Assembly: GCF_037039395.1 (NCBI RefSeq)
Contig: NZ_CP146242.1
Location: forward strand, 2,863,001-2,927,000
Direction: 5' to 3'
Source: Agrobacterium vitis
Lineage (GTDB): Bacteria > Pseudomonadota > Alphaproteobacteria > Rhizobiales > Rhizobiaceae
Length of the DNA stretch: 64,000 nt
A program made the translations under genes and the position numbers. Shown one piece after another: positions 1 through 64,000 of the stretch (its first letter is position 1; every line of letters begins with the position of its first letter). The notes beneath the pieces are model-generated. The model saw nothing but the letters and a program-made list of their open reading frames with translations. It did not search any database and was not told the DNA's origin.

Positions 1-973
1 GTGCGGCAATAATCATCTCGTCGCGGCGCTTTAATGCCCATTGCCGTCTCAAGCGGACGCCCAACGCACATGCGACCATCAATGCGACGAGGAAACAGAT
101 CCATCTGGGTTTGCTGATATCTATCCAATACCACAGGATAGATTTCTTCGAGACAGCTACAAGCACGGTGATCTGCGTATTGCTGCTTCTATAATATCCA
201 GATGTTCTCAATATGCCGTCAAAGCGGGATGTATATTGAAAATTTCCAATGTTGCTTGTCGAAACACTTCGGTACAGAGCCGAATCGGCGATGCTGGTTC
301 CCATTGCCGTTGCATCCAGGGGCGCACGGACCAGTACGCGGCCAGCCCCATCCATCATCGCGAAGGCACTGTTGTCCAGCATGTTGAAACTCCGGAAAAA
401 CCGGATGAAGCTTTCGACATCAATGGTCGCCACCATGATGCCCGCAAATTGTCCTCGATCATCGTTCATCCGCTGGGAGAGGGTAATGAACCAGTCTTTG
501 GCCGACGGACTTTGATAGGGTCCATCGACAAATGGTCGCAGCTCCGCGGATGTTTGATGGGTTTTGAAATAACTGCGGCTGGAAAGATCGAGACCCGATG
601 AAAACGGATCGGAGGTCGACTCAATCAGCCGACCATCCGGGCCGATATAGGCCAAACTGCGCAAATAGGGTGACGTCTTGATAAGCTCGCGCATCCTGCG
701 GACAAGGTCGAGGCTCTGCAAAACGCTTTTGCTGTTGTTTTCCTGCACTTCGAAGACCAGCCCGGCCAAAGGCTGCTTGGCCACCTCGATGACGTCGTCC
801 GTATGCTGGGCGATCGCTCTTGCCGTTTGCGCAAGATAGGAATTCATCCGCGACACCTGGGCCGTCCAGTTTGCAACCTCGGACCAGATCGTCAATGCCA
901 GAAATATTGCAAATCCTCCCGCGATAACCAGCTGTTGGGCGGGATTTTTCGATGCGATATGCATGACATTCAT
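1..973 (-). CDS. Membrane sensor protein with extracytoplasmic Cache domain (C-terminus beyond window)
   Basis: The reading frame opens at ATG 973 (protein start MNVMHIASKNPAQQ) and stays open to the left edge, giving about 324 residues without a stop, so the gene is 3'-truncated by the window. A hydrophobic segment at about residues 14-33 is followed by a periplasmic stretch of about 250 residues. That stretch has the look of a dCache_1 sensor (segments such as SRSYFKTHQT, FITLSQRM and IDVESFIRFF). A second hydrophobic segment near residues 285-305 then leads into a basic cytoplasmic start. Proteins of this layout usually end in a GGDEF, histidine kinase or MCP signalling domain; which one applies here cannot be seen. 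A weak purine-rich site (AAGAGA) precedes the start. Frame and membrane topology are seen; the sensor family is inference. Confidence 0.75.
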   Translation of the reverse strand, partial: MNVMHIASKNPAQQLVIAGGFAIFLALTIWSEVANWTAQVSRMNSYLAQTARAIAQHTDDVIEVAKQPLAGLVFEVQENNSKSVLQSLDLVRRMRELIKTSPYLRSLAYIGPDGRLIESTSDPFSSGLDLSSRSYFKTHQTSAELRPFVDGPYQSPSAKDWFITLSQRMNDDRGQFAGIMVATIDVESFIRFFRSFNMLDNSAFAMMDGAGRVLVRAPLDATAMGTSIADSALYRSVSTSNIGNFQYTSRFDGILRTSGYYRSSNTQITVLVAVSKKSILWYWIDISKPRWICFLVALMVACALGVRLRRQWALKRRDEMIIAA

Positions 974-1564
974 GGTCAAGTTTTCTCTTGTAGTAGATCA
1001 ATATTATATTAAGAGGGTAGTAATTAAAAAATTATTTCGTATTTTTGCGAATGAATAAAATGATAGGAGTTTGAAATTTACACTTGGAAAACGATCTGAA
1101 GACAATAAATTTTAAGGTAAATGCAAGAATTTACTGCCTGGATGAACTTGCCGCACTTAACCCGCGGTGCATTTTATAAAGCACACCAAGGTTTTTGTAA
1201 CCCTTTAAAATTACTGGATAATTTTCTCTTGGGGCCTCAGCCGACTTAAGGAGCTATCTGGCTTCCTGCGTCTGACCAGAATGATTGCTTCAAGGTTTTG
1301 GATGTGATCCATAATCCTTCTCACTTCATTCAAGATATAGTCTGTAACAGATCGCCGCTTTCCTTATGTTTATTATCGAACTCAACTTACTCATAGAGCA
1401 GATATAAATGCATCCGACGGTAGGGCGTGTAATATTTTACCCGTCTATAGCGGCAGAGGAAATCGCGATTTCTTTTAATGACTGGTGAACAATTTTTCCG
1501 GCCGCACGTTTCAATGCCGGAACACCAACAACGGTCTTCCTTAATCAAGAGAAGGACGAAAACC
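974..1564. other. Intergenic region, AT-rich, no gene recognised
   Basis: This is about 590 bases between two divergently oriented genes. No convincing coding frame was found on either strand. It contains an imperfect palindrome at 1166-1187 (GGTGC...GCACACC around a TTTTATAAA core) that resembles the perfect copy at 11255-11274. The rest is AT-rich and presumably holds the promoters of the sensor gene (leftward) and the csbD-like gene (rightward). Confidence 0.5.
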
Positions 1565-1732
1565 ATGGACAAGAATCGCATCGAAGGTGCCGCCAAGGAA
1601 GCCAAGGGCAGCGTCAAGGAAACCGTAGGCAAGGTAACCGGCAGCAAGAAGCTCGAAACCGAAGGCAAGATGGACAAGGCCGCCGGCAAGGTTCAGTCCA
1701 CCGTTGGCAAGGCCAAGGATGCCTTCAAGTAA
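1565..1732 (+). CDS. CsbD family stress-response protein
   Basis: The product is 55 residues (MDKNRIEGAAKEAKGSVKE...), highly charged, rich in Lys, Ala and Gly, and without Cys or Trp. It carries the CsbD pattern of an N-terminal NRIEGAAKEAKG followed by a VGKVTG...KMDKAAGKVQ repeat. CsbD proteins are small general-stress proteins in many bacteria; their molecular role is unknown. The chosen start is preceded by AGAAGGA at a normal distance, and the upstream in-frame extension has no family similarity. A GC-rich hairpin at 1811-1831 lies downstream. Confidence 0.9.
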   Translation: MDKNRIEGAAKEAKGSVKETVGKVTGSKKLETEGKMDKAAGKVQSTVGKAKDAFK

Positions 1733-1810
1733 ACGAAATATCATGTTCGAAGTCTCTGAGGCTTGAAGATGCGCAGCATCCTCGCCTTCAGACGTCCTAC
1801 GATAATAACG

Positions 1811-1831
1811 GCAGCCACGCGGCGTGGCTGC
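1811..1831 (+). terminator. Hairpin downstream of csbD-like gene
   Basis: Arms GCAGCCAC (1811-1818) and GTGGCTGC (1824-1831) form a perfect 8-bp stem with a 5-base loop, 79 bases after the csbD-like stop. There is no real T run, so it may be a weak terminator or an mRNA-stabilising 3' structure. Confidence 0.4.
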
Positions 1832-1914
1832 TGTTGAAAGACACTTGGGCAAGGCGGATTACTGCCTTGCGAAGGGGACCGGAAACGGTCCGCAACAGCG
1901 GAAAGGAATGTTCG

Positions 1915-2439
1915 ATGAGAACAGTTTTTGCTCTGGTCGCGGTGGCGGCAATGGGGGCGGCATCGGTCGCCAATGCAGCGAATACCCATCACAACAGCAC
2001 GCGCCACCCTGCCTCCCAGATGACGGCAACGCAGCCGAAGGAGCGTCTGGGCACCTTGTCCTGCGAGGTTGCAGGCGGCATCGGCATGTTGATTGGTTCC
2101 AGCCGAACCGTGACCTGTGACTTCCAGCAGCGTTCTGGCAAGATTGAGCGCTATAGCGGCTCTATCGGCAAGCTGGGTCTGGATGTCGGCATCACCGGCA
2201 AGAGCTATATCCGCTGGATCGTCTATAACATCAAACCGACCACGACGCGCCAGGGCGCGCTGGCGGGCACCTATGTCGGCGCATCGGCGAGAGCCTCGGT
2301 CGGCATTGGCCTCGGCGCCAACGCCCTGGTTGGCGGCAGCAACAAGAATTTCGGTTTGCAGCCGCTCAGCGCAGAGGCCGGAACAGGCTTGAACGTCGCA
2401 GCCGGGATCTCGCGCCTGCTACTGAAGCCGGCTCGTTGA
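1915..2439 (+). CDS. Exported DUF992 family protein
   Basis: The product is 174 residues. It begins with a clear Sec signal peptide (MRTVFALVAVAAMGAASVANA, cleavage near ANA/AN). The mature part has the DUF992 features: LSCEVAGGIGMLIGSSRTVTC near the start, an ERYSGSIGKLGLDVG segment, and a glycine/alanine-rich second half (GTYVGASARASVGIGLGANALVGGS). Two Cys in the first mature segment could form a disulfide. The start was chosen because GGAAAGGAA lies just upstream and the signal peptide starts there; the longer frame adds an unlikely Arg-rich head. Function unknown; periplasmic location is inferred. A strong terminator follows at 2472. Confidence 0.88.
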   Translation: MRTVFALVAVAAMGAASVANAANTHHNSTRHPASQMTATQPKERLGTLSCEVAGGIGMLIGSSRTVTCDFQQRSGKIERYSGSIGKLGLDVGITGKSYIRWIVYNIKPTTTRQGALAGTYVGASARASVGIGLGANALVGGSNKNFGLQPLSAEAGTGLNVAAGISRLLLKPAR

Positions 2440-2471
2440 TCTGATATTTCATTTGATGTGAGATTTGTGCA

Positions 2472-2500
2472 TCCCCCGGTCTTGGCCGGGGGATTTTTCT
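2472..2500 (+). terminator. Rho-independent terminator after DUF992 gene
   Basis: Stem CCCCCGG (2473-2479) / CCGGGGG (2486-2492) with a 6-base loop, closed by one more A-T pair and followed by a T-rich tail. It sits between convergent genes, 33 bases past the DUF992 stop and just before the 3' end of the alcohol dehydrogenase gene. Confidence 0.85.
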
Positions 2501-2509
2501 ATTGAAATT

Positions 2510-3556
2510 TTAGGCGGCCAGCGTCGCCATATCGATGACGAAGCGGTAACGCACGTCGCTTTTCAACACCCGCTCATAGGCCGTGTTGATATCCTTGATG
2601 TCGATCAGCTCGATATCGGAGGTGATGCCGTGCTTGCCGCAGAAATCCAGCATGTCCTGGGTTTCCTTGATCGACCCGATCATCGAGCCTGCCAGATTGC
2701 GGCGGGCGGGGATGAGCGAGAAGGCATGGACCGGCACCGGCTTTTCCGGCACGCCGAGCAGAACCATGGTGCCATCCACCTTCAGCAGGTTGAGATAGGC
2801 GTTCCAATCGATATCGGCACTGACAGTGCAGATGATCAGGTCGAAGGACCCGGCCAGCGTCTCGAAGGTCTTGGCGTCGCTGGTCGCATAATAATGGCTG
2901 GCGCCGAGGCGCAGGCCATCCTCTTTCTTCGACAGGGTCTGGCTGAGCACGGTGATTTCCGCGCCCATGGCAGCACCGATCTTGACGCCCATATGGCCGA
3001 GACCGCCCATGCCGACGATCGCCACTTTCTTGCCAGGACCGGCCTTCCAATGAGCGAGCGGCGAATACAGCGTGATCCCGGCGCACAGCAGCGGGGCAGC
3101 CTTATCGAGTGGCAGATTGTCCGGGATCGACAGGACATAGCCTTCCTTGACGACGATCGTGTCGGAATAACCGCCCTGGGTGGGGGTTTTACCGTCGCGG
3201 TCTACGCCGTTATAGGTCTGGACGAGGCCGGGCAGATATTGCTCAATATCCTCATCGCGTTCCTGGCAATGAACGCAGGAATCGACGAAACAGCCAACGC
3301 CGACATGATCGCCGACTTTGAATTTCGACACGTTTGCGCCAACGGCGGTGACGACACCGGCAATTTCGTGGCCGGGCACCATAGGGAATGCGGAATTGCC
3401 CCATTCATTGCGGGCCTGATGAATGTCGGAATGGCAGACGCCACAATATTTGATGGAAATCACCACGTCGTCATCATTGGGTTCGCGACGTTCAAAAGTG
3501 AAGGGTTCCAGCGGCTTGCTGGCGTCGGTTGCGGCATAACCTCTTGCGATTGGCAT
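2510..3556 (-). CDS. Zinc-dependent NAD(P) alcohol dehydrogenase (YahK/cinnamyl-alcohol dehydrogenase type)
   Basis: The product is 348 residues, the normal length for a medium-chain dehydrogenase/reductase. Catalytic zinc motifs are visible: CGVCHSDIH near residue 40 and GHEIAGVV near residue 63. The nucleotide-binding loop is [11 protein letters not shown] near residue 178, with [10 protein letters not shown] ahead of it. It should interconvert aldehydes and primary alcohols in the cytoplasm. One oddity is the structural-zinc lobe, which normally has four Cys: here it reads [17 protein letters not shown], so the third and fourth positions are Arg and Leu. The start at 3556 is set by AAGGAG upstream; an in-frame extension to 3685 is not family-like. 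It is convergent with the DUF992 gene. Substrate unknown. Confidence 0.9.
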
Positions 3557-3781
3557 GCGGCGCTCCTTTTTTGTCATGGGGAGGAATGTGTAGAGAACAG
3601 TTTTTGTAATTGGGAAGGGCACGGAAAAGCCGTTGGGAACGGCAGCCCGCCCCTTAGATAGGTCTCTGGCGGGTGTGTTCAACATCTATGGTGAATATTC
3701 GGCGCGGCCTTCCGAAAATCCGGCTCTTTCCAACCCGTCGCATATTGGCTATCGATTGCAAATCAAAACAGGGGTGAGCCG

Positions 3782-4291
3782 ATGCAGCGACAGGATTTCA
3801 TTGAGCAATTCGGCGGGATATTCGAGCATTCGCCGTTCATTGCCGAGCGCGCTTTCGATGCCGGTTTTATCGATGAGCCCCTGAGCGCCCTTGGCGTTCA
3901 TGATGGAATGAGCGCGATGTTTCGCACCGCAACCCAAGCCGAGCGGCTCGAGGTCCTGCGGGCGCATCCGGATCTGGCGGGAAAACTGGCCATTGCGGGT
4001 GAGTTGACAGCGGAAAGCCGCAGCGAACAGGCTGGCGCCGGGCTCGATCGCCTGTCGGAGGCTGAACACCAGCGTTTTACAGCGCTCAATAGTGCTTATA
4101 TGGAGAAATTCGGCTTTCCGTTCATCATCGCCGTAAAAGGTCTGACGAAAGACGATATTCTGGCCGCATTTGAGGCCCGGATTGACAATAGCGTCGAGAC
4201 GGAGTTCTCAACCGCCTGCCTTCAAGTCGAAAAAATCGCCCGCCTCCGGCTCGAAGCAATGCTGCCAGCCGAAAGTGCCGAGCAGGAATGA
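3782..4291 (+). CDS. uraD: 2-oxo-4-hydroxy-4-carboxy-5-ureidoimidazoline (OHCU) decarboxylase
   Basis: The product is 169 residues. It carries the OHCU decarboxylase signature HPDLAGK with the catalytic-type His near residue 61, the conserved FxxHSPFIAERAF start, and FGFPFIIAVKG near residue 112. UraD catalyses the last step from urate to S-allantoin: after PuuD/urate oxidase and UraH it decarboxylates OHCU stereoselectively. GGGGTGAG precedes the ATG. Its partners allA and uraH lie 7 kb downstream, on the same strand, beyond glnII and an NRPS gene, and the usual neighbour puuE (allantoinase) is not adjacent. The pathway is therefore split here. Confidence 0.93.
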   Translation: MQRQDFIEQFGGIFEHSPFIAERAFDAGFIDEPLSALGVHDGMSAMFRTATQAERLEVLRAHPDLAGKLAIAGELTAESRSEQAGAGLDRLSEAEHQRFTALNSAYMEKFGFPFIIAVKGLTKDDILAAFEARIDNSVETEFSTACLQVEKIARLRLEAMLPAESAEQE

Positions 4292-4404
4292 GTGCCACCC
4301 AGGAATGATTAGGCCGCGCATTTAGATTAGGCCGCGCGTTTACAAGCGCGCAGCCGAAGCAGGGTCATACATCATGATCCCACTGATTGCGGTTTTGCCA
4401 AACA

Positions 4405-4584
4405 TTACTGCTTGCGGGCGTCTTCCGCCTCGCGGATCGCTTCCTCGTGATACCAGCTGGCGGCTCCGCTTTCGAGGATCACCTGCTTTTGGAGACTGCG
4501 CTCACGCATTTCACGCAGTCTTTGCGTGTTGTGTACTGGGAATTCGTAGATTTTTGCCGATTCCCGACCAAGGCCCGTTGTCAT
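4405..4584 (-). CDS. gstI: DUF2735 protein, GstI-like inhibitor of glutamine synthetase II synthesis
   Basis: The product is 59 residues (MTTGLGRESAKIYEFPVHNT...) ending in an ASWYHEEAIREAEDARKQ tail. The RESAKIYxFP head and the SWYHEEAIxEA tail are what I recall of the DUF2735 family. In rhizobia the 63-residue GstI, encoded just upstream of glnII and divergent from it, is described as reducing glnII expression at the translational level. Size, position and orientation all match here. The start at 4584 was preferred over the upstream in-frame ATG at 4635 because it fits the family N-terminus and has GAAGGG upstream. A palindrome resembling an NtrC site lies 70 bases upstream. Motif and synteny are seen; equivalence with GstI is inference. 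Confidence 0.8.
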   Translation of the reverse strand: MTTGLGRESAKIYEFPVHNTQRLREMRERSLQKQVILESGAASWYHEEAIREAEDARKQ

Positions 4585-4654
4585 CGCTACTGCCCTTCGT
4601 TGTTCCTCGAGCTCCTCCGCCCGGATGAATCTCATAGCATTTTTTCAGCTAAAA

Positions 4655-4671
4655 TGCACATAGAAAGTGCA
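4655..4671. promoter_or_regulatory. Putative NtrC-binding palindrome in the gstI-glnII intergenic region
   Basis: TGCACATAGAAAGTGCA has perfect 5-bp arms TGCAC/GTGCA in a 17-bp frame, as in the NtrC consensus TGCACC-N5-GGTGCA. It lies 71 bases upstream of the gstI start, probably within or over its promoter, and about 213 bases upstream of the glnII sigma-54 element. This is a normal distance for an NtrC enhancer acting by DNA looping. One site could therefore activate glnII and repress gstI. Confidence 0.7.
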
Positions 4672-4883
4672 ATTTGCCCAAAAATAAATCATTTTAAGCT
4701 GCTTTTTCACGTCGACGCTGCTATCCACCGGGCATTGCTGCCTTTTATTTTGCAAATGCGCATTGAGAAGGCGGTGGCGCGCCAGCCAATCTGACGCAAA
4801 ACTGTTAAAAACCCGTGGCTTTTAAGGTGTTTTGAATATGCCTGGCATTTTTTCTGCTGGCTGCGGAGTGATTTTTGCGGGTT

Positions 4884-4899
4884 TGGCATGGTTCCTGCT
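4884..4899 (+). promoter_or_regulatory. Sigma-54 (-24/-12) promoter of glnII
   Basis: TGGCATGGTTCCTGCT carries the invariant GG (4885-4886) and GC (4897-4898) separated by exactly 10 bases. It matches TGGCAC-N5-TTGCW with mismatches outside the invariant bases. Predicted transcription start is near 4910, leaving a leader of about 73 nt before glnII. Rhizobial glnII genes are known to be NtrC/sigma-54 dependent. Confidence 0.85.
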
Positions 4900-4982
4900 T
4901 GTTATTTATCGACTCCCGGACCGCCGGAGAATCACCCCAGGGTGCGCCCGATGCGAGGCGCTGGACTTATGAGAGATCGACA

Positions 4983-6017
4983 ATGACCAAGTACAAGCTC
5001 GAGTATATCTGGTTGGACGGCTATACGCCGGTCCCGAACCTGCGTGGCAAGACGCAGATCAAGGAATTCGCTGAATTTCCGACCCTCGAACAGCTCCCCC
5101 TCTGGGGCTTCGACGGTAGCTCCACCCAGCAGGCCGAAGGCCATAGCTCGGATTGCGTGCTGAAGCCTGTTGCTGTTTACCCCGATCCGGCCCGCACCAA
5201 TGGTGCATTGGTGATGTGCGAAGTGATGATGCCAGATGGCGTCACCCCGCATAGCTCCAACAGCCGCGCCACCATTCTGGAAGACGAAGGCACATGGTTC
5301 GGCTTCGAGCAGGAATATTTCCTCTATCAGGACGGTCGTCCGCTCGGCTTCCCGGAAAATGGCTATCCTGCACCGCAGGGTCCTTATTACACCGGCGTCG
5401 GCTTCAAGAATGTCGGCGATGTCGCGCGTGAAATCGTTGAAGAGCATCTGGATCTTTGCCTGGCTGCTGGCATCAACCACGAAGGCATCAATGCTGAAGT
5501 GGCCAAGGGCCAGTGGGAATTCCAGGTTTTCGGCAAGGGCTCCAAGAAGGCCGCCGACGAAATCTGGCTGGCTCGCTACCTGCTGCTGCGTCTTTGCGAA
5601 AAATACGGCGTCGATGTCGAGTTCCATTGCAAGCCGCTCGGCGATACCGACTGGAACGGTTCCGGCATGCACTGCAACTTCTCGACCAAGTTCATGCGCG
5701 AAGTGGGCGGCAAGGACTATTTCGAAGCGCTCATGGCGGCTTTCGCCAAGAACTGGAAAGAGCATATCGACGTTTACGGTCCCGACAACCACCTGCGTCT
5801 GACCGGCAAGCACGAAACCGCTCCGTGGAACAAGTTCTCCTACGGCGTTGCTGACCGTGGTGCATCGATCCGCGTTCCGCACTCCTTCGTCAACAATGGC
5901 TATCGTGGCTATCTGGAAGACCGTCGCCCCAATTCGCAGGGCTGCCCTTACCAGATCGCTTCCCAGGTCTTGAAGACGATTGCGGAAGTTCCGGCTGCCA
6001 AGTCCGAAGCTGCCTGA
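4983..6017 (+). CDS. glnII: Glutamine synthetase type II
   Basis: The product is 344 residues, the size of the eukaryote-like GSII rather than the about 470 of GSI. Recognisable landmarks are LEYIWLDGYTPVPNLRGKT at the N-terminus, LPLWGFDGSSTQQAEG, the catalytic FGFEQEYFL, EVAKGQWEFQVFG, NGSGMHCNFST and the C-terminal PHSFVNNGYRGYLEDRRP(N/A)S. It ligates ammonium to glutamate with ATP in the cytoplasm as an octamer or decamer. GSII lacks the adenylylation control of GSI, so control is mainly at expression. That fits the sigma-54 element, the NtrC palindrome and the divergent gstI gene upstream. The upstream in-frame extension has no family similarity; the ATG follows GAGAGATCGAC. Confidence 0.98.
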   Translation: MTKYKLEYIWLDGYTPVPNLRGKTQIKEFAEFPTLEQLPLWGFDGSSTQQAEGHSSDCVLKPVAVYPDPARTNGALVMCEVMMPDGVTPHSSNSRATILEDEGTWFGFEQEYFLYQDGRPLGFPENGYPAPQGPYYTGVGFKNVGDVAREIVEEHLDLCLAAGINHEGINAEVAKGQWEFQVFGKGSKKAADEIWLARYLLLRLCEKYGVDVEFHCKPLGDTDWNGSGMHCNFSTKFMREVGGKDYFEALMAAFAKNWKEHIDVYGPDNHLRLTGKHETAPWNKFSYGVADRGASIRVPHSFVNNGYRGYLEDRRPNSQGCPYQIASQVLKTIAEVPAAKSEAA

Positions 6018-6025
6018 TCCTCTCT

Positions 6026-6087
6026 GCTTGCGCCCAGATCCAACCGGGCTGATCCATCGGATCTTACCATCGGATCTGGGCGCAAGC
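6026..6087. repeat. Perfect 16-bp inverted repeat at the glnII 3' end
   Basis: GCTTGCGCCCAGATCC (6026-6041) is exactly inverted at 6072-6087, with a 30-base loop. It begins 8 bases after the glnII stop and has no T run behind it. It is probably the folded 3' end of the glnII mRNA, acting as terminator, RNase barrier or anchor of a 3' small RNA. Confidence 0.75.
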
Positions 6088-7155
6088 GCTCTTGATATGA
6101 TGTACCAGGGCATCGAAGGCGCCGATGCGTCCTTGTCTTGAAGATGGTGTGAATATTTCAAACCATTGATATTTTTGAATTTTTCTGAAGGGGAAGATGC
6201 GGCAGCGTCTTCGAGCCTTCGTAGAGGTGAAGATCGGCTGTGGTCTTCTATGGCCCTTGATCATTCAGTCAAAACGCCATCATGTGCTGTAAGCAGTATT
6301 CAAGGGTGAAGTGAATACGGTCGGGCGATTTTAAAATGAAGACTGCATCATTCCCCGTTCCGAAACAGATTTAAGCCCATCTGTACCCACTGTACATTAA
6401 AGCGTCGTCGTGGAATCGGGAATTTACCCTGTTTTTTTTAAGGCTTCGGCCTCTGTCGATGCATTGATAATAGCAATCCTGCCTATGTTGTTCGCGTATC
6501 GATCTAATTCCTCGGGTTTTTTATTTCAAAATATTATAATTTGATATATGTTAATAACAAGCAATGCTGGTTTTATAAAAATTCGGATAATACGATTGTT
6601 TTACTCTTTAATATGAGGGGTTTTTGCGTATAAAAACGACCTTGCGTCAAAAGCATTATAAACCCACTCATTTTGATTTTCTCTATGTTTGTTTATGTAT
6701 AATTTTTATTATTTATCCCTGTTTGAGGCAATATATCCATCCGTAAAGGTGTCAAAATTGTTTCATCTTCGGTCTGTATACTTAATTGGATAGAAATAGA
6801 AATTTAAACGTGCATTTGTGGAATTTTCTACTTTTGGGCGATTAATCCGGCATTAAGTGCAAAGTTCATCCCCGTTCTGTTTCGTTGATTTTTACGGGTT
6901 ATTGCAAGTCGGACACTTTACAAACGTGCCTTGTGCTGTTTTCATTGTCTCACGTTTTCAGGCTTGTGTGTCTGATTTGTATATAGTTTGTGAAATTTAT
7001 AGCAAAATCTGTGTTCGTTTTATTCGTGATTGTATCGTTTCGCGACAAATAGGTTTTTTGTTTTATATTTAAGTACGTCTAATTTGTATTGAGCAGTTGA
7101 ATTCATGACATGCTGATGCGTTTTATTTTGAGTGGCAGTTTTTGCGTTTCCTAGC
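6088..7155. other. Strongly AT-rich intergenic region upstream of the NRPS gene
   Basis: There are over 1 kb without a credible gene. Composition drops sharply: the line 6541-6600 has 15 G/C in 60, while the flanking genes are GC-rich. Short open frames occur (for example 6857-7072) but have no ribosome-binding site or family-like translation. Such AT-rich leaders often mark horizontally acquired clusters or silencer-bound promoters. No repeat or operator was recognised apart from the hairpin at 7156. Confidence 0.6.
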
Positions 7156-7196
7156 AGCGCAATCGTTTGATTGCGCTTGCTTTTAGATTGTTTTCT
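7156..7196 (+). terminator. Terminator-like hairpin in the NRPS leader
   Basis: AGCGCAATC (7156-7164) and GATTGCGCT (7169-7177) form a perfect 9-bp stem with a GTTT loop. A T-rich tail follows (TGCTTTTAGATTGTTTTC). It lies about 50 bases before the NRPS start, so it either ends an unseen upstream transcript or attenuates NRPS transcription. Confidence 0.6.
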
Positions 7197-7228
7197 GGTT
7201 TTGGCCGATATTTCAGTGAGGTTTTTCA

Positions 7229-10200
7229 ATGTCTTTTGTAGGCAGACATGAGCAGGTTTTTCCGGTTTCTCTTGCGCAGGCTGGCTTGTGGGTCAAACAA
7301 AAGGTAGCTCCAGCCGATCTGAGTTTTGTCCTTTCCGAATCCATCGAAATTCACGGTCCCGTTCATCCAGGGCTGTTCTGCCAGGCGCTGCGCCGCTTGT
7401 CGGATGATGTTGCTGTCACACGCTCCCGGATCAAGGAAATTGACGGGCAGCCGCATCAGGTTGTCATGGCGGCCTATTGCGGCGTCTTTGACGTGATCGA
7501 TTTCAGTACTGCTGAAAATCCTGGCGCAAGCGCCACGGAGTGGATGCAAAAGCACATGTGCAAGCCACTCGATCTTGCCAATGACAATCTCTGGGGCTCC
7601 TCGCTTCTGAAGCTCGGAACCTCGGAATGGGTCTGGTATCATTGGGCACATCATATCATCATGGATGGGTTCTCCGGTGGCCTGCTGGCTCGGCGGCTGG
7701 CCGATATTTACTCGGCACTGGCCCAGGGCAACCAGCCGGAGCCCTATGATTGCGGCTCTCCGCAGGAATTGCTGGAGCTTGAGCGTACATATCGCAGTTC
7801 CGGTCATTTCCAGCGCGACAAGGCCTATTGGTCCGAGCAGATGAAGGGCCTGCCGGAGCCGGTGACACTGATGAAGAAGAAAGGCGAGCCCTCCGGCGGC
7901 CTGCTGCGCCACACGACAGTGATCGACCGCCAGACGGTCAAGGCGCTTGCTGAGATCAGCCGTGGCTTTGGCGCCAGCGTGCCGCAGGCCTTGATTGCCC
8001 TGGTCGCCGCCTATTATGCCAAGGCGACCGACTGCGAAGAGCTGACCATGGTCACCATGGTCACGGCCCGGATCAGCCAGACGATGCGTCGCATTCCGGG
8101 CATGACGGCCAATGCGGTTCCCCTGCGGTTTTCAATGACGCCGGACCTGTCCTGGCGCGAACTGACCGGTCAGGTTTCCCAACAGATGAGCCGGGCTTTG
8201 CGCTACCAGCGCTACCGTTATGAGGATATTCGCCGCGATCTCGGCATGGTTCGCCAGGATGCGCAGATTGCCTGGCTGGGCGTCAATATCGAGCCTTTCG
8301 ATTACGACCTGCGCTTTGATGGCCATCCGACCACTGTGCACAACCTCTCGAACGGCACGATGACCGATTTCACCATCTTCGCCTATGACCGTGGTGACAA
8401 TGGCGACCTGCGCATCGATTTCGATGCCAATCCGGCGCTCTATACGCTGGAAGAACTGGCCGATCACGAGGCGCGGTTTACCCGGATGTTGAGGGAGATC
8501 CTGGTCAGGCCGGAACAGCCCTTGCGCGATTTCAGCCTGCTGTCGAAGTGGGAGCGGCAGGAAATTCTGACCGATTGGAATGATACGGGTCACAAACTGC
8601 CGGATCAGACCTGGCCGGAACTGTTCCGGGCGCAGGCGGCACGTACGCCGGATGCTGTTGCACTGGCCTTTGGCGGTCGCCAGATGACCTATGGCGAGCT
8701 GGATGCCGCCTCCGATCATCTGGCTGGCTATCTGATGGAAAAGGGCGCGGTGCCCGGCGCCCTGGTGGCTGTGGCCGTGCCACGGTCTGAAAACATGGTT
8801 GTGGCGCTACTGGCGGTACTCAAAAGCGGTGCGGCCTATCTACCGCTCGACCCGGCTGATCCGGCCTCCCGGGTGGCAATGATCCTGGAGGATGCGCAGC
8901 CAGCCTGCGTCATCACCACGGAGGAAGTGGCGGGCAACCTGCCGGATGCGACCGACAATCTGATCTTCCTCGACAAGCCTCTGGAGCGACAGGGACGCGA
9001 CCTGCCGAAGGGGCCGTCGCTGACCGATACGGCCTATATCATCTTTACCTCCGGCTCGACCGGCAGGCCCAAGGGTGTGGAAATTCCGCATCGCGGCCTG
9101 ATGAACTTCCTGCTGTCGATGCAGGATCTGCTGAAACTGGACAGCGAAGACCGGCTGCTGGCGGTGACGACGATCTCCTTCGATATCGCCGCACTTGAGC
9201 TTTATCTGCCGTTGCTGGCAGGCGCACGCACGGTGATCGCGCTGCGCTCGGAAGTGCGCGACCCGGCGGTGCTGCATGGGTTGATCCGCAGTGCGGGCAT
9301 TACCATTATGCAGGCGACGCCGTCTTTGTGGCGGGCACTGCTGGCCGATCATCATGAGGGCCTGAAGGGATTGCGCAGTCTGGTGGGAGGCGAGGCGCTG
9401 CCCGCCGATCTCGCCCATAAGATGGCGCGGCTCGGTCATCCGGTTCTCAATGTCTATGGGCCGACGGAAACCACGATCTGGTCCACCAACATGCCGCTTT
9501 TGGGCAGCGATCTCGACAGTGCGCCGATTGGCCGACCAATCTGGAACACCCGCGTCTACGTCCTCGACCGGCATTGCCAGCCAGTACCGCCCGGCTTCAT
9601 CGGTGAACTGTATATCGGTGGTGCGGGCGTGGCGAAGGGCTACCTGAACCGCCCGGACCTGACGGCGGAAAAATTCATGGCCGATCCATTTGCAGGCGAG
9701 GGGGAGCGGATCTACCGGACCGGCGACCTGGTGCGCTGGCGGCGCGATGGTGTGCTGGACTATCTCGGCCGCAACGACCACCAGATCAAGATCCGTGGTT
9801 TCCGGGTGGAGCCGGGCGAAATCGAGGCGGCGCTGGCCAGCCTGCCACAGGTGCGCGAAGCCGTGGTTATTCTGCGCGACGATCCGGGCCGCGAAAAACG
9901 ACTGGTTGCCTATGTGGTTCCCAGAGAGGGTGCCGTACATGAGGGCGCCTCGCTGGATGCCGCAGATCTTTCGGAGCGCTTGGGCAAGGTTCTGCCGGTC
10001 CATATGATCCCGGCGGCCTATGTGGTGATGGAAGCTATTCCGCTGAATTCCAATGGTAAAACCGACCGCCACGCGCTTCCAGTACCGCAATGGACGGTAA
10101 CGGAAGGCATAGCCCTGCCGGGGACCGATGCCGAAAAGCGGCTTGCCGCCTTGTGGTGCGAAATCCTCGGTCTGGAGCAGATCGGCATTCACGAAAGTTT

Positions 10201-11233
10201 CTTCGTGCTCGGCGGCGATTCGCTGGCTGCCGCCGGAATGATTTCCGCCGTTCGCAGCCGGTTGAAGGGCGAAATCCCGCTCGGCGCTGTGTTCGAAACG
10301 CCAACCATTGCCGCCTTGGCGGTACATCTGGATGAGGCAAGTGCAGGTTCACCGCTGATCGAGCCGGTGCTGGCCATCCGCGCCAAGGGCGAGCGCCCGC
10401 CACTGTTCTGCATCCATCCGGTGCTGGGCCTCGGCTGGAGCTTCTTCTCGCTCGCGCAGCACTTGAGCGATGATGTGCCGGTTTATGCTCTGCAATCGGA
10501 CGGTTTGCATGACCTCGCTGCTCTGCCTCGCTCTATCGAGGACATGGCTGCGCTCTATGTGCAGAGGATTCGCAAGATCCAGCCGCAGGGGCCATATCAT
10601 CTGCTGGGCTGGTCGCTGGGCGGGCTGATTGCCCATGAAATGACCCGGCAATTGCGGGCAGAAGGCCAGGCTATCGCGTTCCTGGGCATGATGGACAGCT
10701 ACCATTTCAAGCCTGCCGCCCAATTGCAGGACGATGCGACGCTGGCGCGGGCAGCCCTTGGTTTCCTCGGCTTCGATGAGAAGGCGGCGGGCGACAAGCC
10801 ATCGCTGGCCGAGCTTGGCGATTTTGTGCTGAAAATGTTCGATACGGACAACCATGTCCTGCTGGAGCAGGTTCACCAGTTCGATCCGGAATTCGTCGAA
10901 CGCGCCAAAGCGACCATCCTCCACAATCTGGAGATTGCCCAGCGCTTTACACCGGGCAAGATCGACGTCGATGTGCATTTCTTCCGCGCCGAACCAAGTG
11001 CGGGCAGTGAGGCGCTGAACACAATCCTCAACTATGATGCGGAAACCTGGTTGCCGCATGTGGAGGGCAGGGTTTACCTGCGCGACATGACCTGCAACCA
11101 CCACGACATGCTGAATATAGAACCGGCATCCCATATCAGCGCGGTTGTTCAGGCAGAACTGCTGCGTGAATTCCTGGTCCTGCGCCGGCCCCAGGCTGAA
11201 GCCAAGGTCGAACTTGTGTCGAGGTTTGCGTAA
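7229..11233 (+). CDS. Single-module nonribosomal peptide synthetase (C-A-T-TE), glycine-like adenylation code
   Basis: The product is 1334 residues, arranged like EntF. A condensation domain spans about residues 8-430, with the active HHxxxDG motif (HHIIMDG near 141). An adenylation domain spans about 450-950, with TSGSTGRPKG near 607, NVYGPTETTIW, YRTGDLVRW and NGKTDR near 940. A carrier domain has GGDS near 995 for the phosphopantetheine arm. A type I thioesterase has GWSLGG near 1128 and a C-terminal CNHHDM His. Reading the ten specificity positions against GrsA by eye gives D-I-L-Q-L-G-V-I-W-K, one change from the glycine code DILQLGLIWK as I remember it. All catalytic motifs appear intact. 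GAGGT precedes the ATG. No phosphopantetheinyl transferase, MbtH, starter module or exporter lies nearby, so the acyl or aminoacyl donor and the product are unknown. EntF itself is unlikely because enterobactin genes are absent. Confidence 0.93.
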   Translation: MSFVGRHEQVFPVSLAQAGLWVKQKVAPADLSFVLSESIEIHGPVHPGLFCQALRRLSDDVAVTRSRIKEIDGQPHQVVMAAYCGVFDVIDFSTAENPGASATEWMQKHMCKPLDLANDNLWGSSLLKLGTSEWVWYHWAHHIIMDGFSGGLLARRLADIYSALAQGNQPEPYDCGSPQELLELERTYRSSGHFQRDKAYWSEQMKGLPEPVTLMKKKGEPSGGLLRHTTVIDRQTVKALAEISRGFGASVPQALIALVAAYYAKATDCEELTMVTMVTARISQTMRRIPGMTANAVPLRFSMTPDLSWRELTGQVSQQMSRALRYQRYRYEDIRRDLGMVRQDAQIAWLGVNIEPFDYDLRFDGHPTTVHNLSNGTMTDFTIFAYDRGDNGDLRIDFDANPALYTLEELADHEARFTRMLREILVRPEQPLRDFSLLSKWERQEILTDWNDTGHKLPDQTWPELFRAQAARTPDAVALAFGGRQMTYGELDAASDHLAGYLMEKGAVPGALVAVAVPRSENMVVALLAVLKSGAAYLPLDPADPASRVAMILEDAQPACVITTEEVAGNLPDATDNLIFLDKPLERQGRDLPKGPSLTDTAYIIFTSGSTGRPKGVEIPHRGLMNFLLSMQDLLKLDSEDRLLAVTTISFDIAALELYLPLLAGARTVIALRSEVRDPAVLHGLIRSAGITIMQATPSLWRALLADHHEGLKGLRSLVGGEALPADLAHKMARLGHPVLNVYGPTETTIWSTNMPLLGSDLDSAPIGRPIWNTRVYVLDRHCQPVPPGFIGELYIGGAGVAKGYLNRPDLTAEKFMADPFAGEGERIYRTGDLVRWRRDGVLDYLGRNDHQIKIRGFRVEPGEIEAALASLPQVREAVVILRDDPGREKRLVAYVVPREGAVHEGASLDAADLSERLGKVLPVHMIPAAYVVMEAIPLNSNGKTDRHALPVPQWTVTEGIALPGTDAEKRLAALWCEILGLEQIGIHESFFVLGGDSLAAAGMISAVRSRLKGEIPLGAVFETPTIAALAVHLDEASAGSPLIEPVLAIRAKGERPPLFCIHPVLGLGWSFFSLAQHLSDDVPVYALQSDGLHDLAALPRSIEDMAALYVQRIRKIQPQGPYHLLGWSLGGLIAHEMTRQLRAEGQAIAFLGMMDSYHFKPAAQLQDDATLARAALGFLGFDEKAAGDKPSLAELGDFVLKMFDTDNHVLLEQVHQFDPEFVERAKATILHNLEIAQRFTPGKIDVDVHFFRAEPSAGSEALNTILNYDAETWLPHVEGRVYLRDMTCNHHDMLNIEPASHISAVVQAELLREFLVLRRPQAEAKVELVSRFA

Positions 11234-11254
11234 GCTGACAGGTTCTACAGCGCC

Positions 11255-11274
11255 GTGCGTTTTATAAAACGCAC
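11255..11274. repeat. Perfect 20-bp palindrome (RIME-type repeat fragment)
   Basis: GTGCGTTTTATAAAACGCAC is a perfect palindrome, flanked on the left by CTACAGCGCC. It resembles the right half of the element at 37838-37884 and degenerate copies at 1166 and 60766. It sits 21 bases after the NRPS stop, so it may also act as a 3' hairpin for that transcript. Confidence 0.8.
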
Positions 11275-11464
11275 AAAAGAATTACGCAGTAGCATCGACA
11301 ATTGAATTATCCCGCCCCGCGCTATCGTGGGGTGGGTAAAATATCGAAATCAGGTTTGCTGTTCGGTTCCAATGGGTTACTGCTATCGAGATCAGCGGCA
11401 TATGTCCGGGCTGTGAGGCCAATCATGACACTGCCGCTGGCCCATCTCGTTTGCGGATCTTGCC

Positions 11465-11977
11465 ATGACACAGCCCTCATCTTTTTCTCTCGCCGTTCGT
11501 CCCCTGACGCCCGAAGCCTTCGCTCCCTTCGGCGATGTCGTCGAGGCCGACCCCGCCCGGATGCGGCTGATCAATGGCGGCACGACCGAGCGGTTTCATG
11601 CCTTGGCCAGCCCCGATGTGGTGGGTGAGGACGCGCGCGTGGTCCTCAATATCTTTCGCGGCCAGCCGCGCCACTTTCCCTATGAGATTGGCATGATGGA
11701 ACGGCATCCGCTTGGCAGCCAAAGCTTTACGCCGCTGTCGGGCCGCCCGTTCCTGCTGGCGGTTTCGTTGGACGAGGGGGGGCGCCCGGGCGTGCCGCAT
11801 GTGTTTCTGGCCGCGCCACAGCAGGGCGTGAATTATCACCGCGATGTCTGGCACCATCCTTTGATGGCAATCGGTGAGGTCAGCGATTTTCTGGTTGCGG
11901 ATCGCGACGGGCCGGGAAACAATCTGGAAGAGTTCTTCTTCGACCAGCCCTACCTGATTCTGGAGCCACGCCCATGA
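11465..11977 (+). CDS. allA: Ureidoglycolate lyase
   Basis: The product is 170 residues. AllA family landmarks are the [14 protein letters not shown] start, [33 protein letters not shown] and the [15 protein letters not shown] segment with the metal-region His residues. The enzyme cleaves ureidoglycolate to glyoxylate and urea, late in purine catabolism. Its stop overlaps the uraH start by four bases (ATGA), so the two are translationally coupled. Allantoinase and allantoicase, which would feed it, are not in the window. Confidence 0.94.
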
Positions 11978-12330
11978 CCGGCCTGACCACCCATGTTCTC
12001 GATACCGCCTTGGGCCGCCCGGCGTCCGGCCTGCGCATTCAGCTGATGCGGATGAACGGCGAGGAGGCGGAGCTGATCAAGACCGTGTTCACCAATGCCG
12101 ATGGCCGGGTGGATGGCGGGCCGATCCTGGCTGGAGAGGACTTTCGCATCGGTCAGTACGAGCTGCTGTTTCATGCCGGTGACTATCTGCTGAGCCAAGG
12201 GGCGGAACTAACCGATCCGCCATTTCTGGATGTCATTCCCATTCGTTTCGGCATTGCCGATCCGCAGGCGCATTACCATGTGCCGCTGCTGCTTTCGCCC
12301 TACGGCTACTCCACCTATCGCGGGAGCTAA
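11974..12330 (+). CDS. uraH: 5-Hydroxyisourate hydrolase (transthyretin-like)
   Basis: The product is 118 residues. It starts [18 protein letters not shown] with the conserved N-terminal His, has [10 protein letters not shown] in the middle, and ends in the diagnostic YRGS tetrapeptide preceded by [16 protein letters not shown]. It hydrolyses 5-hydroxyisourate, the PuuD product, to OHCU, which UraD then decarboxylates. Length and end motif are exactly those of the family. It overlaps allA and is followed after three bases by a phosphoesterase gene. Confidence 0.96.
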
Positions 12331-12333
12331 CCC

Positions 12334-13080
12334 ATGCGTTTTGCCGCTATAGCCGATATTCACGGCAATTGTCTGGCTCTGGAAGCGGTGCTGGCCGATA
12401 TCGCTGCTCAGGGCATTGGCTATGACCATGTCGTCAATCTCGGCGATTGTTTTTCCGGGCCGCTGGAGGCGGGGCGCACCGGCGACCTGCTGCTGTTGCT
12501 GGATCTTGTCACCGTCAGGGGCAATCACGACCGCTATCTGATCGAGCAGGACAGGGCGGCGATGCATTCTTCTGATGCGGTTGCTTACGACCAGCTTTCG
12601 CCCCGGCATTTGCAATGGCTGCAACGCTTGCCCGTCACCACGGTCTGGCGCGAGGAGGTGTTTCTCTGCCATGCCACGCCTGGTATTGACGATCTCTACT
12701 GGCTGGAAAGCGTCAGCCCCGAAGGCCTTGTGCATCTGAAAGCCCGCGCCGAAATCGAGGCGCTGGCCGAGGGCGTCGGGCAGGAACTGATCCTCTGCGC
12801 CCATTCGCATCTGCCGCGTGCGGTGCGGCTTACCGATGGGCGGCTGATCGTCAATCCCGGCAGCGTCGGCTGCCCGGCCTATGATGATGACGTACTGTTT
12901 TATCACCGGGTGGAAGCCGGAACGCCGCTCGCCTCCTACGCCATTCTGGAAAAGGGTGAAACAGGCTGGACGGTGACGTTCCGGCAGGTGCCTTACCGTC
13001 ATCTCGAAATGGCCCGGCTGGCGGCGGACAGGGGCCGGGATGATTGGGCAAGCGGGTTGGAAAGCGGCTGGCTCGCCTGA
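12334..13080 (+). CDS. Calcineurin-like metallophosphoesterase
   Basis: The product is 248 residues. The metallophosphatase motif series is complete: DIHGN (residues 8-12), GD near 35, GNHD near 65, a later H in LCHATPG, and HSH in CAHSHLP. GGGAG precedes the ATG, which is only three bases after uraH, so it is probably cotranscribed with allA-uraH. The closest general type is the YfcE/MJ0936-like predicted phosphodiesterase group. A substrate cannot be named, and a direct role in purine breakdown is only suggested by position. Confidence 0.88.
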   Translation: MRFAAIADIHGNCLALEAVLADIAAQGIGYDHVVNLGDCFSGPLEAGRTGDLLLLLDLVTVRGNHDRYLIEQDRAAMHSSDAVAYDQLSPRHLQWLQRLPVTTVWREEVFLCHATPGIDDLYWLESVSPEGLVHLKARAEIEALAEGVGQELILCAHSHLPRAVRLTDGRLIVNPGSVGCPAYDDDVLFYHRVEAGTPLASYAILEKGETGWTVTFRQVPYRHLEMARLAADRGRDDWASGLESGWLA

Positions 13081-13179
13081 CGATCGATGCCAAAAATAAT
13101 CTGTTGCAACACTCTTTCCGCGACCTTTTTGATCGGCGGCGCTGTATGATGGCTCCGGGAAGAGGATGAATGAACCACC

Positions 13180-13845
13180 ATGCGATTGCTGATCGTTGAA
13201 GACAATCATGAATTGGCCGATTGGCTGGCCAAGGCCCTGACCCAGGCGCATTACACCGTGGATGCCGCCCATGATGGCGAAGAGGCCGAGGATTTTTTGA
13301 ACCTCGCCGATTATGCCGCTGTGATCCTCGATCTGTCCCTGCCGAAGATCGACGGAATGACCCTGCTGAAGCGCATTCGCCGCAGTGGTCGTAAGGTGCC
13401 GGTGATTATCCTGACTGCCAATGCCTCGCTGGACGGACGGGTGGCGGGGCTGGATTCCGGTGCCGACGACTATCTCGCCAAGCCTTTCGAAATGGCTGAG
13501 CTGGAAGCCCGGCTGCGGGCGCTGATCCGGCGCGGGCATGATTTGGCCAGCCCGGAAATTGCCGTGGCTGATCTGGTGTTGAACAGCGCGACCCGGCAAT
13601 TTTCCCTGAAAGGCGAGGTGTTGTCGCTAACGCCACGCGAACATTCGGTGCTGGAATATCTGATACTGAAGGCGGGCAGCACTGTTACCAAGGCGGCGCT
13701 GTCGCAAAGCGTGTTCGGCTTCGATGCCGAGACCGATCCGAGCGCCATTGAGATTTACGTGCATCGGGTCCGCAAAAAGCTGGAAGGCGGGACGGTGCAG
13801 ATCGCCACCCTGCGTGGCCTCGGCTATATGCTGCGGGCCGCATGA
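13180..13845 (+). CDS. OmpR-family response regulator (TctD-like)
   Basis: The product is 221 residues. The receiver domain (1-115) has the acidic pair ED near 7-8, the phosphoacceptor Asp in VILDLSLPKIDG, a Thr in ILTAN and the Lys in YLAKPFEMAELEARL. The C-terminal winged helix (about 125-220) has LTPREHSVLEYL and SAIEIYVHRVRKKL. GGAAGAGGA lies upstream. The gene abuts the kinase gene downstream. The pair resembles TctD-TctE, which control tricarboxylate uptake, but no tctCBA genes are nearby, so the target is unknown. Confidence 0.94.
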   Translation: MRLLIVEDNHELADWLAKALTQAHYTVDAAHDGEEAEDFLNLADYAAVILDLSLPKIDGMTLLKRIRRSGRKVPVIILTANASLDGRVAGLDSGADDYLAKPFEMAELEARLRALIRRGHDLASPEIAVADLVLNSATRQFSLKGEVLSLTPREHSVLEYLILKAGSTVTKAALSQSVFGFDAETDPSAIEIYVHRVRKKLEGGTVQIATLRGLGYMLRAA

Positions 13846-13861
13846 GATGGGTGGGCGGGGC

Positions 13862-15268
13862 ATGAATTTTGGTCGTGTCCGGCCCTTGCTGCGGCTGCGC
13901 CACAGCCTGAGGGCCCAGCTTCTGGCCTGGGTGATGGTGACGCTGGTCGGCGTGATCGGCTTCAATCTGTATTTCGGGCTGGTGATGGCCCGCAGTACCG
14001 CCAATCTTGTGACGGATAATATGCTGCTCGGCTCAGCACGGATGATTGCCGAGGCGGTGCGGGTCGATCAGGGCGGCAATGTCGAGGTGGATATTCCACC
14101 GGCAGCGCTGGAAATCTTCGATACCGGCTTTGGCGACCGGGTCTATTACCGGGTCACGACCGCCTGGGGCAATCTGCTGTCCGGCTATGCCGACCTGCAA
14201 ACCCCGGCCCATGAACGCCAGGGCGAGGACATGGTGTTTCGCAATCTCAATGTCCGTGCCTTGATGCTGAACCATCCGGTGGTCGGCTTTGATTCCGGCG
14301 CAGGGACTGATGGCGCTGGCGTCACCGTGACGGTGGCGGTGACGCGTTATAGCCAACAGGCGATGCGCACCCATTTGTGGTTTTCGAATTTTAACGGGCA
14401 GGTTCTGTTGGTTCTGGTCGCCGGGGTGGTGACGGTGCTGGGGCTCCAGCGCGGTCTTGCCCCCGTCTTGCGGCTGCGGGATGCGGTGCGCGCCCGCCGT
14501 CGTGACCAGCTGGAACCTTTTGATGAGGCGATCGTCCATACCGAGCTTCGTCCGTTGGTGCGGGCGCTGAATGATTACATGAACCGCGTGCAGCGCCAGA
14601 TGGCGGCGCAAAAACGGTTCGTTGCCAATGCCGCCCATCAATTGCGCACGCCGCTGACGCTGATTTCGACGCAAGCCAGCTTTGCCGCCCGCGAAACTGA
14701 CCCGGTCCGGCGCGAAGAAGCGCTGCACGCGCTGATCCGCAGCACACGGCAAGTCACCCGGCTGGCCGAACAACTGCTGACCCTGACCCGCGCCGAACCC
14801 GGCAGTCGCGCCCCCCGCGCCGACCGCGTCGATATGGCCGACATCGCCAGACAGGTGCTGGAAGCCCAGGCCGAAGACGCATTGCGGCGCGGCATCGATC
14901 TCGGCCTGGAGGCGGAAGGGGCGGCCCCCGTCACCGGCGATGGCACCATGCTGCGCGAAATGACCGTCAACCTGGTCGATAATGCCCTGCGCTACACGCC
15001 TTCACCCGGCGTGGTGACGGTAGCAGTGGAGACGCTTGCCGATACCGTACAACTCACCGTCGAAGACAGCGGCCCCGGCATCGCCCCCGCAGAACATGAG
15101 CAGGTCTTCGAACGCTTCTATCGCATCATCGGCACCCAACCCGAAGGCAGCGGCCTCGGCCTCGCCATCGTCCGCGAAGTGGTGGAAGGCGCAGGCGGCA
15201 AGGTGACGCTGGGAAGTGCTGCGGAGGGAGGGTTGAAGGTGGTGGTGCGGCTGCCGAGGGCGGGGTGA
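13862..15268 (+). CDS. Two-component sensor histidine kinase (TctE-like, 2CSK_N sensor)
   Basis: The product is about 468 residues. A first membrane segment lies near residues 18-42 (LLAWVMVTLVGVIGF). A periplasmic sensor with the GDRVYYRVTTAWGNLLSGYADL pattern of the 2CSK_N domain follows, then a second membrane segment (VLLVLVAGVVTVLGL). The kinase core has the H-box FVANAAHQLRTPL, an N-box MTVNLVDNALRYTP and G-boxes EDSGPGIAPAE and GSGLGLAIVREV. The start was placed at 13862 because GGGCGGGG precedes it; 13847 is an alternative that sits against the regulator stop. Forms a pair with the upstream regulator. Confidence 0.92.
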   Translation: MNFGRVRPLLRLRHSLRAQLLAWVMVTLVGVIGFNLYFGLVMARSTANLVTDNMLLGSARMIAEAVRVDQGGNVEVDIPPAALEIFDTGFGDRVYYRVTTAWGNLLSGYADLQTPAHERQGEDMVFRNLNVRALMLNHPVVGFDSGAGTDGAGVTVTVAVTRYSQQAMRTHLWFSNFNGQVLLVLVAGVVTVLGLQRGLAPVLRLRDAVRARRRDQLEPFDEAIVHTELRPLVRALNDYMNRVQRQMAAQKRFVANAAHQLRTPLTLISTQASFAARETDPVRREEALHALIRSTRQVTRLAEQLLTLTRAEPGSRAPRADRVDMADIARQVLEAQAEDALRRGIDLGLEAEGAAPVTGDGTMLREMTVNLVDNALRYTPSPGVVTVAVETLADTVQLTVEDSGPGIAPAEHEQVFERFYRIIGTQPEGSGLGLAIVREVVEGAGGKVTLGSAAEGGLKVVVRLPRAG

Positions 15269-15271
15269 GGT

Positions 15272-15655
15272 TCAGCCAAAGCCGAAAAACACAGCCAGCG
15301 AACGGGTTACGAATAGCATGGCGTCATCATCCAACCGACCGAAGGCCGGGCCAAGCCGTTCTCGCCTGATCGATATGGCTTTGTCCACCATGATCTGTGA
15401 CGGCTTTTTCAAGCCATTGGCAGACGACGGCTGCACAGTCACCCGCAACAGCGGCGCATCGACAAGGGTAGAGGAGATCAGCAATACGGTTGCGGTGCCG
15501 GTTTCAGAGAAAAAGTCCGATTGAATGATGAGGGCAGGGCGCGGCCTATCAAAATCGCCGGGCACGGCGGATTGTGGGCGGTTGTCAAGTTTGTGAATTG
15601 GAGCGGCTTCAATAAACCAGCCGCGATCATTCGCCATGCGTTCGACTATTCTCAT
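15272..15655 (-). pseudogene. MazF/PemK-like toxin ORF with aberrant N-terminus and no antitoxin
   Basis: From PGDFDRPRPALIIQSDFFSETGTATVLLISSTLV onwards, the roughly 100 C-terminal residues fit the MazF/PemK ribonuclease family, including VTVQPSSANGLKKPSQIMVDKAISI and LDDDAMLFVTRSLAVFFG. Family members normally begin about nine residues before this, with MKRGDxVTV. Here that segment is replaced by unrelated sequence ([19 protein letters not shown]), so the first strand and the Arg of the RGD start are missing. No antitoxin gene is next to it; the upstream frame is an Lrp regulator whose stop overlaps this ORF by four bases. It is probably a decayed or inactive toxin. A GTG at the VPGDF codon could be a real but truncated start. 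Confidence 0.6.
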
Positions 15656-16119
15656 CTCAATGGCAACTCGAAACTTTGTTTCAGTGTTTCCATTGGCACG
15701 TCAGTTTTCACGCTGAGGATGCTTGGAATCCGGGTGAGGTGGTCGGCCTGGAAGCGCCAATAGCTGTGCAGATCGGCGGTGACGATGCGAAGAATGGCGT
15801 CGCATTCGCCGGTGGTCAGATAGCATTCGATAACTTCTGGAAATTTCCTGATCGCCTCGGCAAATTGCAGGGTGAGCTGCGCATCCTGCGTCTTGAACCA
15901 CACCCGTGCAAACACAGTCAGCCCGGCGCCCACCTTTGCCGGGTTCAGCACCGCGACATAGCGGTCGATAATGCCTGCCTCTTCCAGCAATCGCACGCGC
16001 CGCAGGCAGGGAGAAGGAGACAGCCCGACCTGCTGAGCCAGATCGACATTGGAAATACGTCCATTTTTCTGAAGTGCCCGCAAAATGCGGCGATCTATAT
16101 CGTCCAAAGTGTGAGACAT
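15652..16119 (-). CDS. Lrp/AsnC family transcriptional regulator
   Basis: The product is 155 residues. The N-terminal helix-turn-helix reads [47 protein letters not shown], and the C-terminal RAM domain has [25 protein letters not shown]. Lrp/AsnC regulators sense amino acids and assemble as dimers to octamers. It is divergent from argG with 126 bases between, so regulation of argG by an amino acid such as arginine is the simplest guess. In some family members the adjacent divergent gene is the main target. Confidence 0.93.
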
Positions 16120-16245
16120 TTTCTATCTTCAATGCTGATAATATTGAAATTATATGCCAATATATCAGATTATTATAGCCTTTTCGCAACCTCATTGCGC
16201 AGGAATTGGCCTATTCTTTCAGTTATCAATCTGGAGACTGGAACG

Positions 16246-17475
16246 ATGGCAAGGGAAATCAAAAAACTGGTGCTGGCTTATTCTGGGGGCCTGGATACGT
16301 CCGTGGTCCTGAAATGGTTGCAGGTTACCTATGGCTGCGAGATCATCACCTTTACCGCTGATCTCGGGCAGGGCGAAGAGCTTGAACCGGCGCGCCACAA
16401 TGCGCAAAGGCTGGGCATCGAGGATATTCGCATTGTTGATCTTCGAGAAGAATTCGTTCGCGATTTCGTTTTCCCGATGATGCGCGCCAATGCGCTCTAT
16501 GAAGGTCAGTATCTTCTGGGCAGTTCGATTGCCCGGCCCTTGATTGCCAAACATCTTATCAGCATTGCTCAGGACGTCGGGGCCGATGCCATTGCCCATG
16601 GGGCGACCGGCAAGGGCAATGATCAGATCCGGTTCGAACTGGCCGCCAATGCGCTTGATCCGTCAATCAATGTCGTCGCTCCTTGGCGCATTTGGAGTAT
16701 CCAGTCACGCACGCAATTGATCGAATACGCGCAGGCGCATCAGATTACGATCCCTCACGACAAGCTCGGAGAGGCGCCTTTCTCCACCGATGCGAACCTG
16801 CTGCATACCTCCACCGAAGGCAAGGCTTTGGAAGATCCGTCCGTGGTTGCTCCGGCTCATGTCTATCAGCGGACGGTTGATCCTATTCATGCTCCCGATG
16901 TGCCTGAAATCATCACAATCGGCTTTGAAAAGGGTGATGCCATTTCTCTGAACGGGGAGACATTATCTCCAGCCGCCTTACTGACGAAATTGAACAGTTT
17001 GGGTGGGCGGCATGGAATTGGCAGGCTCGATCTTGTTGAAAACCGCTTCATCGGCATGAAATCCCGTGGGATCTACGAGACGCCAGGTGGCACGATCTTG
17101 CTTGCTGCGCATCGCGGTATCGAATCCATCACGCTTGACCGGGCAGCGGCGCATCTGAAAGATGAGATCATGCCCCGTTATGCCGAACTGGTTTACAATG
17201 GCTTCTGGTTTGCGCCGGAACGGGAGATGTTGCAGGCCTTGATCGACCGAAGCCAGGATTATGTTGCCGGGGAGGTGACAGTGAGCCTTTACAAAGGGCA
17301 GGCGCGCGTCATTGCCCGGAACTCTCCGAGTTCGCTCTATTCAATGGATCTGGTGACGTTCGAAGAAGGATCGAGCGGCTACGATCACCACGATGCCGAA
17401 GGCTTTATCCGGTTGAACGGACTACGCTTGAAAAGCTGGGGCGCTCGAAACAGAAGCGTTATGCGGTCGACATGA
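16246..17475 (+). CDS. argG: Argininosuccinate synthase
   Basis: The product is 409 residues, normal for the family. The ATP-binding PP-motif is [16 protein letters not shown] (residues 9-24). [20 protein letters not shown] and [13 protein letters not shown] follow in order. It joins citrulline and aspartate in arginine synthesis. The upstream frame is open far beyond the true N-terminus; ATG 16246 was chosen because GGAG precedes it and [17 protein letters not shown] is family-like. It is divergent from the Lrp gene. It may be a second copy in the genome, since the main rhizobial argG is usually not paired with an Lrp gene; that cannot be tested here. Confidence 0.96.
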
Positions 17476-17530
17476 GATTTGCGCCAATCGCAGGTGTATC
17501 CTCTGCTGAAAGATCGCGTCCTCTTCCGTC

Positions 17531-17553
17531 ACCCTTGGGCTTGTCCCAAGGGT
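17531..17553. repeat. Short dispersed hairpin repeat downstream of argG
   Basis: ACCCTTGGG / CCCAAGGGT is a perfect 9-bp stem with a CTTGT loop, flanked by CGTC and CTGCTGCCGCC. I recognise this as a common alphaproteobacterial intergenic repeat type (CATCCTCGGGCTTGACCCGAGGAT). It may also serve as the argG 3' hairpin. Confidence 0.65.
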
Positions 17554-17660
17554 CTGCTGCCGCCAGCCCATGGTTGCTCTATAGGATATCTCACTGTGGT
17601 TAGATGCCCGGCACAAGGCCGAGCATGATGAAGAGGCGCAATGACGCGTTATCAAAATAT

Positions 17661-17700
17661 CAAAAACCGCCCGCAACATCAGTTGCGAGCGGCTTTTGCC
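17661..17700 (-). terminator. Terminator of the NMT1-type ABC transporter operon
   Basis: On the minus strand an 11-bp stem with one mismatch (17667-17677 with 17682-17692) is followed by a run of five T. It lies about 30 bases beyond the permease stop at 17731. The other strand also has a short T run, so it may work in both directions. Confidence 0.8.
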
Positions 17701-17730
17701 GGGAGGAGCATTTGCTTCCGTCAACTCACC

Positions 17731-18618
17731 TCAATGCGTGTCGAGGCTCTGCTGTGGGCGCCATTTGGCCAAGCGGTTTTCGATCAGCGTCATCACATAT
17801 TCGGCGGCGAGCGTGATGATCATGACGAGGACGATGGCGGCGAACATGCCGGCGGCGTCGAACGTGCCTTTGGCAATCGAGATCAACTGGCCGATGCCGT
17901 AGCGGGCACCGACGAACTCGCCGACGATGGCACCGATAATCGCAAAGCCGAAGGAGACGTGCAGGCTGGCGAAGATCCAGCTCATCGCCGAGGGTACGAT
18001 CACCGCCTTGGTCACCTGCCAGTCATTGGCACCGAGAATGCGGGCATTGGCAATCATGTCCTGGTCGGCTTCACGCACGCCCTGGAAGGCGTTGGCGAAC
18101 ACCACGAAGAACACCATGATGAAGGCCAGCGCCACCTTGGAGGCAAGGCCAAGGCCCATGATCATGATGAAGATTGGCGCCAGAACCACGCGGGGAATGG
18201 AGTTGATCGCCTTGATATAGACGGAGAAAATATCGGACAGCAGCTTGTTGCGGCCAAGGCCGATGCCAACCACCACACCGGCAATCGAGCCGGAGAAGAA
18301 GCCGATCAGCGCCTCTTCCATGGTAATGCCGAGATTGTACCAGAGCGAGCCTTCCGTGGTGCCATTCACGGCCCAGTCATAGATCCGCTCCACCACCGCA
18401 TAGGGGCTGGCATAGAAGAACGGGTCAATCCAGGTCTGGTCGGAAGCCACCTGCCACAGGGTCAGCACGCCAACCAGAATAGCGATCTGCCAGAACAGCA
18501 CGATCTGCTTGCGGCGCTTGACGGATTTGAGTGCGGCGGCCTCGATTTCCTTGTCGGACGTGCCAGCGCGAAAGGTGGCCGCAGGGGTGGCCGGGCTTTG
18601 CATACTAATGTCTGCCAT
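17731..18618 (-). CDS. ABC transporter permease (SsuC/TauC/ThiX type)
   Basis: The product is 295 residues with about six membrane segments after a 45-residue cytoplasmic head. The EAA loop is visible as the GANDWQVTKAVIVPSAMSWIFASL segment, and the family signature IGAIVGEFVGARYGIGQLI follows. GAGGATAG precedes ATG 18618; the longer frame adds an Arg-rich head overlapping the ATPase gene and was rejected. It is the third gene of a binding protein-ATPase-permease operon. Members of this family move sulfonates, nitrate, taurine, pyrimidine precursors or related small anions. Placement inside a purine-degradation region suggests a nucleobase-derived substrate, but that is inference. Confidence 0.92.
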   Translation of the reverse strand: MADISMQSPATPAATFRAGTSDKEIEAAALKSVKRRKQIVLFWQIAILVGVLTLWQVASDQTWIDPFFYASPYAVVERIYDWAVNGTTEGSLWYNLGITMEEALIGFFSGSIAGVVVGIGLGRNKLLSDIFSVYIKAINSIPRVVLAPIFIMIMGLGLASKVALAFIMVFFVVFANAFQGVREADQDMIANARILGANDWQVTKAVIVPSAMSWIFASLHVSFGFAIIGAIVGEFVGARYGIGQLISIAKGTFDAAGMFAAIVLVMIITLAAEYVMTLIENRLAKWRPQQSLDTH

Positions 18619-18631
18619 AATTCTATCCTCC

Positions 18632-19450
18632 TCAGGCGGCTTCGCTGGCGCGGCGGTAGCTGGTTTCCACTTCCTGGCGCATGTCTTCCCAGATCGTCTT
18701 GCAATATTCGACGAATTCCGGCTCGTAACGGATCTCGGAGACAACACGCGGGCGCGGCAGCGCGATGGGGTAGACGGATTTGACCGTGGCCGGACCGGCG
18801 GTCAGCACATAGACCTTGTCGGCCAGCGCCACGGCTTCTTCCAGATCGTGGGTGACGAAAATCACCGAGGCCTTGCGCTCGGCCCACAGCTTCAGCAATT
18901 CCTCATGCATCACGGTGCGGGTCTGCACGTCTAACGCCGAGAATGGCTCGTCCATTAGCAGGATTTCCGGCTCGTTGATGAAGGTCTGGGCCAAGGCCAC
19001 GCGCTTCCTCATGCCGCCCGAAAGCTGGTGGGGATAGTGATGCAGGAACTTGCCAAGGCCGACGCGGGCCAGCCAGTCTTTCGCCAGCTTTTCTGCTTCG
19101 GTTTTGGATTTGCCGCGAAACAGCGGGCCAGCCATGACATTGTCGATGACATTCTTCCACGGAAACAGCGCATCCTTCTGGAAGGCGAAGCCGACGCGCG
19201 GGTCGATACCGTTGACCGGGCCGCCCATCAGCCGCACTTCACCAGCGCTGGGCTTGGCTAGGCCGGTAACGAGGTTGAGCGTGGTGGATTTGCCGCAGCC
19301 GGTCGGGCCGACGACGGCAACGAATTCGCCGCGCTCCACCGCCATGTTGAAATCCTTCAGCGCGGTCAGCGTCTTGCCGGTGGGGGAGACGAAACGGCGC
19401 GTCACATTGATGAGTTCGATAGCCGGGGTCCGGCTCTGATCTTTGGCCAT
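18632..19450 (-). CDS. ABC transporter ATP-binding protein (SsuB/TauB type)
   Basis: The product is 272 residues. Walker A is GPTGCGKST near 49, the Q-loop is AFQKDALFPW, the signature is LSGGMRKRVALAQ, Walker B is ILLMDEPFSALD, and the H-loop is VTHDLEEAV. GGAAGGA precedes the start. The gene lies between the binding protein (109 bases upstream) and the permease (13 bases downstream) and would energise the same importer. Confidence 0.95.
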   Translation of the reverse strand: MAKDQSRTPAIELINVTRRFVSPTGKTLTALKDFNMAVERGEFVAVVGPTGCGKSTTLNLVTGLAKPSAGEVRLMGGPVNGIDPRVGFAFQKDALFPWKNVIDNVMAGPLFRGKSKTEAEKLAKDWLARVGLGKFLHHYPHQLSGGMRKRVALAQTFINEPEILLMDEPFSALDVQTRTVMHEELLKLWAERKASVIFVTHDLEEAVALADKVYVLTAGPATVKSVYPIALPRPRVVSEIRYEPEFVEYCKTIWEDMRQEVETSYRRASEAA

Positions 19451-19559
19451 GGGACATCCTTCCGGCGAGCGTCAGGCCCGCAGAGTGTGGTCGTTAAAGG
19501 AGAGGGAAGGGCCGCCCGGCCAACTGACTGGCGGCCCATTCAAGTCATAAATTGCGCAA

Positions 19560-20579
19560 TCAGAACTTGGCGTTCTTGACGAATTCGGTCGTATAGGTCT
19601 TGGACAGGTCGATCTTCTTGCCCTTGACGTTCTTGGAGAACTCCGAGAGCACGGCCAAAACCGTCGGCGGGCCATCTTCCGGCATCACGCCATCGGGGGT
19701 GAACATGCCCTTGCCCGCGTCGAGAGCCTTGATATAGCCCTCCTTGTCGCCAACGTAGAAATCCTTCGGCATCTTTTCGGCAATTTCGGCAGCCGAATGG
19801 GTGTTGATGAATTTCAGCGTCTTGACGAAGGCGTTGGCAAGCTTCTGCACCTCTTCCTTATGCTCGTTGACCCAGGCGGTTTCCATGTAGAGCGAGGCGG
19901 CCGGATAGGTTCCGCCCAGTGCTTCGCGGGTCTTGTCCACGGTGCGCAGATCCACGAGAACCGAGGCTTCGCCGGTCTTGACCATGCGCGAAATCGTCGG
20001 CTCGGTGGTCATGCCGCCCTGAATGCTGGCCTGCTGCATGGCGGCAATGAATGTGCCGCCCGCGCCGACCGGGATGGTGACGATCTCGCCTGGCTTCAAT
20101 CCGGCCTTGGAGGCCATGTAAAGGGTGAGGAAATTGGTGGAAGAGCCAAGCCCGGTCACACCCAGCGTCTTGCCTTTGAAATCGGCAAAGCTCTTGATTT
20201 CGGGGTTCTTGGTCGAAACCAGCTCAACTTCGCCCGGTGCCTGGCTGAACTGCACGACCGATTCGACGAACTTGCCCTTGGCTTGCAGATCGACGCAATG
20301 ATCGTAGAAGCCGACCACGCCGTGGACAGCGCCCGCCAGAAGCTGGTTTTCCGCATCGACGCCAGCCGCTTCGTTCAGCAGCTCGACATCAAGGCCTTCT
20401 TCCTTGAAATAGCCAAGGCTCTCGGTCAGCTTGGCGGGCAGATAGATCTGCTTTTCAAAACCACCGACCATAATGGTGATCTTTTCGGCGGCCTGTGACA
20501 GCGCGGTGCTAGCCGTCAGGCTGGCAGCAGCAACGGCGCACAACGAAAGGGCGCGGAAAAATTGGCGTGTGGAACGCAT
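19560..20579 (-). CDS. NMT1/THI5-like ABC transporter substrate-binding protein
   Basis: The product is 339 residues with a Sec signal peptide (cleavage near LSQA/AEK). The NMT1-like fold is indicated by KITIMVGGFEKQIYLPAKLTESLGYFKEEGLDVELL, then QLLAGAVHGVVGFYDHCVDLQAKGK and the SFADFKGKTLGVTGLGSSTNFL pattern. The periplasmic protein delivers substrate to the permease encoded downstream. The ligand is not evident from sequence. Candidates are a purine-pathway compound, a sulfonate or a pyrimidine. The promoter should lie at 20580-20812; I saw no sigma-54 element or clear operator there. Confidence 0.92.
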   Translation of the reverse strand: MRSTRQFFRALSLCAVAAASLTASTALSQAAEKITIMVGGFEKQIYLPAKLTESLGYFKEEGLDVELLNEAAGVDAENQLLAGAVHGVVGFYDHCVDLQAKGKFVESVVQFSQAPGEVELVSTKNPEIKSFADFKGKTLGVTGLGSSTNFLTLYMASKAGLKPGEIVTIPVGAGGTFIAAMQQASIQGGMTTEPTISRMVKTGEASVLVDLRTVDKTREALGGTYPAASLYMETAWVNEHKEEVQKLANAFVKTLKFINTHSAAEIAEKMPKDFYVGDKEGYIKALDAGKGMFTPDGVMPEDGPPTVLAVLSEFSKNVKGKKIDLSKTYTTEFVKNAKF

Positions 20580-20812
20580 GGATATTATCCTCCTCTGGGT
20601 CAGTCCCGTGGCGCGCTCCCCGGCGCGTCTCCTCCACGGGATGGTGGAGCGTTTGTAGCAGCGCTACCTTTCAGTCAGCTTTCAGAGGGCGAAAAAATGA
20701 ATGGAGTCCTAACAGTGTTAAAATGTGGCCCACCCTCTTTACGCTTGGATGGCGGCCCGCAGCGATCGGATTTGCGCACGGCCTCTGTCTCGCGATCCCT
20801 TCTGATCCATTC

Positions 20813-23800
20813 TCAATCGAGAAAATTATCAAGCGATTGGAAGACACCTGCCGTTTTCCAGTGGTTTCTGTTGCCGACGACGTAGAGAGCCTCTTTGGCT
20901 CTTGTCGCGGCAACATTCAGCAAATTAGGACGCCCACCGGCCCAACCGCGCGCGCCGCGCTGCTGCGCATCTGGCGCTCCCAAAATGAAGAAGACGGCTT
21001 CCGCCTCTCGGCCTTGTACAGTGTGAACCGTGCCAATACGCTCGCGAACCCACTGATAGGGAGTGTCTACCCAGCCATCGAGTATGCCGCTTGTCCGCAA
21101 TGCGTCCCGCATGCGATCCTGCACCACGACAAACGGCGTCACGACATAGAAATCGGGCGGGCATTTGTTATCCTTAAGCTGGCGCAAAACTGCCAGCAGC
21201 GCGGTGCCTTCCTGGGGGCACCATTTTTCCTGCCCGCGTCCTTCGACATCGATCCATCGTGATGGACCGAGAACATCTCTGATGGCAGAGGATTTTGCGA
21301 CCTTCGCCTGAACCATCAGATTTTCGTAAGCGATAGAATTGGAAATGCTGAACATTGGCTCTGCGCAGCGGCGATGCACGAGCAGCGGAACGCCAACTTC
21401 ACGTGTTCCGAACTTCGTCTCGAACGTGCCGTAATATTCGGTGGCACTGTCGGCCAATGTCTGGGTGGAGGCTCCTGGCGCATTATAGATCAGTGGATCT
21501 ATGCCGAACTGGTGGCACATGGCTTCAGTCAACTGATCAGGCAAGACGACAACCGGCTCGATCTGGATGGGGTCGCCCACAACCATTGCCCGTTGCGTTC
21601 GCATCAATGCGCCGATGGCAGCCTGTGGCAAGGCTTGCCCTGCTTCGTCCACAAGCAGCCATCCGAAGGCGTCTGGCCCGATCTTGGTAAACATCCGAGA
21701 GACCGACGCGAAGGTCGTCGATATCACCGGCACCAGCAGGAACAAGGTGGACCATATATCGGGGATCAGCGCATCCTTTTCAGGGCTACCCAGCGAGCGG
21801 GTGCCAAATCCATCCAGCAGCACGTTAAGATTATGCCGGATGGGTTTGGCGGCGGCATCGATGAACGCCTTGTGAAGAGCCATCGCCGCCTCGAACACAT
21901 CGTTGCGCAGATGCGCCGTCGTCGCGTCCAGCCAAGGCGCGCTTTTCTGCTTTTCCGGATGGCGCTGTTCGAAGAAATCATCCGAGATAAATATGCCGGG
22001 ATAGTGTTGGCTAAGGGCGTCTAAGGCACTCCGTTCGCGGTTCAGTGCTTCGGTCAATCCTGCGATTGAGGCTTCCATCCTCTTGAGCTCACTATCGGCG
22101 CGCGCATGTTCGGAACTCTTGACATTGGCATCAGCCGCCAGGCTTGAGAGCGTCGCTTGCTCGGACATGAAGCGTTGGGTGATGATATCGTGTGCTGCAC
22201 GCCATGACCGGTAGGTCTGGGTGCCGAAAAGACGGCTGAACAATCCCGGACGGTGTTTTGCGGATGCGTCGAAGTCTTTTTTCAACGCGTCTACGATTTT
22301 TCTCTGGGCATTTGATAGGGACACAGCGTGTCGCGCGCGTTCCGCCATCGCGGCAACGACTGGGCTCATTGTGTCTATTTCAGCACGAAGGCTACCAATC
22401 GTTTCCAGCTTTAACGGGATAGAGCGTAGGAGATCGTGGGCTTTTTGCAAATCGGCCAATTTCGTTTTGGCGGATGCCGTCACTTTGCGGAAATGCTGGC
22501 GTGCCTTCTTCCAGCGCCGCAAGGCCTCCTCGTGGTCCTCTGGCGCGTTTTCGTTGACGATAATATGCGGAGGTCTTTGCTTTGTACCGGTTTCAGTCTT
22601 CTCTGTGATGAATTGGGGATTGCCGCTGGCCTGCTGCAAATATTTCTGCATGCCAACATCTTCGCCCCACCAGAAGGTTTGCCGGAAATCGCTGCGGTTC
22701 TTGCTGTTGCCGAGGACTGCCGCAACCGTTCCCCAGGTGTCGCGCTGCAACAGCGCGTCCGAGACGGTTTTGAAATACCGCAGACCATTGGCATCTGCCG
22801 CAATAGCCTCCATTGAGGGCAGTTCGGCGCTGACATTCTCCGCGGCTTTGTTGTTGGAGGACGCGACAATCATCTCGTAGCCGGTGATCTTGCTATCAAG
22901 ACGGTAGAGTTGAACGAAGGCATTTCCCTTCCTCATTCTCTGACCGGAATGGATGAAGGCTTTTTCCGGTTCGTCATAGGTGCAGAGAATTTCCGCCCGC
23001 TTGGTGACGAGAGCGGCGATGACATCGCGCAGGAGCGTGGTCTTGCCTGTGCCGGGTGGGCCGTTGACCGCCAAAATGCCATCCGTCTTCAGGTCATGTA
23101 TGGCGAGATTAACGGCGCATTGCTGGAGAAGCGCCAACGGATGCCGGCCATTGCCCGGCCACGATCCCAAGGGGAATTTTTGGGGTTCGAGAGCATCTGC
23201 AAGCGCCTCATTGTCCTTCATCAGATTGCGGCGGCTGCGCGGTTTGATGACGCCCAGGTAGCGCTTGAGGTTTGGTGTCGCCTTGCCAGAGGCTATGAGC
23301 GAGCGGGCCATGGCCAGATCGTCGAGAAAGAAGGAGTTGAGCAGGATCGACTCCGGCGGGTCTTTCAGCTTGAAGAATTGATAGGATTTCACGGCAAAAG
23401 CCGGAGGCTTTGCAAATTGAGCTGACAGACCGATGGTCTGAACCAGCCAGTCATAGGCAGTCTGGATCGTCTTTCTTGTCAGCGGTAATATCTTGCCGTC
23501 TTCACCTTTTACGACCACTTTATTGGTCAGACCTTCCAAGAGCGCCCGTTCCGCCTGCGACCATTGGGCAAGATCGCCAAGCCGTCCGCTCAGCGCTAAC
23601 GGAATTCCCCATCCGAAACTGGCAACGGAAACGGCTTCTTTTTCTACAGGGCGACCTTCCCGGTCCAACATGATCGTGGCAAGCACGGCCTCTCCACGCG
23701 CCTGTGGGCGTTCGGCCCTGCTGTCGGTGTAGACAGATAGCAAGGCTGAGACGGCAGCTTCCATGTCGACGCTGCCAAGCACGACTTGATAATACAGCTT

Positions 23801-23941
23801 CTGATTCGGGCGGCTCTTCTCACCGCCGTTCTCCCAGGGGAGAACCTCCTTATTGATATCGCCAATGCGGTAACGATCGCCGCCGGTCAAATCTTCCGGT
23901 TTGCGGAAAGACGGCGGTGACAAGACCTCCATTGCTGTCAT
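20813..23941 (-). CDS. UPF1-like superfamily 1 helicase/ATPase with novel N-terminal region
   Basis: The product is 1042 residues. SF1 motifs appear in order: Walker A GPPGTGKTT (294-302), motif II LLVDEAGQA (762-770), motif III VVGDPIQIEP (787-796), motif V TVHTVQGREAEAV (971-983) and motif VI NVAATRAKEAL (1009-1019). This is the AAA_11/AAA_12 (DNA2/UPF1/SMUBP2) arrangement, which in known relatives unwinds DNA or RNA 5' to 3'. Between motifs I and II lies a charged, probably coiled-coil insertion (about 470-660). Residues 1-280 match no family I recognise. The start overlaps the stop of the small gene upstream by four bases (ATGA), so the two are coupled. The operon sits between a transporter and guaD with no metabolic link, and sampled lines look less GC-rich than the neighbours. 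Antiviral defence or nucleic-acid processing is a guess. Confidence 0.88.
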   Translation of the reverse strand: MTAMEVLSPPSFRKPEDLTGGDRYRIGDINKEVLPWENGGEKSRPNQKLYYQVVLGSVDMEAAVSALLSVYTDSRAERPQARGEAVLATIMLDREGRPVEKEAVSVASFGWGIPLALSGRLGDLAQWSQAERALLEGLTNKVVVKGEDGKILPLTRKTIQTAYDWLVQTIGLSAQFAKPPAFAVKSYQFFKLKDPPESILLNSFFLDDLAMARSLIASGKATPNLKRYLGVIKPRSRRNLMKDNEALADALEPQKFPLGSWPGNGRHPLALLQQCAVNLAIHDLKTDGILAVNGPPGTGKTTLLRDVIAALVTKRAEILCTYDEPEKAFIHSGQRMRKGNAFVQLYRLDSKITGYEMIVASSNNKAAENVSAELPSMEAIAADANGLRYFKTVSDALLQRDTWGTVAAVLGNSKNRSDFRQTFWWGEDVGMQKYLQQASGNPQFITEKTETGTKQRPPHIIVNENAPEDHEEALRRWKKARQHFRKVTASAKTKLADLQKAHDLLRSIPLKLETIGSLRAEIDTMSPVVAAMAERARHAVSLSNAQRKIVDALKKDFDASAKHRPGLFSRLFGTQTYRSWRAAHDIITQRFMSEQATLSSLAADANVKSSEHARADSELKRMEASIAGLTEALNRERSALDALSQHYPGIFISDDFFEQRHPEKQKSAPWLDATTAHLRNDVFEAAMALHKAFIDAAAKPIRHNLNVLLDGFGTRSLGSPEKDALIPDIWSTLFLLVPVISTTFASVSRMFTKIGPDAFGWLLVDEAGQALPQAAIGALMRTQRAMVVGDPIQIEPVVVLPDQLTEAMCHQFGIDPLIYNAPGASTQTLADSATEYYGTFETKFGTREVGVPLLVHRRCAEPMFSISNSIAYENLMVQAKVAKSSAIRDVLGPSRWIDVEGRGQEKWCPQEGTALLAVLRQLKDNKCPPDFYVVTPFVVVQDRMRDALRTSGILDGWVDTPYQWVRERIGTVHTVQGREAEAVFFILGAPDAQQRGARGWAGGRPNLLNVAATRAKEALYVVGNRNHWKTAGVFQSLDNFLD

Positions 23942-24318
23942 GCTGACAGGACATTGCTGGCGTCGTTGGTGATAGGAGGCCGTTCGAGCGGCGGGCGGTT
24001 GGCGGATGGGGTGGAGCCTCTCGGCGCCTCTGACGTTCCAATCGGTGAGGCTATAGGTGTTTCGACAGACGTCGGGATAACTGGAGATGAACGAACTGGA
24101 GCAGTCTGGTGGTTCGCGACATCCGGCAGAGGTGGTTTGGCAGTCACTCCTATAGATTGCATTACGCGTTGCCGTAATTCGTTTGCACGCTGGACTTTCC
24201 GCTCGGATAGTTCCTCAAACAACTGGTTCAGAAACTCTGGATCACCGCGCCGTTGATCGAACAGTTGCTCAAGTTCTACCACACCCTTTTGGATCAACGG
24301 TCTTTTGGCCATATTCAT
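23938..24318 (-). CDS. Small helical protein with Pro/Ser/Thr-rich tail, partner of the helicase
   Basis: The product is 126 residues, family not recognised. Residues about 10-57 are strongly helical and charged (VVELEQLFDQRRGDPEFLNQ, then LFEELSERKVQRANELRQRV). Residues 58-126 are rich in Pro, Ser and Thr and probably disordered. The stop overlaps the helicase start by four bases, so the proteins are probably made in a fixed ratio and may form a complex. ATG 24318 and ATG 24312 are both possible; AGAG lies upstream. No signal peptide or membrane segment. A role as recruiter or regulator of the helicase is inferred only from coupling. Confidence 0.75.
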   Translation of the reverse strand: MNMAKRPLIQKGVVELEQLFDQRRGDPEFLNQLFEELSERKVQRANELRQRVMQSIGVTAKPPLPDVANHQTAPVRSSPVIPTSVETPIASPIGTSEAPRGSTPSANRPPLERPPITNDASNVLSA

Positions 24319-24407
24319 AAAATCTCTGATTGATAGGACAGGACTTTATTTACGATCAAAGGTTGCGATAAGCCTAAATTTCCTCTCTTTGACACGGAAA
24401 GAGTGTG

Positions 24408-25715
24408 TTAAATCCGCGGTTTCGACGCCACGCCCGCCACATAGGTTTCCACCACCACCCGGTCGTCGCCCAGCGTCTGCATGAGGAACAGTTCTTCGGT
24501 CAGTGAGGTTACAGCTTCCATTTTCAGTGCCATGGCAGGCGTGGCATGGGCATTGAGTACCACCAGATCGGCTTCGGTGCCTGACGCGAGCGTGCCGATC
24601 TTGTCGGAGAGCGACAGCGCTTCGGCATTGCCCAGCGTCATATGGTAGAAACTGTCCAGCGGGTTCAGCCGCTCGCCCAGCAATTGCTGGATCTTGTAGG
24701 CCTCATCCAGAGTGCGCAGCATGGAATAGCTGGTGCCGCCGCCGATATCGGTGGCAAGGGCAACGCGCACCGGCTTGGTCCGCCGCTGGATGGCTTTCAG
24801 CGGAAACAGGCCGGAGCCAAGGAACAGGTTTGACGTTGGGCAATGCACCGCGACAGAGCCTGACTCAGTGAGAGCGTCCGCCTCACGCTCCGAGAGGTGA
24901 ATGGCGTGACCGAACAGGGTTTTACGCCCGAGCAGGCCGTAGCGGGCGTAGATATCCGTATAGTCGGATGACTCAGGGTAAAGGCTGGCGGTGAAATCGA
25001 TTTCCTCGCGGTTCTCAGAGAGATGCGTCTGGATATGGAGATCAGGAAATTCATGGGCCAGCGCCTGGGTTCGCTCCATCTGCTCCGGTGTCGAGGTGAT
25101 GGCAAAGCGCGGCGTGATGGCCACGAGATTGCGTCCGCGACCGTGCCAGCTTTCAATCAATTCCTTGGTTTCGTCATAACCGCTTTGCGGCGTGTCCAGC
25201 AGGCCCTGTGGCGCATTGCGGTCCATCATCACCTTGCCGGCGATCATCCGTGTGCCACGCCTTGCGCTCTCGGCAAAGAAGGCATCCGCCGAGGTTTTAT
25301 GCACCGAGCAATAGGCCACCGCCGTCGTCGTGCCTTGGCGCAGGAATTCATCGAAGAAATGCGTGGCGATCCGCGCTGCATGCGCAGTTTCAACGAAGCG
25401 GCATTCCTCCGGGAAGGTATAGGTGTTCAGCCATTCCAGCAGGTTGGCGGCGTAGGAGCCGATCACCTGCATTTGCGGGAAATGCACATGGCAGTCGATA
25501 AAACCGGGCAGAATCAGATGTGGGCGGTGATCAATCTCCACGGTCTGCGCGTCGGCCTCTGCTTTGACACTGTCATAGGTGCCGGAGGCGAGGATCAGGC
25601 CGTTTTCTACCAGGACGGCGCCATCGCTTTCAAAGAGATAGCTATCTGTATCGGTGATGTCGCGGGGCTGGCTGCGGAAGGAGAGCAGGCGTCCACGGAT
25701 CAGGGTCTTTGTCAT
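24408..25715 (-). CDS. guaD: Guanine deaminase
   Basis: The product is 435 residues, of the amidohydrolase superfamily. Zinc ligands are visible in the FIDCHVHFPQ motif near residue 76, in IQTHLSE, in FGHAIHLSE and in ATDIGGGTSYSML. The 9-residue HCPTSNLFLGSG box is typical of guanine deaminases. It converts guanine to xanthine and ammonia in the cytoplasm, feeding XdhAB. Its ATG overlaps the puuD stop (TAATG), so guaD is the second gene of a puuD-guaD operon. Confidence 0.95.
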   Translation of the reverse strand: MTKTLIRGRLLSFRSQPRDITDTDSYLFESDGAVLVENGLILASGTYDSVKAEADAQTVEIDHRPHLILPGFIDCHVHFPQMQVIGSYAANLLEWLNTYTFPEECRFVETAHAARIATHFFDEFLRQGTTTAVAYCSVHKTSADAFFAESARRGTRMIAGKVMMDRNAPQGLLDTPQSGYDETKELIESWHGRGRNLVAITPRFAITSTPEQMERTQALAHEFPDLHIQTHLSENREEIDFTASLYPESSDYTDIYARYGLLGRKTLFGHAIHLSEREADALTESGSVAVHCPTSNLFLGSGLFPLKAIQRRTKPVRVALATDIGGGTSYSMLRTLDEAYKIQQLLGERLNPLDSFYHMTLGNAEALSLSDKIGTLASGTEADLVVLNAHATPAMALKMEAVTSLTEELFLMQTLGDDRVVVETYVAGVASKPRI

Positions 25716-26947
25716 TACGGGCTTTTGCCTTTCACAGCACTTTCATACCAGGCGACCAGCAGGGCGCGTTCCTGAGGCGTGACCTCCGAAACATTGCCGG
25801 GCGGCATGGCGTGGCTTCGTCCGGCCTGGATATAGATCTCCCGGGCATGCGCCGCAATCTCGGCATCGGTTTCGAATTTGACGTTCTTGGGCGCAAATGT
25901 CAGCCCTTCCCAGACCGGTTCCGCCGCATGGCACATCGAACAGCGCGCTTGGACGATATCGCGTGCCGTGCCAAAATGCGCGTCGGCCAGGAATTGCTGT
26001 TGCATGGGCGACAGTGCGGCATGCTCGCCTGAACCTGGTTTCTGCACGGTGGAAAGCCACATGATGATAATGAAGATCACCGTGGTCAGCATCCAGGTCC
26101 AGATCGGGCGGCCTTTGCGGGCATGGGTGGTATTGAACCAGTGGCGGATGGTGACGCCCATCAGGAACACCAGCGCGGCAATGATCCAATTATAGGCGGT
26201 GGCAAAGGCCAGCGGATAATGGTTGGACAGCATGAAGAACACGACGGGAAGCGTCAGGTAATTGTTGTGCAGCGAGCGCTGCTTGGCAATCATGCCGTAT
26301 TTCGGATCGGGTTTACGCCCCGCAATCAGATCGGCCACCACGACGCGCTGGTTGGGCATGATGATGAAGAACACATTGGCGGTCATGATCGTCGCGGTAA
26401 ACGCGCCCAGATGCAGGAAGGCGGCACGCCCGGTAAACACCTGTGTATAGCCCCAGGCCATGGCGACCAGCAGGATATAGAGCAGGATCATCAGCCCCCA
26501 GGTATTCTTGCCGATCGGGGATTTGCACAACAGGTCATAACAGATCCAGCCAATGGCAAGCGAAGCCATCGACAGGCCGATGGCCTCCGGCTGGGTAAGG
26601 TCGAGCACGCTCCGGTCGATCAAAAACAGATCGGCCCCGCCATAATAGACCACGCAGAGCATGGCAAAGCCGGACAGCCAGGTGGCATAGCTTTCCCATT
26701 TGAACCAGGTCAGGTGCTGCGGCATCGAGGCGGGCGCCACCAGATATTTCTGCACGTGGTAAAAGCCGCCGCCATGCACCTGCCATTCCTCGCCATAGAC
26801 GCCTTCTGGCATGCCGGGGCGTTTGACGAGACCCAGATCCAGCGCGATGAAATAGAAGGAAGAGCCGATCCAGGCGATGGCGGTGACGACATGCAGCCAG
26901 CGGACCGCAAAAGCCAGCCATTCCCAGGCGATGGCAAATTCATACAT
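25715..26947 (-). CDS. puuD: Membrane urate hydroxylase PuuD with C-terminal cytochrome c domain
   Basis: The product is 410 residues. About eight hydrophobic segments fill residues 10-300, starting WEWLAFAVRWLHVVTAIAWIG, the urate-oxidase N-terminal domain of PuuD. A C-terminal cytochrome c domain carries the haem motif CSMCH near residue 336 and a later Met in AMPPGN. PuuD oxidises urate to 5-hydroxyisourate at the inner membrane and passes electrons to the respiratory chain, replacing soluble urate oxidase. The product goes to UraH and UraD, encoded 13-22 kb away. It heads the puuD-guaD operon. Confidence 0.96.
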   Translation of the reverse strand: MYEFAIAWEWLAFAVRWLHVVTAIAWIGSSFYFIALDLGLVKRPGMPEGVYGEEWQVHGGGFYHVQKYLVAPASMPQHLTWFKWESYATWLSGFAMLCVVYYGGADLFLIDRSVLDLTQPEAIGLSMASLAIGWICYDLLCKSPIGKNTWGLMILLYILLVAMAWGYTQVFTGRAAFLHLGAFTATIMTANVFFIIMPNQRVVVADLIAGRKPDPKYGMIAKQRSLHNNYLTLPVVFFMLSNHYPLAFATAYNWIIAALVFLMGVTIRHWFNTTHARKGRPIWTWMLTTVIFIIIMWLSTVQKPGSGEHAALSPMQQQFLADAHFGTARDIVQARCSMCHAAEPVWEGLTFAPKNVKFETDAEIAAHAREIYIQAGRSHAMPPGNVSEVTPQERALLVAWYESAVKGKSP

Positions 26948-27071
26948 GGTTGACCTCTTTTACTCTCCCGACCAGTGACATTGCAAAATACTGGCGGCCA
27001 AGGGAAGGGCACATTTTCGCAGATGCGCAAAAATATGTGCATGCGTATGTTTTAGGCAGATTGGGTGAGGA

Positions 27072-27989
27072 TCAAGCGGTATTGACGCCGTTCAGTTCGA
27101 AGGGTGGCAGGTTTGCAATCAGCCATTGGTGAAAGGCCTTGACCTTCGGCAAGGTCCGGCGCGATGGCGGGTAAACCAGCCAGTAGATCTGGTCATCACC
27201 CAGCAGCAAGTCGAAGGGCTGGATCAGACGGCCCGCCGTCAGATCGTCGCTGACATAAAAGGGGCTGAGAAAGGCCATGGCGTGGCCTGCAATTGCCGCT
27301 CCGGCTTGAAGGTCGAGCGCGCCCTGAGCATCCAGTCCTGTTGACCTGGGGAGGGGAGAAACAACGCCTGCGGCACGAAACCAGTCTGCCCACCAGGTCT
27401 TGTCGCTGCTCATGCGGGGCAGTTTGAGAAGGTCTGCCGGTTCATGCACACCGCCAATGCTGGCGGCCAATGCGGGACTGAGCATGGGGGCGTAGCTGAG
27501 CTTCAATATCGGATGACAGATCAACCCGGGTACCGGCTCTTTGCCAATATGGATGCCGACATCGCCGCTCTCGCGGACAAAATCCCGCGGCTTCCCATCG
27601 TTTCGCAGCAGGCGCACGGCAATACCAGGATGCTGGAGTTGGAAATTGCCGAGATGGCGCGCCAGCCAATGGGAGGCAAAGGTCGGTGTGGAGTGAATTT
27701 CCAGAACTTCGCTTGCCTCATGCCGTGCCAGCGCCACGGCCTCGCGCAGCAGCTCGAAGCCTTCCCGCGTTTTCGGCAGCAGCCGTTCTCCGGCCTCGGT
27801 CAGGCTGATCTGCCTTGACGTCCGCAGAAACAGCAGCGCGCCGAGATTGTCCTCCAGCAGCTTGATCTGGTAGCTCACCGCCGTCTGGGTCATGCCAAGC
27901 TCTTCAGCGGCGCGGGTAAAACCATTGTGGCGGGCAACGGCCTCGAACACCCGCAATGCATTGACCGGGAACTGTTTCGACAATTTCAT
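27072..27989 (-). CDS. LysR-family transcriptional regulator (GcvA-like)
   Basis: The product is 305 residues. The N-terminal winged helix reads FPVNALRVFEAVARHNGFTRAAEELGMTQTAVSYQIKLLEDNLGALLFLR, with the FxRAAxELxxTQxAVSxQI pattern of the GcvA/AmpR subgroup. The effector-binding domain fills residues 90-300. It lies 124 bases upstream of puuD on the same strand, so it may be cotranscribed or may regulate the purine operon; there is no divergent partner except the small DUF1127-like gene on its other side. Effector unknown. Confidence 0.92.
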   Translation of the reverse strand: MKLSKQFPVNALRVFEAVARHNGFTRAAEELGMTQTAVSYQIKLLEDNLGALLFLRTSRQISLTEAGERLLPKTREGFELLREAVALARHEASEVLEIHSTPTFASHWLARHLGNFQLQHPGIAVRLLRNDGKPRDFVRESGDVGIHIGKEPVPGLICHPILKLSYAPMLSPALAASIGGVHEPADLLKLPRMSSDKTWWADWFRAAGVVSPLPRSTGLDAQGALDLQAGAAIAGHAMAFLSPFYVSDDLTAGRLIQPFDLLLGDDQIYWLVYPPSRRTLPKVKAFHQWLIANLPPFELNGVNTA

Positions 27990-28146
27990 TGGATAAGCTC
28001 TCTTTATGGATGAGCATGATAATCCGATTGGATTGTCGAGGCAATCGGCGCCAATATCCTCATATCAAAACGGGCGCCGGTGGTGAATTCACGCCTCTGC
28101 CGACCCGGTCTTACACATCAATAGATTTTGGGGAGTGCGGAGCATT

Positions 28147-28365
28147 ATGCCGTCTGCGAACGCATTGTGGTGCCTTGTTGCGAGGCTTTTTAGCAAGGTG
28201 ATTATCGGCCTTTCTGGCCGGAAAAACCGTTATCGATATCAGGATCTACCAGAGGATCTGAGGCGGGATGTCGGCCTTGACGATAGGCTGCCTGAACAGG
28301 CCGCCGATGCTATCTGGTTGCCCGGCAGCAGGCTCAGGCATTTGCTGCAAGGCGTTCTTCGTTGA
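28147..28365 (+). CDS. DUF1127 (YjiS-like) small protein
   Basis: The product is 72 residues. Its middle reads RYQDLPEDLRRDVGLDDRLPE, the characteristic DUF1127 LPxxxRRDIGLD segment, and the whole protein is basic. In Agrobacterium, small DUF1127 proteins are linked to RNA turnover and phosphate or carbon metabolism, and they are abundant in rhizobia. ATG 28147 was chosen over GTG 28135 because GGGGAG lies at better spacing. Its last 32 bases overlap antisense the 3' end of the sulfotransferase gene. Confidence 0.75.
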   Translation: MPSANALWCLVARLFSKVIIGLSGRKNRYRYQDLPEDLRRDVGLDDRLPEQAADAIWLPGSRLRHLLQGVLR

Positions 28366-30070
28366 GCAATCCTGCCAGCGTCAACCCGGCGATCATCTCG
28401 CCTAGACGATGACGATAATGGGCTGTCTTTTTATCGACGCCGCTGTAAAGCCCCTGGCGGACCTGGGCGCTGCTGAGTGTCATCACCGCCCTGTCGGCCT
28501 TGTGGAAGTCGAGGCAGTTTGCGTCCCAGGGCAGGCCGCAAAAGGCCAGCAGGCGGCGCGTTTCGCCTTCCTGGTCGAGCGTCAATTGCTCATAGCCCAG
28601 CTCCAGCACATCATCAGGAAACAGCGTTTGCCAATGGGCGCAGAGCCTGCGCTGGGCGGCGATATAGCGGGCGGTCTCGGCTTGGTCGTAGCTATATTGC
28701 ATGCCGTCACTGGGAAAATAGCTGGAATAAAGCGCAAAGCCGCTGGCCAGCGGATCGCGTTTCATGATGACGATCCTGGCGTCAGGAAACATCAACTTGA
28801 TAAAGCCGACCCAGAGGAAATTGACCGGCATCTTATCGACGACACGGGCACCTCCAGCTTTTTCACGGACCGGATCGATATAGCGCCGCGCCGCATCGGC
28901 CAGGGCCTTGGGCGTCACACTATCGAGGCCACGCAATGTCTGGCGGTCTTGTTTGAAGAACGCGTCGGTAATCGCATAGCTGAGCGTTTCCAACTCACCG
29001 GCGCCGTAGACATCCGCGTGGCTGGCAAGGATCTGCTCCGTCAGGCTGGTGCCGGAGCGCGGCAGGCCAACCACGAAGATCGGCCGTTCCGGCTGGACAT
29101 ATCCCGCCTTGGCGATGCTGTCCTGCGTTGAGCGGATGAATTCGGCGGTGAACCGGCCTTGCAACGCCTGCATCAGGTCAAGATCCTGATCAATGGTGTA
29201 GGCCGTGAATTGGCGCCGCCGTTTACGGTTGGCGTCTTCGAGATAGGTGAAGGCATCGTCGTATCGGCTGATATCGTTCAGCGCCTTGTAAAGCGCAAAG
29301 CCGAGTTTCAGCCGTCGGGCAGGCTCAACTGCCAGCGTCGCATGCAGGGCCTGCATGGCGGCGATATCTGGATCGTCTGGCCGGGCGCGGCTCAACATGC
29401 CCAGCAGCAGATAGCTATCGACATGGGTGGGGTCGAGGTTCAGCACCCTGCGATAGGCCGCCTTTGCCTCATCCATCCGCCCGACGCCCTGCAATGCCTG
29501 TCCCAGGTTGAAATGCGCCGTGAGATCGTTGGGATGGGCGCTTGCCGCCCGCTCCGCCAGCGCCAGGCCTAGCTTGAAATCACCTGCAATCAGGCTGCGG
29601 AAACTTTTGTCGTTCAGCGCCGCTAACTGGTTTGGGTCGTGGTTGAGGGTTAGATCGTAGGCCTCATTGGCCTCCAGATGGCGGCCCGCCTGTTTGAGGC
29701 AATGGGCAAGGGCGCTGTAGAGCGCGGCATTCGGACCGCCTGCTGCTATTGCGGCCCGATAATGGGTGATTGCATCCGGCCAGCGCCCGTCGATCTGGGC
29801 CAGATCGGCAAGCCGGCTATGGGCGGAAGGCTCAGCGCGGATCGACAAGACCGCCTGCAGAAGCTCTGTTGCTCCGGCGTGGTCATGAAGATGGATTGAA
29901 ATTTCGGCCAGATTGCGCGCCGCTGTGCAGGCCATCTGTTGCAGATCCTCGGCCTTGCGGCGATCGTCGGTTGGCAGCTTGGCCAGATCGGCTGGCTTAT
30001 ACTGGCGCGCCATGGCCAGCAGCGGTTCCAGTTTCTGGCGCTGGGCCTGTAGCTTTTCCAGGGCGCTCAT
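28334..30070 (-). CDS. TPR-repeat sulfotransferase
   Basis: The product is 578 residues. The N-terminal half (about 40-290) consists of tetratricopeptide repeats, for example AALYSALAHCLKQAGRHLEANEAY and TAHFNLGQALQGVGRMDEAKAAY. The C-terminal half is a sulfotransferase domain: the PAPS-binding loop PIFVVGLPRSGTSLTEQIL at about 330-348, and a VIMKRDPLASGFALYSSYF segment that matches the 3'-phosphate-binding region. It would transfer sulfate from PAPS to an unknown acceptor. The start at 30070 avoids a 68-residue Arg/Pro-rich extension running into xdhC. It lies 65 bases after xdhC on the same strand. The link to xanthine oxidation is unclear. Confidence 0.9.
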   Translation of the reverse strand: MSALEKLQAQRQKLEPLLAMARQYKPADLAKLPTDDRRKAEDLQQMACTAARNLAEISIHLHDHAGATELLQAVLSIRAEPSAHSRLADLAQIDGRWPDAITHYRAAIAAGGPNAALYSALAHCLKQAGRHLEANEAYDLTLNHDPNQLAALNDKSFRSLIAGDFKLGLALAERAASAHPNDLTAHFNLGQALQGVGRMDEAKAAYRRVLNLDPTHVDSYLLLGMLSRARPDDPDIAAMQALHATLAVEPARRLKLGFALYKALNDISRYDDAFTYLEDANRKRRRQFTAYTIDQDLDLMQALQGRFTAEFIRSTQDSIAKAGYVQPERPIFVVGLPRSGTSLTEQILASHADVYGAGELETLSYAITDAFFKQDRQTLRGLDSVTPKALADAARRYIDPVREKAGGARVVDKMPVNFLWVGFIKLMFPDARIVIMKRDPLASGFALYSSYFPSDGMQYSYDQAETARYIAAQRRLCAHWQTLFPDDVLELGYEQLTLDQEGETRRLLAFCGLPWDANCLDFHKADRAVMTLSSAQVRQGLYSGVDKKTAHYRHRLGEMIAGLTLAGLLNEERLAANA

Positions 30071-30135
30071 CGTGTCCGTTCTTTCATGTCCATTCCGGAC
30101 CCTGAATGGCAGATCAGCCCTGCGTGAAGCTGTGG

Positions 30136-30939
30136 TTACAGCAGGCGGTTGACCAGTTCGGCGGCGACCAGCGCGGCGATGACAGGCGGGCGCTTGTCCC
30201 GGATCGGGCTTGCCCCGATCGGCAGGATCAGGCGGTCGAGTATCGCCGGGTTGTCGCCCTCGCGTTCCAGCCAATGGGCGAAACTGGCGCGTTTGGTGGC
30301 AGAGCCGATCATGCCGATATAGGAGAGATCGTCGCGGGCCAAGGCTTCGCGGGCAATCAGGAAATCCAGCGCATGGTCATGGGTGACGATGACAACGCCG
30401 CCGCCGGGGGCAATTTGCGCCACATGGCTTTCCGGCATCGCCGTGCGATCGAGCGGAATGCCGGTTGGCACCGCGCCATCAATTGCGTCGCGTGCATCGA
30501 TCAACCGGGTGCGAAACGGCAGTGGTGCCAGGGCCGCGGCCAGCGCCAGCCCGACATGGCCAGCGCCAAAAATGAAGACCTGGGGGAATGCCTGCCACGC
30601 CTGTTGTGCCAAGGTCAGCAGCTCTTGCCGCCGCTGCGGTGTCAGGAGAGAAAGCGTCAGTTTCACCCACCCGCCGCAGCATTGGCCGATGGCCGGGCCA
30701 AGCGGCACGGCCATCTCCGCCTGATCTTCGCTGGCCTCCAGCATAGCGCGGGCTTTTTCAATCGCCAGATATTCCAGCTGTCCGCCGCCGATGGTGCCAA
30801 GCACCTGATGGCGTGCCACCACCATCAGCGCCCCGGCCTCGCGGGGCGTTGAGCCTTTGGCTTCAGTGACAGTCACCGCCACACAGTCAGCGTGGCGCGA
30901 GAGGAACGCGGCAAGCACTGCGCCGGAAAGATCAGTCAC
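30136..30939 (-). CDS. xdhC: Xanthine dehydrogenase accessory protein XdhC
   Basis: The product is 267 residues. The N-terminal XdhC/CoxI domain has VTVTEAKGSTPREAGALMVV, GTIGGGQLEYLAI and GQCCGGWVKL with the double Cys. The C-terminal Rossmann-like part has VFIFGAGHVGLALA and YIGMIGSATKRASF. XdhC binds and sulfurates the molybdenum cofactor and inserts it into XdhB. The start is GTG 30939, whose GTGA overlaps the xdhB stop, so the genes are coupled; the frame extends upstream only as a shadow of xdhB. Confidence 0.93.
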   Translation of the reverse strand: MTDLSGAVLAAFLSRHADCVAVTVTEAKGSTPREAGALMVVARHQVLGTIGGGQLEYLAIEKARAMLEASEDQAEMAVPLGPAIGQCCGGWVKLTLSLLTPQRRQELLTLAQQAWQAFPQVFIFGAGHVGLALAAALAPLPFRTRLIDARDAIDGAVPTGIPLDRTAMPESHVAQIAPGGGVVIVTHDHALDFLIAREALARDDLSYIGMIGSATKRASFAHWLEREGDNPAILDRLILPIGASPIRDKRPPVIAALVAAELVNRLL

Positions 30940-33281
30940 GCGCGCTGTGCCTCCTTCAACCGCTCGACCGCCATCAATACCCGCTCCGGCGTGGCAGGCG
31001 TATCGAGGCGCGGGCAGGAGCGGTAATCGGTCACGCTTGCCACCGCCATGGAGATCGCTTCCAGCACCGAATTGGCCAGCATGAAGGGCGGCTCGCCAAC
31101 CGCCTTGGAGCGGCCAATGGTGAGTTCGGTATTTTCCGCCCAGTCCGCCAGCTTGACGTTGAAGATTTTTGGCCGGTCTGAGGCGAGCGGTATCTTGTAG
31201 GTGGAGGGCGCGTGGGTGCGCAGCCGCCCTTTGCCGTCCCACCACAATTCCTCTGTTGTCAGCCAGCCCATGCCCTGCACGAAACCGCCTTCGATCTGGC
31301 CGATATCGATGGCCGGATTGAGCGATTTGCCGACATCGTGGAGAATATCGGTACGGTCAACAAGATATTCGCCGGTCAGCGTATCGATTGAGACTTCTGT
31401 GCAGGATGCGCCATAGGCATAGTAATAGAACGGCGTGCCGCGCCCGGTCTCGCGGTTCCAGTGGATTTTCGGTGTCTTGTAGAAACCGGCAGCCGAGAGC
31501 TGGACGCGGGCGAAATAGGCCTGGCGGATGAAATCGGGGAAAGCAATCTCTTCACCGCCGACCCTGACACGATTGGGCAGAAACACCACTTCTGCCTGCG
31601 ACACACCCCATTTTTCAGAGGCAAACACCACCAACCGCTCCTTGATCTGGCGCACGGCATCATAGGCGGCCATGCCGTTCAGGTCCGAGCCGGAAGAGGC
31701 GGCGGTGGCAGAGGTATTCGGCACTTTGCCTGTCGTGGTGGCAGTGATCTTCACTCTGTCGATATCGACCTGGAAGCCATCGGCAATCACCTGGGCCACC
31801 TTGGTATAAAGGCCCTGGCCCATTTCGGTGCCGCCATGGTTGAGATGGATGGAGCCGTCCTGATAGACATGCACCAGCGCCCCCGCCTGATTGAAGGCCG
31901 TCATGGTGAAGGAGATACCGAACTTGACCGGGGTGAGCGCAATGCCCTTGCGGATCACCGGGCTCGCCTTGTTGAAATCGAGGATCGCGGCGCGCCGTGC
32001 CTGATAATCGCAGGAGGTTTCCAGCTCCTCGACCACGCGGGCGATGATATTGTCGGTGACCTGCTGGTGATAGGGCGTCAGGTCCCGGCCAGAGCCGGTC
32101 TCGCCATAGAAATTGGCTTTGCGAACCTCAAGAGGGTCTTTGCCCAGGGCGTAGGCGATTTCCTCGATCACCCGTTCTGCCCCCAGCATGCCCTGCGGCC
32201 CGCCGAAACCGCGATAGGCGGTGTTGGAGACCGTGTGGGTTTTCAGCGGTTGCGAGGTCAGTTTCACATGCGGGTAAAAATAGCTGCTATCGGCATGAAA
32301 CAGTGCCCGATCGGTGACGGGGCCGGAAAGATCAGAGGAATAGCCGCAGCGGGCGGCGAAGTTTGCCTCTATGGCGTGGATACGGCCATCGTGATCGAAG
32401 GCGACGTCGAAATCCATTTTAAAATCATGGCGTTTGCCGGTAACGCTCATGTCCTCGTCGCGGTCCGGGCGAAACTTCACAGCCCGGTTGAGCTTCTTGG
32501 CGGCCAGGGCCGCGAGCGCCGCAAACTGATTGCCCTGGGTTTCCTTGCCACCGAAGCCGCCGCCCATGCGCCGCACATTGACGGTGATCGCATGCGAGGA
32601 AATATCCAGCACATGGCCGACAATATGCTGGATTTCCGACGGATGCTGGGTCGATGACCAGACGGTGACATCATCGTCTTCGCCGGGAATGGCCAGCGCG
32701 ATATGGCTTTCCAGATAGAAATGTTCCTGGCCGCCGATCCGCATCGCGCCTTGCAGCCGGTGCTCGGCCTTGTCCAGCTCGGTTTCTGGCGTGCCGCGCT
32801 TCAGCACCATGCCTGGGGTTACGAGCGGCGCGCCGTTTTCCAGTGCGGCATCGATATCGGTCCAGAAGGGCAGGTCGCGGTATTCGATTTTGGCAAGCCT
32901 TGCCGCCTTGCGGGCTGCCTCGCGGGTTTCGGCAATCACGGCAAAAACCGTCTGGCCGTGAAACTCCACCCGGTCGGTGGCGATCAACGGTTCGTCATGT
33001 CGCCCGCCGGAGGAGACGTCGTTGGTGCCGGGAATGTCCTTGGCCGTCAGCACCGCGACGACGCCGGGATAGGCCTGAACACCAGACAGATCGATGGAGA
33101 GAATGTCGGCATGGGCGCGATCTGCCATGCCGAGCGCGCCGTGCAACAGACCGGCGGGTTCTGGAATATCGTCGATATATTCTGCACTCCCAGCCACATG
33201 CTTATGCGCTGAATCATGGCGCAGCGATTGATGCATCGGACCCTGGATTGTGGCGGCGGTGGTGAAAAGGGCCTTATCCAT
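30936..33281 (-). CDS. xdhB: Xanthine dehydrogenase, molybdopterin-binding subunit
   Basis: The product is 781 residues. Molybdenum-site landmarks: RMGGGFGGKETQ near residue 226, AYRGFGGPQGMLGAERVIEE near 348, and the C-terminal KAVGEPPFMLA, which contains the catalytic Glu of the family. It oxidises hypoxanthine and xanthine to urate with XdhA. AAGGAA sits ten bases before ATG 33281; an upstream ATG at 33308 in frame is less likely. The order xdhA-xdhB-xdhC is interrupted only by a 243-base gap that contains an inverted repeat element. Confidence 0.96.
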   Translation of the reverse strand: MDKALFTTAATIQGPMHQSLRHDSAHKHVAGSAEYIDDIPEPAGLLHGALGMADRAHADILSIDLSGVQAYPGVVAVLTAKDIPGTNDVSSGGRHDEPLIATDRVEFHGQTVFAVIAETREAARKAARLAKIEYRDLPFWTDIDAALENGAPLVTPGMVLKRGTPETELDKAEHRLQGAMRIGGQEHFYLESHIALAIPGEDDDVTVWSSTQHPSEIQHIVGHVLDISSHAITVNVRRMGGGFGGKETQGNQFAALAALAAKKLNRAVKFRPDRDEDMSVTGKRHDFKMDFDVAFDHDGRIHAIEANFAARCGYSSDLSGPVTDRALFHADSSYFYPHVKLTSQPLKTHTVSNTAYRGFGGPQGMLGAERVIEEIAYALGKDPLEVRKANFYGETGSGRDLTPYHQQVTDNIIARVVEELETSCDYQARRAAILDFNKASPVIRKGIALTPVKFGISFTMTAFNQAGALVHVYQDGSIHLNHGGTEMGQGLYTKVAQVIADGFQVDIDRVKITATTTGKVPNTSATAASSGSDLNGMAAYDAVRQIKERLVVFASEKWGVSQAEVVFLPNRVRVGGEEIAFPDFIRQAYFARVQLSAAGFYKTPKIHWNRETGRGTPFYYYAYGASCTEVSIDTLTGEYLVDRTDILHDVGKSLNPAIDIGQIEGGFVQGMGWLTTEELWWDGKGRLRTHAPSTYKIPLASDRPKIFNVKLADWAENTELTIGRSKAVGEPPFMLANSVLEAISMAVASVTDYRSCPRLDTPATPERVLMAVERLKEAQRA

Positions 33282-33316
33282 GGGGGTGGTTCCTTGCATC
33301 AACGGCAAAATAATAT

Positions 33317-33502
33317 GGCTTCGCCCCCCTCATCCCCCTGCCGGGACCTTCTCCCCGCTGGGGAGAAGAGATGAGTGGAGATGCCTTGCTCCCAGTGAAA
33401 TGCCGTATTCCAAACGGTTGCGATATGAACAAGGCATTTGCAGCTCGCGTCTTCTCCCCAGCGGGGAGAAGGTGGCGGCAGCCGGATGAGGGGGGCGAAG
33501 CC
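33317..33502. repeat. Large inverted repeat element between xdhA and xdhB
   Basis: Two arms of about 52 bases (33317-33368 and 33451-33502) are near-perfect inverses around an 82-base centre. Each arm contains the CTTCTCCCC...GGGGAGAAG hairpin plus CCCCCCTCATCC...GGCTTCG. A single-arm copy occurs at 54253-54302 and a remnant near 44755. This is a common rhizobial intergenic repeat type. Located inside the xdh operon, it could form a very stable mRNA fold and uncouple xdhA from xdhB expression. Confidence 0.85.
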
Positions 33503-33524
33503 AAATGCCAGATGTTCATACCCA

Positions 33525-34997
33525 TCAAACCCCCTCCATCGCAAAGCGTTCCAGTTCTTGTCTCTGGCCGGATGTTTCCAGAAAGAACCGTGTCAGCAGG
33601 TTCTTGGCCGTCAATTGCCGGTAATCGGCGCTGGCCCGCCAGTCGGAGAGCGGCTGATAGTCGGCATCGAAGGCGGCGCGGGCAGCCTCGATGCTCTCCC
33701 GGCTCCAGACTTTCCCCATAAGAACCGCTTCCACGGCGCGCGCCCGTTTCGGCGTTCCGGCCATGCCGCCAAAGGCGATGCGCAGGGTGGTGACGCGGGC
33801 TTGGGCATCCTTCTCCAGATAAAAGGCCCCGCAAAGCGCCGAGATATCCTCATCGCGGCGCTTGGAGATCTTGTAGATGGCAAAGTCGCTTTCGGCCTTG
33901 GGGCGGGGCAGAAAAATACGTTCGACAAATTCGCCCGACTGCCGATCTTGGCGGCCATACTCAATGAAAAAATCTTCCAGCAGCAAGGTTCGCGTTCCCG
34001 AAGCCGAGCGCAGCGTCACCGTCGCACCAAGCGCGATCAGGGCAGGAGGCGTATCGCCAATCGGCGAACCATTGGCGATATTGCCGCCAATCGTGCCCAT
34101 ATTGCGCACCTGCTGGCCGCCGATCCGCTCGATCAACCGGCCAAAGGCGGGGATTTCTGCCCGAAGACAGTCGAAGGCGGCGCTGTAGTTGACCCCGGCA
34201 CCAAGGGTAATGCCGGTCTCATCGACCGTGATTTCCTGCAACGCTTCCAGATGGTTGATGAACACCACGGGGCTTAACGTCCGCATCTGCTTTGTCACCC
34301 AGAGACCGACATCGGTTGCACCGGCAACAATCGTCGCCTTGGGGTGTGCCGCCAGCACATTGGCCAGTGCCTCGATACTGTTGGGGACGATCAGGCTGCG
34401 GCCATCGTCGCCATCCAGGGCGATGGTGTCGGTGCTGGTCATGGCTTCCAGCGTGGCGATGATCTGCTCCCGTTCCCGTGCCAGAGGATCGAACAGCGCT
34501 GAAGGCCGGGTGAGGCCCATCTGTTCAGCGGCCTTGACGATGGGTTCATAGCCGGTGCAACGACAGAGATTGCCTTGCAAGGCCCGCTCGATTTCGGCCC
34601 GGCTCGGCGCCTCGCTTTCCAGCCACAGGCCGTAGAGCGACATAACGAAGCCGGGGGTGCAGAACCCGCATTGCGAGCCATGGCAATCCACCATGGCCTG
34701 CTGCACCGGATGCAAGGTGCCATCCTTGGCGGCCAGATGCTCGACCGTCACCACATGGCTGGCGTTGAGCGAGCCGATGAAGCGGATACAGGCATTAACC
34801 GCCTCATAGCGCAGCATGCCCTTCACCAGCCGCCCGACCAATACCGTACAGGCCCCGCAATCGCCTTCCGCGCAGCCTTCCTTTGACCCGGTCAGCCGCT
34901 TTGCCAGACGCAGATAATCCAGCAGCGTGCCGGTCGGATCGGCGCTATCAAGCGTCACGGGCTGGTCGTTGAGCAGAAAGCGGATGCGGTTGGTCAT
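33525..34997 (-). CDS. xdhA: Xanthine dehydrogenase, iron-sulfur/FAD subunit
   Basis: The product is 490 residues. The plant-type [2Fe-2S] site is GSKEGCAEGDCGACTV (about 37-52). The second [2Fe-2S] site is QCGFCTPG (about 108-115) together with LCRCTGY (about 145-151). An FAD domain follows (TIVAGATDVGLWVTKQ, then GGNIANGSPIGD). This subunit relays electrons from the molybdenum centre to NAD+. AAAGGG precedes the start. It lies 30 bases after bdhA, matching the bdhA-xdhA2-xdhB2 operon known from Sinorhizobium meliloti. Confidence 0.96.
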   Translation of the reverse strand: MTNRIRFLLNDQPVTLDSADPTGTLLDYLRLAKRLTGSKEGCAEGDCGACTVLVGRLVKGMLRYEAVNACIRFIGSLNASHVVTVEHLAAKDGTLHPVQQAMVDCHGSQCGFCTPGFVMSLYGLWLESEAPSRAEIERALQGNLCRCTGYEPIVKAAEQMGLTRPSALFDPLAREREQIIATLEAMTSTDTIALDGDDGRSLIVPNSIEALANVLAAHPKATIVAGATDVGLWVTKQMRTLSPVVFINHLEALQEITVDETGITLGAGVNYSAAFDCLRAEIPAFGRLIERIGGQQVRNMGTIGGNIANGSPIGDTPPALIALGATVTLRSASGTRTLLLEDFFIEYGRQDRQSGEFVERIFLPRPKAESDFAIYKISKRRDEDISALCGAFYLEKDAQARVTTLRIAFGGMAGTPKRARAVEAVLMGKVWSRESIEAARAAFDADYQPLSDWRASADYRQLTAKNLLTRFFLETSGQRQELERFAMEGV

Positions 34998-35027
34998 GAT
35001 GGCCCTTTGAGCGATGCGTTGGAAAGA

Positions 35028-35798
35028 TTACTGCGCCGTCCAGCCGCCGTCGATGGACAGGCTGGTGCCGGTGACCTGCTTTGCCGCATCGCTCGCAAGA
35101 TAGAGCGTCATGGCGGCAATGTCCTCAACGGTGACGAATTCCTTGGTGGCCTGGAGATGCAGCATCACATCCTTGACCTCGCTTTCGGCAATGCCACGCG
35201 CCTTGGCGGTGTCGGGGATCTGCTTTTCCACCAGCGGCGTCAGCACATAGCCGGGGCAGATGGCGTTGACGGTAATGCCGCTTTGCGCCACTTCCAGCGC
35301 AACCGACTTGGTCATGCCGAGAATGCCGTGCTTGGCGGTGACATAGGCGGATTTGAACGGCGAGGCGACCAGGCCATGGGCCGAGGCGATATTGATGATC
35401 CGCCCGGATTTTTGCGCCTTCATCGCCGGGATGGCGGCGCGCATGGTGTGGAAGGCGCTCGACATATTGATGGCGATGATCTGGTCCCATTTGTCGATGG
35501 GAAACTCTTCAACGGGGGCGACGTGCTGAATGCCCGCATTGTTGACGAGAACATCGATGCCGCCGAATTCGGCGATGGCGGTTTCCACCAGTTCGGCGAT
35601 TTCCTTGGGCTTGGTCATGTCGGCGGGGTGGTAGAGCGCCTTGCCGCCGCCCGCTTCCAGCTGCTTGCGGATCGACTCGATTTCACCGAGAGGGCCGAAA
35701 CCGTTGATCAGCACATTGGCGCCTTCAGCCGCAAAGGCGCGGGCAATGCCAAGCCCGATGCCGCTGGTGGAACCGGTAATAACGACAGTCCTGGTCAT
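35028..35798 (-). CDS. bdhA: D-3-hydroxybutyrate dehydrogenase
   Basis: The product is 256 residues, a short-chain dehydrogenase. NAD-binding TGSTSGIGLGIA (9-20), NNAG at about 89, the catalytic Ser in INIASAHGLVASPFKSAY, YVTAKHG (Tyr-Lys pair) and the C-terminal GTSLSIDGGWTAQ typical of 3-hydroxybutyrate dehydrogenases are all present. It oxidises D-3-hydroxybutyrate from PHB breakdown to acetoacetate. GGGAG precedes the ATG. It is the first gene of bdhA-xdhA-xdhB-xdhC. Confidence 0.95.
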   Translation of the reverse strand: MTRTVVITGSTSGIGLGIARAFAAEGANVLINGFGPLGEIESIRKQLEAGGGKALYHPADMTKPKEIAELVETAIAEFGGIDVLVNNAGIQHVAPVEEFPIDKWDQIIAINMSSAFHTMRAAIPAMKAQKSGRIINIASAHGLVASPFKSAYVTAKHGILGMTKSVALEVAQSGITVNAICPGYVLTPLVEKQIPDTAKARGIAESEVKDVMLHLQATKEFVTVEDIAAMTLYLASDAAKQVTGTSLSIDGGWTAQ

Positions 35799-36136
35799 GA
35801 CGTAACTCCCTGTGCGATGATTTTTCTGGTTTGGCCGTGTAGCGAAGCGGTCGGTTGCGCCGCAGCAAGGTTAAACCTATGCCCAAATCCCTGTCCTATG
35901 CAATTGCCCTGTGCAATCAGGTTATGAGGAACAGACCAAGCCATCAGCAATAGGGCAGACCAGGATGAAGACTGGCCAGCCCGGTCTTTCCGGTGTTATC
36001 GAACAAGACGGTCGGAGCGGAGGGGTGAAGCCGAGAATGTCGCCTTCGTTTGTTTTTCATTTTCGGTTTTGACTTGGCATAAAACTTTCGTATCTTAATA
36101 TAAGCGAAAGAAAGCGAAAACTCTGGGAGGAGTATC
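35799..36136 (+). promoter_or_regulatory. Intergenic region with glpK promoter and GlpR-like direct repeats
   Basis: This divergent bdhA<>glpK gap of 338 bases has a sigma-70-like promoter for glpK at TTGACT (36069-36074), 16 bases, TATCTT (36091-36096). Just downstream, GCGAAAGAAAGCGAAAA (36104-36120) is a tandem GCGAAA repeat, and TTTCGTAT overlaps the -10 region. DeoR-family regulators such as GlpR bind this kind of TTTCG/CGAAA repeat. The rest of the gap contains no gene that I can see. Confidence 0.6.
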
Positions 36137-37630
36137 ATGGGCGGTTTTGTGCTGGCGATTGACCAGGGAACGACGTCGAGCCGTGCCATCGTGTTTGATG
36201 GGGCGATGCGTATCGTTGGAACCGGCCAAAAGGAATTTCCGCAGATCTTCCCGCAATCGGGCTGGGTGGAGCATGAGCCGGAAGCGATCTGGGACAGTGT
36301 CGTCAGCTCTATCCACGATGCGCTGGCCCGCGCCCGGATCACCGCAAACGATCTCGCCGCCATCGGTATTACCAATCAGCGGGAAACCGTTGTGGTCTGG
36401 GATAAGGATACGGGCAAGCCGATCCATAATGCCATCGTCTGGCAGGATCGCCGCACATCGGCGTTTTGCGAAACGCTGAAGCGCGACGGGCTGGAAGCAA
36501 CGTTCACGACGAAGACCGGCCTGCTGCTGGACCCGTATTTCTCCGGCACAAAACTGTCCTGGATGCTCGACCATGTCGAGGGCGCCCGTGCCAGGGCAGG
36601 CGAGGGCGGCCTGTGCTTCGGCACCGTCGATACCTACCTGATCTGGCGGCTGACAGGCGGCAAAAGCTTCGTCACCGATGCCACCAATGCCTCGCGCACG
36701 CTGATTTTCAACATTGCCGAGCATGGCTGGGATGAAGAATTGCTGGCGCTGTTGAACATCCCCGCCGCCATGCTGCCAGAGGTGAAGGATTGCGCTGCCG
36801 ATTTCGGCGTGACCGACAAGGCGGTATTCGGGGCGGCGGTGCCGATCCTTGGTGTGGCGGGCGACCAGCAGGCGGCCACCATCGGACAGGCCTGTTTTGC
36901 GCCCGGCATGGTCAAATCCACCTATGGCACCGGCTGTTTCGCGCTGCTCAATACCGGCGCGGACCGGGTGGTGTCGAAAAGCCGGTTGCTGACCACCATC
37001 GCCTACCGGATGGACGGCAAGACCACCTATGCGCTGGAAGGCTCGATCTTCATTGCCGGTGCCGCCGTGCAATGGCTGCGCGATGGATTAAAAGTGATCG
37101 GCGATGCGGCGGAAACCGGGCGGCTGGCGGCTGAAGCCGATCCCGGCCAGCCGGTCTATCTGGTGCCAGCCTTCACAGGTCTCGGCGCGCCCTGGTGGGA
37201 CCCGGATGCACGCGGCGCGCTGTTCGGCCTGACCCGCAATACCGGACCGGCAGAACTGGCCCGCGCCGCGTTGGAAGCCGTCTGCTACCAGACCCGCGAC
37301 TTGCTGGATGCCATGCACAAGGACTGGCAGAACGGCGAGGACGACATGGTGCTGCGCGTCGATGGCGGCATGGCGGCCTCCGACTGGACGATGCAGCGGC
37401 TGGCCGATCTGCTTGACGCGCCGGTGGATCGCCCCTCCGTTATTGAAACGACAGCGCTCGGTGCTGCCTTCCTCGCGGCCAGCCGTGTCGGTCTCTGGCC
37501 CGGCATGGATGCGTTTGCTCGCGCCTGGGCGCGCGACCATCGGTTTGAGCCGGTCATGGATGCCGAGACCCGCACGGAAAAGCTCAGAGGCTGGCGGGAT
37601 GCAGTCAGACGGACGCTGACGGCGGGTTGA
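36137..37630 (+). CDS. glpK: Glycerol kinase
   Basis: The product is 497 residues, the standard length. FGGY-kinase landmarks: [15 protein letters not shown] at the N-terminus, [39 protein letters not shown], and the signature [20 protein letters not shown] with the later DGGMAASD. It phosphorylates glycerol to sn-glycerol 3-phosphate. GGGAGGAG precedes the ATG. No other glp genes are adjacent. The GCGAAA repeats upstream suggest GlpR-type control. Confidence 0.97.
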
Positions 37631-37777
37631 TGTCGCTCTCAAACTGAATCCGGCGCGGCTTGTATTCCCTTGATTTTAGGGGGAAAACATCGCTCTTCAG
37701 ATTTTGATTCACATTCGTTGAACGCTGCGTTTTCGTCCCAGGGTTTGCCAAGGCCGGACTTTGCACTTATCTGCCTA

Positions 37778-37884
37778 CTGCATAATTCTTTAAACCGGAA
37801 TCGGGTTCAAGAGAAAATTATGCAGCAGATATAGGGAGCTACAGCGAACTTTTTTGCGCCATATAAGGCGCACGGCGCTGTAGC
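37778..37884. repeat. RIME-like mosaic palindromic element
   Basis: It has two nested palindromes. The first has perfect arms CTGCATAATT (37778-37787) and AATTATGCAG (37816-37825). The second has perfect arms GCTACAGCG (37838-37846) and CGCTGTAGC (37876-37884), with an inner TGCGCC/GGCGCA stem. The layout matches what I remember of the Rhizobium intergenic mosaic elements. Single halves occur at 11255, 58883 and 59110. It lies between glpK and the monooxygenase gene. Confidence 0.85.
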
Positions 37885-37905
37885 GAACAACTGAGGATGC
37901 GACCC

Positions 37906-38964
37906 ATGGAACTTGGCCTTTACACCTTCGCGGATGTGGACCCTACGGCGCCCAACAAGGGGATGGAGGCCAAGCGGCGGGTGGATGATCTGCTGGAGGA
38001 AATCCGGCTGGCGGACGAGGTGGGGCTGGATGTCTTCGGTCTTGGCGAACACCATCGGCCCGATTACATGGCCTCTTCGCCTGCGACCATTCTGGCGGCT
38101 GCGGCTGTGCAGACCAAAAATATTCGCCTGACCAGCGCGGTATCTGTGCTCAGTTCCGATGATCCGGTGCGGGTGTTCCAGCAATTTGCCACCGTCGATC
38201 TGCTGTCGAACGGACGGGTGGAGATGATGGCCGGGCGCGGCTCCTTCATCGAAAGCTTTCCGTTGTTCGGCTATGATCTTGACGATTATGATCTTTTGTT
38301 TGCCGAAAAGCTGCAATTGTTGATGGAGATTCGCGACACCGAAATCGTCACCTGGGAAGGCGAGACCCGCAAGCCGATCCAGGGGCGTGGCGTTTATCCC
38401 AGACCGTTGCAGGACCCGCTGCCGCTGTGGATTGCCGTGGGAGGTACGCCGCAATCGGTAGCCCGGGCCGGCTATCTCGGTCTGCCGCTGGCCATTGCCA
38501 TCATCGGCGGTGAGCCGCGCCGGTTTGCGCCGTTGGTCGATCTTTACCGGCAGAGCGGCGCGAAGGCCGGGGTCGATCCGGCGGCCTTGAAAACCTCGAT
38601 CAATGTGCATGGTTTTATCCATGACACGACCCAATCGGCGGCTGACATTTTCTACGCACCGCAGGCGCAGGTAATGGACCGGATCGGCCGCGAGCGCGGC
38701 TGGGGACCGACCAACCGGGGCCAGTATGATGCGATGCGCGGGCCGCATGGGGCGCTGTTCGTTGGTGATCCGGAAGCGGTGGCCGAAAAGATCGTCGCCC
38801 ATCACGCCCTGTTCAAAAACGACCGCTTCCTGCTGCAAATGGCCATCGGCCCGATGCCGCACAAGGATATCATGCGCGGCATCGAGCTTTACGGCACCAA
38901 GGTGGCGCCATTGGTGCGCCAAGAGCTTGGCCATGGCTTGACGTCGGTCGGGGCGGGGGCGTAA
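37906..38964 (+). CDS. LLM-class flavin-dependent oxidoreductase (luciferase-like)
   Basis: The product is 352 residues. The bacterial-luciferase TIM-barrel pattern is seen in [82 protein letters not shown] and [20 protein letters not shown]. It should use FMNH2 or F420-like flavin to oxidise an unknown substrate. Start chosen at 37906 because GAGG lies nine to twelve bases before it; the upstream ATG at 37897 directly abuts that site. Neighbouring map is 39 bases downstream. Confidence 0.9.
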
Positions 38965-39003
38965 GCAGCGGCAAAACCTGCAAACGCTCATGAAAGTCCC
39001 AGA

Positions 39004-39753
39004 ATGATCATCTCCAGCGACGAGGAACTCCAGCACCTGAAGGAGATTGGCATTCTCTGCGCGCTGGCGGTGAAAACCATGGGTGCCGCGCTGGAGCCGG
39101 GTATTACCACCCGTGAGCTGGACCTGATCGGCCGCAAGGTGCTGGAAGACAATGGCGCGCAATCGGCACCGGAGTTCTGCTATCAGTTTCCCGGCGCCAC
39201 CTGCATCAGCGTCAATGAGGAAGTGGCCCATGGCATTCCGGGTGACCGGGTGATTGCTCGGGGCGATCTCGTCAATATCGACGTTTCCGGCGTCAAGAAC
39301 GGATTTTTCGGCGATACCGGCTCATCCTTCATCGTCCCGCCGGGCAAGCCGAAGATCGAAAAACTGCTGCGTGACGGCAAGCGGGCGCTGTTTCTCGGCG
39401 TCACCCAGGTCAAGACCGGCGCGCCTTTTGCCAGTATCGGCAATGCCATCGGCGCCTTCGCCGCCAAGAACCGCTATACGCTGATTGCCAACCTTGCCAG
39501 CCACGGCATTGGCCGCGAATTGCATGAGGAACCGCGCGAACTTTCCACCTGGGCCGACCCGGATGAAACAAGAATCATGCAGGAAGGCCAGGTCTTCACC
39601 ATCGAGCCTTTCCTGTCGCTGGGCGGTCAATGGGCCGAGGACGGCGATGACCCCTGGACGCTCTACAGCGACCCGAAAGCGCCCACCGTGCAGTTCGAGC
39701 ACACCGTGGTGGCAACCCGCAACGGGCCGCTGATCCTGACGATGGTGGAGTAA
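39004..39753 (+). CDS. map: Type I methionine aminopeptidase
   Basis: The product is 249 residues. Metal ligands are in DVSGVKNGFFGDTG (two Asp), SHGIGRELHEEP (His), FTIEPFLSLGG (Glu) and VQFEHTVVAT (Glu). The conserved TTRELD and CISVNEEVAHGIPG segments are present. It removes the initiator Met from nascent proteins. Rhizobia often carry more than one map gene; this one is not next to secY or rpl genes, so it may be an extra copy. The ribosome-binding site is weak. Confidence 0.95.
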   Translation: MIISSDEELQHLKEIGILCALAVKTMGAALEPGITTRELDLIGRKVLEDNGAQSAPEFCYQFPGATCISVNEEVAHGIPGDRVIARGDLVNIDVSGVKNGFFGDTGSSFIVPPGKPKIEKLLRDGKRALFLGVTQVKTGAPFASIGNAIGAFAAKNRYTLIANLASHGIGRELHEEPRELSTWADPDETRIMQEGQVFTIEPFLSLGGQWAEDGDDPWTLYSDPKAPTVQFEHTVVATRNGPLILTMVE

Positions 39754-39754
39754 T

Positions 39755-39782
39755 ACGAAAAGTCATTTCAATGACTTTTCGT
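39755..39782. terminator. Hairpin between map and a convergent small gene
   Basis: ACGAAAAGTCAT / ATGACTTTTCGT is a perfect 12-bp stem with a TTCA loop, starting one base after the map stop. It could end transcription from both sides, because each arm carries a four-base A/T run, but there is no long T tail. Confidence 0.65.
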
Positions 39783-39804
39783 CGTCCATTTAAGCGGACT
39801 GGCC

Positions 39805-40035
39805 TCAGCTCGCAAAGCTGACAGCGACACCCTTTTTCTTGAAATAGGCCTGCATGATCTTGCGGCCCTGACGATTCGGCTGTGCAAGCTTTGTGGTCTC
39901 GAACACCGCTTCCTTGGCGCCTTCGCGGGCCATGGCGGCCTTGAGAGCGGCGATATGCACATCGATCTCCTCGTTATCATTGTTGATCGAGGTGTAGATA
40001 TTGTCGATGGCCTGTTGCAGGCTGAGGTCGCTCAT
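39805..40035 (-). CDS. Small conserved hypothetical protein
   Basis: The product is 76 residues (MSDLSLQQAIDNIYTSINND...). It is predicted mostly helical at first, then ends in a basic segment (NRQGRKIMQAYFKKKGVAVSFAS). AAGGAG precedes the ATG at ideal spacing. No known domain is recognised; the pattern is of the small cytoplasmic proteins common in Rhizobiaceae. It is convergent with map. Confidence 0.75.
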   Translation of the reverse strand: MSDLSLQQAIDNIYTSINNDNEEIDVHIAALKAAMAREGAKEAVFETTKLAQPNRQGRKIMQAYFKKKGVAVSFAS

Positions 40036-40233
40036 GATGCACTCCTTGGAATTTTCTCCCTCCACTAGCGATTTTTGCGGTTTCGGCAAGCTTCAGCGAT
40101 AAGAAACTGTGGGCTTGAAGCACGACCGGGCGTTTTTTAGGATGGCGGGAAAACCGGAAGCCTCTATTTCCTTTGAGCGCTCAATCAGTATTTTTGGTTT
40201 GTGGGGCCAAATCGGCGGTGCGATAAGCAGCCC

Positions 40234-41430
40234 ATGAGGATCACGCCGCCCAGACATGCCAATCCCCCATTCACCGCTCTTGCGGGTGCGCTGTCCTTGG
40301 CTGCGGCCATGGGTTTTGGCCGGTTTTCCTTCACCCCCATTCTGCCGGGGATGATGGCAGATCTTCATCTCCTACCCGCCGATGCGGGCCTGATCGCGGC
40401 GGCGAATTTCCTCGGCTATCTCCTCGGGGCCGTGCTTGCTGGCCAGGGTTGGGCGGCGGGGCGCGAAAGGTTGATTGGGTTGTCTTCGCTTTTGGCAACC
40501 AGCCTGCTTCTGGCCGCCATGGCGCTGACGCAGCATGTCGGCGTGTTCATGCTCATTCGCTTTCTATCAGGCGCGGCCAGTGCCTTCGCGATGATCTTCA
40601 CGAGTTCCATCGTGCTTGCCCATATCAGCACTCATGCCAGCAATCATGGTGGGGAATATGCCCAATCCACCCATTTTGGCGGGGTAGGCCTGGGTATCGC
40701 GGCGTCTTCCCTCTTGGTCTATGCCTTGCCGCACCTCTCTGGCACATCGACGGTTGCCGGGTGGCGGCTGGACTGGCTGGTCGGGGCGGCGCTGACCTTT
40801 GTTGTCTTCCTGGTTGTCAGCCTGCTGTTGCCACGGGTGCGCAAAACCGGGGTGAGGGCCGAGCAGGAGCCTCCGCTTTCCTGGGGCAGGCCGTTTCTTT
40901 TGTTGTTTGCCTCCTATGGCCTGTTCGGCTTCGGCTATGTGGTGACGGCCACCTTCATCGTCACCATGGCCCGCATGGCCAATGCGGGACCGGCTGCGGA
41001 ATTTCTGGCCTGGTTTCTGGCGGGGATCATGGCGGCTGGCTCGCTTTTCGTCTGGCGTCCGGTGCTGGACAGGCTTGGACTGGCGGGCGCCTACAGCCTT
41101 GCCCTGCTTCTGGCGGCCATTGGGGTTTTTGCGTCAGTCGGATTGCCGGGCACGGCTGCCCCGCTAGTGGGAGCGGCTCTTCTCGGCTTAACCTTCATGA
41201 CGATCACCGCCTATGGTCTGCGGCTGGCAAGAACCCTTGCCCCAGCCAGTTCCCGCAAGGCCCTGTCGATCATGACGGCGGCCTTCGGCGTAGGGCAGAC
41301 GGTCGGGCCTCTGGTCGCCGGCTGGCTTGCCGCCATCAGCGGCAGCTTCGCGCTGCCAAGCCTTGTTGCAGGTGCTGTATTGCTGGTCAGCCTCATTCTG
41401 GCCGCAAGCCTGTGGAGAAAGACGGTCTGA
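40234..41430 (+). CDS. YbfB/YjiJ-family MFS transporter
   Basis: The product is 398 residues with about twelve hydrophobic segments. The N-terminus ALAGALSLAAAMGFGRFSFTPILPGMM is characteristic of the YbfB/YjiJ group, and RFLSGAASAFAMIFTSSIVL is the fourth-fifth segment region. ATG 40234 was preferred over GTG 40201, although neither has a strong ribosome-binding site. Substrate unknown. It is followed by bacA after 122 bases. Confidence 0.9.
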   Translation: MRITPPRHANPPFTALAGALSLAAAMGFGRFSFTPILPGMMADLHLLPADAGLIAAANFLGYLLGAVLAGQGWAAGRERLIGLSSLLATSLLLAAMALTQHVGVFMLIRFLSGAASAFAMIFTSSIVLAHISTHASNHGGEYAQSTHFGGVGLGIAASSLLVYALPHLSGTSTVAGWRLDWLVGAALTFVVFLVVSLLLPRVRKTGVRAEQEPPLSWGRPFLLLFASYGLFGFGYVVTATFIVTMARMANAGPAAEFLAWFLAGIMAAGSLFVWRPVLDRLGLAGAYSLALLLAAIGVFASVGLPGTAAPLVGAALLGLTFMTITAYGLRLARTLAPASSRKALSIMTAAFGVGQTVGPLVAGWLAAISGSFALPSLVAGAVLLVSLILAASLWRKTV

Positions 41431-41552
41431 AGACCTTTGCAGCGATTACAAATCGTTAAGGTGGTATTCCCACCATTGCTGCACTGCGGCTTCTGGCATA
41501 GTTTGCCGCGCTAAAGACGGCCACGACCATATCTTCAGGAAAGCGAGACCCC

Positions 41553-42830
41553 GTGTTTCACTCATTCTTCCCCAAGCCGAAATTGTTCTTCACTTCGGCT
41601 CTCGTCTGGACGCTTGTTGCGATCTTCGGCTGGTATCTATTCGCTGAGGGACTGGGAGGCAGTCTCGGTTTTGTGTCGCCGGAAGGCACGGCGGAACCCT
41701 ATGACCTGACCTATTTCCTGATGCCGGAAAATCTATGGTTCTACGGCTATTTCCTGCTGTGTCTCGGCGTGTTCGGCGCGGTCTGGAGCATTATTGCCAG
41801 AGATCACGAATGGAAGCTCTGGTCGATATGGGGTTCCATGCTGATCATCGTTGTTACCTATTTCGGCGTGCAGATTTCCGTAGTTATCAATAATTATCGC
41901 CGCCCTTTCGGCGACTTGCTGCAAAATGCGCTCGCGCAAAAGCCAGGCATAACAATATGGGATTTCTACAATCTGCAGATCATTTTCGTGCAGATTGCCT
42001 TTCTCAGCATGTTCGTGTCGATCCTGTCGGACTTCTTCACTAGCCATTATATTTTCCGCTGGCGCACGGCGATGAACAATTTCTACATGTCGAAGTGGGA
42101 GAAACTGCGCCATATCGAGGGTGCTTCGCAGCGTGTTCAGGAAGATACCATGCGGTTTTCCTCGACACTCGAAGGCCTTGGCATAAGCCTTGTCAATTCG
42201 GTCATGACGCTGGTTGTTTTCCTGCCAATCCTGTTTTCTTTGTCGTCATACGTGGGCGAACTGCCTGTCATAGGCGAAATTCCGCATGCGCTCTTTTGGC
42301 TCGCTTTGTTCTGGTCGGCCTTCGGTACCGTTTTGCTAGCCGTCGTTGGCATTAAGCTTCCAGGGCTAAATTTCCGCAATCAGCGCGTCGAAGCCGCCTA
42401 TCGTAAAGAACTTGTTTATGGTGAAGACCACGAAGATCGCGCTCAGCCTATAACCGTGAAAGAACTGTTCGGAAATGTTCGGAAGAATTATTTCAGAATG
42501 TATTTCCATTATCTCTATTTCAACGTTGCTAGATATTTTTATCTTCAGGCGGATGCGTTGTTTTTGACTTTCATATTGGTGCCGACCATCGTCGCCGGCA
42601 AGATTACCTACGGCATCTTTCAGCAGATCCTCACAGCCTTTGGACAGGTTAGCAATTCCTTCCAATATCTCGTGACCTCCTGGACCACGATCATCGAACT
42701 GCTCTCGATCCATAAGCGCCTGAAAGCGTTTGAGGCGGCCATTGACGATCAACCGTTGCCGGATATCGACCAGCGCTATCTGGCGCGGGAAGAAATCGAC
42801 GGCGAGATTGCGGCTGATAAGCCCTACTGA
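41553..42830 (+). CDS. bacA: SbmA/BacA peptide transporter
   Basis: The product is 425 residues with about seven or eight membrane helices. Family landmarks are [80 protein letters not shown] and [37 protein letters not shown]. BacA imports peptides such as Bac7 and plant NCR peptides and is needed for chronic infection in symbiotic or pathogenic relatives. The start is GTG 41553, preceded by AGGAAAGCGAG. Confidence 0.95.
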
Positions 42831-42844
42831 TTAAGGGTGGCTTT

Positions 42845-42884
42845 CACCTAAAACGAAGACTCGGCACCTAAAACGAAGACCCGG
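42845..42884. repeat. 20-bp tandem duplication at a gene end
   Basis: CACCTAAAACGAAGACYCGG occurs twice in a row (42845-42864 and 42865-42884) with one base different. The second copy encodes the last residues and the stop of the polysaccharide deacetylase gene on the minus strand; the first lies just beyond it. Followed by a GGCCGG/CCGGCC hairpin. Confidence 0.85.
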
Positions 42885-43926
42885 CCGGATTTTTCCGGCC
42901 GTTCTGTTTTTCCAATATCGCCACAGCTTCCGAATAGCTGACGCAGGCGACATCGTCTCTGTGGCAGACATCCGTCACCAGTCGCTCCATTGCCCGCCAA
43001 TAGGCGGCGCCGTTCATCAACACGAAGTGGAAGCCGAACTGCACGGGTTTGCGGTCGCCGTTATACTGCGCCTCGAAGGCGGTTTTGAACGCCTGATAGG
43101 TGCGGTCCTCAAATTCGGCGCTTTTCGACGGATTGTCGAAGCCCGCCGAATGGCGCACGAATATGTTGTAATCCATGCCGATGATCGGGCGGTTGCCCGG
43201 TCCTTCCGGGATCAGTGGCAGGCCAAAGCGGGTGAGATTGCCGTCCTGTTCGGGCTCTTGTGGTCCTTTGGTGACGAGGCTGGCGTCATAGAGAAAACCA
43301 GCCTGTTTTTCGGCCTCCACCATGCCTTTGCTGGTGGAGAGGTAGGGTGCGCGAAACCCTTTGATGCCGGTCTTGACGAACTCCTGCCAGCCTTCCGGTT
43401 CCTTGTCAGCCACGCCATTCTGTTTCCAGGCCCTGGCCATCACGGTTTTTACCGTAGAGAATTCGCTCAGCCAGTCTGCCTTGCTCCAGTCCTTGCCGTC
43501 GAAATGGCCGCAGGCATGGCTGGAAATATCATGCCCGGCGAGATGCGCGGTCCAGATGTGCTGAAGTCTTGCCGCGGCATCGGCCTCGTCAGGGGCAAAG
43601 CCGACATTGGACTTGCCGGGCTTTTGCTGCGGGGCCTGATAGGCTTTCGAGGCTGGCCCTCGGGCAATCAGCGTCGTGCACGAAAGAAAATAGGTGAAAT
43701 GGGCATTGGCCCGGCTGGCGATCTCGCCGCTGCGCTCCCAAAGCCTGTTATCGGCGGCACCATCGAAGGAAATCAGCAGCAATTGCTTCGGCTTTTGCGG
43801 AGTTTTCACTGCATCCTGAGCAAAGGCGATGCCCGGCACACACAATGCGGCCAGCAGGGTTCGCAGCGATGATGAGAAAAGCGGGCGGGGCGGGACCAAA
43901 TGAATAACCTTGTGTGAACAGAGCAT
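42868..43926 (-). CDS. Exported polysaccharide deacetylase-like protein
   Basis: The product is about 352 residues. A signal-like segment (SSSLRTLLAALCVPGIAFAQD) precedes a carbohydrate esterase 4-type fold: LLLISFDGAADNRLW in place of the usual TFDDG, HDISSHACGHFDG supplying the metal-binding His pair, and GFRAPYLST. The second Asp of the usual TFDDG metal motif reads Gly, so activity is uncertain. The start is uncertain: ATG 43926 lies within a palindromic repeat, and a TTG further in follows AAGG. Convergent with bacA. Confidence 0.78.
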   Translation of the reverse strand: MLCSHKVIHLVPPRPLFSSSLRTLLAALCVPGIAFAQDAVKTPQKPKQLLLISFDGAADNRLWERSGEIASRANAHFTYFLSCTTLIARGPASKAYQAPQQKPGKSNVGFAPDEADAAARLQHIWTAHLAGHDISSHACGHFDGKDWSKADWLSEFSTVKTVMARAWKQNGVADKEPEGWQEFVKTGIKGFRAPYLSTSKGMVEAEKQAGFLYDASLVTKGPQEPEQDGNLTRFGLPLIPEGPGNRPIIGMDYNIFVRHSAGFDNPSKSAEFEDRTYQAFKTAFEAQYNGDRKPVQFGFHFVLMNGAAYWRAMERLVTDVCHRDDVACVSYSEAVAILEKQNGRKNPAGSSF

Positions 43927-43967
43927 CGCACCGAAAAGTGGAAACCGGTTTTCGGACAATACGATGC
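43923..43967. repeat. Dispersed rhizobial palindrome (GCATCG...CGATGC type)
   Basis: GCATCG (43923-43928) and CGATGC (43962-43967) bracket CCGAAAAGTGGAAACCGG and TTTTCGG. I recognise this as the abundant rhizobial palindromic repeat. It overlaps the putative start of the deacetylase gene. Related copies are at 45577 and 62942. Confidence 0.8.
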
Positions 43968-44147
43968 GAAAAAAACCTAGAGCGGGTCCGCTGCTTGCCG
44001 GGCAAATGCGGCGAAGCTTTGATGGTCATGGCTGTATCGTTCGCCCCAATCGTCTGGCGTTTACGGTCGTTCCCCCCAAATTATGCAGGCTGGTCAAGAG
44101 CAGGCCGACCGGCTATCTCTATGGTCTTTCATTCGCGGGGGATTTTT

Positions 44148-44726
44148 ATGTCTGTCCTTATTCTCGGTCTGTTGTTTTTCACATTGGTGCATCTCACCCG
44201 GACGATTGCGCCGGGCTTTCGCGATTCCATGGTGGCCCGCCTCAGCCTGAACGGCTGGAAGTCGCTGTTTTCAGTCCTGTCTCTGCTGGGCATTGCCATT
44301 ATTGCCTATGGCTACAGTATCGCGCCAATCGTCAATGTCTGGTTTCCACCGGCTGGCATGACTCATATGACGCTGACCCTGATGGTCATCGCGATGATCT
44401 GTCTGGTGGCCAGCCTTCTCCCGGCTGGCCATATCGCTGCAAAAACCAAGCATCCCATGGTTCTCTCGGTGAAAATCTGGGCGCTGGCGCATTTGCTGTC
44501 GAATGGCGATCTGCGCTCGATCCTGCTGTTCGGCTGGTTGCTGGCCTGGGGCGTCGTCCTGCGGATCTCCTTGAAGCGCCGGGAGCGGGCGGGACTGCTG
44601 GTGCGCGCACCTTTCGTGTCGGCCAAATACGATGTCTATGCCGTGGTCATCGGTCTGGTCGCCTATGTCACTATCCTTCTCAAGCTGCATGAAGTGCTGA
44701 TTGGCGTGTCGCCATTGCCAATGTAA
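44148..44726 (+). CDS. nnrU: NnrU family membrane protein
   Basis: The product is 192 residues with five or six hydrophobic segments. NnrU landmarks include FFTLVHLTRTI near the start, HPMVLSVKIWALAHLLSNGDLRSILLFGWLLAWG, and the C-terminal hydrophobic stretch. NnrU is associated with nitrite or nitric oxide metabolism in denitrifiers and is homologous to MAPEG/isoprenylcysteine methyltransferase-like membrane proteins. No nir or nor genes are near, so the role here is open. GGGGGA precedes ATG 44148; the longer frame upstream is not family-like. Confidence 0.9.
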   Translation: MSVLILGLLFFTLVHLTRTIAPGFRDSMVARLSLNGWKSLFSVLSLLGIAIIAYGYSIAPIVNVWFPPAGMTHMTLTLMVIAMICLVASLLPAGHIAAKTKHPMVLSVKIWALAHLLSNGDLRSILLFGWLLAWGVVLRISLKRRERAGLLVRAPFVSAKYDVYAVVIGLVAYVTILLKLHEVLIGVSPLPM

Positions 44727-44848
44727 TCGCGCTTTTTGATGGGGAGATGGGTGTTTTGCCCTTCTCCCCCTTACATCGGCGCAAAAATCGGGTAGAAGGC
44801 CCTGCATCTTGTTATGTATTCGACAGGCCCAGATATCCGGACAATGTA

Positions 44849-45520
44849 ATGGCAAATCAGAACGACAGCTTTATCCGCGAAGTCAATGACGAGCTTCGCT
44901 CCGAACAGATGCGCCGTTTCTGGCGGCGTCTGGGGCCAGTGTTCATTGGCATTGCCGTGCTGATCGTGGTGGGCACCGCCGGATACCGGCTTTATGATTA
45001 TTACACGGACGACCGTTCCTCCAAGTCCGGCGACCGCTTCTTAGCGGCGACCAGGCTGGCGACAGATGGCAAGAATGATCAGGCACTGAGCGATCTGCAA
45101 GCCCTGGAAAAAGACGGGTTCGGCGCCTATCCGGTACTGGCGAAGCTTCGGGCGGCCTCTCTTATGGCGGAGAAGGGCGATGCCAAGGCGGCGATCGATG
45201 CCTTTACCGCCATCGGCAAGGATAACAGCGTTCCGCAAGTGATCCGCGATGTCGCCCATATCCGCGCCGCCTGGCTGCTGATCGACAACGGCACCTATGA
45301 ACAGGTGTCCACTGAGGTCGAAGCGCTGGCAGTGCCCGGCCAGGGCCTTCGCCATTCCGCCCGTGAGGCGCTCGGTCTTGCCGCCTACAAGGCTGGCCAG
45401 ATGGAACGCGCCCGCGAATGGTTCCAGCAGATTACCGAGGACAGCGAGGCACCGCGCAACGTGGCCAACCGCGCCCAGATCATGCTGGACAACATCGCTG
45501 CCGCCGGCAAGGCGTCCTGA
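44849..45520 (+). CDS. YfgM-like TPR protein, membrane-anchored
   Basis: The product is 223 residues. It has a cytoplasmic head (NDSFIREVNDELRSEQMRRFWRR), one membrane helix (VFIGIAVLIVVGTAGYRLYDYY), and a TPR_21-like periplasmic domain (LAKLRAASLMAEKGDAKAAIDAF, then REALGLAAYKAGQMERAREW). It lies 155 bases ahead of der, as yfgM precedes bamB-der in E. coli. YfgM is an ancillary SecYEG/PpiD periplasmic chaperone partner. Start set at 44849 to give the family head. Confidence 0.9.
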   Translation: MANQNDSFIREVNDELRSEQMRRFWRRLGPVFIGIAVLIVVGTAGYRLYDYYTDDRSSKSGDRFLAATRLATDGKNDQALSDLQALEKDGFGAYPVLAKLRAASLMAEKGDAKAAIDAFTAIGKDNSVPQVIRDVAHIRAAWLLIDNGTYEQVSTEVEALAVPGQGLRHSAREALGLAAYKAGQMERAREWFQQITEDSEAPRNVANRAQIMLDNIAAAGKAS

Positions 45521-45576
45521 CACTTTCAACGGGCTACTGCGCAACGTTGTTGCGCTGTCGCCCGACATGCTCTCAC

Positions 45577-45617
45577 GCATCGGATCGAAAACCGCTTCAC
45601 AGGTTTCGCTCCGATGC
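45577..45617. repeat. Dispersed rhizobial palindrome upstream of der
   Basis: GCATCGGA (45577-45584) and TCCGATGC (45610-45617) are perfect arms, with inner CGAAAACC/GGTTTCG partly paired. It is the same family as the elements at 43923 and 62942 and could fold in the mRNA between the YfgM-like gene and der. Confidence 0.8.
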
Positions 45618-45675
45618 GCTACTGTTTTAAAGTCCGCTTGAAGACGGGCTGGATATAACCGGATACCAAATTATC

Positions 45676-47100
45676 ATGAGCTTTACCGTCGCCATCGTCG
45701 GACGTCCCAATGTCGGCAAATCCACCTTGTTCAACCGTCTGGTCGGCAAGAAACTGGCGCTTGTCGATGACACGCCGGGCGTAACCCGCGACCGGCGGCC
45801 CGGTGAGGCCAAGCTGGTGGACCTGCGCTTCCACATCGTCGATACCGCCGGTCTGGAAGAGGCTGGCGCCGACACGCTGGAAGGCCGGATGCGCGCCCAG
45901 ACCGAAATCGCCATCGATGAGGCCGATCTGTCGCTGTTCGTGGTCGATGCGAAAATGGGCCTGACCCATGTGGACAAGGCGCTGGCCGATATGCTGCGCA
46001 AGCGCGGCAAGCCGGTCGTGCTGGTGGCCAACAAGTCCGAAGCCCGTGGCTCGGATGGCGGCTTTTACGATGCCTTCACGCTTGGCCTTGGCGAACCCGT
46101 ACCGATTTCCGCCGAGCACGGCCAGGGGATGATCGATCTGCGCGACGCCATTGTCGAGGCTATCGGCGTTGACCGCGCCTTTCCCGAAGACGATGACGAC
46201 GTGGCCGAGACCGATATCGTCCTTAGGCCCACCGTCGAGGGTGAGGATGACGAGGAAGATCTGGCCTATGACGATACCAAGCCGCTGCGGGTTGCCATTG
46301 TCGGACGCCCGAATGCCGGAAAATCAACGCTGATCAATCGCTTCCTCGGTGAGGACCGGTTGCTGACCGGCCCGGAGGCCGGGATTACCCGCGATTCGAT
46401 TTCGGTGGAATGGGATTGGCGTGGCCGCACCATCAAGATGTTCGACACGGCGGGCATGCGCCGCAAGGCGCGGGTGATCGAGAAGCTGGAAAAGCTGTCG
46501 GTGGCCGACACGTTGCGCGCCATTCGCTTTGCCGAAACCGTTGTCATCGTCTTCGACGCCACCATTCCCTTTGAAAAGCAGGATATCCAGATCGTCGATC
46601 TGGTGCTGCGCGAAGGCCGCGCCGCTGTGCTCGCATTCAACAAATGGGATCTGGTGGAAGATCCGCAGGCGGTGTTGGCCGAGTTGCGCGAAAAGACCGA
46701 ACGGCTCCTGCCACAGGCGCGCGGCATTCGCGCCGTTCCTATGGCTGGCCAGACCGGCTACGGCCTTGAAAAGCTGATGCAGTCGATCATCGACACCGAC
46801 ATGGTGTGGAACAAGCGGATCTCGACCGCCAAGCTCAATCGCTGGCTGGACAGTGTCCAGACCCAGCATCCGCCACCGGCGGTTTCCGGTCGCCGGTTGA
46901 AGCTGAAATACATGACGCAGGTCAAGGCCCGCCCGCCCGCCTTCATGATTTCCTGCACCAGGCCCGATTCCGTGCCGGAAAGCTATATCCGCTACCTCAC
47001 CAACGGTTTGCGCGCCGATTTCAATATGCCGGGCGTGCCGATCCGCATTCATTTGAAGGCGTCGGAAAATCCGTTTGAGAATAAGCGGAAAAGGCGCTGA
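45676..47100 (+). CDS. der: GTPase Der (EngA), ribosome assembly factor
   Basis: The product is 474 residues with two tandem G domains. The first has [14 protein letters not shown] (9-22), DTAGLEE and NKSE. The second has [19 protein letters not shown] near 211, DTAGMRRK, and NKWD. A C-terminal KH-like domain ends in KRKRR. Der is an essential 50S subunit maturation factor. Ribosome-binding site is weak. Confidence 0.98.
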
Positions 47101-47101
47101 T

Positions 47102-48169
47102 TCAACTTTCCAAGGCTTGGTTGATTGTCTTCTTCCGCCGCATCAGCATCCGTCTGCGCCCCTGCGTCTTGGCCTCGATGACATTGTCGAGAAACTGGCG
47201 GGTAGCAGACGCCCAGGAATAGGTTTCCGCCAAGGCTCTGGCCTGGCTGCGAGAGCAGGCGAGCGCTTCAAGGCAGGCGGCTTTCAGCTCGTCATTGAGC
47301 GCGCCAGCCTTGGGATCAGAGATGATGTCGATCGGTCCGGTGACGGGAAAGCCTGCCACGGGCACGCCGCAGGCCAATGCTTCCAAGATCGTATTGCCAA
47401 ACGTGTCGGTTTTCGAAGGAAACACGAAAACATCGGCCTGCGCATAGGCGCTTGCCAGCTCGGCGCCGAATTTGACGCCGGTAAACAGCACGTCCGGATA
47501 GCGTTCCGCCAATTCGGCGCGGGCCGGGCCATCGCCCACCACCACTTTCGAACCCGGCAGGTCGAGATCGAGAAAGGCCGGCAGGTTTTTCTCCACCGCG
47601 ACCCGGCCAACCGTCATGAAGATCGGGCGGGGCAGGCCAAAGGGGTTTGCCTCAAGCGGCTGCGGGTGGAACAGTTCGGTATCGATTCCCCGGCTCCAGA
47701 GCCGCAAATTGCCGATCTTGCGGTCTTCCAGCTCTCGTTTCAGGCTTTCTGTCGCCACCATGCAGGCGCCGCCAGCGCGGTGAAACCAGCGCACATAGGC
47801 ATAGAGCAGCGAAAGCGGCAATGGCAGGCGGGCGGCGACATATTCGGGAAACCGGGTGTGATAGCTGGTGGAAAAGGCGAGGCCCTGGCTCAGGCACCAG
47901 CGCCGCGCCAAGAGACCCAGCGGCCCTTCGGTGGCGATATGGATCAGGTCCGGGCGGCTCTGCTTGATCGCGGCGGCAATCCGCCAGGGGCTGGCCAGCG
48001 ACAGGCGGATTTCCGGGTAGGTCGGCATGGGCAGGCTGCGATAGTCCGCCGGGGTGACCATGGTGACGTCAACGCCCATCCTGGTCAGTTCGGCATTGGT
48101 GTTTTCAATGGAGCGCACCACGCCATTCACCTGCGGATGCCAGGCATCGGTCACGATCGTCAATCTCAT
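47102..48169 (-). CDS. Glycosyltransferase family 1/GT4 enzyme
   Basis: The product is 355 residues with a GT-B fold. The N-terminal domain starts RLTIVTDAWHPQVNGVVRSIENT. The C-terminal domain has FMTVGRVAVEKNLPAFLDLD, VVGDGPARAEL and the donor-binding FVFPSKTDTFGNTILEALACGVPVAGFPV, with the EX7E-type Glu. It looks most like the MgtA/SqdX-like alpha-glycosyltransferases that glycosylate diacylglycerol or phosphatidylinositol-type lipids. In Agrobacterium such an enzyme makes glycolipids under phosphate limitation. Donor and acceptor are not evident. GAGGAG precedes ATG 48169. Confidence 0.9.
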   Translation of the reverse strand: MRLTIVTDAWHPQVNGVVRSIENTNAELTRMGVDVTMVTPADYRSLPMPTYPEIRLSLASPWRIAAAIKQSRPDLIHIATEGPLGLLARRWCLSQGLAFSTSYHTRFPEYVAARLPLPLSLLYAYVRWFHRAGGACMVATESLKRELEDRKIGNLRLWSRGIDTELFHPQPLEANPFGLPRPIFMTVGRVAVEKNLPAFLDLDLPGSKVVVGDGPARAELAERYPDVLFTGVKFGAELASAYAQADVFVFPSKTDTFGNTILEALACGVPVAGFPVTGPIDIISDPKAGALNDELKAACLEALACSRSQARALAETYSWASATRQFLDNVIEAKTQGRRRMLMRRKKTINQALES

Positions 48170-48233
48170 CGCGCGTGCTCCTCGATCCGATGCGGCTTCA
48201 CGGACAGGTGGCGTCATCCCGCTTGAAATGCTC

Positions 48234-48278
48234 CCCCGGCGAAACGGCAGCCTGCTATCGGGTGCCGTTTCGCCGGGG
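48234..48278. repeat. Perfect 16-bp inverted repeat between divergent genes
   Basis: CCCCGGCGAAACGGCA (48234-48249) is exactly inverted at 48263-48278, with a 13-base loop. It lies between the divergent glycosyltransferase and alpha-glucosidase genes, where a terminator is not expected. It may be a dispersed repeat or an operator. Confidence 0.7.
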
Positions 48279-48442
48279 AATCACGCAGAAGCCCCCGCCA
48301 CTGTCCTTTGGCTTATGGGCCAGCATTGTAACAAAGGAATGAAGGTGGATTGATCGCCTGACTTGACCATCGCCACTGGTCATCGCGGCATTGAGCCCTA
48401 TAGTCTTGAAGTGCCGAATTTTTTGAGCAGAGGATGGGCCAT

Positions 48443-50110
48443 ATGCCGACCAAGACCGATCGTGCCAGCAAAACCACAGTGAACGCAGTGAGTGATTGGT
48501 GGCGCGGCGCGGTTATCTATCAGGTCTATCCACGCTCGTTTCAGGATACGACAGGCGATGGCATCGGCGACATCAAGGGCATAACCCAGCGCTTGCCCTA
48601 TATCGCCTCGCTCGGTGTCGATGCCATCTGGCTGTCGCCGTTCTTCACCTCGCCCATGGCTGACATGGGCTATGACGTCTCGGACTATTGCGATGTCGAT
48701 CCGATGTTCGGCACGCTTGCCGATTTCGACGAGATGATGAAGGAGGCCCATGATCTCGGCCTGAAAGTGATTATCGACCAGGTAATTTCCCATACATCCG
48801 ACCAGCACCCCTGGTTCATTGAGAGCCGCTCCAGCCGCAACAATCCCAAGGCTGACTGGTATGTCTGGGCCAATGCCAAGCCGGATGGCACCGCACCGAG
48901 CAATTGGCTATCGGTGTTCGGCGGCCCGGCCTGGGAATGGGATGGGGTGCGCAAGCAATATTACATGCATAATTTTCTGGGCTCCCAGCCGGATTTGAAT
49001 TTCCACAATCCGCAGGTGCAGCAGGCGGTGCTGGACGCCACCCGTTTCTGGCTGGAGCGCGGCGTGGATGGGTTCCGGCTGGATACCGTGAACTATTATT
49101 TTCACGACAAGGAATTGCGCAACAACCCGCCCCATGCCCCAGACAGCGGCGATGCCGGGCTCGATGCGCCGGATGTCAATCCCTATGGCATGCAGGAACA
49201 TCTGCACGACAAGACCCAGCCGGAAAATATCGGCTTCCTGCAAAAACTGCGGGCGCTGCTGGATGAATATCAAGACCGCACCACGGTCGGCGAGGTTGGC
49301 GATGGCGCGCGGTCGTTGAAAACCGTGGCCGCCTATACCAGTGGCGGCGACAAGCTGCATATGTGCTACACATTCGATCTGCTGGGGCCGCATTTCACGC
49401 CGTCGCATATTCGCGATTGTGTCACCTCCTTCCAGTCCATGGTTAGGGATGGCTGGGTGTGCTGGGCCTTTTCCAACCATGACGTGGTGCGCCATGTCTC
49501 GCGCTTTGCCCAGGGGCCGGAAGAGATGCCGCAGGTGGCCAAGCTTGCCATCAGCATTCTTGCCAGCATGCGCGGCTCGATCTGCCTTTATCAAGGCGAG
49601 GAACTCGGCCTGCCGGAGGCCGATCTTGCCTTTGAGGACCTGCGCGATCCCTATGGCATCCGCTTCTGGCCCGCATTCAAGGGCCGCGACGGATGCCGCA
49701 CGCCGATGGTCTGGGAAAAAGCCAAGGCAGAGGCCGGTTTTACCAGCGGCAAGCCATGGCTGCCGGTTCAGCCGGAGCAGCAGGCTCTGTCGGTGGACGC
49801 CCAGGATAAAGATAAGAGCTCGGTGCTCAACCATTACCGCAACATGCTCGCCTTCCGCAAAGCCCATCCGGCCCTGCGCGATGGGTCAATGTCCTTCCTC
49901 GACATTAACGAGGATGTACTGGCCTTTCTGAGGGAGCAGAACGGCGACAAGCTGCTGTTCGTCTTCAACATGCGTCGCGGTCCGCAGGAAGTCCGGCTGC
50001 CCGAGCATATGATGGTGAAAGACGTCATCGCTCTGCCGGAGGCCCGCAGCACGTTTGAAAAGGGCGTGATTACGCTCGATGCGCTGGACGGTTTTTGCGC
50101 GCGGGTGTGA
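48443..50110 (+). CDS. aglA: Alpha-glucosidase, glycoside hydrolase family 13
   Basis: The product is 555 residues. It starts WWRGAVIYQVYPRSFQDTTGDGIGDIKGI. GH13 regions are visible: DQVISHTSDQHPWF (region I), GVDGFRLDTVNYY with the nucleophile Asp (II), TTVGEVGD with the acid/base Glu (III), and AFSNHDVVRHV (IV). It cleaves alpha-glucosides such as sucrose, maltose or trehalose in the cytoplasm. It resembles rhizobial AglA, but the aglEFGK transporter genes are not adjacent. ATG 48443 was chosen since AGAGG is correctly spaced for it; ATG 48434 abuts that site. Confidence 0.94.
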   Translation: MPTKTDRASKTTVNAVSDWWRGAVIYQVYPRSFQDTTGDGIGDIKGITQRLPYIASLGVDAIWLSPFFTSPMADMGYDVSDYCDVDPMFGTLADFDEMMKEAHDLGLKVIIDQVISHTSDQHPWFIESRSSRNNPKADWYVWANAKPDGTAPSNWLSVFGGPAWEWDGVRKQYYMHNFLGSQPDLNFHNPQVQQAVLDATRFWLERGVDGFRLDTVNYYFHDKELRNNPPHAPDSGDAGLDAPDVNPYGMQEHLHDKTQPENIGFLQKLRALLDEYQDRTTVGEVGDGARSLKTVAAYTSGGDKLHMCYTFDLLGPHFTPSHIRDCVTSFQSMVRDGWVCWAFSNHDVVRHVSRFAQGPEEMPQVAKLAISILASMRGSICLYQGEELGLPEADLAFEDLRDPYGIRFWPAFKGRDGCRTPMVWEKAKAEAGFTSGKPWLPVQPEQQALSVDAQDKDKSSVLNHYRNMLAFRKAHPALRDGSMSFLDINEDVLAFLREQNGDKLLFVFNMRRGPQEVRLPEHMMVKDVIALPEARSTFEKGVITLDALDGFCARV

Positions 50111-50130
50111 GGTGCGCGATCAAGCGAAGG

Positions 50131-50379
50131 CTACTCAGCGGCAACCGGGCTTCTTGTCTGGTCGCCTCGGCCTTCAATAAGGCCAGCAATGGAAATATCT
50201 TCGTCCAGATCGTCCCAATGAATGCCGGATATGCTCAATTCGAACTGATTTCGCTGCTCCGCCGAGGCCGTAAGCAGGCGCGGAAACCAGGCAAGCGGAA
50301 TGCCCAGCACCCGGCCATCGCTAAGCGAAACCCACATGCTATCGTCATCGAAGCGGACATCAGTTGCCGAAATATTCAC
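50131..50379 (-). CDS. DUF2442 protein
   Basis: The product is 82 residues. DUF2442 features are DVRFDDDSMWVSLSDGRVLGIPLAWFPRLLTAS and the WDDLDEDISIAGLIEG end. The start is GTG 50379, which overlaps the end of the DUF4160 gene by 20 bases. DUF4160-DUF2442 pairs are common and are often predicted to be toxin-antitoxin modules. In this copy the DUF4160 partner carries a frameshift. Confidence 0.88.
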   Translation of the reverse strand: MNISATDVRFDDDSMWVSLSDGRVLGIPLAWFPRLLTASAEQRNQFELSISGIHWDDLDEDISIAGLIEGRGDQTRSPVAAE

Positions 50380-50604
50380 GCCAAGCCCTCGTAAATGCCG
50401 TACGGTTGTCTATGACGATCTTGATAATAGCAGATAATTCCCGACTGTTGAACCCGAAGCTCTCGGACAGTCCGATGGTTGGTTCCAGCCAGATTTTGGC
50501 TTCCCCCGAGCGCTGCGCACATGGACGTGGATTGGCTCTCGGGGATTGCCTTCATTCGAGTAAAAGAAGAATTTGTATGGGCCGTGGCGTAACAGGATGG
50601 GCAT
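50360..50604 (-). pseudogene. DUF4160 protein gene with a 1-nt frameshift in a G tract
   Basis: The start reads MPILLRHGPYKFFFYSNEGN, then PREPIHVHVRSARG, the DUF4160 N-terminus. Near residue 34 the frame changes. Adding one base in the tract at 50503-50507 (C5 on the plus strand, G5 in the gene) restores EAKIWLEPTIGLSESFGFNS and a family-like end RAWREYFGN, stopping at 50360-50362. The full protein would be 81 residues. As it stands, translation shifts and ends at 50410 with unrelated residues. It could be a pseudogene, a slippage switch or a sequencing error. AGGGAAAC precedes the ATG. Confidence 0.8.
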
Positions 50605-50896
50605 TGTTGTTTCCCTGTGAATCAACTAACCTGTCAATTTTAGGGTGGATTTGAGTGTGTTCAGGCGAATTAGCTTTTTTTGAGCGGCCAATGCATGGTT
50701 TCTAGCTTTGTCTCTCAGGAAAATATCGTAAAAACAATATGCTAGTTGTTTTTTTGGCTGTTTGATCTCATTGCTATATTGATGAGAGCGGCGTGGCGGG
50801 CTTTTGATTTATACGTTTATCCACAGATAAGCTGACTTTTTGCACGTGCTTAACTTTCCTCCAAGCAGAATTTTTAACACTCTTAAATCTGCAATC

Positions 50897-52591
50897 TCAC
50901 CCAATCAGCATGAACTTATCGACATCCACCATGCCCTTGTCGGAAATCTTCAAATGCGGGATGACCGGCAGCGGCAGGAAGGCGACCTGCAAAAACGGCT
51001 CCTGCAAAGTGGTGCCAAGCGCGTAAGCCGCCTTGCGCAGCTCATGGAGTGTGTCGCGCACGCTCTCGAACGGCTCAAGGCTCATCAGACCCGCGACGGG
51101 CAGGGGGATTTCGCCGGTCACCTTGCCGTCTTCTACCACCACGAAGCCGCCCTTGATATCCGAGAGGCGGTTGGCGGCCATGGTCATGTCGTCTTCGGAG
51201 ACACCGACCACGCAGATATTGTGGCTGTCATGGCCGACGGTGGAGGCGATGGCGCCCTTTTTCAGGCCGAAGCCCTGCACGAAGCCATTGGCGTGATTGC
51301 CGTTCTTGCCGTGACGCTCGATGACCGCGACCTTGATGATGTCGCGATCGAGATCGACACTGGTCTGGTTGCCGGAGGCGGGCAGGCGGTAGCGGCGATA
51401 TTCGGTGATGATCTTGCCCGGCAATACGCCCATGACAGGCACTTCGCCGTCACTGACAGGCACGGCAAAATCAGCCGACTTGACGATCCTGGCCTTGACG
51501 CTGTCGAGGCCAACCGGGGCCACCGGCTTGCGGGTGGCAAACAAAGCGTCGGTGACACGGCGACCGGCCGCAAACACGGTCTCGGCCTTGCAGTTTTCCA
51601 AACTGTCCACCACCACCAGATCGGCCCGCCAGCCGGGGGCAACCAGGCCGCGATCCCGCAGGCCAAAGGCGCGGGCCGCCGAAATGGAGGCGGCGCGGTA
51701 GATGGCCAGCGGCTCCACACCATGGGCTATGGCGGTGCGGATCATGTAATCCAGATGGCCTTGCTCGGCGATATCAAGCGGGTTGCGGTCATCGGTGCAG
51801 AGCGCCAGAAAGGGCGAGAGCCGCTCGGTTATGATTGGCATCAGGGCGTGCAAATCCTTGGAAACCGAGCCTTCGCGCACCAGAATATGCATGCCCTTGC
51901 GGATCTTCTCCAGCGCTTCTTCCGCCGTGGTGCACTCATGCTCGGTGCGGATGCCCGCCGAAAGATAGCCGTTCAGATCGTTGCCGCGCAAAAGCGGCGC
52001 ATGGCCATCGATATGGCCGCCCTGAAAGGCTTCCAGCTTGGCCATGCAGATCGGGTCCTTGTGGATGACCCCGGGGAAATTCATGAATTCGGCAAGGCCG
52101 ATCACCTTCGGATGGTCGCGGAATGGCAAAAGCCGCTCGATGGGCAGGTCGGCGCCCGAGGTTTCCAGATGGGTCGCGGGCACGCAGGAGGAAAGCTGCA
52201 CGCGGATATCCATGATGGTTTCCAGCGCCGATTCCAGGAAGAACTCGATGCCCTCAGTCCCCAGCACATTGGCGATTTCATGGGGATCGCATATGACAGT
52301 CGTTACTCCGTAAGGCAGCACGCAGCGGTCGAATTCATGCGGTGTGACCAGCGAGCTTTCGATATGCAGATGCGTGTCGATAAAGCCCGGCACGACGATC
52401 TTGCCGGATATGTCGATTTCCTCACGGCCCTGATAGGCCCCGCAGGTGCCGACAATGGTATCGCCGCAGATGGCAATATCGCTTTCCACCAATTCGCCGG
52501 TAACGAGATCGAAAAACCGGCCGCCTTTCAGCACGATATCAGCGGTTTCGCGGCCGACGCCCTGGTCGATGCGGCGTTCCAATGGGCTCAT
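50897..52591 (-). CDS. ade: Adenine deaminase
   Basis: The product is 564 residues, the normal length. Amidohydrolase and adenine deaminase landmarks: [15 protein letters not shown] near 68-82, [65 protein letters not shown] and the C-terminal [18 protein letters not shown]. It converts adenine to hypoxanthine and ammonia, the entry step for adenine into the XdhABC pathway. Confidence 0.97.
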
Positions 52592-52610
52592 GGATGTGGC
52601 TCCTTCGGTC

Positions 52611-53273
52611 TCAGGTCTGGATGAGCGTCAAACGCCGCTCGAAAAAGCTGGGCTGTGGGCGATCCTTCCCCAGCAATGTCAAAATCTCTCTAGCACACTC
52701 TTCAGGCGTCTTGTCTGTGGTATCGACTTGCAAATCATAGGTGCCATGCTCATGCACAGCCATTTGCCAGCGTTGTACGGGGTCCGGCACCGGATCGTCC
52801 GCTGAGCCCTGTAGATAGGTTATCGCACCATTCGACGCGGATGCGGCCCGCCGCGCCATGATCGTCGCCAGCGCGCAATGGACGCCGATGAACAGCGCCG
52901 GCAGGCCAGCCAGCCGTCTGGCGCAATCATCCAGGATATGCAGAGGCCGCGAATAGCCATCGTGATAACCTGCATCGACCACCACATTGATGCCCAGCCG
53001 GCTATGGGCAGCAATCGTTTCATGCAGGGCGCTGTAGAGTTGCTGAACCAAAGCTTCTTTTTCCGGGTGCTCGCCGCCGGGCCGCAAGCCGATGCCGGGC
53101 CTGTGCCTTTCGCTGAGCGTTGCCATCTGTGCATCAACGCCAAGATTGACCCAGAGACCCGGAAAGCTGTCCAGCACTACCTTTGCGATGCTGGATTTAC
53201 CGGAACGCGGCGCCCCGTTCAGGATCAGGATCTGTCCCGCAGAACCGATCTCCCGTATCGTGTCCAGCCTCAC
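52611..53273 (-). CDS. Chloramphenicol phosphotransferase-like (CPT family) P-loop protein
   Basis: The product is 220 residues. Walker A is [15 protein letters not shown] (about 16-30), followed by [25 protein letters not shown], and [20 protein letters not shown] family members are small kinases; the Streptomyces enzyme inactivates chloramphenicol, but most members have unknown substrates. The stop is 19 bases before ade and the start overlaps the epimerase stop by four bases, so the three genes form a unit. A resistance role is not implied by this alone. Confidence 0.8.
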
Positions 53274-54148
53274 GCCTCGACGGTCACGGTAAAGCCGTGG
53301 CGGGTGCTATCGCCGGGGGCGAGTGTGACGGTATAGGGCCGTTCCACCAGTTCGCTGCTCTTGCCATGGCGGGCGGCCATGCCGTGCCAGGGCTCGATGC
53401 AGATGAAGGGCGCGCCGGGCTTTTGCCAGAGCGCCAGATTGGGCAGGTTTTCAAAGCGGAAATGCAGGCTGGCCGCATCCTTGGCGCCATAGGTCAATTC
53501 CGTCCCAGTCCCTTCGGGAAAGATCATCGCGTCTTCCTCGAACTGGCTCTTGTCCAGCACCAGCCGTCCGGCATGGAAGGGTGAGGGGCGGGCTTCTTCG
53601 GCCAGCAAGCCGCCACCCAACCGTAACAGGGCAGGCTCGGCGCCATTTTCCAGCGTGATCGTGTGTGGCTTGCCATCCGCCCCCGGCAAGGGCCAGAGAA
53701 AAGCCGGATGGAAGCCGAGGCCATAGGGCATGGGCGTGTCGCCGCGATTGCTGACCGTGGCGGACACCGTCAGGGCAGCACCATTCAGCCGGTATTCCAG
53801 CACCAGCGAAAAATCGAAGGGATAGACCGCTTTGGTCTCATCATTGGCCGTCAGTTCGTGGCGACAGAAATCGGCTCCAGCTTCCAGCAGCGAAAATTCG
53901 CGGCGTCGGGCAATGCCGTGTTGCGCCATGGAATAGGGCTTGCCATTGATCAGCAGCGTATCGTCCTTAGCCTTGCCGACAATCGGAAACAGAACGGGCG
54001 AACGCCCGCCCCAATAGGCCGCATCACCATGCCAGAGTAGGGGGTTGCCATCTTTTTTTACGGTGAGGGCCTGCATTTCCGCGCCAAGCGAGGAGATCTG
54101 CACAGTAAGCTGGTCATTGCCGATCTCAGTCAGTGTAGGCATGGGCAT
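53270..54148 (-). CDS. Aldose 1-epimerase family protein
   Basis: The product is 292 residues. Galactose mutarotase-like features include ISSLGAEMQAL, DPLLWHGDAAYWGGRSPVLFPIVG-type text (here GNPLLWHGDAAYWGG), HGIARRREF and the GFHPAFLWPL segment with the family His. It probably equilibrates sugar anomers or binds a hexose phosphate. ATG 54148 and ATG 54142 are both possible. Confidence 0.88.
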   Translation of the reverse strand: MPMPTLTEIGNDQLTVQISSLGAEMQALTVKKDGNPLLWHGDAAYWGGRSPVLFPIVGKAKDDTLLINGKPYSMAQHGIARRREFSLLEAGADFCRHELTANDETKAVYPFDFSLVLEYRLNGAALTVSATVSNRGDTPMPYGLGFHPAFLWPLPGADGKPHTITLENGAEPALLRLGGGLLAEEARPSPFHAGRLVLDKSQFEEDAMIFPEGTGTELTYGAKDAASLHFRFENLPNLALWQKPGAPFICIEPWHGMAARHGKSSELVERPYTVTLAPGDSTRHGFTVTVEA

Positions 54149-54252
54149 CTCTCTCTTGGGCTGGAATAGTCAGGCGGTCGTTGATCTCTATATAGTTACA
54201 ATGTGAATACCTGAATGGTCAGAGGGTACAATGCATGGAGCTGAGCGGAATT

Positions 54253-54302
54253 GCTTCGCCTCCTCTTGCCTCTGCCGCCACCTTCTCCCCGCAGGGGAGA
54301 AG
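54253..54302. repeat. Dispersed repeat with CTTCTCCCC hairpin
   Basis: It matches one arm of the element at 33317-33502: GCTTCGCC, CTGCCGCCACCTT and the CTTCTCCCC...GGGGAGAAG hairpin. It lies in the 289-base gap between the epimerase and the binding-protein genes. Confidence 0.75.
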
Positions 54303-54437
54303 AACGCAGGAGCCGCAACTGTCGTCTGCATTACGGATTGTTCTTGCTGCCATTGTAACGCATTTTACCCGCTCTTCATGGCACATAAACGGCAAAAGAC
54401 GCGGATGGTGGCACCCGCGTCTCATGTCATGGCTGAA

Positions 54438-55544
54438 TTATTCAGCGGCGACGGTCTTGCCGCCTTCCCATTTGTACATGGAGAAGCTCTGCGAGGTGAG
54501 GTCGCCGGTTTCGCCATAGGTCAGCTTGCCGATGGCGGTTGGGATCGGGTCGCCGGATTTGATCGCGGTGGCGACAGCTTCGGCATCCTCGGCGCTGCCG
54601 ACCTTTTCGATGCCAGCGGCAATGACCTGCACGGCGGCGTAGGCGTTGAGCGTGAAGGCTTCCGCCGGAATGCCCTTGGCGGTCAGCGCATCGGCGGCAA
54701 CCTTGGAATCCGGGTTTTTCAGCGCGTCGGCGGCATTGGTGAACAGCGTGCCATTGGCAGCGTCGCCGCCGACAGTGGTATATTCGCTGTTGGATAGGCC
54801 ATCGCCGGCCACCACCACGGCTTTCAGCCCGGCATCCTTCATCTGGCGCACCAGCAGGCCTGCTTCGGGATGATAACCGCCAAAATACAGCACTTCGACA
54901 TTGGCCGACTTCAACCGGGTGACGAGCGCGCTGAAATCCTTTTCGCCTGCCGTCAGCGAATCGTTGAACACTTCAGTGACGCCGCCTGCATTGAGCGCGG
55001 CCTTGAAGGCATCCGCCAGACCCTTACCATACTGGCCCTTGTCATTGAGGATGGCGATTTTCTTGTCCTTGAAATGGGCCAGCACATATTTGGCCGCCAC
55101 ATCGGCCTGCTGGTCGTCACGCCCGCAGGTGCGCAGCACGGTCGGCAAGCCGCGCTTGGTCAGGCTGGGGGCCGTGGCGGTCGGGGTGACCATCAGCGCG
55201 CCGTTTTCCGCCAGCACGTCGGAGGCCGGAACGGCGACGCCTGACGTCACCGGGCCAACCACGAAACGCACACCTTCACCAACCAGCTGGTTGGCGGCGG
55301 ACACGCCTTGCTTCGGCTCGCCCGCATCGTCAGCGGTCTTCAGCACCAGCTTTTCGCCCTTGATGCCACCCTTGGCATTGATATCGGCAATCGCCGTTTC
55401 CGTGCCGTTCTTGATCTGCGCACCAATGGCCGCCAACGGCCCGGTCAGCGGCGCCATCAGACCAATGGTAATATCGGCATGGGCTGCGGGGGCAGCGGCG
55501 ATAAGCGCGGCTAGCGCAGCGCTGGCCAAAAGATGAAGTTTCAT
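54438..55544 (-). CDS. Branched-chain amino-acid ABC transporter substrate-binding protein
   Basis: The product is 368 residues with a Sec signal peptide (cleavage near AAHA/DIT). The LivK/LivJ-type fold is seen in [71 protein letters not shown] and [19 protein letters not shown]. It would bind leucine, isoleucine, valine or related amino acids in the periplasm. No permease or ATPase gene accompanies it, as is common in rhizobia. AAGGAGACG precedes ATG 55544; the upstream extension is unlikely. Confidence 0.94.
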
Positions 55545-55773
55545 AATCGTCTCCTTGGGTCGGCGCTCCGATCTATGCCGGTTTGCACGCCTTTCGGGTT
55601 GTTCTGTTTCGTTCCCCGCATTGACTGTGGATGTAACGGAAAACCCTGACAACCGAAAGGCCGCCAATATGCGGCAACAGATCAATATGTCTCTTTGAAT
55701 GGGGCCGGATCATGCAAAATTTCATCTCTCCGCCGCCGTTGGATGAGGCGCTATCACGCCAGGCTGAAATCCT

Positions 55774-56040
55774 TCACTTGAAGATTGTCCGTCCACGCTC
55801 GGTCTCGTAGCCAAACACGGTCCCCGTGGCGGCATCGACGAAATAAAGTGTCGGCTGAACGAGAAAATACATCCAGTCCTTGTCTTCAGGGCAATCTTCG
55901 GACACGCCACTGATCACCCAGGTGTCGCGGTCCTCGATCATTCCTCGCTCTGCCGTCGTCAGGCTTTCCCGCAAAGGCGTATGCCGTCTTTGCGCAAGGA
56001 ACTCCCGCAGCGCCTCTCTTGCCTCGTCCTCAGCGAGCAT
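55774..56040 (-). CDS. Putative immunity protein of the adjacent toxin
   Basis: The product is 88 residues. The pattern DTWVISGVS, DWMYFLVQPTLYFVDAATGTVFGYE recalls the small YrhB/Imm35-like immunity fold, in which a Trp-rich strand is followed by P-x-x-x-VD-x-x-x-G. Its start overlaps the toxin stop by 11 bases. Size, acidity and translational coupling to a toxin-like gene are what one expects of an immunity gene. No signal peptide. Family assignment is by eye only. Confidence 0.6.
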   Translation of the reverse strand: MLAEDEAREALREFLAQRRHTPLRESLTTAERGMIEDRDTWVISGVSEDCPEDKDWMYFLVQPTLYFVDAATGTVFGYETERGRTIFK

Positions 56041-57001
56041 CTTCGATCAAGCCATAATATGCGTTCATTGTCGCTCCACCTACGGTTACCGGACCCAGAA
56101 GAATGCCTTGCGCTTCACGTTTCATATCCATAACCGTGATGCCGTATCTACCGTTCAGCGGGAATTGGATTCCCGCATAGTCACCGTTCCGAAGCCCTTG
56201 TGTTTTGGCCAAGCCGTAGGACTCGGCGGCCGCCTCTTCAATGTAGCGCAATATGTATGATCTCTTATAGGCGCTCATCCTGCTATAAAGAGCGGGCCGG
56301 CCCAACAGGGACAAAGCTTGGGTGAGGCGCTGATGAACTCGCTCATGATAGACGGTTTTGCGCAGATCGGTAATGGCTCCCGCCAATGGCTTCGATTCGA
56401 GATAGAAATTGCGACCGATCGTAGCCCGGTTGTCTCCTAACCGCGTTCCGCCTTGGCCAGCGTAAAGTTTGCGGGTGAATATCAACCTCGCTTCATACAT
56501 ACGGGTTGGTCCGGCCTTTGGCATAACACGCGCATACTCGCCGTAGCTCGGCATTTTGCTGCCCTCTGGGAAAGTGGTCTTAAAAGTCCCTTTTGGCTTG
56601 CCCTTGAGCAGCAGGCCGAGCACGACATCAACGCCGAGAATGGTGATGGCATCCGCCAGATCTTTGGCTGCTTTGTCTAGGTCGGCATCGTTGCGCGCAC
56701 TGTTGGTGCCGACCGCGAAGGCCAACAATTTTTTTCCACCCTCAAGCGCAGCGCCACCGATCGTGATCCAGCCAGCCGTCAGCAGAATCACGTCAGCGAT
56801 TTCCCCAACGCCAAAGAAATGCGACCCTGCCCAGATCAGCACGACGCCCGCCATGATGGCAAGCGACGTTGGGGTGATAAGCGCCAGCAGCCGGTTGCCG
56901 ATATCAGCTGGTAGCAGGGCGGCTGCCTTGCGCAAGACTGTTTCAAGTTTTGCTTGCAGCGATAAGCCGGAGACGGATGCAGCAGATGTGGCGATATCCA
57001 T
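56030..57001 (-). CDS. Putative polymorphic toxin with hydrophobic pre-toxin region and HExxH domain
   Basis: The product is 323 residues. Residues about 39-135 contain hydrophobic helices (LITPTSLAIMAGVVLIWAGS, then DVILLTAGWITIGGAAL), then GGKKLLAFAVGTNSARNDAD and AKDLADAITILGVDVVLGLL. This resembles a module I recall ahead of toxin domains in type VI and other polymorphic toxins. The C-terminal half has YHERVHQRL, an HExxH zinc motif at 219-223, and EEAAAESYG at 255-263, supplying a possible third Glu ligand as in gluzincins. AAGGG precedes ATG 57001. No VgrG, Hcp or PAAR gene is near. A secreted metallopeptidase-like effector is inferred. Confidence 0.72.
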   Translation of the reverse strand: MDIATSAASVSGLSLQAKLETVLRKAAALLPADIGNRLLALITPTSLAIMAGVVLIWAGSHFFGVGEIADVILLTAGWITIGGAALEGGKKLLAFAVGTNSARNDADLDKAAKDLADAITILGVDVVLGLLLKGKPKGTFKTTFPEGSKMPSYGEYARVMPKAGPTRMYEARLIFTRKLYAGQGGTRLGDNRATIGRNFYLESKPLAGAITDLRKTVYHERVHQRLTQALSLLGRPALYSRMSAYKRSYILRYIEEAAAESYGLAKTQGLRNGDYAGIQFPLNGRYGITVMDMKREAQGILLGPVTVGGATMNAYYGLIEDAR

Positions 57002-57077
57002 GCGCGTTTCCCTTATTTTCGACTGTCTCGGCGGGAGGAATCCTCGATCCCCAGCGGAGCGCAACAAGGTGTCAACA

Positions 57078-57188
57078 ATGGCGCAATTAGATCATCTTCA
57101 GGAGGGGCAAGCAATTGATCTTTATCTGGAAGCAATTGAAAAACAAGGGATAGAATACTGTATCGACGTGTGTGGACGTTTCCGATAG
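57078..57188 (+). CDS. Very small ORF, possible gene fragment
   Basis: The frame encodes 36 residues (MAQLDHLQEGQAIDLYLEAI...) ending YCIDVCGRFR. AAGGTG lies just upstream at good spacing. It is divergent from the toxin gene. The translation is unlike random shadow sequence in composition, but no family is recognised. It may be a remnant of a longer gene. Confidence 0.25.
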   Translation: MAQLDHLQEGQAIDLYLEAIEKQGIEYCIDVCGRFR

Positions 57189-57232
57189 CGACATACGGTA
57201 AAGCGCTTCAACACATTATTCCGGCGGGTATG

Positions 57233-57261
57233 AAAAAAGGCGGCAGAAAAGCTGCCGCCTT
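57233..57261 (-). terminator. Rho-independent terminator of the aminotransferase gene
   Basis: On the minus strand GGCGGCAG (57259-57252) and CTGCCGCC (57246-57239) form an 8-bp stem extended by A-T pairs and followed by six T. It lies 26 bases beyond the aminotransferase stop. Confidence 0.9.
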
Positions 57262-57286
57262 CAAAGGGTTCAAAGCGGCGAGCGCC

Positions 57287-58612
57287 TCAAATATTGCTCA
57301 TCAGCACCTTGCGCAGCTTGTCGAACAATTGGTCGATTTCGGCCTTGGAGATGATCAGCGGGGGTGAGAGCGCGATGATGTCGCCGGTGGTGCGGATCAG
57401 CAATCCGTCTTCATAGGCCTTCAGGAAGGCGTTGAAGGCGCGTTTGGTGGGTTCGCCGTCGATGGGTTTCAGCTCCACGGCGCCGATCAGGCCGATATTT
57501 CTGATATCGATGACATTGGGGCAATCGGCGAGGCTATGAAGCTGCTCTTCCCAATAGGGGGCAAGCTCGCTGGCGCGGGTCAGCAGGCCTTCGTCCCTGT
57601 AGGTGTCGAGCGTACCGAGGGCTGCGGCAGACGCAATCGGGTTGCCGGAATAGGTATAGCCGTGGAAGAACTCGATCATGTGTTCTGGGCCGGACATGAA
57701 GGCATCATGGATTTCGGCTGTGACGAACACGGCGCCCATCGGGATGACGCCATTGGTCAGGCCCTTGGCGGTGACGATGATGTCAGGCGTGACATCGAAA
57801 TACTGAGCGGCGAACGGCGCGCCGAGACGGCCATAGCCGGTGATGACTTCATCAAAAATCAGCAGAATGCCGTGCTTGGTGCAGATATCGCGCAGCTTTT
57901 GCAGATAGCCCTTCGGCGGGATCAGCACGCCGGTCGAGCCTGCGACCGGCTCGACGATGACGGCAGCGACCGTGGAGGCGTCATGCAGGGTAACGATGCG
58001 CTCCAGCTCGGCTGCGAGATCGCCGCCATGCTCCGGCTGGCCCTTGGTGAAAGCGTTCTTTTCCGGCAGATGGGTGTGGGGCATGTGGTCTACGCCGGTC
58101 AAAAGCGTGCCAAACATCTTGCGGTTGGAGACGATGCCGCCGACCGAAATGCCGCCGAAATTGACGCCGTGATAGCCGCGCTCGCGGCCGATCAGGCGGA
58201 AGCGCGAGCCATTGCCTTTGACCCGGTGATAGGCCAGCGCCACCTTCAGCGCGGTCTCGACCGATTCAGAGCCGGAATTGGTGTAAAGCACATGCTCCAT
58301 GCCGGCAGGTGCGATATCCACCAGGCGGTTGGCCAGCTCGAAGGCCTTGGGATGGCCGAGCTGGAAGGCGGGGGCGTAATCCAGCTCTCCGGCCTGCTGG
58401 CGGATCGCCTCTGTGATCAGCGGGCGGCAATGGCCGGCATTGACGCACCATAGACCCGCCGTGCCATCCAGAACCTGACGGCCATCATGGGTGGTGTAAT
58501 ACATGTCCTTGGCGCCGACGAACAGGCGCGGCTCCTGCTTGTATTGACGGTTGGCGGTAAACGGCATCCAGAAGGCGCGCAGGTCGTTTGGAATGGTGGT
58601 GCGATTGGACAT
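57287..58612 (-). CDS. Class III omega-amino acid:pyruvate aminotransferase
   Basis: The product is 441 residues. Landmarks: FWMPFTANRQYKQEPRLFVGAKDMYYTTHDGR at the N-terminus, LYTNSGSESVETALKVA, the PLP region LIFDEVITGYGRLG, the Schiff-base Lys in IVTAKGLTNG, and FFHGYTYSGNP. The N-terminal WMPFT and the overall pattern fit beta-alanine:pyruvate transaminases. Beta-alanine arises from pyrimidine breakdown, so it may join the nucleobase-catabolic theme. GGAGATATC precedes ATG 58612. Confidence 0.93.
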   Translation of the reverse strand: MSNRTTIPNDLRAFWMPFTANRQYKQEPRLFVGAKDMYYTTHDGRQVLDGTAGLWCVNAGHCRPLITEAIRQQAGELDYAPAFQLGHPKAFELANRLVDIAPAGMEHVLYTNSGSESVETALKVALAYHRVKGNGSRFRLIGRERGYHGVNFGGISVGGIVSNRKMFGTLLTGVDHMPHTHLPEKNAFTKGQPEHGGDLAAELERIVTLHDASTVAAVIVEPVAGSTGVLIPPKGYLQKLRDICTKHGILLIFDEVITGYGRLGAPFAAQYFDVTPDIIVTAKGLTNGVIPMGAVFVTAEIHDAFMSGPEHMIEFFHGYTYSGNPIASAAALGTLDTYRDEGLLTRASELAPYWEEQLHSLADCPNVIDIRNIGLIGAVELKPIDGEPTKRAFNAFLKAYEDGLLIRTTGDIIALSPPLIISKAEIDQLFDKLRKVLMSNI

Positions 58613-59478
58613 GATATCTCCATGGCCCTTTCCGCGGGCCCTGTCAGTGGTTTCGGGGCCATATCCGGTGGTTTGATCGGCTGCGGGTTGAGCGTCTTCA
58701 CACATTGAAGGTCATGTCGCAGTGACATGGACATATGGCGCTGTAACTGGCAAATCAGCCGTCCTGATAGGCCAGCCGCTCCGCATAAATTTACCGCGCG
58801 GTCAAAGTAGCAGCCGGCCTTGTGCCGTCAAGCGGCGAGAGCGCGGCTATCCTGAATAATCAGCGAAACCAGTGTTTCTCTTGATGCATAATTTCCTCAT
58901 TACACTGGAATGGGTTCAAGGAGGAAATGGAGTGGTAACGCGATAGCGACGAGGCGCTTTGGCTGCGGTTGATAAAACGCAAGATACGGACGTGGCGCGG
59001 ATTGCACGTTCAGCGGGCAAGGTCGGCGCAAGCTCGTCATGGGTATATGCCAGCATGATCAGATGCAGGATCGAAGGGCAGTTCGACAGCATCGATCGAC
59101 CGGCGGCCACTGCTGCATAACTCTCTAAATCCCACGGGATTTGAAGTGTGCAGGAGCAGGAACAGACGCTTTTGTGAAGAGAGCGGGCTCCGAACTGCAT
59201 TGGTGGTTCGGGGTCTGTCACCTGCTGGCCGGATAGGCTCATTTACGTCGTTTGACGAGCGCTGAAAGCCGCTAGTGGATTTTGAAAATCTGAAATTTTA
59301 TGAGGCAGATTGCCTGTTCAGCTTGCTGTCAGGAATAGCCATTAATGCAGATTCGCGCTGGCTGCTGTGCCGCTGCTCTATTTTCCGCAGTTCATGCGGT
59401 AATAGTCTAGGCGGCCGGTGTGTTTTTAACACCAGGCCGCCTTTATGTTAGACCAAGCTGTTATGTCAGCGTTGTCAT
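58613..59478. other. Long intergenic region with degenerate RIME-like repeats
   Basis: About 870 bases without a credible gene. Two degenerate copies of the left half of the 37778 element are visible: near 58883-58930 (GATGCATAATTTCC...GGAGGAAATGG) and near 59110-59160 (CTGCTGCATAACTCTC...GTGCAGGAGCAG). Short open frames in the region have no ribosome-binding site or family-like text. It must include the promoter for the aminotransferase gene. Confidence 0.55.
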
Positions 59479-59796
59479 TCAAGCAGCGTTTCTGCTGCTT
59501 TCCTGATGGCAGAATATATCCTCGAGCGTGCCGAGCACTTTCATGACGGCATCCGACGTGCTGGAATAATAGATGGTCTGGGCATCGCGGCGGGTCTTGA
59601 CCAGCTTCTGGGCGCGAAGCTTGGAAAGGTGCTGGGACAGCGCTGACTGGCTCAAGCCAACCTGCGAGGCCAGGACGCCGACCGGCACCTCACCTTGAAC
59701 CAGGCTGCAGAGAATCATCAGTCGCTTAGGATTGGCCATGGCCGTGAGGAGGCCGGCAGCCGCATTCGAGTGATCAGACAAGTCATTGGCTTTCAT
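59479..59796 (-). CDS. nolR: ArsR-family regulator, NolR-like
   Basis: The product is 105 residues. The winged helix reads AAGLLTAMANPKRLMILCSL, VPVGVLASQVGLSQSALSQHLSKLRAQKLVKTRRDAQTIYYSS. This is very close to NolR of Sinorhizobium as I remember it (AMANPKRLLIL, VGLSQSALSQHLSKLRAQ, TRRDAQTIYYS). NolR represses nodulation genes and controls core growth and conjugation genes in Rhizobiaceae; non-symbiotic relatives also carry it. No metal-binding Cys pair of the ArsR type is present in the recognition helix. AAAGGAAG precedes the start. Confidence 0.82.
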   Translation of the reverse strand: MKANDLSDHSNAAAGLLTAMANPKRLMILCSLVQGEVPVGVLASQVGLSQSALSQHLSKLRAQKLVKTRRDAQTIYYSSTSDAVMKVLGTLEDIFCHQESSRNAA

Positions 59797-59932
59797 CTCT
59801 CAATCTTCCTTTGAAGCGATGGCCTGCACACATGGCAGGCCCTGGTTGTTGCATCCCACAAGAAACCCTACGCCTTGAGTTTAGCAATATGAGGAGGATT
59901 GTATATGCCTAAATTTAAGGTATCGTTTCATC

Positions 59933-60664
59933 TTAATTAGTTTGGAGTGAAGGGTGTGTGTCCAAAGACACAATTTCACGCTCAAATTCGCATCTAAGCA
60001 GCCATTTACCCCAAAAAAAGTCGATTCCCGACGCATCCAACCCGCAGATTGTGACTTTTCCCTTGTGCTTTGCACCCGTATAATGGGGGTGGTTTTTTAT
60101 GATTTGCAGAAGTCCATACCCTAAATCTTGTATGGTTTGCTCCTCGGTTTTGCCGTCGGCAAATATCAACTCTGTGCGAATCAACAAATCGTCTCCATCA
60201 AGGACAAAGGCTTTTCCGAACCCGCCGTTTAACGCGGCGCGTTGTGGCACGAGCTGAAAAAACAGAAAATCCGGAAAGTCGATATAAAGCTTGGCCTTTG
60301 GATGGCGGGCCAGAAACCGGCGGCGCATGGCCTGATGGATGTCGCTATCGGGGTCCACCGGGCTCGCCACGCATTGCACGCTGAGGCGCGGATAAGCGAG
60401 CGGATCGCCCTTGCCGGGTTCGCCGGCCAGCAGCGATACGCGCGGATCGGCCAGCATGGCCCGGGTATGCGCCGAGAGGCGCGAGACCAGAACGGTCAAC
60501 GTTCCATCCGGCATGGTGCCCATCAGCACGCGGCTGACGAAAGGCCCGCCGGTTTGCGGATCGAGCACGCCCAGGGGGACATGGGTGGCGCTGCGCAACA
60601 GGGTTCGCGCCTGCCGCCGCGCCTCGTCATCGGTCGGACGGATGGGAGAGGGGCGGTCGATCAT
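59933..60664 (-). CDS. HugZ-like pyridoxamine 5'-phosphate oxidase-fold protein
   Basis: The product is 243 residues. The flavin/haem split-barrel half has ARTLLRSATHVPLGVLDPQTGGPFVSRVL, LVSRLSAHTRAML, VSLLAGEPGKGDPLAYPRLSV and HPKAKLYIDFPDFLFFQL. This is the HugZ/HutZ family, whose members bind or degrade haem. The C-terminal part is less conserved than in typical DUF2470-bearing members and lacks an obvious HxDD motif, so haem degradation is uncertain. Confidence 0.83.
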   Translation of the reverse strand: MIDRPSPIRPTDDEARRQARTLLRSATHVPLGVLDPQTGGPFVSRVLMGTMPDGTLTVLVSRLSAHTRAMLADPRVSLLAGEPGKGDPLAYPRLSVQCVASPVDPDSDIHQAMRRRFLARHPKAKLYIDFPDFLFFQLVPQRAALNGGFGKAFVLDGDDLLIRTELIFADGKTEEQTIQDLGYGLLQIIKNHPHYTGAKHKGKVTICGLDASGIDFFWGKWLLRCEFEREIVSLDTHPSLQTN

Positions 60665-60725
60665 CGTTCTGTCTCATGGGTTTAAGGCTGGGTGGTGCTG
60701 GCTGAAGCTTCGACCATATCCCAGC

Positions 60726-60791
60726 GGCCCTTCACGCGAAAGCGTCAAGGGCCGCCACTTGCGGCATCACGGTTTTTATAAAACGCATGAT
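60726..60791. repeat. Two adjacent palindromes downstream of choV
   Basis: GGCCCTTCACGC (60726-60737) and GCGTCAAGGGCC (60742-60753) form a 12-bp stem with one mismatch and a GAAA loop. Next to it an imperfect palindrome ATCACGG...CATGAT (60766-60791) has the TTTTTATAAAACGC core of the element at 11255. Together they could end the cho transcript, which runs leftwards. Confidence 0.65.
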
Positions 60792-60870
60792 ATCGTAAGC
60801 GGCGGCCCTTGGCTCAACAGTGTCGTTCTGCGCTTTGCGCGCTCAACCTTGTGTAACAGCCTTTACTGCG

Positions 60871-61914
60871 TCAGGTCTGGCGGTGCCGGGTCAGGGCCGA
60901 GACCACATCCTGCGCGCCGATGGCGCCAATCACCATGCCGTTCTCGACCACGCCGACCAAGCCGGGCTGGCGGGCCATGGCGTCGAGAATATCGATCAGC
61001 GGCGTTTCCGGCGCGGCGGTGGCGGTAACGCCGAGACCCGGTGTGTGACTGGTGCCGGCAGTCATGACATCTCTCGCCGTCAGCATGCTGATCGGGTTCA
61101 TGTTGCGCACGAAATCGGCGACATACTGATCCGCCGGGTTCTGGACGATCTGCTGCGGCGTGCCGCATTGGATGATCCGGCCGCTTTCCATGATGGCGAT
61201 GCGGTTGCCGATCCGAAAGGCCTCGTCCAGATCGTGGCTGACGAACAGGATGGTCTTTTTCAGCCGGTGCTGGAATTCCAGCAGTTCATCCTGCAAGCGT
61301 GTGCGGATCAGTGGATCGAGTGCCGAGAACGGTTCGTCCATCAACAGGATCGGCGCACCGGTGGCAAAGGCGCGGGCGAGGCCAACCCGCTGCTGCATGC
61401 CGCCGGACAATTCGTCCACCTTGCGGTCGGCCCATTGCGTCAGGTTGACCAGTTCCAATTGCTCGGCAACGATTTTCCGGCGTTCCTTTTCGCCGACACC
61501 GGCCAATTCCAGGCCGAAGCCGATATTGTCGGCAACGCTGCGCCAGGGCAGCAGGCCGAATTGCTGGAACACCATCGAGACGCTGTGCATGCGCAGGTCA
61601 CGCAATGCCTTGCGGCTGGCCTGGTAGGGATCGACGAAGCCATTGCGCGACTTGACCGACACCGAGCCGCGCACGACAGGCGCCAGCCCGTTGACGGCCC
61701 GCAGCAGTGTCGATTTGCCGGAACCGGACAGGCCCATCAGCACCAGGATTTCGCCTTCCTTCAAGGTCAGCGAAGCATTGGCCACGCCGAGGATGAGGCC
61801 GGTTTCCTTGTTGATCTCGTCGCGTGTCCGGCCCTGATCGACCAGGGCAAGCGCCTTCTGGGGCCGGTCGCCAAAGATGATGTCGACATTTCCAAAGATG
61901 ACTGCATCGCTCAT
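60871..61914 (-). CDS. choV: Choline ABC transporter ATP-binding protein
   Basis: The product is 347 residues. Walker A GLSGSGKST (60-68), signature LSGGMQQRVGLARAF, Walker B ILLMDEPFSALDPL, then a C-terminal CBS-like extension (PETPLIDILDAMARQPGLVGVV). The NIFGDRPQ-type head (here VDIIFGDRPQKALALVDQGR) is typical of the ChoV/ProV group of osmoprotectant importers. Its start overlaps the choW stop (four bases). It drives choline uptake for betaine synthesis or catabolism. Confidence 0.93.
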   Translation of the reverse strand: MSDAVIFGNVDIIFGDRPQKALALVDQGRTRDEINKETGLILGVANASLTLKEGEILVLMGLSGSGKSTLLRAVNGLAPVVRGSVSVKSRNGFVDPYQASRKALRDLRMHSVSMVFQQFGLLPWRSVADNIGFGLELAGVGEKERRKIVAEQLELVNLTQWADRKVDELSGGMQQRVGLARAFATGAPILLMDEPFSALDPLIRTRLQDELLEFQHRLKKTILFVSHDLDEAFRIGNRIAIMESGRIIQCGTPQQIVQNPADQYVADFVRNMNPISMLTARDVMTAGTSHTPGLGVTATAAPETPLIDILDAMARQPGLVGVVENGMVIGAIGAQDVVSALTRHRQT

Positions 61915-62756
61915 TGGTCATCTCCCGCCGATGGAATGCGGAACATCCGATCCAGAATGATTGCCAGGATGACGATACAGAGGCCCGCCTCAAAACCTCT
62001 GGCGATATTGACGGTATTCAGCGCCCGTACCACCGGAACGCCAAGACCGGCAGCGCCGACCAGAGCGGCAATCACCACCATGGACAGCGACAGCATGATG
62101 GTCTGGGTCAGACCCGCCATGATCTGTGGCAACGCATAGGGCAGCTCCACCTTGCGCAGCACCTGGGTGGGCGTGGCGCCGAAGGCAACGGCGGCTTCCA
62201 CCAGGGATGAAGGGGTGGAGACGATGCCGAGCCGGGTCAGGCGGATGGGTGAGGGGACGGCAAAGATCACCGTGGCGATCAGGCCGGGCACCATGCCAAG
62301 TCCGAACAGGATTAGCGCCGGGATGAGATAGACGAAGGTCGGGATGGTCTGCATCAGGTCCAGCACCGGGCGCATCAGCGCGTAGATCCATGTGCGGCGG
62401 GCGGCCAGAATGCCGAGCGGCACGCCGATCACCATGCAGACGGCGGTGGAGGCCAGAACCAGCGCCAGCGTCTCGGTGGTTTCCTTGAAATAGCCCTGGT
62501 TGATGATCAGCGCCAGGCCGAGAAAAGTGAAGATCGCCACGAGAAGGGAGCGGCGTAGCAGCCAGGCGATAATGCTGATGGCAAGTGCCGTCACCAGCGG
62601 GTGGGGATATTGCAGCACGAACAGAACGCCATCGATACTGCTTGAAATGAGGTGGGAGAGCCAGTCGAAAAACCAGGCTCCATTGGCCGTCAGCCAGTCG
62701 ACAACGACTTTGGCGGTAGGGCCGATGGGAATTTTGAAATCAGTCAGCCAATCCAC
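61911..62756 (-). CDS. choW: Choline ABC transporter permease
   Basis: The product is 281 residues with about six membrane helices. It begins WLTDFKIPIGPTAKVVVDWLTANGAWFFDWLSHLISSSIDG, the ProW/ChoW start, and the EAA-type loop is AFGATPTQVLRKVELPYALPQIMAGL. The start is GTG 62756 with AAGGAT about ten bases before. Lies between choX and choV. Confidence 0.93.
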   Translation of the reverse strand: MDWLTDFKIPIGPTAKVVVDWLTANGAWFFDWLSHLISSSIDGVLFVLQYPHPLVTALAISIIAWLLRRSLLVAIFTFLGLALIINQGYFKETTETLALVLASTAVCMVIGVPLGILAARRTWIYALMRPVLDLMQTIPTFVYLIPALILFGLGMVPGLIATVIFAVPSPIRLTRLGIVSTPSSLVEAAVAFGATPTQVLRKVELPYALPQIMAGLTQTIMLSLSMVVIAALVGAAGLGVPVVRALNTVNIARGFEAGLCIVILAIILDRMFRIPSAGDDQ

Positions 62757-63060
62757 TGAAACGCATCCTTTCGAGCATTTGCAGGAAATGCGTAAAAAAG
62801 AGAATAAGGAATAGCGGTGCCAGGGCGCAATGTGTCGCCCCGGCGCTATCGGTCACAGTCTGTTCAAGAATTGCTGCTGGCCTGGCGAAAATGGTGATTT
62901 CGAGAACCGGAACGGAGCATACTGAATGTACGTGAGTACAAGCATTCCAGGAAAAGTGCGAAGCAGTTTTTCGTTTGGAAATGCGATTGCATCATTCAAG
63001 CGCAGAAATTGCCATTTGCAGACGGCCAGCGGCGATTATTGAATAGACCGCCAGTGGTGC
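62757..63060 (-). other. choX-choW intergenic region with attenuator-like hairpin and a dispersed palindrome
   Basis: It is 304 bases inside an operon. On the minus strand a bulged stem (62811-62849: ATAGCG/CGCTAT and GGGCG/CGCCC) is followed by a T-rich tail with six consecutive T (62794-62799). This could terminate part of the transcripts, so choX is made in excess over choWV. At 62942-62984 lies a dispersed palindrome (GCATTCC...GGAAATGC) of the 43923/45577 family. No gene is seen. Confidence 0.6.
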
Positions 63061-64000
63061 TTAGAGGCCAAGCTTGGTCTTGACAGCCGCCAGGCCGTCC
63101 TTGCCATCCTTGGTGGTGACGCCAGCCAGCCAGGGCTCGATCACGGTCGGGTTGGCCTTCAGCCAGGTCTTGGCAGCCTTGTCGGCGTCCTCGCCGTCAT
63201 CGAGGATCTTGCCCATGATGGCATTTTCCATGTCGAGCGAAAACTTCATGTTGGTCAGCAGCTTGCCGACATTTGGACATTCCTTGGCATAGCCGCCGCG
63301 CGCCACCGTATAGACCGTCGCGCCACCGTAATTGGGGCCGAACACCGTATCGTCGCCATCGGCGAGATAGGTGATCTGGTGGGCGGTGTTCATCGGATGC
63401 GGCGCCCAGGCCAGGAAGATCACCGGCTTGTTTTCCTTGTCGGCGCGGGTCACCTGGCTCAACATGCCCTGTTCGGAGCTTTCGACGACGTTGAAGCCCT
63501 TGAGGCCGAACTTGTCGCCATCGATCAGCGACACGATCATGCCATTGCCTTCATTGCCTGGCTCAATACCGTAGATCTTGCCATCCAGATCGGCCTTGTG
63601 GGCGGCAATGTCCTTGAAGCTCTTGATGCCGAGCTTGGCACCGGCAGCGTTGGTGGCCAGCGTGTATTTGGCGCCTTCGAGATTGACGGTGACGCTGTCG
63701 ATCGACTTGTCGTCGAGATATTGCTGGATGGCTTCCTTCTGGGCGGGCATCCAATTGCCGAGAAAGACGTCGATATCCTTGTTCTTCATCGAGGAATAGG
63801 TCACGGGCACGCCGAGCGTCTTGACGTCGGCCTTGTAGCCCAATGCCTCCAGAACGGTGACGAAGGAGGCATTGGTGGATGCCAGATCCGTCCAGCCGAC
63901 ATCCGAGATGCGAACGGTGCCGCAGCTGGCAGGTTCTGCCGCATAGGCAGCCGGGCTGAATGCTGCGACGCATCCGGCCAAAGCCAGCGCGTATTTTGGC
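63061..64000 (-). CDS. choX: Choline-binding protein (N-terminus beyond window)
   Basis: At least 313 residues are visible. The frame enters from the right edge in the middle of a signal peptide (PKYALALAGCVAAF, cleavage near YAA/EPA), so the start codon is outside. Mature landmarks are VRISDVGWTDLASTNASF, DVFLGNWMPAQ, IFLAWAPHPMN and VFGPNYGGATVYTVARGGYAKECPNVG. These fit the ChoX/OpuAC group of choline- and betaine-binding proteins with aromatic-box Trp and Tyr residues. It is the periplasmic receptor of the ChoXWV importer. Confidence 0.92.
   Translation of the reverse strand, partial: PKYALALAGCVAAFSPAAYAAEPASCGTVRISDVGWTDLASTNASFVTVLEALGYKADVKTLGVPVTYSSMKNKDIDVFLGNWMPAQKEAIQQYLDDKSIDSVTVNLEGAKYTLATNAAGAKLGIKSFKDIAAHKADLDGKIYGIEPGNEGNGMIVSLIDGDKFGLKGFNVVESSEQGMLSQVTRADKENKPVIFLAWAPHPMNTAHQITYLADGDDTVFGPNYGGATVYTVARGGYAKECPNVGKLLTNMKFSLDMENAIMGKILDDGEDADKAAKTWLKANPTVIEPWLAGVTTKDGKDGLAAVKTKLGL

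Follow-up and report, generated by a model that had tools for sequence, protein, structure and literature searches.

Organization of the locus

The window, a stretch of 64,000 nucleotides from Agrobacterium vitis, carries two overlapping ORFs between the gene of an ABC transporter substrate-binding protein and guaD (Table 1). The small ORF of 126 residues lies upstream and is followed by an ORF of 1042 residues encoding an SF1 helicase with motifs I to VI in order. The complete motif set, the ATGA overlap of the two frames and the position between a transporter gene and guaD had been described in the initial annotation and were confirmed here. No ribosome-binding site was seen by eye ahead of the inner start, i.e. 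that of the helicase ORF, and a promoter and terminator scan of the locus gave no signal above shuffles.

Table 1. Features of the helicase locus (positions in the window).
Feature	Position	Strand	Basis or remark
ABC transporter substrate-binding protein gene (left flank)	19560..20579	-	adjoins guaD in cassette-free genomes
Inserted 3.7-kb cassette, compared with the empty site of congeners	20706..24405		site alignment
Helicase ORF, SF1 helicase body, UPF1-like, 1042 aa	20813..23941	-	ORF call, motifs, P0003 model
Motif II (Walker B), VDEAGQ	21635..21652	-	motif scan
Predicted coiled-coil insertion separating motifs I and II, formed by two long helices	22004..22534	-	inferred from P0003 AlphaFold2 model, residues 597-773, offset 127
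Motif I (Walker A), GPPGTGKTT	23036..23062	-	motif scan
ATGA shared by both ORFs where head and body meet, within a 15-nt perfect inverted repeat of 6 bp	23938..23941	-
Small ORF, head: N-terminal three-helix segment and disordered proline-rich linker, 126 aa	23938..24318	-
guaD (right flank)	24408..25715	-	present in 62 of 63 genus genomes, own included

Motifs and predicted structure

Motifs I, Ia, II, III, IV, V and VI are located at helicase residues 294, 359, 764, 787, 932, 973 and 1010, respectively. AAA_11 and AAA_12 were above the cut-off in a Pfam scan of the helicase ORF, and the small ORF had no significant Pfam match. The helicase body consists of a region before motif I, two RecA-like domains and the coiled-coil insertion.

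For structural analysis the full-length relative P0003 (85% identical) was modelled with AlphaFold2 (mean pLDDT 77.1, pTM 0.65, 22 sequences). The part of the model that corresponds to the small ORF has three helices (residues 14-58) followed by a stretch with pLDDT below 50 (59-110), in agreement with the helical head and disordered tail that had been described for this ORF. A mixed region ahead of motif I and the helicase core follow. Between motifs I and II the model has long helices at residues 597-689 and 701-773, equivalent to approximately 470-646 in the window helicase, so that the coiled-coil insertion noticed initially is borne out as two long helices. The closest solved folds were Ighmbp2, Dna2, Upf1, Senataxin and Sen1; these fold matches (VIA) cover residues 117-1169 and do not prove the fold of the head or of the region before motif I. 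Two features were tested for the UPF1-like SF1 class, and both were found: motifs I-VI in order and a fold nearest to UPF1/IGHMBP2/Dna2. By analogy, the polarity of the helicase would be 5′-to-3′ and its substrate RNA or single-stranded DNA.

Head and helicase body in related genomes

The best homologues exceed the helicase ORF in length by about 120 residues. In the 12 closest relatives (P0003-P0014) the same approximately 1165 residues form a single protein, with 121-139 residues before the motif EVLSP in all 12. Alignment of five relatives identified the extra N-terminus as the small ORF, by the pattern ...RPLIQKG..ELE.LFDQRR..., and a wider alignment of head and helicase junction comprised 22 relatives. 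In the aligned relatives NVLSA or a similar sequence is followed in the same frame by W-TAMEVLSPP, whereas in the window the small frame stops right after NVLSA and the helicase frame starts at TAMEVL. Upstream of its ATG the latter frame stays open for 91 codons, yet no head is encoded there.

A survey of loci covered the best 80 of 452 relatives from genome contigs, with a relative counted as head-bearing if its match started at query residue 40 or less. The head was present in 39 of these 80 loci: in 20 of 22 at an identity of 45% or more, in 19 of 25 at 36-44% and in none of the 33 at 35% or less. A single ORF spans the junction in 38 of the 39 head-bearing loci, the exception being L096. 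Eight extra head-bearing loci (five plasmid records and three other genome stretches) all have one frame, which gives 46 of 47 head-bearing loci with head and helicase in one frame over the junction. Six additional loci also have a single open frame, as does G341, which is about 70% identical to P0003. At L109 one ORF runs over the junction but is shortened further down.

Among the best 120 of 4504 matches, 119 are homologues other than the query. At least 100 residues precede EVLSP in 86 of these, 10-99 in 17 and fewer than 10 in 10, while the exact motif is absent in six. Those with fewer than 10 residues include P0015, P0018, P0021 and P0058. The 27 homologues with fewer than 100 residues could be late-called starts, headless genes or split genes; they document that head-poor predictions exist. 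Since these short-start homologues are known only as proteins, the frame split of the window is unique only among the loci examined.

The helicase ORF and the small ORF thus appear, from these alignments, to be one accessory gene cut by a frame change at the head/body junction. The initial annotation had seen a large motor with a translationally coupled small adaptor. This part has to be given up, as in relatives the helicase itself begins with the sequence of the small ORF. Because the head occurs in the closer relatives and the distant ones start near the same residue, the head can be regarded as a module added to the helicase.

The head was additionally searched for as a separate partner. 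A homology search with the small ORF alone returned only the ORF itself. A profile of 11 heads, compared with 5827 short-protein candidates, gave nine matches: the window's own head, two that continue into a helicase, two ambiguous pieces of 109-112 aa and four heads in other settings, of which three are 76 aa long and the fourth has a weak DnaJ-like segment. At the sensitivity of this profile no recurrent free-standing head partner was found among the candidates.

Insertion site and distribution of the gene

Among 63 genomes of the genus, the ABC substrate-binding gene was found in 12, own included. The two flanking genes lie near each other on one contig in 11 of these 12, and on different contigs in G007. 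Nine of the 11 testable genomes (own included) lack the cassette, which is present only in the own genome and in G012, and in the nine cassette-free genomes guaD and the ABC gene are close together. The matched flanks are separated by 3831 bases in the own genome and by 3830 in G012, compared with 131 to 322 bases in the nine genomes without the cassette. Breakpoints at 20705/24406 were obtained with five of the nine empty sites and define the inserted stretch; the other four differ by 8 to 125 bases at one or both ends. One cassette end lies 107 bases beyond the helicase stop, and the insertion holds only this gene. No transposase ORF was found in the cassette and, by eye, no target-site duplication. 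The GC3 of the insert genes is below that of four neighbours. G015 and G061 carry a different insert of 191 bp at the site, bounded by the repeat TTGTTAAATC.

The helicase had matches at E ≤ 0.001 in 13 of 150 genomes, own included, nine of them by short or 35% matches only; near-full-length matches at 42% or more were restricted to the own genome, G012, G044 and G128. With P0003 as query at E ≤ 1e-60, nine of 247 genomes of the taxonomic family were matched, own included, most of them partially at 35-42%. The proposal of an accessory insertion in a purine-catabolic region and of a sporadic position was therefore upheld: the helicase is neither located at the same place in all relatives nor universal, as a housekeeping gene would be. 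A housekeeping or purine role was rejected because nine of the 11 genomes with the same neighbours lack the cassette. Relatives are encoded on 16 viral contigs, three of them with the head (pattern-based scan), and five phage records match; with these numbers, viral carriage as the main home of the family was unsupported.

State of the gene and its junction

In G012 the corresponding copy at this site, 95% identical, reads through the junction, but a single in-frame TGA occurs where the window helicase has residue 718. The inverted repeat at the junction is perfect in the window and imperfect in G012, which is presumably the pattern that a quasi-palindrome mutation would leave. Local RNA folding at the junction was ordinary (z 0.32). 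As the break is limited to this genome among the loci examined and RNA folding is ordinary, a programmed frameshift was judged unlikely.

Between the window and G012 the helicase body has a dS of 0.188 and a dN of 0.024 (dN/dS 0.129). The dN/dS values of the flanking genes are 0.063 (guaD) and 0.027 (substrate-binding gene), and that of the head is 0.45, calculated on 28 changes only (12 synonymous, 16 non-synonymous). An alignment of 22 relatives has 250 invariant columns, of which two are changed in the window body, none in G012 and two in the intact relative L145; one of the window changes is at the junction and the other replaces V by A in motif Ia. Nine other gene pairs around the locus aligned without a break, apart from start choice. 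Given the low dN/dS and the conserved columns, the body looks recently functional, with different lesions in the two copies at the site. Both copies being interrupted, the gene at this site may be decaying.

Matches to defence models around the helicase and its relatives

The genes within two positions of 38 head-bearing relatives were scanned against PADLOC at 1e-10. ORFs were called by length, proteins over 1500 aa were left out, and 140 of 171 neighbour genes were used in batches of 71 and 69, the 31 genes from plasmid and other extra loci being left out. The two batches matched 44 and 194 models. The matches, of which the best 25 of each batch were listed, include SngB, SngC, AbiEii, BrxHI, BrxD, DpdJ, DpdF, DruE, PycC and GajB, moreover mad2, mad3 and mad8, an oligonucleotide cyclase and SAVED effector, and restriction, modification and specificity subunits of type I systems. 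As a control, 68 random genes, taken at six places of the chromosome to which the window belongs, matched three generic models only, mad3 and two LmuB. Because tallies are per model, with several models able to match one protein or one locus (the helicase models BrxHI, DpdJ, DpdF, DruE and HamB; the many type I models), and the control comes from a single genome, the contrast is clear in kind and is not a calibrated enrichment.

In the window itself the PADLOC scan of 49 proteins gave matches to nine models at E ≤ 1e-10, three of them from the helicase. The others were C3a214, matched by a GlgB-like protein of 558 aa (48434-50107), mad3, matched by a plain transporter ATPase (18635-19450), and two Csa3 models, LeoA and LeoBC, with best E-values of 1e-18 to 1e-14. 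Among these nine models and ten re-scanned proteins, no defence gene other than the helicase was confirmed. The defence-like setting that had been suggested from the gene layout consequently holds for some relatives, which lie near defence genes, and found no confirmed counterpart in the window.

A direct search located an Mrr-type nuclease gene after the helicase in three of 95 loci (L048, L049 and L176), and Mrr_cat was found in the two of these nucleases that were scanned. In a survey of downstream ORFs at 89 loci, in which the longest same-strand ORF of 150 aa or more within 600 bases was taken (at L049 another ORF was selected by this rule), only L069 and L108 share a downstream gene. A constant downstream effector was rejected on these two counts.

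Interpretation and alternative explanations

Taken together, the two ORFs are probably one accessory gene, here split, for a solo, nuclease-less, defence-type UPF1-like SF1 helicase. The intact gene product would be a protein of approximately 1165 aa from a sporadic family whose members are mostly without a recognisable nuclease gene and in some cases located among defence genes; by analogy, defence is the most likely function. In the sequence of the window, the frame change at the head/body boundary parts the three-helix head and its flexible linker from the helicase body. The overlapping ATGA might let ribosomes restart, in which case the motif-retaining body may still be made. Driven by ATP, such a protein would most probably translocate along single-stranded nucleic acid and counter invading DNA or RNA, and its coiled-coil arm and tethered head would serve as docking sites for other proteins. 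Without a nuclease of its own it would act by remodelling or via an effector supplied in trans, for which the Mrr-type nuclease gene at three of 95 loci may be an example.

Three alternatives, which are partly compatible with this explanation, concern the consequence of the split. A recent pseudogene, i.e. a cassette in the process of loss from which nothing useful is made, is a tenable though tentative reading. The two copies at the site have different lesions (frame change here, TGA in G012) while nine other gene pairs are unbroken, the cassette is missing from nine of 11 genomes, and shortened relatives occur elsewhere (L096, L106 and L109); however, the body is otherwise conserved, with two of 250 invariant columns changed, and its dN/dS is not neutral. 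The ATGA overlap, the intact motifs and the low dN/dS of the body would suit a functional fission: ribosomes would stop and restart at the ATGA, and the separate head and helicase chains would reassociate into a working two-subunit enzyme. The body moreover starts nearly where the headless distant relatives start, which marks head and body as separable modules. Nevertheless, we regard the fission as unlikely, as it was seen in one genome only, while 46 of 47 head-bearing loci have one frame, no ribosome-binding site was visible before the inner start and the dN/dS of the head is elevated, if on few changes. An error of sequencing or assembly, with the gene intact in the organism, would need just a one-base frame offset, the simplest error, at a site that is an inverted repeat. 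It is considered rather improbable, because the junction lies outside a long homopolymer run, the neighbouring genes have no similar break, and the head sequence P0002 occurs on two database contigs, the longest of 22,097 bases and hence not the 3.9-Mb contig of G000, so that this end apparently occurs on further contigs as well.

The gene layout alone would favour a two-gene defence operon of motor and adaptor. This is highly improbable, and the adaptor reading was rejected, given that relatives encode the small ORF as the N-terminal part of the helicase gene, in one frame at 46 of 47 loci, and that no recurrent free-standing partner was found. A bolder view, in our estimate doubtful, is that the head-bearing helicases constitute an unnamed family of nuclease-less single-gene defence systems, in which head and arm recruit effectors, and that the window copy is a working stop-restart fission.

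With the split accessory helicase preferred here, a candidate defence system loses a spurious "small adaptor", and the case illustrates how an offset of one base in the frame can give the appearance of translational coupling in an operon. From the raw sequence it could not be seen that relatives have the two ORFs as a single gene. The two-component idea falls, and an accessory gene with a presumed role in defence is the favoured reading. The results point to a widespread but sporadic family of UPF1-like helicases, mostly without a nuclease gene alongside.

Comparison with known systems

The best match of the window helicase in the defence library was MkoC of Mokosh type II (PADLOC PDLC03924, 206.8 bits), with helicase residues 264-1029 aligned to positions 244-948 of the 1136 in the profile. 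The helicase core is therefore shared, and the last approximately 190 profile positions are unmatched. All 22 aligned relatives match the MkoC model, and so do 11 of 14 control genomes, from which it follows that the match alone is not specific. For both Mokosh types, I and II, a PLD-like domain is given in PMC10952713, and the degradation of foreign viral transcripts is ascribed to Mokosh in PMC11291487. Regarding a PLD nuclease in the window helicase, no PLD family was among the best 25 of 32 Pfam matches and no HKD motif was found in P0001; the defence library thus matches the family best to Mokosh type II despite the missing defining domain. The MkoA with adjacent MkoB of Mokosh type I was reduced to a partial match of the MkoA core, with no MkoB among the nine models matched by the 49 window proteins.

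According to PMC11090510, the CnuH proteins of type II/III CoCoNuTs are SF1 helicases of UPF1 type in which Walker A is followed by a large helical, coiled-coil insertion, and a downstream CnuE effector typically accompanies the wider CnuH family. A coiled-coil insertion after Walker A is also present in the P0003 model, a likeness in which CnuH was compared by that description only. The insertion contains no CnuB/McrB, CnuC/McrC or CnuE gene. By the sequence features tested, the protein is a UPF1-like SF1 helicase related to MkoC and CnuH and, owing to the missing PLD part and the missing CnuH partner genes, a member of neither. The initial annotation had recognised no named system; no exact one was identified here either, although the protein groups with MkoC- and CnuH-like helicases.

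No description of a head-bearing, nuclease-less helicase of such kind was recognised in open-licence full-text literature. UPF1, IGHMBP2, Dna2 and Senataxin/Sen1 have the SF1 fold and motifs in common with the window helicase at approximately 14-22% identity over aligned residues, and differ in their accessory parts. The same architecture, at 36-85% identity, is found in the head-bearing family annotated as "AAA domain-containing protein" or "DEAD/DEAH box helicase", mostly from Proteobacteria and Nitrospira; of its loci, 46 of 47 have one gene spanning the junction at which the window is split.

Genes adjoining the helicase and proteins carrying its head

In three relatives the UPF1-like helicase is followed by a gene for a protein with a C-terminal Mrr-type nuclease domain, an arrangement that was found in Xanthomonas and Agrobacterium plasmids.

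Genes located after the helicase in relatives
Locus	Position	Feature
L048	12466-14091	C-terminal Mrr-type nuclease domain
L049	12561-14261	C-terminal Mrr-type nuclease domain
L176	9564-11261	C-terminal Mrr-type nuclease domain

In genome G128 a gene of 1529 aa (L063:3435-8021), for which no Pfam match above cut-off was obtained, shares a few bases with the end of the helicase gene.

The N-terminal three-helix head may be a general docking module. Outside the helicase it was identified as free-standing proteins of 76 aa (P0127-P0129) and, in one case (P0126), together with a DnaJ-like segment whose Pfam match is weak (E 0.0082).

The guaD site in other genomes and further features

At the gap between guaD and the substrate-binding gene, G015 and G061 (loci L052 and L054) carry a 191-bp insert which is unlike the helicase cassette and is flanked by the direct repeat TTGTTAAATC. 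The congener G012, with its stop-containing helicase copy at this site, possesses another family member elsewhere (L061, G012:C1:87000-106000), which is 42% identical and lacks an internal stop. Within the window, GC content falls to 0.40 at 6001-7000, compared to 0.58 and 0.53 in the adjoining kilobases. Among the 49 window proteins scanned, at least one matched the PADLOC models Csa3, LeoA and LeoBC (1e-18 to 1e-14).
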